Shown: positions 1-22,964 of the stretch, in pieces | Position numbering within the stretch: position 1 is the first letter of the stretch | How the letters are laid out: the number at the start of each line of letters is the position of its first letter | IMG/VR virus record: IMGVR_UViG_3300021962_000687 | Span: 1-22,964 of that record | From: a virus | Reading direction: 5' to 3' (one strand) | Length of the DNA: 22,964 nt | Notes under the pieces: generated by a model | Databases searched by the model: none | What the model was told of the DNA's origin: nothing | The model's input: only the letters and a program-made list of their open reading frames with translations | Translations under genes and position numbers: made by a program

Positions 1-1038
1 GTGAACTTCAAATTTAGTAGGTTTGGAATCATCTTTATGTTGTACCGTTCCTTTATGAATCGTTGTATCCATTCCAACATAATTATCTTTATGATAACCT
101 TCTTTATTATCAATAACTTTACTTTTTACCGAATGACTGCCATGTGTGGAAGATGGTAATTCTGTAGATGCTTCATCAATCTGTTCTACTTGCTCAACAT
201 CTTCCTTGTACATATTTTTCTTTAAGCGATCTAAATGATCTTTATCTGAACCACCAGTCAATGCATTGAATGCTTTCTTCGTGACACTCTTAGCAATATC
301 TTTGACATAAGAACCCGAATTATAACCTGGGGTTGTTCCTTTGCCTGGAATAATAGATGCACTTTCTTCGACGGCTTCTTCTTTAACCATCTTGCCAGCA
401 GCTTTTTTGATACCAGCAATTCTCTTAGCCAACTTATCAACGTGCTCAGAGCCACCTTGACGGCGACCAGCTTTGTATCCTAAGCTGATTGCATTATCAG
501 CAGCAGAGTCAGTTGCCTTAGCAACATAAGAACCTAGAGTTTCTTTATTCAACTCATCAATTGACTCGCCATCTAAAATCTTTTCATCAGATACTGAACC
601 AGCTTGTGCTTTCTTGCGGTTACGCAACACGTGTAAGTCCATTGCATCGATTGCATTCTTGTCACCAGCGACAGCAGCAAGCTTCTTTTGCTTTGGAGAT
701 AATTCTTTTGCCTCAGCAATAGGAGCAGCAGCACCCATCTTACCATATGCTGTCTTAATGGCCTCTGCTTCAGCTTTTTGCTTTGCATTGTGTTCAGCTA
801 CAGACTGAGTATACAATTGAGTAATGGTATCATTGACACGACGCTCTGGAGCTTTAGCGGCGTATGAAGCTACTTTTGCATCATCCATAGAAAGAGGACG
901 TAGCGATGCTACTTTTGAATAAGCAGCAAGTTTTTCGCTTTCTACTTTTGACTCTTCTGCTCTTTGCTTGGAAGAATTGTTAAGCAAACTAGAGACAGAG
1001 CTCAATAAGCCTTTTGATAATCCTAAGTCGTTTTTCAT
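1..1038 (-). CDS. Partial phage protein of unknown function, T4-like virion-type
   Basis: The minus frame is open from an ATG at 1038 to the window edge (at least 346 residues, C-terminus missing). A TAGGA ribosome site lies 8 bases upstream, and the start overlaps the upstream stop as ATGA. The protein is Ala/Lys/Ser rich and probably helical. Around residues 170-215 it has a segment of the type IDEL..ETLGSYVAKA...GYKAGRRQGG, followed by a basic stretch. I recognise this as a motif that recurs in structural or accessory proteins of marine and freshwater T4-like phages. No enzyme motif is visible. It contains (L/I)-x-E/A sites such as IAE/A, the pattern T4-type prohead proteases cut, but that is only suggestive. 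Its place at the end of the late-looking cassette fits a virion or assembly role, which is inference. Confidence 0.75.
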   Translation of the reverse strand, partial: MKNDLGLSKGLLSSVSSLLNNSSKQRAEESKVESEKLAAYSKVASLRPLSMDDAKVASYAAKAPERRVNDTITQLYTQSVAEHNAKQKAEAEAIKTAYGKMGAAAPIAEAKELSPKQKKLAAVAGDKNAIDAMDLHVLRNRKKAQAGSVSDEKILDGESIDELNKETLGSYVAKATDSAADNAISLGYKAGRRQGGSEHVDKLAKRIAGIKKAAGKMVKEEAVEESASIIPGKGTTPGYNSGSYVKDIAKSVTKKAFNALTGGSDKDHLDRLKKNMYKEDVEQVEQIDEASTELPSSTHGSHSVKSKVIDNKEGYHKDNYVGMDTTIHKGTVQHKDDSKPTKFEVH

Positions 1039-1499
1039 ATTATTTTCCTAATTTTAGTTTCTAAACTCGTATACCTTTCGGTCAAATCCTTATTGTCTAC
1101 TGCTCCTCCAGCAACCCAAGCATTACAGGTTCGCTGGCCGGCACACTTAAAGTGTAAGAACGAGCAATAACCAATATCTGCCTTCTCGACTGTCGCCATC
1201 GGATCGTTTCCAACCTCAGCCAGTCCACCAGCAATACAATCTCTCATTTTATCCGATATGTTGAAAGCAGCACAATTTGCACAACGCATCGTCTTTAAAT
1301 TCTCTATGGAACACTTCCACATATCAGCTTTAGCTTGCCAAAAAGCTGTATTATCAGCTTCCTTATCATCAGGATTGGCAGGACCATAACCGTATTTGTC
1401 TATTGCTATCTGTCTTTTCTCTAAGTTGACAGATATATCTTGCGTAGCAATAGGGCAACCAGTCTTGGCCTCTACAACGCTGTGGGACATCCTTTTCAT
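1035..1499 (-). CDS. Cysteine-rich phage protein, possible metal or Fe-S site
   Basis: 154 residues from an ATG at 1499, with an AGGA ribosome site 8 bases upstream that sits on the stop of the Dps-like gene. The stop overlaps the next start as ATGA, so the two are probably translationally coupled. The C-terminal half has seven cysteines at about 63, 73, 76, 88, 112, 119 and 125, including a CANC pair and a CSFLHFKC...CNAW segment with aromatic residues. That arrangement is seen in small phage proteins sometimes compared with high-potential iron-sulfur proteins, and it suggests a metal or Fe-S site. The N-terminal 60 residues are hydrophilic with no recognised domain. Its neighbour is a ferritin-like protein, so a link to iron or redox is attractive but unproven. 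Confidence 0.75.
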   Translation of the reverse strand: MKRMSHSVVEAKTGCPIATQDISVNLEKRQIAIDKYGYGPANPDDKEADNTAFWQAKADMWKCSIENLKTMRCANCAAFNISDKMRDCIAGGLAEVGNDPMATVEKADIGYCSFLHFKCAGQRTCNAWVAGGAVDNKDLTERYTSLETKIRKII

Positions 1500-1508
1500 T
1501 ATTTATTC

Positions 1509-2039
1509 CTATAGATCTCTTGGGTTGAGAATATACGTTTTCGTTTCTTCTTCCATGAGCTCTGGTTGTTTTTCTTCCTTAACAGCGTGGTTGTCACTAT
1601 TATCGCTTGCCATACTTGAGCGAAGCATCCAACCATGCTTTTTATGAATATCCAAACGTCCTTCAATGTAGTTTAATAAACCTTTTTGATTTTCACGTTC
1701 TGCAGCTTGATGAACTTCCATTAAAATTGCAATGATTGTTTCATTATCGCGATATGTAATCGATACCATCTCTTGAATTGATGGAACCGCTGTCTGATCC
1801 TTTACAACTGATAGACTTTCATATTGGGTCAACGACCCATAAGCAACCCCATTCAGCGCTCTAATTTGTTCTGCGGTCGTATCAACAGACTGAAATATAT
1901 CTTCATACAGCTTGCCGAAAAATTCGTGATACTGGAAAAAATCTTGGCCTTTAACGTTCCAATGGAAAAAGTGATTCTTCAGATACATGGCAAATGAAGA
2001 TGCCAATAGTTTGTTTAGTTTTTCAATTAGATCGTTCAT
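1509..2039 (-). CDS. dps: Dps-like ferritin, DNA/iron protection protein
   Basis: A Dps/ferritin-family four-helix protein of 176 residues. Such proteins form 12-mers that oxidise and store iron using peroxide and so limit Fenton damage. The motif NHFFHWNVKG (from N22) followed by YHEFFGKLYEDI and SVDTTAEQIRAL is diagnostic. The usual inter-subunit ferroxidase ligands are seen as H26, H38, D53 and E57. The position that is normally the second Asp, four residues after H38, is Gly42. The start at 2039 overlaps the upstream stop as TAATG and has AGGTG just upstream. A start 10 codons further upstream is possible, but it lies inside the preceding gene. The acidic C-terminal tail (EEKQPELMEEE) is outside the core fold. 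Whether it binds DNA cannot be told. Confidence 0.88.
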   Translation of the reverse strand: MNDLIEKLNKLLASSFAMYLKNHFFHWNVKGQDFFQYHEFFGKLYEDIFQSVDTTAEQIRALNGVAYGSLTQYESLSVVKDQTAVPSIQEMVSITYRDNETIIAILMEVHQAAERENQKGLLNYIEGRLDIHKKHGWMLRSSMASDNSDNHAVKEEKQPELMEEETKTYILNPRDL

Positions 2040-4447
2040 TATGCACCTACCTTTTTGCTTGCGGACCAAGACCAGTTACATGACCACCAGTTAGCTTTCC
2101 ACTTCGGTCCAGGATTGTCACAACCATGACGTGCACGGTATGCTTTTCTACGCTCAGGGTCGTCTCGTTTAATTTCTAAATTAGGATCACCAAAACCTAG
2201 CTTGATGATGTTACCTTTATCATTCTTAACATACACAGCAAACTTCTTTGGTCCGCCGGTAGTTCTGACAGGCTTATTTAATGTCTTGCCTTCGTTGCTT
2301 TCTTCCACAAGAGTGTCCCACTCTTCCTGTGTCCACTCTCCATAGATATAATCTTCTTCAGGGACGCATACATTTTCAAACTGAACACGTTTTTGTTGTT
2401 GTAGTTTATCGCGAGTTAAGTAAACAATAATATCAGCCATGGAAGAGTAGTCTTTGCTCTTCATTGCTTTAACTAATTCTTTTTTAACTTGGCCAATCTG
2501 CGGAGCAGTGCTACGAGTCAATCTATTAGATGTTTTAGTAATCGCAGAACTAACAGCCTCACTCAATGCTGTATTGAATTTACGTTTACGTGCTACATCA
2601 AGGCGATTGCGAGTTGTATTGGATGTGTAAGATGTTTTAGCTGTGCCACGACCATATGAAGTCTTTGGACGTACAGTAGTAATCTTTCCAATCTGTTGTT
2701 TCTTTGCCTTCAACTCCATATTAGCGTGCATTACGCCGGTAGCATCACCTCTTTCAGCTGCTTGCGCAATTTTACTACGAAGGCCTGCTTCCATTTGTTT
2801 ACCTTGGTTAGCAAGACGTGTTGCTACTCGTTTGTTAGTGCTAACCATGTTCTCTAAGATCTTATCTTTGATTTGGTTAGTACGACGACGAATAACGTCA
2901 GCTATTTTACGCTGAGCTGTTTGATCTTCATCATCGCTGATATCTTTTTCAATTGATGCGTGCTGCTTATCAGAATGGGTTTGCTTTAGGTTCTTGAATT
3001 TGAACTTAGCCATTTGACGAGGAGTTTTCATTCCCATCTGAACCATGTCATCGCGCGTTAAGTCTTCGTGTAGGTCGCTATCTTGTTCCCAAGCAGCACC
3101 TTTAGCGAGATAGGAATTTACTCTTGCAAATCCTTGTTGTTGAGGTGTGTGATTAGTTTCTTTTTGTTGCTCGATTCCTCTTGCATACACTTCACACAAC
3201 ACTTTTAAAGACACGCCACTACTCTCAGCTTTATTCGCTAGAGCAATAGCAGCCTTTTCTGAAATTAATTGTCTTATGTTCATTTGTTCTGCAACCATTG
3301 GTGTGATTGAGTTAGAGATTCTTTTGCCTGATGCAATACTTGCAAGACGAGCAATTTCATCACGCTTGACACGTGGTGCAAGCCTTGTGGCCATTCTAAC
3401 TATTTGTTTCTTACGCTTATCCGCCATACGATCAATTGCTATCTTATCGGATACGCTAAGTGTTTTATAATTCTTACCGCGCTCCCCAGCAAGACGTTGT
3501 CTCATGTTCTGGCGAGCTCTCTTCAATGCTCTGCGACGCAACTGCAATGTCTTAGCAAGTCGCTTACGAGCAATCGCGCGCGCACGACTTAACTTATTCT
3601 TGTTCATTGTCATGTTGCGAGCTCTGCCCAAACGAGTACGCAACGATACCGCTTCTTCTAATGCCTCTTCATTTATTTGTTTGAAGATCTTTTCAGCGTG
3701 TGGGTGTAGAGCTTTCGGAATGAACTTTTTTAGCTCTTCAGGACTCTTTGAAGCACGCGCCTTTGTTCCTGAAACGCCAGCTAATCCTGTATCGCCTTCT
3801 TTACGCTCTTTACCGAACACTTCCAAACCAACTGGTTTGTTGAAGTGGTATTCGCCATGAGCGGATGACTTGTTGTTGTATTGATTTAAACGATCGACGA
3901 TTGGCTTTCTATCTGAACCGCCAACGAATGTTAAGTTTTTTGCACCGCGGCTATACACTTCAGCGGCTGCGTGTAGCGGAGTTTGTGTTGAAGCAACTTG
4001 CACGTTTGGTCCAACAACAGTCTTAATGTATTTGACATTATCCTCAGCGGAGATTGGTCTTTTAGATGATCGTGTAGTGAAGACATGAACATGCTCGAAA
4101 TTACGCTGAGCATGTTTAATTAATTCGTGGTGTGCTATTGTAAGAGGTCTGAATCCTCCAACAATAATAGCATGTTTGCCATTTTTAGGAGAAACGATTG
4201 GCTTTTCGTCCTCATTAGCTTCCATCAAGAACGGATCGATTGTTGGATTGATTACAACTTTATCGGCAGGTTTGCCTGTGAGGGTAGTATTGCCCTTAAC
4301 AACTGCAAGAGCAACTTCTTTTTCTGTAGGAGTTGGAGCAGAACTCTTTGGTTTTGCTTTATTTGGCGTGTTTGGAGTATCATCCTTAGCGGCTTGAATG
4401 TCGCTCAACGACATTTGATATTCAAACGGGTCTTGTCTTGTATCCAT
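2039..4447 (-). CDS. Nucleotidyltransferase fused to basic coiled and Cys/Trp C-terminal modules
   Basis: An 802-residue protein with at least three modules. Residues 90-235 are a cytidylyltransferase-like nucleotidyltransferase: GGFRPLTIAHH (97-107) is the HxGH-type nucleotide-binding motif and SGTKARA (226-232) the matching ISxTxxR-type motif. Residues 265-380 are an extremely Arg/Lys-rich helical block (RTRLGRARNMTMNKNK onward), suited to nucleic-acid contact. I recall this block in other T4-like phage proteins. Residues 380-700 are helical and repetitive. The last 75 residues form a module with KFAVYVKN, DPERRKAYRARHGC (C776) and WWSC (C790), also shared among phage proteins. The start has AAGGA 5 bases upstream. 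An exact T4 late promoter box lies about 45 bases ahead of it, so it is probably expressed late. The substrate is unknown. An FLME/AN site near residue 76 resembles a prohead-protease site. Confidence 0.82.
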   Translation of the reverse strand: MDTRQDPFEYQMSLSDIQAAKDDTPNTPNKAKPKSSAPTPTEKEVALAVVKGNTTLTGKPADKVVINPTIDPFLMEANEDEKPIVSPKNGKHAIIVGGFRPLTIAHHELIKHAQRNFEHVHVFTTRSSKRPISAEDNVKYIKTVVGPNVQVASTQTPLHAAAEVYSRGAKNLTFVGGSDRKPIVDRLNQYNNKSSAHGEYHFNKPVGLEVFGKERKEGDTGLAGVSGTKARASKSPEELKKFIPKALHPHAEKIFKQINEEALEEAVSLRTRLGRARNMTMNKNKLSRARAIARKRLAKTLQLRRRALKRARQNMRQRLAGERGKNYKTLSVSDKIAIDRMADKRKKQIVRMATRLAPRVKRDEIARLASIASGKRISNSITPMVAEQMNIRQLISEKAAIALANKAESSGVSLKVLCEVYARGIEQQKETNHTPQQQGFARVNSYLAKGAAWEQDSDLHEDLTRDDMVQMGMKTPRQMAKFKFKNLKQTHSDKQHASIEKDISDDEDQTAQRKIADVIRRRTNQIKDKILENMVSTNKRVATRLANQGKQMEAGLRSKIAQAAERGDATGVMHANMELKAKKQQIGKITTVRPKTSYGRGTAKTSYTSNTTRNRLDVARKRKFNTALSEAVSSAITKTSNRLTRSTAPQIGQVKKELVKAMKSKDYSSMADIIVYLTRDKLQQQKRVQFENVCVPEEDYIYGEWTQEEWDTLVEESNEGKTLNKPVRTTGGPKKFAVYVKNDKGNIIKLGFGDPNLEIKRDDPERRKAYRARHGCDNPGPKWKANWWSCNWSWSASKKVGA

Positions 4448-4490
4448 ATTGTCCTTATCAGGTTTGCCTTAGCCTATACTGAGATGGAAG

Positions 4491-4498
4491 TATTTATA
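4491..4498 (-). promoter_or_regulatory. T4-type late promoter box TATAAATA
   Basis: An exact TATAAATA reads leftward and overlaps the stop codon of the superoxide dismutase gene. The expected start point is near 4485, giving a leader of about 38 nt before the ATG at 4447. In T4 this single box, read by the gp55/gp33/gp45 machinery, is enough for late transcription. Confidence 0.65.
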
Positions 4499-5036
4499 CT
4501 AACTTTGCGTTCACGACGTTCCAGTTAATAATGTTCCATATGTTTTTCAGGTACTGCTTCTTATCAGATTGGTAATCTAATGCCCACGCATGCTCCCACC
4601 AATCGACTAACAGCGCAATATCATTAGGCATTTGAGAATGATTTGCAAAGGAAATGATCTCTCCTTGCTTGTTTAGATACACCCAACCACTGCCCTGTAT
4701 CTTCATTGCGACTTTCTCAAATTCATCTCTGAAGTTGTTGAAAGTCATGTATTTGCGAATAATTAAGTCTTTTGCAGCACCAAATGGTCTGTTATTTTGT
4801 ACAGGCTTTTGGAATTGTGCAAAAAATACGTTGTGGAGGTATGCGCCATGCTCATTGAACACAGGATCCCCTTCACGTTTATTGAATCGCTCAACATAGC
4901 CACTTGCTAACTTACCGTAATGATAATCAATTGTATCTGAACTCATTACAGGAGCAAGGTCGTTTGCTTTGTATGGTAAGTCGTATTGAACGAGTTGTTT
5001 ATTGCCCTCGGTCAGGTAATTGTTGAGGCTTTTCAT
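4494..5036 (-). CDS. sod: Fe/Mn superoxide dismutase with capsid-targeting-like leader
   Basis: 180 residues, close to the length of bacterial SodA/SodB (about 190-205) once the leader is removed. It dismutates superoxide to peroxide and oxygen. The four metal ligands align: H39 (in DYHYGK), H68 (in YLHN), D145 and H149 (in DWWEHAW). The gateway tyrosine is Y47, and GSGWVYLN (115-122) is the family signature. The first ten residues, MKSLNNYLTE, followed by G11, are not part of the SOD fold. They match the T4 capsid-targeting sequence (IPIII begins MKTYQEFIAE, then A), including the (L/I)-x-E cut site of gp21-type protease at E10. The start overlaps the upstream stop as ATGA. The metal (Fe or Mn) cannot be settled from sequence. 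Confidence 0.93.
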   Translation of the reverse strand: MKSLNNYLTEGNKQLVQYDLPYKANDLAPVMSSDTIDYHYGKLASGYVERFNKREGDPVFNEHGAYLHNVFFAQFQKPVQNNRPFGAAKDLIIRKYMTFNNFRDEFEKVAMKIQGSGWVYLNKQGEIISFANHSQMPNDIALLVDWWEHAWALDYQSDKKQYLKNIWNIINWNVVNAKLV

Positions 5037-6226
5037 CTGGCGTTCTTTTCGAAGTTCAAACGATTAAACTCATGTCTATCGTTCATTTTAGTTGGGCGAT
5101 TATTAATAACAGCAACAAACCCTTCTGGTTTAACAGCCTTGCCATTAATCGTATGAGCGTAGTCTTGGTGTGATGATAATGATTTCACCAACACATTCTT
5201 CCCCATCTGTAATTCTTTATGCATCTGCAACGCATTCTCTAAATGCTCTGAATTATTTTCTGCATGGCTGGTAATTTCCTTACCAGCATTAAGGTTCTTT
5301 GTCTTACCAGCTTCTGTCTTTAACTTATCAGCTGCTTTCTTATAAATGTTGGTGACGTGCTGTGCGTATCCTTCTACGGAAGGTTCTTCGCCAGTTCTTA
5401 CAGTCTGGTTAATATAAGTCTTCATATGATCGGCGTGCTTAGCGACAGCCTCATATCCACCATTATCTTGCAATGTATTATGGAAGTGATCGGCGTTATC
5501 CATATGTTGCTGAAACTTTTCAGAGTCAGCTGGGGTATATTTTGCTTTATTGATATTGTAACTAACATCCACTAAGTGTACATCTGGATGTTCTGTAAAC
5601 CCTTCTGTACCAGCATTATACTTTGCTTTCATCTTTTCAAATGAAGGACCATGATATGCTGTATGGAATGCTACCCCGAGTTTAGACGTAGCAGCTTGTT
5701 CTGCTTCACCCTCTCTCTTGGTAGTGTATGTAATTGTATTAGGAGTAAAGCTAGCTTGGCCATCCTTGACTGCAACGTCCCCTTCAGGATTGCTTTTGCT
5801 CTTGCCACCAGAGTGCATAATGTCCCCTTGGTAGATTCCTTCTTTAGGCATTACTTTAGGTAGATGTTTTAGAGCAGCTTTCAGTTTTGCAACTAAACCA
5901 GGAGCATGTCCGTGGTTACGTTCAATATCTTCCGGTGTGTAGTTAATCTTTGGTGTCTTATTGAATCCCGACTTAGTCATAATAAAGAACTTACCGTTCT
6001 CTGGATGATGACCAGCTACGATAGAAGGAGAACCATCAAACTTAGTTGATATTGATACGCCACTCTTGCCACCTTGCATTGCATGGTGAACGCCAACTAA
6101 TGTTTTCTTTGCGTGTTCGAAACCAGCAGCACCAGCATTAATAGGATGGTCTTCTGCGTGTTCTAAATGAGTCAGCTTTGACTCATCTGATGCAGCTTCA
6201 GTAATTAATAGTTTAAACTTCTGCAT
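5033..6226 (-). CDS. Ligase-like KxDG nucleotidyltransferase (DUF6267-like) with capsid-targeting-like leader
   Basis: 397 residues from the ATG at 6226. A start seven codons earlier exists but lies inside the upstream gene. I chose the later start because it follows the upstream stop by one base and puts MQKFKLLITE, then A, exactly at the N-terminus. That is the same ten-residue leader with an (I/L)-x-E/A cut site as in its two neighbours. Residues 15-30 read LTHLEHAEDHPIN. Residues 60-70 contain STKFDGSPSI, with K62-F-D-G65 matching motif I of the DNA/RNA ligase nucleotidyltransferase superfamily, where the Lys is adenylylated. IYQGDIMH and NKTPKINYTPEDIERNHGHAPG are typical of the phage family I know as DUF6267. 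The C-terminal 150 residues are helical and His/Lys rich. Ligase activity and substrate are unproven. Confidence 0.82.
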   Translation of the reverse strand: MQKFKLLITEAASDESKLTHLEHAEDHPINAGAAGFEHAKKTLVGVHHAMQGGKSGVSISTKFDGSPSIVAGHHPENGKFFIMTKSGFNKTPKINYTPEDIERNHGHAPGLVAKLKAALKHLPKVMPKEGIYQGDIMHSGGKSKSNPEGDVAVKDGQASFTPNTITYTTKREGEAEQAATSKLGVAFHTAYHGPSFEKMKAKYNAGTEGFTEHPDVHLVDVSYNINKAKYTPADSEKFQQHMDNADHFHNTLQDNGGYEAVAKHADHMKTYINQTVRTGEEPSVEGYAQHVTNIYKKAADKLKTEAGKTKNLNAGKEITSHAENNSEHLENALQMHKELQMGKNVLVKSLSSHQDYAHTINGKAVKPEGFVAVINNRPTKMNDRHEFNRLNFEKNAR

Positions 6227-6227
6227 A

Positions 6228-7388
6228 TTATTCAATCGGATGAGCAATAGATGGATGAATCTTTGTGATTACTTCTGGTGAAGAGAACTTCTCGCCCTTG
6301 CCAACAACACTGAACTCTCCAAACTTAAATTCTTTGCCGTTCTCATCTTTACCGTACATATGAACAGATGTAGTGCCTGGAGTATGTTTAATTCTCATCT
6401 GGCCTTTTGTTCTCAATAGAGCATCACGGATTGCTTGATGTGTATCAGTAATCTTATGAGTGTGGCCCTGATCTTGACCTGGCTTATCAATAGATGTCAA
6501 TGTCAATACAGGAGTGTGTGTAGGAGGAGCAAGATGAGCCATCAAAGCGTGATGTAGTTTTTCTTGGCCTGCCTCGCGCGACATCTTATCTAAATGTTTG
6601 AAGATGTCATATGCCATTCCGGTACGTGCTGTATGGGAGCTCTTATCGACTGCTTCTTTTACTTCACGTTGCTTTTTGGTAACTTTACCAACGCCTTTAT
6701 CAGCAGCATCGACAGGATCTCTAAACTGACGCTTGTAGCGTTCGTTGTTTACTCCCTGCTCGCCACGTTCTCCAGTATTACTGAAGCCGTGATCTTCCAT
6801 ACGCTCGAGGTGAGCAGTATGGTGTTTATCCATTACATTAGCTTTCATGCCCATGCGAGTATCGAAACCAGCTGATGGTCTGTTATCCCAAGTTACAGGA
6901 GAAGACTCACCACCATATACTTTGTTGCTAATACCAATATGGGATAGCTCGCCAGTCTTCTTGTGTCTCAATGAAACAACTAAATCTGGCTTTGTATTCT
7001 CAGGATCTTTTTGGCCCGTTGCTCTTGCAACATCTTTAGCACCACCAGGTGTGTGGAATACTTCTTCGACTTTGTGGTTAGGGAATCTACGCTGTAGTTC
7101 TTTATGTACTGCTTGGCCTGCTTCTTGTCCCATCTGAACATAACGCTCAGCATGTTGGCCCATCTTAGCATGAAGAGCAGTAAACCCTTCTTTAGGGCTC
7201 TTACCGTTTTTATCTTTGAACTTAACCATATGACCTTCGTCGTGGTTAGTAAGTCCAGCAGCAGAGATAATTCCTTGGCCTGTTGAGTATTCATGCATTG
7301 TACCCTTATCGGTATTAGATGCACCAGAAAGACTTGCTCCTCTTTCAAGCAATAATGCTTCAGAAAGAAAACTTATAAATTTTTTCAT
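6228..7388 (-). CDS. Phage protein with capsid-targeting-like leader, possible PD-(D/E)xK-like core
   Basis: 386 residues, unrecognised as a named family. The N-terminus MKKFISFLSE then A11 has the T4 capsid-targeting pattern: basic start, aromatic residues, then L-x-E/A at residue 10. An LLLE site follows soon after. Residues 105-160 contain VEEVFHTPGGAKD, KPDLVVSL (P134-D135) and HIGISNKVYGG (S154-N-K156). The spacing and beta-strand look of PD...(x)xK resembles a restriction-endonuclease-like fold, with Ser in place of the usual acidic residue, so this is tentative. The rest is Gly/His/Lys rich with helical stretches. The start overlaps the upstream stop as ATGA. It heads the leader-bearing trio and is probably a head-internal or structural protein (inference). 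Confidence 0.75.
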   Translation of the reverse strand: MKKFISFLSEALLLERGASLSGASNTDKGTMHEYSTGQGIISAAGLTNHDEGHMVKFKDKNGKSPKEGFTALHAKMGQHAERYVQMGQEAGQAVHKELQRRFPNHKVEEVFHTPGGAKDVARATGQKDPENTKPDLVVSLRHKKTGELSHIGISNKVYGGESSPVTWDNRPSAGFDTRMGMKANVMDKHHTAHLERMEDHGFSNTGERGEQGVNNERYKRQFRDPVDAADKGVGKVTKKQREVKEAVDKSSHTARTGMAYDIFKHLDKMSREAGQEKLHHALMAHLAPPTHTPVLTLTSIDKPGQDQGHTHKITDTHQAIRDALLRTKGQMRIKHTPGTTSVHMYGKDENGKEFKFGEFSVVGKGEKFSSPEVITKIHPSIAHPIE

Positions 7389-7588
7389 GTTAGGACCACT
7401 ATTGAAATTTGTTTGTTGCCGTACTTCTTGATTTGTGCGGCTAAGTCTATTGCTGACCCATCAGCAACGAGCAAAGGCTTGGCCTTTGACTGTCTGATAG
7501 TGTCGATTACTTCTCTTATTGTGAATCGTTCGGGATGAGCAGACGACGTAGTCGTGCTTGGTGCGCTGGCCGTATTTGCAGTATCCAC
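7385..7588 (-). CDS. Small phage protein of unknown function
   Basis: I place the start at a GTG (7588), which sits 8 bases after a perfect AAGGAG site at 7602-7597. A TTG two codons upstream is too close to that site. The product is 67 residues. It has a Ser/Thr/Ala-rich N-terminus, then a globular-looking part (FTIREVIDTIRQ, KPLLVADGSAIDLAAQIKKYG, ISIVVLT) that could be one small alpha/beta domain. It overlaps the next gene as ATGA and probably begins the late cassette that contains the three leader-bearing proteins. No function can be assigned. Confidence 0.65.
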   Translation of the reverse strand: MDTANTASAPSTTTSSAHPERFTIREVIDTIRQSKAKPLLVADGSAIDLAAQIKKYGNKQISIVVLT

Positions 7589-7610
7589 TAACAATTCTCC
7601 TTATCTGTCT

Positions 7611-7618
7611 TATTTATC
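7611..7618 (-). promoter_or_regulatory. Possible variant T4-type late promoter GATAAATA
   Basis: GATAAATA (one base from TATAAATA) lies in a short intergenic gap just upstream of the AAGGAG of the gene starting at 7588. The expected transcript start is near 7605. The position is right for driving the leader-bearing cassette, but the first base deviates from the exact box seen twice elsewhere. Confidence 0.4.
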
Positions 7619-7635
7619 TAAGGAGAAAGTAGTGG

Positions 7636-7842
7636 TTAGAAGTTGAATATTTTTGGATTATATGCTGCAGAACCGCTATTTCGGAAATGATCTTCCAACA
7701 TTTCAAAGACAAATGCTTCATCTTCCTTGCCGCGGCGTGTAAAGTCTTCTTTTGCAGCTTTAAAGAATTTAACAAGACTTAATGCATTAATTCTATCGTC
7801 AGCCATTGCAGCTGGTTTAAATTTTGCTTTTCTTTGAAACAT
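7636..7842 (-). CDS. Small phage protein of unknown function
   Basis: 68 residues if started at the ATG at 7842, which has GGAG 9 bases upstream. Two ATGs at 7851 and 7857 are in frame but have no ribosome site. It overlaps the end of the upstream gene by 26 bases. The product is basic at the N-terminus (FQRKAKFKP) and then helical (INALSLVKFFKAAKEDFTRR, EDEAFVFEMLEDHFR). No recognised domain. It is followed by a 40-base gap holding a possible late promoter, so it is probably the last gene of the replication operon. Confidence 0.6.
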   Translation of the reverse strand: MFQRKAKFKPAAMADDRINALSLVKFFKAAKEDFTRRGKEDEAFVFEMLEDHFRNSGSAAYNPKIFNF

Positions 7843-8038
7843 ATCCACCATCTCCATAAATTAAATCGGTCATATATTGATGAGCTTTTACCTCATCCTC
7901 AAAGTATCGCACAATTGTGACATTAAAGTCAACATTGTGAAATATTAGGCAAATACTATCATTATTGAACACGCTACCCTGTATAACCCAGCCGTTTGTG
8001 AATATTGGGTTTATTGATACAAGGCGACTTTTGTACAT
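7817..8038 (-). CDS. Small phage protein of unknown function
   Basis: 73 residues from an ATG at 8038, one base after the stop of the SprT-like gene. The frame stays open further upstream, but that part is the shadow of the SprT-like C-terminus. The sequence (YKSRLVSINPIFTNGWVIQG, CLIFHNVDFNVTIVRYFEDE, AHQYMTDLIYGDG) suggests a compact beta-rich domain followed by a helix. No family is recognised. The close spacing implies coupled translation with its neighbours on both sides. Confidence 0.55.
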   Translation of the reverse strand: MYKSRLVSINPIFTNGWVIQGSVFNNDSICLIFHNVDFNVTIVRYFEDEVKAHQYMTDLIYGDGGYVSKKSKI

Positions 8039-8039
8039 C

Positions 8040-8528
8040 TCAGTTATCGCGTTCGTATTTTGTTCTTCTATAACGAATTTTGAACTTCTCAGCAAAACGT
8101 GACCAGAGTCCATATTCACGTCCATGAGCTTCTATTTCCCACGGCGTATCCCAGTAATCGGTACTGGAAGATACTCTCTTACCCTTCCAAACGCTCATAT
8201 TCTCATCCAATTCACCCATAGCATACTGTTTTAGATGGACAAACTCGTGAGCGAGCGTCATCATCATATAGCGTTTAGATTTGTTTCTTTGTATTTGAAT
8301 TTCGAATTCACGAGGCTTGCCACGTCGATTATGGCCGGAAACCTCACAATATCCGTCCGCATTTTTATCGAGTTTACCTAAAAATTCGATATCAACGGTG
8401 ATATGCTTAGCGATATGTCTAGGCAACAAAAGGTCAAGGTAGAACGAACTGGCCTTTAGGACAGCTGTTTTGAATTGAGAATCGGTGAGTCCAGAGATGC
8501 TGATTAACATACGATTTCTTATGAACAC
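8040..8528 (-). CDS. SprT-like zinc metallopeptidase
   Basis: 162 residues. HEFVH (94-98) is the HExxH zinc/catalytic motif, and WEIEAHGRE (130-138) supplies the downstream acidic/His region seen in SprT-like domains. Family members in cellular organisms include SPRTN, which cuts DNA-protein crosslinks. The phage substrate is unknown. The longest reading starts at GTG (8528) with GAGG 7 bases upstream. An ATG at 8510 is possible but has a poor ribosome site. Neither start affects the domain. It sits directly downstream of the helicase and a small membrane protein, at the end of the replication genes. Confidence 0.75.
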   Translation of the reverse strand: MFIRNRMLISISGLTDSQFKTAVLKASSFYLDLLLPRHIAKHITVDIEFLGKLDKNADGYCEVSGHNRRGKPREFEIQIQRNKSKRYMMMTLAHEFVHLKQYAMGELDENMSVWKGKRVSSSTDYWDTPWEIEAHGREYGLWSRFAEKFKIRYRRTKYERDN

Positions 8529-8549
8529 TGGGTTCCCTCGTGGAGTTAC

Positions 8550-8723
8550 TTACTTGTCTTTGGTATGTATCTCATTCAAGTCTTTGTCCAATTCATTCCA
8601 AAGATCAAAGGGCATATTAAATATTTTGACAAAAAGCTGGACAGCGACTACTAAACAGGTAACCGTTAGATTAATGGGGAAAACTACCGACCAAGCGCCT
8701 AGAAGTGTAATGTATCGTTTCAA
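8550..8723 (-). CDS. 57-aa predicted membrane protein with TTG start
   Basis: A short frame in what otherwise looks like a 190-base gap. It starts at TTG, whose last two bases overlap the helicase stop (TTGA), and a stop codon lies immediately upstream in the same frame. The product begins KRYITLLGAWSVVFPINL and continues with TVTCLVVAVQLFVKIF, making one long or two short hydrophobic helices (about residues 5-35). It ends in an amphipathic, charged tail (FDLWNELDKDLNEIHTKDK). The DNA polymerase gene in this window uses the same TTGA overlap start, which supports this reading. No homologue is recognised. A small inner-membrane protein is the likely form. Confidence 0.55.
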   Translation of the reverse strand: MKRYITLLGAWSVVFPINLTVTCLVVAVQLFVKIFNMPFDLWNELDKDLNEIHTKDK

Positions 8724-10108
8724 CTAAAGTTCTCGAAAACGTTTTTGTCAAATTTGCGTTCTGACCCAATACGTCTTCCAGAATCTGTATTATCGAATAC
8801 CGGCTTATCATCTAGCACGTCATCCTGTGCATGTTGTTCAACGTCATAGAGCTTCATTTTAGCCCTATCCACCCCTATAACAAATCGACGATGTATCGCT
8901 GGATCACCATATCGATTTTTAAGCTGTTTAACCATTAACTGGTTCATCTCTTGTAATTCTTCCGTAGAGATCAATGCAATCATAAGGTCAGCAGTTGCTG
9001 GTAAACCAAACGATTCAGAAGTATCTTCTAATCCAAGATCCGAACTTGTGAATCCTGAACGAGTCGTCTGAGTAGCACTAACAATCGGTACATTAAATTC
9101 GACAGCTAAACCTCTTAGTTCTTCAGCAATAGCCTTGATGTAAGTATAGGAATTGACATTCGCCCCATACTTCAATCTGGAAGATGCACATATATTTAGG
9201 TAGTCGATGTAAATGATTTCAGGAACGAAGTTCTTCTTCAACTTCAATTCATTTAGTAAATGTCTAAAGTGAGCAGATCCAGCACTTGCAGTTGGATACT
9301 CTTTGATAATTAACTTGCCTGGTGTTGCAGACTTGACTCTATCTACCTTCTTCTCATACACATCACGAGGGAGAAGAGACAACTCATCTAACGATACGTT
9401 GAGTAGGTTAGCGTCGATACGTTCAGCAATACGTTCTTCTGCCATCTCCATAGTGATGTATAGAACATTCTTGCCTTTTGTTACGTTGCTGGCAGCACAA
9501 TGACACATAAACAGAGACTTGCCAACGTTCGTACCAGCGAGAATAATATTCAGAGTCTTATTAGGTATACCGCCCTTAGTAATTCGATTGAGATAATCTA
9601 AATCAAACGGTACCCGAGTTTCTTTCTTATGGTAGTATTCATATCGCGTCTCCACATCTTCCAACAGATCATGTCCGATATGGTTATCGAATGATATTCC
9701 CAAAGCATCAGAAAGGATCTTGGGAATTGCTCCCTTATCATCGCTTCCGTTCTTATTGTCAAGAATACCAATACTTTGATAGATGGCATTATAGATTGCT
9801 TTGTCTTGGCAGAACTTCTCTGTCTCGTCAATTAGCCATTGAAGGTCCGCAGGCCTATCTTCCAACGAATCGATTTGCTTAGTTAGCTTTTCACTTTCAT
9901 CTTCCGTCAGACCAACGTAACTATCCACTTCTACACTTAGTGCAGTCTTCGTTGGGAAGCTATTATACTTGTCAACGAACTTAGCAATGATAGTAAATAG
10001 CGTTTGGTCTATTCTACTTTGAAAGTATTCTTTCTTGATGAAAGGAATCACTTTCCTTGCATAATCCTCATTGAATATAAGGTTAGCAAAGATTGTTTGT
10101 TCGATCAT
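8720..10108 (-). CDS. 41: Replicative DNA helicase, DnaB/T4 gp41-like
   Basis: 462 residues, the length of T4 gp41 (475) and DnaB. It unwinds DNA ahead of the fork as a 5'-3' hexamer. The N-terminal helical domain spans about residues 1-140. The RecA-like domain has Walker A AGTNVGKS (K197), the catalytic Glu in ITMEM (E221), Walker B IIYIDYLN (D302) and the ATQTTRSG segment (about 345-352) typical of DnaB motif H4. The start has AGGA 6-7 bases upstream. Gene order (polymerase, UvsX, small gene, this helicase) matches T4 43 - uvsX - 40 - 41. No separate primase is seen in the window. Confidence 0.95.
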   Translation of the reverse strand: MIEQTIFANLIFNEDYARKVIPFIKKEYFQSRIDQTLFTIIAKFVDKYNSFPTKTALSVEVDSYVGLTEDESEKLTKQIDSLEDRPADLQWLIDETEKFCQDKAIYNAIYQSIGILDNKNGSDDKGAIPKILSDALGISFDNHIGHDLLEDVETRYEYYHKKETRVPFDLDYLNRITKGGIPNKTLNIILAGTNVGKSLFMCHCAASNVTKGKNVLYITMEMAEERIAERIDANLLNVSLDELSLLPRDVYEKKVDRVKSATPGKLIIKEYPTASAGSAHFRHLLNELKLKKNFVPEIIYIDYLNICASSRLKYGANVNSYTYIKAIAEELRGLAVEFNVPIVSATQTTRSGFTSSDLGLEDTSESFGLPATADLMIALISTEELQEMNQLMVKQLKNRYGDPAIHRRFVIGVDRAKMKLYDVEQHAQDDVLDDKPVFDNTDSGRRIGSERKFDKNVFENFS

Positions 10109-10120
10109 AATATCCTACAA

Positions 10121-10276
10121 TTATCGTGCTTTAGGTTTAAGCAAAGCACATTTATATTCATCCATTACTCTTTTAGACAGAGCTGTATATGCTGGCGGGC
10201 TTGGACGCTCGACCAACGGGTTGTTAACTTTCTTCTTCTTGTCCTGCAACAGTACAGCAGTATTAGATTGAGCCAT
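10121..10276 (-). CDS. 51-aa protein in the gene 40 position
   Basis: A short frame between uvsX and the helicase: ATG at 10276, six bases after the UvsX stop, and stop at 10123. The product has a Lys-rich N-terminal third (LLQDKKKKVNN), a Pro-rich centre (PLVERPSPPAY) and a helical end (TALSKRVMDEYKCALLKPKAR). The composition and codon use look coding, and otherwise this would be a 170-base hole in a tightly packed operon. In T4 this slot holds gp40 (114 aa, membrane/head-assembly related), but no similarity is visible and I do not assign that name. The ribosome site is weak, so coupling to UvsX is likely. Confidence 0.6.
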   Translation of the reverse strand: MAQSNTAVLLQDKKKKVNNPLVERPSPPAYTALSKRVMDEYKCALLKPKAR

Positions 10277-10281
10277 TAGTA

Positions 10282-11346
10282 TCATTCAAGAATTGCGTTG
10301 AGTTCTTCTGCCAAACCTTCTTCATTAGCCATGATCGATCCTGTCGATACTTGGTATGTGTTTTTAATCCACTCTTGGAATCCTTTTAACTGAATAATAG
10401 GTAACCAGAATTCTTTCGTATCTGTGTCTTTGATGCGGAACTTTTTATCTTCTACAACACCATCTTCATCTACACGACTATACCACCCATTAGATGGTTT
10501 GACAACATGGCCAGACTCTAGGGCCATATCAAGTAGACCAGACCATGTTGATATACCGCCATGATGTCTTACTGTGACAGGAATCTTAGACTTCTCGCGA
10601 ACATAGCGGGACTTCTCTACATTAATAATAAAGTTGTATCCAACCAACTCCGTTCCGTCTTTCTCTTGCTGACGACCCAATATAAAAATATTATCAGCAG
10701 AGTAATAAGAACCAGTACCACCGCCAACGATGTCTTTGGGATACAACCCAATCTCTTTGTAAGTATGGTTAACAACGACCATTGGAATATCTTTAATCGT
10801 CAAGTGAGGTGTTACCATACGGAACAGACTCTTAATCTGCTTTGCTCGAGACATATCAGCAACAGACTTACCTTCCATAGCATCTTCAACTTCTTTCTTA
10901 GAAGCAAGATTACCGATCGAGTCAATAACAATAATCACTCGCTCGTTGCGTTCAATCCCTTGCAACTGAGCCATAATATCAAACTTCAATTGCTCAATAT
11001 CTGTAATCGGAGTATGAACAACCCGGCCAAGATCGATACCAAACGAATCGAAGTATGATTGAGGAGTACCAAACTCAGAATCATAGAACAACATTACAGC
11101 ATCGGGATACTTGTCTAGGTATGAGCGCGCCATCAATAAACTAAAAGCAGTCTTAAAGTGCTTACTAGGACCAGCCCACATAGTAAGACCAGGAGTCAAT
11201 CCCCCATCCAGTCTACCACTCAACGCAACGTTGATTGCTGGAATTGCAGTTGGAATCATATCCTTCTTAGTAAAGAACTTCGACTCAGATAAAATATCAG
11301 TATCTTTAATAGTCGAATTCTTACGAATCTTATTAAGCAAGCTCAT
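10282..11346 (-). CDS. uvsX: UvsX/RecA-like recombinase
   Basis: 354 residues versus 391 in T4 UvsX. It forms filaments on single-stranded DNA and drives strand exchange in recombination-dependent replication and repair. The Walker A region reads GPSKHFKT (59-66), the UvsX-specific variant (GPSKSFKS in T4) rather than the RecA GPESSGKT. Walker B is VIIVIDSIGNL (D142). VGGGTGSYYSADNIFILGRQ and NVEKSRYVREKSKIPV are typical of the family. The start has AGGA 7 bases upstream. It lies between small genes and the helicase, as in T4. No UvsY or gp32 is seen nearby. Confidence 0.95.
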   Translation of the reverse strand: MSLLNKIRKNSTIKDTDILSESKFFTKKDMIPTAIPAINVALSGRLDGGLTPGLTMWAGPSKHFKTAFSLLMARSYLDKYPDAVMLFYDSEFGTPQSYFDSFGIDLGRVVHTPITDIEQLKFDIMAQLQGIERNERVIIVIDSIGNLASKKEVEDAMEGKSVADMSRAKQIKSLFRMVTPHLTIKDIPMVVVNHTYKEIGLYPKDIVGGGTGSYYSADNIFILGRQQEKDGTELVGYNFIINVEKSRYVREKSKIPVTVRHHGGISTWSGLLDMALESGHVVKPSNGWYSRVDEDGVVEDKKFRIKDTDTKEFWLPIIQLKGFQEWIKNTYQVSTGSIMANEEGLAEELNAILE

Positions 11347-11363
11347 TGTATTTCCTTTATAAA

Positions 11364-11546
11364 TTAAATTCCAAACTTCTCTTTAGCATATGCAATCAAC
11401 TTCTCAGACTTAGTCCAGAATATAGTAGCGATACATCCGCTGGCAAGAATAGCTGACACAACAGCCATTGTACGTGCAATTAAAGAAGTAATCAACAGCA
11501 AAATGTACATCGGTACAATTGCTAACATTCCTAACGTTAATTTCAT
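11364..11546 (-). CDS. 60-aa predicted membrane protein
   Basis: 60 residues, with GAGG 4 bases before the ATG. Residues 2-21 and 25-45 are hydrophobic (LTLGMLAIVPMYILLLITSL; ARTMAVVSAILASGCIATIF), giving two predicted transmembrane helices. A short basic, amphipathic tail follows (WTKSEKLIAYAKEKFGI). No family is recognised. It lies between a CxxC protein and uvsX in the replication operon. Confidence 0.65.
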   Translation of the reverse strand: MKLTLGMLAIVPMYILLLITSLIARTMAVVSAILASGCIATIFWTKSEKLIAYAKEKFGI

Positions 11547-11552
11547 AACACC

Positions 11553-11864
11553 TCACATAAAATTATCTAGGGTCATACGCTCATATACTGGTTCTTTGCT
11601 ATACTTCTCATGTAATGGACCGGTTAGACCTTTTAGAATATGAACATTGTCTACACAATAGTTGACAATTTCAACAATATCGTTATAACGACAATCACGA
11701 CACTCTTTCATAGGGACACCCATTACAGACTTGATTACAGAATATATGTGAGCAATCCCAATCCGTCCATGAGGATGAGCTGTATGTGATGGCAATACGT
11801 TGTGTATTAGAGTTCCCTTTTCAACAATCAACGCATGTAACTGCTTGATGTGTTCTTCAGTCAT
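11553..11864 (-). CDS. Small phage protein with CxxC motif
   Basis: 103 residues. The start overlaps the preceding stop as TAATG. It is helical and His-rich (HIKQLHALIVEKG, HTAHPHGRIGIAHIYSVIKS), with CRDCRYNDIVEIVNYCVD in the centre. One CxxC pair plus several His could form a metal site, but the set is incomplete for a classic zinc ribbon. No family is recognised. Translation is coupled to the membrane protein upstream. Confidence 0.65.
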   Translation of the reverse strand: MTEEHIKQLHALIVEKGTLIHNVLPSHTAHPHGRIGIAHIYSVIKSVMGVPMKECRDCRYNDIVEIVNYCVDNVHILKGLTGPLHEKYSKEPVYERMTLDNFM

Positions 11865-13024
11865 TACTTCATGTCAACAATAGAGTCCTTACTAATCTCT
11901 ATTATACCTTGTTTCTTTTTATCAATCAACCCTCTCGCTTTTTGATACCAACGAGGCGACCATCCTTCTTTTTGAGGTGGTGGGGTTGGAGGTTGTTCAG
12001 GAGGAAGTGGGGTCTCGATATGTTTGTCGGGATTAACAATGTTATCTGTAATTTCACATTGAGTATTCGGACAATGGGGTCCTATTCCTTTTGCGTATAT
12101 GATTTTGGTACCACATTTGAAACAATTTCCATAATCCTTCATTGATTCCGAATGGTTGAAAGAAGCTAACCACTTTTCATCTTCTGTTAACGGTTTTGTT
12201 GGTTCAGGTTGCAACTCTTCAGGTGTTGGTTTTTCCGTATCTTCCCAAACATATAAAGGTTGCGATTCAGGTTCTTTACGAGTGAGAGAATGGTTTGCTG
12301 CTAACAACAACATAATTGCTAACGGATCGAATACTATCACTAACGATATAATGACCCAACGTACAGCTTTCTCCATTACGTTTTGATCGGGGTTGTCTCC
12401 GTAGACTAGGGCAGCGATATATTTGATGGGGCCGACTTCAGCCTCAACCTTACGGACTTCTGTCGCGATCGGTGCACGTTCTTGATTGAGCTGACTAATT
12501 GTTGTCTGTTCGGCTTGAATCTCGGATTGAATGCGCTGGCGTTCTTTTTGCTGACTGCGACGGATGGCAACAGCTTTGTCGGCACCTTTTTCATCTGAGC
12601 TTCTGCCCATAACTTGGTCCACAGCCTCATCCATCTGTTTAAGCGCTTTACGGTTGAGCTCAATATTCTCCTTCGACGTTCTGATTCTTTCATCATATAC
12701 AGCTAATTTAGATATAGAGTCACCTCCAACGACTGCTTGTTCGAGGTGAGCTTTAGATAGAAAGCCGAAGATCCCCATGCTTGTAATGAACATGAGGATA
12801 ACAACAGCCACGGTGAGATAATACTTAATGATTTTTGGAGCAGTATGCCAATTGCGATACAGCCAAGAAGTTGCAACTACTTTTCCTGCTTCTAGGGAAG
12901 AAGCCATAATGATAACAGGAATGAGAGCAGACGCAAAGATAACCGCTAGTCCGACAATACTATAATATGCCGCCACCGCTGACAGCAAAAGAGCAATAGC
13001 AAGAGCTAGGTAGTTGACGATCAT
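11864..13024 (-). CDS. Membrane protein with coiled coil and zinc ribbon
   Basis: 386 residues. Hydrophobic helices lie at about 4-22, 24-44, 68-90 and 222-245. A periplasmic or cytoplasmic coiled coil (about 105-195, rich in Gln/Glu/Arg heptads) sits between helices three and four. A Pro/Glu-rich linker leads to a zinc-ribbon-like C..C and C....C set at C301, C304, C318 and C323, then a PPEQPPTPPP stretch and a basic tail. The N-terminal SAVAAYYSIVGL...ASSLEAGKVV...SWLYRNW segment is one I associate with a widespread membrane protein of marine and freshwater myophages of unknown function. The start overlaps the upstream stop as ATGA. It may anchor replication or other phage complexes at the membrane, but that is a guess. 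Confidence 0.75.
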   Translation of the reverse strand: MIVNYLALAIALLLSAVAAYYSIVGLAVIFASALIPVIIMASSLEAGKVVATSWLYRNWHTAPKIIKYYLTVAVVILMFITSMGIFGFLSKAHLEQAVVGGDSISKLAVYDERIRTSKENIELNRKALKQMDEAVDQVMGRSSDEKGADKAVAIRRSQQKERQRIQSEIQAEQTTISQLNQERAPIATEVRKVEAEVGPIKYIAALVYGDNPDQNVMEKAVRWVIISLVIVFDPLAIMLLLAANHSLTRKEPESQPLYVWEDTEKPTPEELQPEPTKPLTEDEKWLASFNHSESMKDYGNCFKCGTKIIYAKGIGPHCPNTQCEITDNIVNPDKHIETPLPPEQPPTPPPQKEGWSPRWYQKARGLIDKKKQGIIEISKDSIVDMK

Positions 13025-13305
13025 TTCACTAGTGCTTCCACTTGCTTAATAAACTCTTGCATCTTCTTTTGTCTACCGGGCCAGTAGATGTAGTCTTTCT
13101 CTGCATCCTTAGCGAGGTTATTCAAAAGAGGCATTACCATTTTATAGAGAGTGTTTAGCTTCTCTTCATATGATGCTGCTACTTGCTTGAGTTCTTGATC
13201 TTGGTGAGCAACCTTTGCTTCTAGCTCACGCTCTATTGCCTTCAATTCATCTTCACTTACTGCAGTGAATCCGAAGTCAAAGTCTCCTAGTTCTTTTATT
13301 GCCAT
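13021..13305 (-). CDS. Conserved small coiled-coil phage protein
   Basis: 94 residues. The start overlaps the upstream stop as TAATG. The N-terminus FDFGFTAVSEDEL leads into a coiled coil (about 18-55) and then LYKMVMPLLNNLAKDAEKDYIYWPGRQKKMQEF. I recognise the MPLLNNL...EKDYIYWP core as shared by small proteins of many T4-like phages near the same membrane protein. Function unknown. It probably works with the downstream membrane protein, to which it is coupled. Confidence 0.7.
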   Translation of the reverse strand: MAIKELGDFDFGFTAVSEDELKAIERELEAKVAHQDQELKQVAASYEEKLNTLYKMVMPLLNNLAKDAEKDYIYWPGRQKKMQEFIKQVEALVK

Positions 13306-13841
13306 TATAGTCCTTCGTAGATTGCTGAATTACCAGCGTGCTCGAATACCTCAGCGCTACGCAACTTAATACCCTTACCTAGCGGATACCGAGCAACAAA
13401 TTCAACATCTTGTTGGGTTGTTGTATTGTAAAACTTCCATTTACCAGTTGTCTGGAATCCTTTTAGGATGTCATCCATTGTCTTATAAACAAGTTCAGCA
13501 AACTTCTCACAACCCACTCCATCAACAATACGCAGATCTGCAATTCCATCTTTGTAATGTGTCTTGTCAAGTAGTAATAGTTGTTGGATTTGTGGGTCAT
13601 CATTTGCAACTACTAAGGTATGATCGAACATATATTCAGACCACTCTTTAAATGCTTTTAGACCCCCAAAGTCCATCACCCAATTCTTTTCATCGAGTGT
13701 TTCACTTTCGAATATTAATTTAATACCAATCGAATACCCATGTATCAATGAACAGTGACTGTGCGTAGCTCTCCACTGCCTAAAGCAGCATGAAAGTCCA
13801 CGATCTGTTCCATAAGTCTTTGTACTAATATATTTTGCCAT
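13305..13841 (-). CDS. queD: 6-pyruvoyl-tetrahydropterin synthase/QueD-like enzyme
   Basis: 178 residues from the ATG at 13841, which has a strong AAGGAGAT site. An ATG 8 codons upstream lies ahead of that site and is rejected. The family converts dihydroneopterin triphosphate to 6-carboxytetrahydropterin (QueD, the queuosine/7-deazaguanine pathway) or to pyruvoyl-tetrahydropterin. Seen here: FRQWRATHSHCSLIHGYS (20-37), with candidate zinc ligands H27, H29 and H34 and catalytic-type C30; MDFGGLK (57-62); FDHTLV (72-77); and a late Glu in SAEVFEH. Tyr36 replaces the second His of the usual HGH, as in a phage/cyanobacterial subgroup I recall. No queC, queE or tgt-type gene is in the window, so the product may feed host or phage pathways encoded elsewhere. 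Confidence 0.82.
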   Translation of the reverse strand: MAKYISTKTYGTDRGLSCCFRQWRATHSHCSLIHGYSIGIKLIFESETLDEKNWVMDFGGLKAFKEWSEYMFDHTLVVANDDPQIQQLLLLDKTHYKDGIADLRIVDGVGCEKFAELVYKTMDDILKGFQTTGKWKFYNTTTQQDVEFVARYPLGKGIKLRSAEVFEHAGNSAIYEGL

Positions 13842-13883
13842 TGTTATCTCCTTTAGATTTAGCAATGGCGGCAGAGTTTATAT

Positions 13884-13908
13884 AGCGGGATGACGCCTTG
13901 AGACCGCT
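13884..13908 (-). other. Intergenic stem-loop between polymerase and queD
   Basis: AGCGG and CCGCT can pair (5 bp, 15-nt loop) and the stem overlaps the polymerase stop codon. No U-run follows, so it is not a convincing terminator. It may slow degradation or limit read-through of ribosomes ahead of queD. Confidence 0.3.
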
Positions 13909-16427
13909 TAAAAGAAGCTTTCTAATGAAACTTGCTTTTCTGTATGCCAACCGAGAACATCCAAAATAGTTTGGAGTGGGTCAATAAATGACTTCTCAAA
14001 CTGGGTATCATAATCGATACAATCCAATAAGTCAAGCTCTTTTGGTAAAGAGCCTGGTGTAGATATAATATTACTGTGAGCAATGTTCGGCACTTTGAGG
14101 AAACAGAACTTAATCTTCTCCCCTTCTCCGATAGCTTGATATTTATTCTGCAATCCATTTTTCTTTAGCATGTGATTGTATATCAATGCGCCACGTACAT
14201 GGATTGGTGTTGACTTACGATAGATTGTATTCGAGTCATAGTATGTAGACAAACCACGAACGCTTCTCGGAAAAGCAATCTGCTCAAAAGGTAACTTTTT
14301 AAATTCTTCTCTAAAGTTTGCAATGAAAGCAATTAGGTCATCTTCACTAGATGTCATAATCAACTTCAAAGCAGCTTTAATGTTATCTCTACAAGCAGAA
14401 GGAGTAGAAGAGCGAACTGCCTCAATACCAGATAGCTTTAACTTCGGTTCAGTATATTGTACACCCTCGTTGTTGTACACATTGAGGATGTAACGCTTCT
14501 TAGCAGTCCAAATACCCTTATCAGCAATTGCCTCTCGCTTCATAACCATCTTCTGGTCATAAGCGTTTACGTACTGAGCTAGTTCTTTGTACGACTTATC
14601 AATAAAAGGTTCAAAGATTTTCTCACAAGCCGTATCAAGATATTTGACGATCTGGTCTGTCGATTTTCCCTGACAAGTTTGATCAACAAGCTCACCAAGA
14701 TCGAGATACATCGAATCTGTATCACACGCAATAACATAATCTACATCTCCAGTCTTTAATTGTTTGTTGAGGTAAGCATTTATCTTTCTCTCCATCCAAC
14801 GAATAGACAACTGGCCGGACTTAGTAATCGATTCTGCAAGGTCTCTATTGAACCACCTAAAGTAGATATTCGATAAAGCACCATAAGCTGAGTTCAATTG
14901 AATCTTCTTAGCGAGCTGCATGTTATGGCAGCGTGCAATCTCTTTCTCTATCTCGTACGACTTATCTTTCTCGTACGCTTGCTTAGCAGCCAACATCTGC
15001 TTCTTAAACTTGACACGGTCGTTGTACATCTTCTGCATCAGCGTTGGCAAGAATCCTTGATAGTCTCTATCAAACATACAACCAGAAGCAGCAATCGTTC
15101 TATTTTGTTCTCTCGCTCGATCAGCATATCCTTCGTTAAGAGCGCCATCAAGAATAGACTCAATAGACAACCCTTCAATCATCTCAACATATGTCTCAGG
15201 TGAGATGTTATATTGCATAATCAAATGGGGATACAGACTGTTCAAGTCAAACGACACAACCCAATTGTGCATTCCAACTTGTGGATCTTTAACATAAGCA
15301 CCAACAATCTGAGAGTCTTTAGCGCCCTTCTCAACGATAGGAACAACAATCCCTCTCGATAGCAAATAGTTGTGGATAATGATATCCCACATCCGCACAG
15401 ATGTAAACGAATCGCTGTAGTTACATTTACCATCATATGCAATAGCATATATCTGCTCTAAGAACTTTAGCTTATCTTCTAGCTTGTCTACAAGCTCAAC
15501 GTCTCGAATATTATAGTTAATGTAGTTCTGGTAATCACCTTTGTAGAATTCGTCTAATGTCTCAAAACCAAGCTCAACATAATCTAACTTACGTTCACCA
15601 AGCTCAATAAAAGCGATATGGTCTAGTTTAAACGACTCTTGTTGGGCAAACGAGAACTTCTTATACGCTTGCATGTAGTCAATAATATTAACACCGACAG
15701 GAGTAAAAATCGTATACTCTTTACCCATAATCTCAAGTGTTCGTTGATCTAGGATACCCCAAGGCGAAAGACGCTTTGCAGAAGCATCACCCATTTGACG
15801 ACGGATACGATTGACCAGATAAGGAATATCGAAAAACTCAATGTTCCAACCAGTAACAACATCAGGGTCAAGATGTTTTGACTGCCATGCAGTAAGGAAT
15901 TTGTTAAGGAGTTCATGTTCGTCTTTGCACTGAATGTATGTGACGTTGTCTGATTCAGTAGTATATTCTTTCAATCCAAATACAAGCGACTGGCCCTTCT
16001 TACGAAGAGTAATAGCTGTTACCATTCTATCTGCTAATGCAATATCAGGAAATCCCCCATCAGAGTCAACCTCGATATCGAGTGACACGAGGCTAATTAA
16101 TTTAGGGTCGTAGTCGATCTCACCGGGATAATTATCATTGATGAAAGTATAGACAAAGCTGTCCAAACCATACATTGGCTTACCAGCAACACCTCGGAAG
16201 TTCTTTATGTGCTCACGTGCTTCGTATACACTATCGAACTCTCGTTTGTATACTGGCTCACCTTTTAGAGTCTTAAACGGAGTCTCTACTCCACGTTCTC
16301 TATAGACACGGTTAGGCTCGAAGAGATAAGGATTGTAACGAATCGCTTGTTGGACTCGTTCCCCATCCTTATAACCTCTTAATAGAATATCTGCTTTATG
16401 TAAGTGTACGTTTGTGTAAAAGTTCAA
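13908..16427 (-). CDS. 43: Family B DNA polymerase, T4 gp43-like
   Basis: 839 residues (T4 gp43 898). Replicative polymerase with 3'-5' proofreading. Exonuclease motifs: DIEV (D117, E119), GWNIEFFD (N195, D200) and YNIRD (Y305, D309). Polymerase motifs: A DLNSLYP (D394), B KKIQLNSAYG (K508, N512, Y515) and C CDTDS (D569, D571). The last residues QVSLESFF (Q832, L835, F838, F839) form a PIP-like sliding-clamp peptide, the counterpart of the gp43 tail that binds gp45. The start codon is TTG, overlapping the upstream stop as TTGA. The FYTNVHL beginning aligns with relatives, and no ATG is available nearby. A weak ribosome site implies coupling to the upstream gene. Confidence 0.96.
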   Translation of the reverse strand: MNFYTNVHLHKADILLRGYKDGERVQQAIRYNPYLFEPNRVYRERGVETPFKTLKGEPVYKREFDSVYEAREHIKNFRGVAGKPMYGLDSFVYTFINDNYPGEIDYDPKLISLVSLDIEVDSDGGFPDIALADRMVTAITLRKKGQSLVFGLKEYTTESDNVTYIQCKDEHELLNKFLTAWQSKHLDPDVVTGWNIEFFDIPYLVNRIRRQMGDASAKRLSPWGILDQRTLEIMGKEYTIFTPVGVNIIDYMQAYKKFSFAQQESFKLDHIAFIELGERKLDYVELGFETLDEFYKGDYQNYINYNIRDVELVDKLEDKLKFLEQIYAIAYDGKCNYSDSFTSVRMWDIIIHNYLLSRGIVVPIVEKGAKDSQIVGAYVKDPQVGMHNWVVSFDLNSLYPHLIMQYNISPETYVEMIEGLSIESILDGALNEGYADRAREQNRTIAASGCMFDRDYQGFLPTLMQKMYNDRVKFKKQMLAAKQAYEKDKSYEIEKEIARCHNMQLAKKIQLNSAYGALSNIYFRWFNRDLAESITKSGQLSIRWMERKINAYLNKQLKTGDVDYVIACDTDSMYLDLGELVDQTCQGKSTDQIVKYLDTACEKIFEPFIDKSYKELAQYVNAYDQKMVMKREAIADKGIWTAKKRYILNVYNNEGVQYTEPKLKLSGIEAVRSSTPSACRDNIKAALKLIMTSSEDDLIAFIANFREEFKKLPFEQIAFPRSVRGLSTYYDSNTIYRKSTPIHVRGALIYNHMLKKNGLQNKYQAIGEGEKIKFCFLKVPNIAHSNIISTPGSLPKELDLLDCIDYDTQFEKSFIDPLQTILDVLGWHTEKQVSLESFF

Positions 16428-16858
16428 ATCTTAAGCCCACAACTTTCATCATAGCAAGTGTGTATGCCAAGCTGCTCTTGCGTCAATCCACAACGCGGAC
16501 ATTTTGTGTTTGCTAAGATTACTTTAGCCCCACCAATAGTCCCAGGCATCTGCATTACATCTTTCGCTTCATACATTTCTGGTTCTGGATTGGCAGGAGG
16601 GAATGGCCACTCACTATCGTTTCTCAATGTCTGTGTCCACTCATGCTCTTCTTCAATCTCTTCAAGAGGCTCTTCAGGTGGGAATGGTTCAACAACATCA
16701 AGATGTCCGTCGAAGTAGAATCCAACACCCCGTAGGAATTGTTCGAATGATTCAATAACACTCATTAGCGACTCTTGTGTCACTTCGTGGGTTATTTTAT
16801 TACCATCAACTTTACCATACAAGTCTGTATGTTCGCAAATAAATGTATACTTACTCAT
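16424..16858 (-). CDS. Acidic phage protein with C-terminal zinc ribbon
   Basis: 144 residues. The start overlaps the upstream stop as ATGA. The N-terminal 55 residues (KYTFICEHTDLYGK, ESLMSVIESFEQFLRGVGFYF) look like a small alpha/beta domain. The centre is very acidic and Pro-rich (EPFPPEEPLEEIEEEHEW). The end carries CPRCG...CYDESCG, four cysteines in a zinc-ribbon arrangement. It is translationally coupled to DNA polymerase through TTGA, so it may be a replication accessory. That is inference from position only. Confidence 0.7.
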   Translation of the reverse strand: MSKYTFICEHTDLYGKVDGNKITHEVTQESLMSVIESFEQFLRGVGFYFDGHLDVVEPFPPEEPLEEIEEEHEWTQTLRNDSEWPFPPANPEPEMYEAKDVMQMPGTIGGAKVILANTKCPRCGLTQEQLGIHTCYDESCGLKI

Positions 16859-17310
16859 AGCTCTACCTTCTCACCATCTTTAGTAAAGAACGCGTTCATT
16901 TTTTGCTCGTCGTTCCACTTCTTGCAATAATCATTATCAGTATCACACAACTCTAGAGCTTCTTTGAGAGAAACAACACGGTGTGATACAATCACCTCAC
17001 CCAAATGTTCTTGAGAGAATTCTTTTGCTTCATGTAGTGTAACAGTATCGAGTGCCCACTCAGCTTTACCCTTTGGCACTTCAACCATATAACGCTCACG
17101 GAATTGGCTGACACACTCAACCAATACCCATTCTTTTTCTTCAGTCTTTTCAATCTTTTTCATAGTCCATGACCCATCTTTATTATCAATCCATTCGATA
17201 TCATCACCAAGATTCCAACCAGCCTCTTTCATAAAAGCGTCAGGTAACTCTATGTACGTATCGTCTGTCTTCTGATCGTACTTAACATCAAGAACCCATT
17301 TTTCCATCAT
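16855..17310 (-). CDS. AbrB/SpoVT-like N-terminal domain protein
   Basis: 151 residues from the ATG at 17310, which overlaps the upstream stop (TGATG) and has GGGAG 6 bases before it. ATGs at 17316 and 17307 are alternatives. Residues 4-55 (WVLDVKYDQ, DTYIELPDAFMKEAGWNLGD, DIEWIDNKDGSWTMKK) have the swapped-hairpin AbrB/MazE pattern: 'P..f...agw..GD.iew.d..dGsw'. The second half (EWVLVECVSQFRERYMVEV, EAKEFSQEHLGEVIVSHRVV, DTDNDYCKKWNDEQ) is a separate domain shared with other phage proteins. AbrB-type domains often bind DNA or act as antitoxins, but no toxin partner is evident. The role is unknown. Confidence 0.65.
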   Translation of the reverse strand: MMEKWVLDVKYDQKTDDTYIELPDAFMKEAGWNLGDDIEWIDNKDGSWTMKKIEKTEEKEWVLVECVSQFRERYMVEVPKGKAEWALDTVTLHEAKEFSQEHLGEVIVSHRVVSLKEALELCDTDNDYCKKWNDEQKMNAFFTKDGEKVEL

Positions 17311-17507
17311 CACCATCTCCCATCATCTAACCAAACAGATATTTTAACGAATAAAAACTTAAAAGTCCACCTCATATCACATTCTCCCATCTCACTCACA
17401 TGACGTTCCCAATGAGGATATATCCACCAATGTAATGGATTAAAATGGAAGGTAACGACTGCCCCACTATAGCGGAACCAGTCGTACCATTGTACCTTAG
17501 GTAACAT
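17310..17507 (-). CDS. Trp-rich small phage protein
   Basis: 65 residues. The start overlaps the upstream stop as TAATG. It is unusually aromatic (eight Trp): LPKVQWYDWFRYSGAVVTF, FNPLHWWIYPHWERH, WTFKFLFVKISVWLDDGRW. I recall similar short 'QWY...FHxNPxHW' proteins in other T4-like phages. It may be a small beta-rich or membrane-associated protein. Function unknown. Confidence 0.6.
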   Translation of the reverse strand: MLPKVQWYDWFRYSGAVVTFHFNPLHWWIYPHWERHVSEMGECDMRWTFKFLFVKISVWLDDGRW

Positions 17508-18433
17508 TAGACGTCAACTATCTTGAGTTCGAATGTATCGGCAATATCTTCGTGGCCAGCATAACCACGTGGATTACAAACAACGCGTGTATCACCAATC
17601 ATATAATCAAATAGTTCGTGTGTGTGACCGTGAGTCCACAATTTGATTTGCGGACGATCTAATATGAACTCAGAAAGATCAGAATGATATCCACCATTCA
17701 TAATTTGGTCATCACGGTATCTTGGATGACAGCTTTGCATAGAAGGAGTGTGATGTCCTACGACAACGAACTTACGATCATGCTGCTCACCAACAACGGT
17801 CTTGATGTATTCAAGCATTTGCTTGTGATCTTCAACCGCATCTTCTGGACTGAACCTAGCAGCGCGTGTCTTGAATACAACCTTCGTACGACTTTCAGAT
17901 GGTTTTTCAATCCACTCTTGATCTGTCATACCGATTGGCTTATCAATAGGATCGAATGTTCTGAATGACACTTCGCGGTTGCTGTTATCGACGCATCTGA
18001 AATCATTCATCATACGAACGATTGCATGGAGCGTTAGTGGATCTTCTTTGTTCATATCTGTCCACAATGTCCCACCAACGAATGTGATATCCTCAATCGT
18101 GATACATTCTTTATCAAGAATATGGAGATTGGAGATATATCCTAGTCGTTTTTTAAGATCGGAGATTGTGTACTTGTAGTCACCGTGATAGTGCTCATGG
18201 TTTCCAGCAACGTAAATTACTTTTGGAAACTTCTTAGCACAATCGATGAAGAAGTTGTGATAACGGTCAGATTTTCCGAACCGCATGTTGGGATCGAGGT
18301 GAGGCTCATATTCCATTAGGTCACGAGCAACACAGATGTCGCCACTTAAAATCAATACATCGACATCGCCTGGATTGTCAATAACAATAGGCTGAAACTC
18401 AAGATGGAGGTCGCTGCAGATACCGATTTTCAT
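17507..18433 (-). CDS. Calcineurin-like metallophosphoesterase
   Basis: 308 residues with the full two-metal phosphoesterase set: SDLH (D8, H10), LSGDI (D32), AGNHEHYHG (N78, H79), VVGHHTP and THGHTH (269-272). Members cleave phosphomonoesters or phosphodiesters, including nucleotides and nucleic acids. The particular substrate cannot be read from sequence. There is an insertion of about 70 residues between the GNHE and GHH motifs. The start has AAGGA 9 bases upstream and follows a 19-base gap, so it may begin a translational unit. The downstream genes overlap end to end to DNA polymerase. Confidence 0.88.
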   Translation of the reverse strand: MKIGICSDLHLEFQPIVIDNPGDVDVLILSGDICVARDLMEYEPHLDPNMRFGKSDRYHNFFIDCAKKFPKVIYVAGNHEHYHGDYKYTISDLKKRLGYISNLHILDKECITIEDITFVGGTLWTDMNKEDPLTLHAIVRMMNDFRCVDNSNREVSFRTFDPIDKPIGMTDQEWIEKPSESRTKVVFKTRAARFSPEDAVEDHKQMLEYIKTVVGEQHDRKFVVVGHHTPSMQSCHPRYRDDQIMNGGYHSDLSEFILDRPQIKLWTHGHTHELFDYMIGDTRVVCNPRGYAGHEDIADTFELKIVDV

Positions 18434-18452
18434 AATATAATTCCTTTACAGC

Positions 18453-18806
18453 TCAATTATACCCTTTTATGACATTAATGTCAACGTCCTCCTCCTCGAG
18501 GTCGACGCCAATCTCGTCCATCATGTATTGGGTAAAATCGTCTAGTAATTCTTGGTCTGTAGCACCATCAACGTCTGCTAAGAAAGCGTCAATGTACTTT
18601 TTTGCTTCGATAATTTCATCATAACGGACACCAGGATACTCCATCATCAGATCGCTAAGATCCATTGACTTCAGTTCGTCGTATGTCCATTCTTTTGAAT
18701 AGTCGAGTGTATACCAGAGACTGAGCACTTGCTCTCCTCTAGTGGGACCTGAGCATGCATTCCAGAATGAATACCAAGGTGAGTTGGACCAACGCGAGTA
18801 ACTCAT
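18453..18806 (-). CDS. Acidic phage protein of unknown function
   Basis: 117 residues, strongly acidic at the C-terminus (IGVDLEEEDVDINVIKG). The N-terminus SYSRWSNSPWYSFWNA is aromatic and is followed by EQVLSLWYTLDYSKEWTYDEL. The middle is helical. It seems to be a small conserved phage protein, but I cannot name the family. The ribosome site is poor. It begins 12 bases after the Sm-like gene stops, so it probably relies on upstream translation. Confidence 0.6.
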   Translation of the reverse strand: MSYSRWSNSPWYSFWNACSGPTRGEQVLSLWYTLDYSKEWTYDELKSMDLSDLMMEYPGVRYDEIIEAKKYIDAFLADVDGATDQELLDDFTQYMMDEIGVDLEEEDVDINVIKGYN

Positions 18807-18818
18807 CTTGTATGTATA

Positions 18819-19112
18819 TTACATTGATGTGGCTATTTGAATTCCTGAACCGAACATTCGGTTATAGTTGTTTAGCATATCTAAACTTGGTTCGAATTGA
18901 ACAACGACGTGCTGAGAGTTGAATGCAAAGGTCTTGCCGTCTGCATAGGGTAGGAATGGCATTAGTCCAAGGCTGTACTGGCCTTGAGCTTGCCCGGGCA
19001 TCATTATTACTGATGCTACATCTTTTACAACTGTTTGTGCTGTCCCTTGTTCAGACAACTTACCAATCACTTCTTCGCCTGAAGATAACTTCAAGCACAT
19101 AATCTTATCCAT
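18819..19112 (-). CDS. Probable Sm-like (Hfq/LSm-fold) phage protein
   Basis: 97 residues with AAGGA 6 bases before the ATG. The N-terminal half (IMCLKLSSGEEVIGKLSEQ, TVVKDVASVIMM) has the strand-Gly-Glu-strand look of an Sm1 motif. The second half (YSLGLMPFLPYADGKTFAFN, HVVVQFEPSLDMLNNYNRMF, GSGIQI) matches a family common in T4-like phages. I associate that family with an LSm-like fold, from memory only. If correct, it would be an oligomeric RNA-binding protein, fitting the RNA-related genes upstream. No experimental role is known to me. Confidence 0.65.
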   Translation of the reverse strand: MDKIMCLKLSSGEEVIGKLSEQGTAQTVVKDVASVIMMPGQAQGQYSLGLMPFLPYADGKTFAFNSQHVVVQFEPSLDMLNNYNRMFGSGIQIATSM

Positions 19113-19121
19113 AATTAATCC

Positions 19122-19223
19122 TTATTGATTTCTGAAATATTTACGAGCCTCAGCTTTCTTACTTTCCTGTATTACTTCTAATAAGACAACAAAAAATTGT
19201 TTAATTCCGTTAATTATTTTCAT
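19122..19223 (-). CDS. 33-aa small protein
   Basis: A short frame with ATG at 19223 overlapping the upstream stop (ATGA) and AGAGG at good spacing. It ends at 19122 just before the ribosome site of the Sm-like gene. The product MKIINGIKQFFVVLLEVIQE then SKKAEARKYFRNQ is an amphipathic or membrane-associated helix with a basic tail. The ribosome site and exact fit in the gap support it. Function unknown. Confidence 0.55.
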   Translation of the reverse strand: MKIINGIKQFFVVLLEVIQESKKAEARKYFRNQ

Positions 19224-19417
19224 ACCATTCCTCTTCTTTGTAATATTCTCATTCTATTTTCTAAGTCAATGTGGTCGACAGCGTCGGCAAGATATGCCTC
19301 GATTTCACCCTTATAGGATACTGTAAATGTTTTCTTTACCCAGCTCCAAAAGTCTGCTAATGCGGGAGTGTCGACTCCCGCTAATGGTTCTAGTTCTTTA
19401 TGCATGTTTCTACCCAT
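19220..19417 (-). CDS. DUF3563-like small protein
   Basis: 65 residues from an ATG at 19417. An ATG at 19405, after GGGTAG, is an alternative start. The C-terminal EIEAYLADAVDHIDLENRMRI pattern (aromatic-Leu-Ala, then D.e.RmR.L) resembles DUF3563, a short family of proteobacteria, notably Burkholderiales. That is a weak clue to host range. The frame stays open to a TTG inside the terminator U-tract, which I reject as start. It lies downstream of a strong terminator, so it depends on read-through or on a promoter I cannot see. Confidence 0.6.
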   Translation of the reverse strand: MGRNMHKELEPLAGVDTPALADFWSWVKKTFTVSYKGEIEAYLADAVDHIDLENRMRILQRRGMV

Positions 19418-19430
19418 ATGTGATTTGGAC

Positions 19431-19458
19431 AAAAAGAAAGCCGAGGATCGACCTCGGC
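19431..19458 (-). terminator. Rho-independent terminator after the small heat-shock gene
   Basis: GCCGAGG and CCTCGGC form a perfect 7-bp GC-rich stem with a 5-nt loop, followed by TTTCTTTTT on the minus strand. It lies 15 bases after the sHSP stop at 19473. It is the clearest terminator in the window. Confidence 0.85.
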
Positions 19459-19472
19459 TCTCTCCGTTAGTA

Positions 19473-19967
19473 TTAGTCTACTAACATTTCTTGTTTGCTA
19501 GACTTCTTCTCCGTTAGGAGTTGTTTCTCAGTCTTAGCTTTTACTGCTATTTTCTTAGGCTGTTTGTGCTCTGGAATCAAACGCTCCAATGCTATTTTAA
19601 GCATGCCGTTAAAAATTTCAGCATCCTTGACTTCGATTTCATCGTTCAATGCAAATGTACGAGTAAACGCACGGTTTGCAATTCCTTTGAAGAGGAAGCT
19701 TTCACTTTCCGAGTCGTTTGCAATGTTACCACGAACAACTAATTTACCATCATTCATTTCAATATCAATGTCTTGCTGACCAAAACCAGCAACGGCAATT
19801 TCAATGGTATAGTGATTATCATCATTCTTACGAATGTTGTATGGAGGATAGTTAGGAATGTTCTTAGTTAAATCGTCGTGTAGTTTTTGCAAGTTGTTAA
19901 ACTGCTCATCAAACCCGATGAAAAAACGGTCGAAGTCTTTCCCAAGGAATTGTGGTATTAGAGTCAT
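19473..19967 (-). CDS. Small heat-shock protein, Hsp20/IbpA-like
   Basis: 164 residues from the ATG at 19967, with GGAG 8 bases upstream. The frame opens earlier, but that part overlaps the phasin-like gene in another frame. The alpha-crystallin domain spans about 42-132: YNIRKNDDNHYTIEIAVAGF, KLVVRG, KGIANRAFTRTFAL and the diagnostic EIFNGMLKIAL (A-x-x-x-N-G-x-L-x-I-x-L type). The tail contains KKIAVK, an I-x-V/I motif that docks in oligomers. It is an ATP-independent holdase that would keep unfolding proteins soluble during infection. T4-like cyanophages also carry hsp20. It is co-transcribed with the phasin-like gene from a late promoter and ends at a strong terminator. Confidence 0.92.
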   Translation of the reverse strand: MTLIPQFLGKDFDRFFIGFDEQFNNLQKLHDDLTKNIPNYPPYNIRKNDDNHYTIEIAVAGFGQQDIDIEMNDGKLVVRGNIANDSESESFLFKGIANRAFTRTFALNDEIEVKDAEIFNGMLKIALERLIPEHKQPKKIAVKAKTEKQLLTEKKSSKQEMLVD

Positions 19968-19977
19968 AGCCGTCTCC

Positions 19978-20202
19978 TTACTTAGTAGCGAATGCTTTTT
20001 TAACATCGAAGGAAGCAGCGGATGTTCCAACGGTTGTGAAAAAATCAAAAGCCGACTTAGCAACATTCTTCGCGTAGGAAGATTGTGCGTCGATATAAGT
20101 CTTGAGAGGTTGTTTGAGTTCTTTGTTAGTTACAAATGTATCTACAAAAGAGGTTTTGGCGCCTTGAATAGCGTCGATGGTTGTGTTTATGCTTGATAAC
20201 AT
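19978..20202 (-). CDS. Phasin-like small protein
   Basis: 74 residues with AAGGAG 6 bases before the ATG. It is one long amphipathic helix region (SSINTTIDAIQGAKTSFVDT, LKTYIDAQSSYAKNVAKSAF, DFFTTVGTSAASFDVKKAF). The 'DAQ..YAK...K...DF....G' pattern resembles the core of phasins, which coat polyhydroxyalkanoate granules in bacteria. It is shorter than cellular phasins (about 110-190 aa). It stands directly upstream of the small heat-shock gene under the same late promoter. Phasins and Hsp20 proteins both coat granules or aggregates in cells, so they may act together. The assignment is moderate. Confidence 0.6.
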   Translation of the reverse strand: MLSSINTTIDAIQGAKTSFVDTFVTNKELKQPLKTYIDAQSSYAKNVAKSAFDFFTTVGTSAASFDVKKAFATK

Positions 20203-20227
20203 ATTGTTCTCCTTAATTAAGCGAGTT

Positions 20228-20330
20228 TAAAATAACTACCCCGAAGGCGTAGTAAAGATCCTGCTTACTGTTACAGGGACGCCATATCGTTGCGCCAGTA
20301 CTATTATGTATACGTTCCCATCCCTGAGAT
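20228..20330 (-). ncRNA. Structured 5' leader of the phasin-like/sHSP transcript
   Basis: Between the late promoter and the first gene there are about 125 nt of leader with clear pairing. An 8-bp stem (20326-20319 with 20281-20274, CAGGGATG/CGTCCCTG) closes a loop of about 37 nt. A second hairpin (20253-20235) has a 5-bp stem, one bulged G, two more pairs and a UUCG loop, followed by a U-rich run. A competing CCTG/CAGG pairing could exclude the first stem. It could be a regulatory leader, attenuator or small RNA. No known riboswitch class is recognised. Confidence 0.4.
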
Positions 20331-20335
20331 ATGGG

Positions 20336-20343
20336 TATTTATA
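20336..20343 (-). promoter_or_regulatory. T4-type late promoter box TATAAATA
   Basis: An exact TATAAATA lies in the gap after the RNase H-like gene. The predicted start near 20330 drives the phasin-like and small heat-shock genes, giving a two-gene late unit closed by the terminator at 19458-19431. Confidence 0.65.
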
Positions 20344-20362
20344 CCATTTTATTTGTCAAAAG

Positions 20363-20839
20363 TCAAGCAGCTTGTAGTTCTTTAAAACGATCAGCAGCGT
20401 AACTAGCAGCAAATGCTTGGGGTTTAACTAAAGGAGTCACGTTGCATGTTCCTTTAATATACCCAATTGCCTGAGAAACAACACAGCTTGAACCATGTTC
20501 TTCCTTAGGGTTGATATCGAGATGAACCTCAATATCATGCTCTACAATTTGTTCAACAAGTTCCAAATACAAAGCGGAAACTTTATATACTTCGTTCATC
20601 AAACGAATTGAAGGTCTGTTCTTTTTATGATCGTAGTCGCGTTCGCGTTCTACAGCACCAAAGATTTTACATCCATGACGTCCATTGATATGTACGACTA
20701 CAGCCAAAGTGTAATCAGCATACCATTCACCTTTATGTTTAAAGCGTTCGGAGTCACATCCGATATAAATTTTAGTATTTGGACCACAACTGTCAACGAA
20801 GGCCTTAACCTTCTCCACATCTATTTTCTTATCTAGCAT
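20363..20839 (-). CDS. RNase H-like nuclease domain protein (DUF458/YkuK type)
   Basis: 158 residues, nearly all one domain. IYIGCDSERF (D29, E31) is the first acidic motif. HLDINPKEEHGSSCV (D108) and KPQAFAASYAADR (D150) are the later ones. These match the DUF458/YkuK family, predicted to have an RNase H-like fold with acidic metal ligands. Activity on RNA or DNA has not, to my knowledge, been shown for phage members. The ATG lies 13 bases after the tRNA-Gly 3' end with only a weak ribosome site. Cleavage of the tRNA from the transcript would leave it almost leaderless. Confidence 0.8.
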   Translation of the reverse strand: MLDKKIDVEKVKAFVDSCGPNTKIYIGCDSERFKHKGEWYADYTLAVVVHINGRHGCKIFGAVERERDYDHKKNRPSIRLMNEVYKVSALYLELVEQIVEHDIEVHLDINPKEEHGSSCVVSQAIGYIKGTCNVTPLVKPQAFAASYAADRFKELQAA

Positions 20840-20852
20840 GATGCACTTTCAA

Positions 20853-20929
20853 TGGAGCGGGAGACGAGTCTCGAACTCGCGACATTTACCTTGGCAAGGT
20901 AATGCTCTACCAAACTGAGCTACTCCCGC
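20853..20929 (-). tRNA. tRNA-Gly (GCC)
   Basis: A full cloverleaf on the minus strand. The acceptor is GCGGGAG/CTCCCGC (7 bp), the D-arm GCTC...GAGC with TTGGTA, and the anticodon stem TTACC/GGTAA with loop TTGCCAA (anticodon GCC). The T-arm is GCGAG/CTCGT with loop TTCGAGA. The discriminator is T and CCA is encoded. The variable loop is short. It is transcribed in the same direction as the Ro-like gene and the RNase H-like gene that flank it. Confidence 0.96.
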
Positions 20930-20940
20930 ATTATTACAAA

Positions 20941-20960
20941 TGCAGGACCGAAGCCCTGCA
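20941..20960 (-). terminator. UUCG hairpin between Ro-like gene and tRNA
   Basis: A perfect inverted repeat of 8 bp (one G.U) with a UUCG tetraloop, four bases after the Ro-like stop codon. The U-run that follows (TTTGTAA) is weak, so it is either a leaky terminator or a 3' end-protecting/processing hairpin ahead of the tRNA. Confidence 0.5.
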
Positions 20961-20964
20961 TTAT

Positions 20965-22371
20965 CTAGACCGCGTAGCGATCGATCATTACTGCTTTCAG
21001 CATAATTGCTTCTGGAGTAAATTGTTCTGTATCACCAGCAAGCACTGCCTTCATAATAGCTGGACTGAATCCAGATACTAGAGCAACGCCACGCTCGTCA
21101 AACTTCACAGGCACGTTGTCGTGTGCGTTCAAATTCCAGAACACGATCTTTGGAAGTTCGTATCCTGCTTCTTCAAACTTACGTCCGATCATTCTCATCG
21201 CTGAGTCGTCGAAACGAGCACAAGCGTCGAATTGCATATCAGACAAGATCAACAACATCTCTGGCATTTCGTTTTGAGGAACATTACCTTCCTTAGCAGT
21301 GCTTAGGATTTTATCCATAGCCTTAATCAAGTTAGTGTTCATCTCCCAATGCGATTTAACCATTTGTTGAGATTTCTCTACAACGTTACCTTTCAAGTGT
21401 AACAATTCTGGTTTACCTGAGAAAGTCAAGAACGTATCCTTGAATTTACCAGTGTTTTTATCTGCTAGGTATAAACCAAGAGATACAGCAACATCCATAC
21501 ATGAAACAGTTGAGTTCTTTCCTGCTGGGCAAGACATAGAACCTGACACGTCTACTAATGGTAAGATGTTAGCATCACCAACAAAATTCTCCAATGCTTC
21601 CCATTGTTTTACAACGAGATCGAGCTCAGTTTTATTAAAGCGGCCATGAGCAACGCCTTTCAAAACATCGTATGGGTATACGGCTCCAGCATTAACCTTA
21701 ACTTCAGGATTGTCTCCCTTAACCAAGGCTGCAACATACTTCGCATACTCTTGAGTATTACGATAGAATGCTTTCTTGTAACGAGCTGCCGCTACAGATG
21801 GTACGTGAGAGAAGTTAATCTCATCCCAGTTCTTTGCACACATATCTTGCTCAACGACCTTAGTCAATTCAACAAGAGACTTACGATAGAACTTTGGAGT
21901 CATGCCAAAGAAGTTACGGATCTCAACCGCTTGTGGTCCTTGACGAGGAGTCCACTTAGCAGCCAAACCATTCTTAGCTCGCAGAGCGTCACCAAGCATA
22001 GTATAAGCCTTAGCTTTTAGTGGATCAGTCTTGAAGATCAAAACGTCATCCCAACGACCAACTTCTGGAACTTTCGCTAGCAATTTTTCAGCCAACTCAG
22101 GACGGTTAACTTCTAAGTGACGCATGATCTGACGGAACAGTTCACGCTCACCAGCACCACCACGAGCATCACGAAGCCACAAGGCGATACGCAATGCTAC
22201 ATCTTCGTTTTCTACCAAAGCAGCAACGAAGTCAGCAGTAATATCTTTACCACGAGATGCACCAGACTTGAAGAACAAGTCCACACATGCAGACGCAGTG
22301 TTTTTACGTGCTAGCATGCCGTTAGTTGTGCGAGCAGATTGATTTACAACGGCGTTAACAAAAGTGTTCAT
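20965..22371 (-). CDS. Ro60-like RNA-binding protein (DUF2828/TROVE-like plus vWA)
   Basis: 468 residues. The N-terminal two-thirds is a helical-repeat domain with the DUF2828/TROVE-like signatures ACVDLFFKSGASRGKD (28-43), ALRIALWLRDARGGAGERE (59-77), VPEVGRWDD (101-109) and FSHVPSVAAARYKKAF (187-202). Residues 265-468 are a von Willebrand A domain. Its MIDAS motif is DVSGSMS (D274, S276, S278), with FLTFSG and LILSDMQFD supplying the later metal residues. Ro proteins are rings that bind the 3' ends of misfolded RNAs and hold Y RNAs. Phage members are often annotated 'Ro-like RNA binding protein'. AAGGA lies 6 bases before the ATG. The upstream 600 bases are non-coding and hold a Y-RNA-like transcript on the same strand. 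Downstream is a hairpin and a tRNA. Confidence 0.88.
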   Translation of the reverse strand: MNTFVNAVVNQSARTTNGMLARKNTASACVDLFFKSGASRGKDITADFVAALVENEDVALRIALWLRDARGGAGERELFRQIMRHLEVNRPELAEKLLAKVPEVGRWDDVLIFKTDPLKAKAYTMLGDALRAKNGLAAKWTPRQGPQAVEIRNFFGMTPKFYRKSLVELTKVVEQDMCAKNWDEINFSHVPSVAAARYKKAFYRNTQEYAKYVAALVKGDNPEVKVNAGAVYPYDVLKGVAHGRFNKTELDLVVKQWEALENFVGDANILPLVDVSGSMSCPAGKNSTVSCMDVAVSLGLYLADKNTGKFKDTFLTFSGKPELLHLKGNVVEKSQQMVKSHWEMNTNLIKAMDKILSTAKEGNVPQNEMPEMLLILSDMQFDACARFDDSAMRMIGRKFEEAGYELPKIVFWNLNAHDNVPVKFDERGVALVSGFSPAIMKAVLAGDTEQFTPEAIMLKAVMIDRYAV

Positions 22372-22387
22372 ACTTTTCCTTTCAACA

Positions 22388-22440
22388 GGTTCAACTTTTT
22401 CAAATTTGCAGTTTGATTTTGGAATTTGCTGAACTGAACC
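22388..22440 (-). promoter_or_regulatory. Stem-loop in the leader of the Ro-like gene
   Basis: GGTTCAGTT (22440-22432) can pair with AGTTGAACC (22396-22388): 9 bp with two G.U pairs and a 35-nt A-rich loop. It ends 6 bases before the AAGG of the ribosome site. It could control translation or mark the cut between the Y-like RNA and the mRNA. There is no direct evidence. Confidence 0.3.
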
Positions 22441-22449
22441 TAAATTTAA

Positions 22450-22586
22450 AACAACAGAATAGTTTTTCTACTTTTTGTTTTAAGTGAGATGCTCGAAACT
22501 CACTTCGATGGTGTAGGGCGAGCCCTAGCACTACCAGCCGCGGGTATTAATCCGCAAGAGGTTTGCTGTAACTATTCTATAACCAG
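22450..22586 (-). ncRNA. Y-RNA-like small RNA with tRNA-like module
   Basis: A transcript of about 135 nt predicted downstream of a strong sigma70-type promoter. Its ends pair: 22580-22570 with 22464-22454, 11 bp including one G.U, containing AGAATAGTT/AACTATTCT. Between them is a tRNA-like module. A perfect 7-bp stem AAGTGAG/CTCACTT (22505-22499 with 22488-22482) carries the T-loop UUCGAGC. A hairpin UAGGG-CUCG-CCCUA (22527-22514) occupies the anticodon-arm position. CGC/GUG around the loop GGCUGGUA (22542-22529) resembles a D-arm, with the GG needed to dock the T-loop. There is no acceptor stem or CCA, so it is not a tRNA. Bacterial Y RNAs (YrlA class) have this end-paired stem plus tRNA mimic and are encoded next to Ro genes, as here. 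The exact ends are estimated. Confidence 0.6.
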
Positions 22587-22591
22587 TGTCT

Positions 22592-22620
22592 ATTATATTA
22601 GACAATAAACAAAAAGACAA
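22592..22620 (-). promoter_or_regulatory. Sigma70-type promoter for the Y-like RNA
   Basis: -35 TTGTCT (22620-22615), 17-bp spacer, perfect -10 TATAAT (22597-22592). The start is predicted near 22586-22584. A GTCTA/TAGAC inverted repeat (22603-22588) overlaps the -10 and could be an operator. The -35 also serves as the U-rich tail of the RNA region upstream. Confidence 0.65.
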
Positions 22621-22720
22621 CAGACTGGACATCATCGAGGGAATCTCTTTCCTCACCCAGATTCGGGGCTGGTTTTCGGCCCGAAGGCCTGGCAGATTGT
22701 TGGTATGCTGGAACCAGTCT
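22607..22720 (-). ncRNA. Hairpin-rich RNA domain ending in a U-rich tract
   Basis: AGACTGG (22720-22714) and CCAGTCT (22628-22622) are a perfect 7-bp end-to-end pairing that encloses a 99-nt domain. Inside are GGCC-UUCG-GGCC (22689-22678) and GAATCT/AGATTC (22664-22659 with 22646-22641). The domain is followed by TTGTCTTTTTGTTT, a plausible terminator tail. A run of seven T lies just upstream (22729-22723). It is more GC-rich than its surroundings. It looks like a second structured RNA, perhaps another Ro client. No known family is recognised. Confidence 0.4.
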
Positions 22721-22733
22721 ATAAAAAAATAAC

Positions 22734-22930
22734 GGGATGATCGGGTTAGTGTTAACTTGGTTTCACGAAACCTCAGTGCTCCTTTCGGCATATCCCCACT
22801 GTAACGAATCGACATTCTTATCGACCAATATATCCAGTTCTCTGGCATAGATTTACTTTAAGTTTTCTCTCTAGAGGAGTATCTCGTCCTCGTTCTAGTT
22901 GATTAGAATATGCTGTAGTCATCCCTTTAA
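22734..22930 (-). other. Non-coding region with several hairpins, possible structured RNA
   Basis: No convincing gene is seen. Hairpins on the minus strand are CCAG-AGAA-CTGG (22845-22834), CAGTG/CACTG (22801-22797 with 22778-22774, enclosing a CC-GAAA-GG) and GGTTT-CGTG-AAACC (22772-22759). The region begins at a predicted promoter and runs into the 99-nt domain downstream, so both may belong to one RNA of about 320 nt. A 34-codon frame from 22922 lacks a usable ribosome site. Confidence 0.35.
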
Positions 22931-22935
22931 CGTAA

Positions 22936-22964
22936 ACTATACATCATTAATAGACTAAAGACAA
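22936..22964 (-). promoter_or_regulatory. Sigma70-type promoter at the window edge
   Basis: -35 TTGTCT (22964-22959), 17-bp spacer, -10 TATAGT (22941-22936; 5 of 6 to consensus). It has the same -35 and spacer as the promoter at 22620, suggesting a shared phage early or middle promoter type. The start is predicted near 22930. Confidence 0.5.

Follow-up and report, generated by a model that had tools for sequence, protein, structure and literature searches.

A probable phage Ro/Y-type ribonucleoprotein system with one RNA handle and exchangeable, often tRNA-like effectors

Introduction

Ro proteins bind the paired ends of Y RNAs, and the resulting Ro/Y particles, which are conserved, abundant and linked to autoimmunity, have a debated function and represent a long-standing puzzle. 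In bacteria, the small RNA YrlA is found beside the gene of a Ro-like protein (Rsr/Ro60), has paired 5′ and 3′ ends and carries an effector with the shape of a permuted tRNA, composed of a T-arm, a closed acceptor-like hairpin and a D-arm. The Ro60/Rsr/TROVE proteins, including the Ro60 of Thermus phage phiLo (PDB 9l5y), combine a helical repeat with a vWA domain.

Another RNA class relevant to the present analysis, also abundant, is found in Dictyostelium. It was established that Class I RNAs possess a covarying stem of 6 bp, a conserved G that follows an A, an 11-nt motif (T3, C6, C9, A10, A11) beside the 5′ strand, a variable middle and a CUGU 3′ end, and that they are bound by the RRM protein Rnp1A; they were considered exclusive to dictyostelids, with a mode of action not known to the authors (PMC7919456). 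In Listeria phages, a study of CKA15 detected its DUF2828 protein CKA15_055 in purified virions (20 peptides, 57% coverage; PMC12282133, Table 1). The abundant noncoding RNAs encoded near this Rsr-like protein were suggested as possible Y RNAs, those of CKA15_059-060 accounting for up to two thirds of the phage transcripts (PMC12282133).

The DNA analysed here, hereafter the window, is a virus record of 22,964 bases. On its minus strand, four tandem RNA elements (22925-22383) lie just upstream of a DUF2828 gene, with bodies that differ and ends that are alike, the common ends being referred to below as the handle. An earlier note on this DNA treated a single RNA, corresponding to the third element, and the array of four went unnoticed. 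In our view, the locus is likely to code for a phage ribonucleoprotein system of the Ro/Y type, in which one handle carries exchangeable effectors and the DUF2828 protein would bind the handle.

The Ro-like protein gene

The gene in question (20965-22371, minus strand) encodes a protein of 468 aa with a helical N-terminal part and a vWA domain, whose MIDAS motif D-x-S-x-S is intact (DVSGSM) and conserved. The protein matches Pfam DUF7788 (7e-48) and DUF2828 (4e-21), as well as PHROG 850, annotated as 'RNA-binding protein' (6e-141). The position of the RNA directly upstream of a helical-repeat plus vWA protein, on the same strand, was described correctly in the earlier note. The Pfam search returned no TROVE domain, only these two families and one insignificant match, and a PDB search with the sequence of the DUF2828 protein retrieved no relative. 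An AlphaFold2 model built from 33 relatives (pLDDT 75) was then compared with the PDB, and the top 11 matches were all Ro60/Trove/Rsr structures (E 3e-10 to 4e-5). The best of them were the Trove domain 9kop and the phiLo Ro60 9l5y, together with Xenopus Ro (2i91, 1yvr, 1yvp) and Deinococcus radiodurans Rsr (2nvo), these six having E-values of 3e-10 to 4e-6. The TM-scores against Ro structures were modest (about 0.4-0.5), and although the helical repeat plus vWA architecture is common to both, the model is only 11-18% identical to the Ro60/Rsr/TROVE proteins in the structural alignment. Since the structural matches are to Ro60 but a TROVE match is absent at the sequence level, the DUF2828 protein, as modelled, is Ro-like in fold and is not a sequence member of TROVE.

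Judged from its sequence, AAAGGA (22377-22382, minus strand) is the likely Shine–Dalgarno site of this gene and directly follows the fourth RNA element. Downstream of the gene, a tRNA-Gly(GCC) (20853-20929, minus strand) is the only tRNA that ARAGORN and Rfam recognized in the window, and the related loci sit amid phage tRNA genes.

Four tandem RNAs in the window

Element 1 (22730-22925, minus strand, 196 nt) combines the handle stem GGGAUGA/UCAUCCC, the motif CAGCAU and the tail GUUA with a large structured insert, of a module class that recurs upstream of many homologues of the DUF2828 gene. It is immediately preceded by a promoter-like site (22936-22964, minus strand; TTGTCT-17-TATAGT, 9/12). 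Element 2 (22618-22720, minus strand, 103 nt) has the handle AGACUGG/CCAGUCU with CAGCAU and GUUG, and its middle module is also present in loci L019 and L028. Element 3 (22452-22578, minus strand, 127 nt) has the handle AGAAUAGUU/AACUAUUCU with ACAGCAA and GUUG, and its insert is a UUUCGA module. Element 4 (22383-22441, minus strand, 59 nt) is a short handle without a structured insert that ends beside the ribosome-binding site, being a candidate autoregulatory operator.

What had been stated about the structure of element 3 was partly right, its likeness to a tRNA being overstated. The ends close in an 11-bp stem, as claimed, and the folding of the element (22578-22452) has a z-score of -2.80, with 1 of 200 shuffles equally good. 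The proposal that this RNA has its own promoter agrees with a sigma-70-like site (22592-22620, minus strand; TTGTCT-17-TATAAT, 10/12), whose -10 hexamer ends 13 nt before the handle and which has counterparts in many homologous RNAs. The supposed T-arm is a real 7-bp hairpin (22482-22505, minus strand; AAGUGAG UUUCGAGCAU CUCACUU), for which relatives present compensatory changes (GUGAG/CUCAC, AUGAG/CUCAU, CCUGAG/CUCAGG and GUGUG/CACAC), but its loop comprises 9-10 nt and is not the 7-nt T-loop that had been read into it. Likewise, the 'anticodon-like' hairpin, with a loop of 8 nt, and the GGUA D-loop-like element, which is merely four bases, had been overstated. The RNA indeed has no acceptor stem, and ARAGORN and Rfam call no tRNA there, leaving its description as a tRNA mimic unsupported. 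Element 3 itself is not a convincing tRNA mimic, whereas related array members are.

Some minor features of the array were also considered. A DNA similarity search of the array against phage records gave nothing above chance. A 105-aa ORF that runs across it (22531-22848) is probably spurious, as no PHROG family was found for it and it overlaps structured RNA. Within element 3 (22522-22489), the loops CUCG and UUUCGAG are complementary and could form a kissing contact, with which relatives (UUCG with CGAA) agree in part. This contact was not counted as evidence, because UUCG also forms a stable tetraloop.

The shared handle and its covariation

The handle consists of a covarying 7-bp closing stem, whose 5′ strand is flanked by a CAGCAA-type motif and whose 3′ strand is followed by GUUG or GUUA. 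In 80 homologous loci taken from viral contigs, inspection of the upstream regions revealed arrayed elements that conform to AGnnnnn-nU[U/A]CAGCAA-insert-n′n′n′n′n′CU-GUUG. In order to keep the test of the stem non-circular, 5′ and 3′ ends were chosen by the conserved motif alone, and the stems were complementary at 7/7 positions in 61 of the 74 pairs, against 6.1 expected with shuffled partners. The compensatory changes proposed as a check on the closing stem and the T-arm were therefore found, as massive covariation in the former and as the hairpin changes listed above in the latter, so that this check did not refute the earlier proposal. A scan based on complementarity identified 190 elements within 2.5 kb upstream of 77 DUF2828 genes, while the controls gave 1.6 after mononucleotide shuffling of the sequence, 4 when the opposite strand was scanned and 8 in downstream sequence amounting to 215 kb.

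A consensus was derived from 196 distinct elements, in which the CNGC core and the GU tail were imposed by the scan, and the outer A-U stem pair and the U before CAGCAA were not. The 3′ end reads CUGU in most elements, the C and U preceding GU, also free of the scan, occurring at 99% and 87%, respectively; the handle of Escherichia phage ECML-1 has CUGG where others have CUGU. A pseudoknot between CAGCA and UGUUG was considered informally and rejected: the variants of CAGCAA (CCGCAA) and of GUUG (GUAA, GUGA or GUAC (Listeria)) are not accompanied by matching changes in the other motif, which makes protein contacts likelier than pairing between them.

Linkage to the DUF2828 gene

The linkage was also approached from the opposite side, by a blind scan of 2.9 million viral contigs with the bare DNA pattern AGGATNNNTTCAGCAAN{20,50}ATCCTGTT, which gave at least 120 stretches of about 10 kb each. 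Among the matches listed, the two stem pairs outside the pattern were complementary in 148/148 copies, some of whose contigs may be near-duplicates. A DUF2828 gene was present inside 47 of the 120 listed stretches, and all 53 copies there were on the strand of the gene. When longer contigs whose stretch had lacked DUF2828 or gone unchecked were considered, 18 of 24 (one of the 24 coming from a second, Listeria-type pattern) encoded DUF2828 elsewhere, and the gene was encoded in all 14 tested handle-pattern contigs of at least 55 kb. Considering that DUF2828 relatives occur in 682 of 50,697 phage records in general, the handle pattern predicts the presence of this gene.

In complete or near-complete genomes, typical handles were confined to the strand and the surroundings of the DUF2828 gene, within about 10 kb, and the scattered remaining matches resembled chance. 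The handles precede the gene in Synechococcus phage BUCT-ZZ01, Vibrio phages BUCT194 and KVP40, Listeria phage List-36 and Enterococcus phage EFGrNG, follow it in Mycobacterium phage Winky, Staphylococcus phage S-CoN_Ph16 and Escherichia phage ECML-1, and occupy both sides in Cronobacter phage S13. Across the handle-bearing set, the identity of the DUF2828 protein to that of the window falls from about 80% to about 32%. The same arrangement was observed in contigs of bacterial metagenome bins carrying a DUF2828 gene; of the alignments used for genome scans, A2 was too diverse and A3 gave 13 loci, mostly from such bins. The scans detected no convincing handle in three isolates with DUF2828, namely Stenotrophomonas phage DLP6, Campylobacter phage NCTC12673 and Xanthomonas phage XbC2.

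Effector modules carried by the handle

Among roughly 200 distinct elements, about 79 have short loops and about 40 carry the UUUCGA module seen in element 3, which is marked by GUGAG-UUUCGA(R)UU-CUCAC and AAAACAAAAAGUAGAAA. The module was counted in 38 distinct elements, and its hairpin had at least 5 contiguous base pairs in 29 of 36 relatives, compared with 12.3 when partners were shuffled. Moreover, a promoter scoring at least 10/12 was found at the same place in 29 of 45 UUUCGA-class RNAs, and in 16 of 980 random positions.

Other elements are tRNA-like. In loci L055, L067 and L071, tRNA bodies are attached to the handle via the acceptor end. A second arrangement, in which the handle extends from the anticodon arm and the order is T-arm, 3′ acceptor strand, short loop, 5′ acceptor strand and D-arm, was recognized by a permuted-tRNA test that 29 elements passed. 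About 25 of them were judged convincing, those of L002, L026 and L043 and the merged L088 entry being doubtful as scored, and these approximately 25 elements occur in phages of six host genera and in many uncultured ones. In many of the permuted tRNAs, the acceptor loop is tight (3-6 nt), CCA is missing and the anticodon arm is incomplete; in some (S13, L047), CCA is encoded. In L005 and L018, where the elements start 526 nt and 1706 nt before the gene, respectively, the acceptor stem of the permuted tRNA was seen to be lengthened and closed by extra structured RNA of about 80-110 nt.

The converse arrangement was also found, as otherwise ordinary tRNA-like genes of 113-124 nt with an encoded CCA and the handle inserted in the anticodon region, in Cronobacter phage S13, Citrobacter phage Ci1 and Synechococcus phage BUCT-ZZ01, with the form S′(CU)-GAUA-(AG)S-AUUCAGCA. 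A scan of 653 kb for this form yielded seven matches on the forward strand and none on the reverse, of which the one in L077 is probably due to chance and those in L020 and L088 fall where one tandem element adjoins the next. These RNAs have the identical stem and motif, with the chain ends shifted to the acceptor. The combination of tRNA fold and handle is thus preserved irrespective of where the ends lie, an argument for the importance of the folded object itself. About seven such genes were noted in four phages (L086:5895-6138, L083:5891-6125, L082:5581-5827 and L038:816-936), some of them annotated as pseudo-tRNAs.

Two large recurrent modules of about 150-280 nt, GGAAAGACAG...CCGAAAGG and ...CCAGAAAAUAAAUUACG..., which look strongly structured, were observed in element 1 of the window (22925-22730) and in homologues with the stem GGGAUGA or UGGAUGA, and no Rfam family matched them in the loci searched. 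A phage-encoded tmRNA (L071:7007-7345) was noted about 4 kb from an array, close to a tRNA cluster, and scores with the permuted-tmRNA model as well as with the alphaproteobacterial one.

Comparison with YrlA and Class I RNAs

Two independent Rfam models recognize different parts of these RNAs, both below threshold: the Class I model the handle, and the YrlA model the permuted tRNA. The YrlA model (RF02553) reached at best 47.8 bits (L093; E 7e-11 per record) against a cut-off of 69 bits, and its best matches (E 1e-11 to 1e-7) fall on permuted-tRNA elements, whose effectors it scores at 37-48 bits. It aligns the effector only, the terminal, Ro-binding stem fitting poorly and in a shifted register, and it gave no match to element 3 of the window, where a permuted-tRNA effector is absent. 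Since tandem ordinary tRNAs weakly score as well and 11 of 14 control genomes respond, sub-threshold matches to this model were dropped as general evidence, except for the strong ones to elements whose acceptor loop is closed. The phage system thus resembles YrlA in having small RNAs with paired ends beside a Ro-like gene and, in the approximately 25 elements of related loci, a permuted-tRNA effector. In contrast to YrlA, the phage handle is without the known Ro-binding consensus of Y RNAs, several tandem RNAs bear effectors unrelated to one another, linear tRNAs and non-tRNA modules among them, and the partner is DUF2828, with a Ro60-like fold, instead of a TROVE protein.

The Dictyostelium Class I RNA model (RF01414) gave the first pointer to the elements of KVP40 and ECML-1. 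In 32 records, 25 of its 27 best matches were near a DUF2828 gene and on the same strand, most of these 25 falling on elements already listed. The best score on phage handles was 36.6 bits (E 2e-7 per record), below the cut-off of 41.5, and the E-values are somewhat optimistic, as 2-4 of 14 control genomes respond at weak values. Phage handles and Class I RNAs share a short covarying stem joining the ends, a variable middle, the CUGU end and the existence of many paralogues. Concerning the 11-nt motif, for which the Rfam consensus is CCUUACAGCAA, the CAGCAA part is very similar to the phage U[U/A]CAGCAA, whereas T3 is not conserved and the spacer is 4 nt in Class I RNAs and 3 nt in phages. The phage elements also differ by their sigma-70 promoters and by their larger and tRNA-like inserts. 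As a comparison of sequences, this likeness is compatible with homology as well as with convergence. It is conceivable, although we lean towards doubting it, that DUF2828 and the handle RNAs constitute a second, ancient Ro/Y branch across phages and eukaryotes, with Class I RNAs as its cellular members, bound there by a DUF2828/Ro-like protein, and a modular phage form in which one handle carries many effectors, including whole and permuted tRNAs.

Proposed system and alternative explanations

In the system proposed here, the DUF2828 protein would be co-produced with small RNAs encoded in tandem and would bind their handle, as Ro binds the ends of Y RNAs. The remainder of each RNA would serve as an exchangeable effector, projecting from the protein and setting what the particle meets, a tRNA body being joined by its acceptor end or, when permuted, by its anticodon arm. 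Such a tRNA-shaped effector might attract enzymes that handle tRNAs (nucleases, ligases, modification enzymes), acting as a decoy or bringing them to RNAs held by the protein. Additionally, effector-free short handles at the ribosome-binding site may allow the DUF2828 protein to repress its own translation. This autoregulation is suggested by short handles beside the start codon, given that an element ends no more than 25 nt from that of DUF2828 in 50 of 99 loci, beside the Shine–Dalgarno site, and that 33 of these 50 elements are short.

The same positions also favour an alternative in which the elements are mainly regulators in the mRNA leader, that is, tandem operators for self-repression of DUF2828 with the inserts as passengers. 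Nevertheless, many elements are located amid tRNA genes at a distance of kilobases from the gene, on one side or the other, and in mycobacteriophage Winky and Escherichia phage ECML-1 they come after it; the inserts recur and have strong structure, and most RNAs of the UUUCGA class have promoters of their own. This explanation is consequently considered improbable as the main one, although autoregulation and a Ro/Y particle role may go together. About as small a probability is given to the handle being an intron-like or processing element, removed by cleavage and phage RNA ligases to give functional tRNAs with the protein as a processing chaperone. It would account for the intact tRNA bodies with an encoded CCA and a handle in the anticodon region, for the permuted tRNAs that encode CCA (S13, L047) and for the RNA ligase genes near the locus in Listeria phage List-36. 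However, most elements (short loops, UUUCGA and large modules) contain no tRNA, many permuted tRNAs have the short acceptor loop, missing CCA and incomplete anticodon arms described above, and most isolate loci examined have no ligase annotated beside the gene.

By itself, the linkage leaves room for a protein other than DUF2828 as the binder of the handle. Another host or phage protein could bind it, the association with DUF2828 reflecting the gene order of phage tRNA clusters; the loci are such clusters, and Class I RNAs, whose handle is very similar, are bound by Rnp1A (PMC7919456), which points in this direction. On the other hand, the linkage persists from about 80% to about 32% protein identity, across unrelated phage families and amid unrelated neighbours, and the handles precede or follow the gene and share its strand. 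This makes another binder the least probable of the alternatives, and a very unlikely one. Linkage, covariation and the similarity of fold give strong support to the idea, first proposed for the single RNA, that a Ro-like DUF2828 protein is accompanied by its own Y-type RNA. The Ro/Y-type reading has good support from computed features, namely the Ro-like fold, the tRNA-like effectors, the DUF2828 linkage, the layout of the arrays and the handle with its covariation, and it applies to a large family, in which a new handle is combined with effectors that are modular and often tRNA-like.

These findings reveal a large and apparently unrecognized phage set of Ro/Y relatives, in which the shared end can be separated from the effectors by comparison and the function of each part can be tested in phages amenable to genetics, among them phages of E. 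coli K-12. That permuted and handle-bearing tRNAs occur naturally suggests a connection to the contest between phages and host defences that cut tRNAs. A previously unsuspected link to an orphan eukaryotic RNA class is possible, and if the likeness to Class I RNAs reflects homology, that class would gain a candidate partner and an evolutionary history.

RNAs of Listeria phages

The handles of the CKA15 locus lie closer to the gene (L287:3513-3777, corresponding to 25,288-25,552 of OR088597.1) than the putative Y RNAs proposed for this phage (CKA15_059-061). The possibility that these abundant RNAs are handle RNAs was rejected, as the coordinates do not coincide. Those of CKA15_059-060 are among the long, structured and handle-free noncoding RNAs, each with a strong promoter, that were also observed in Listeria phages (L089:3020-4010 and L287:2367-2870). 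Given the presence of CKA15_055 in virions, Ro/handle particles might be packaged and enter the host along with the phage DNA.
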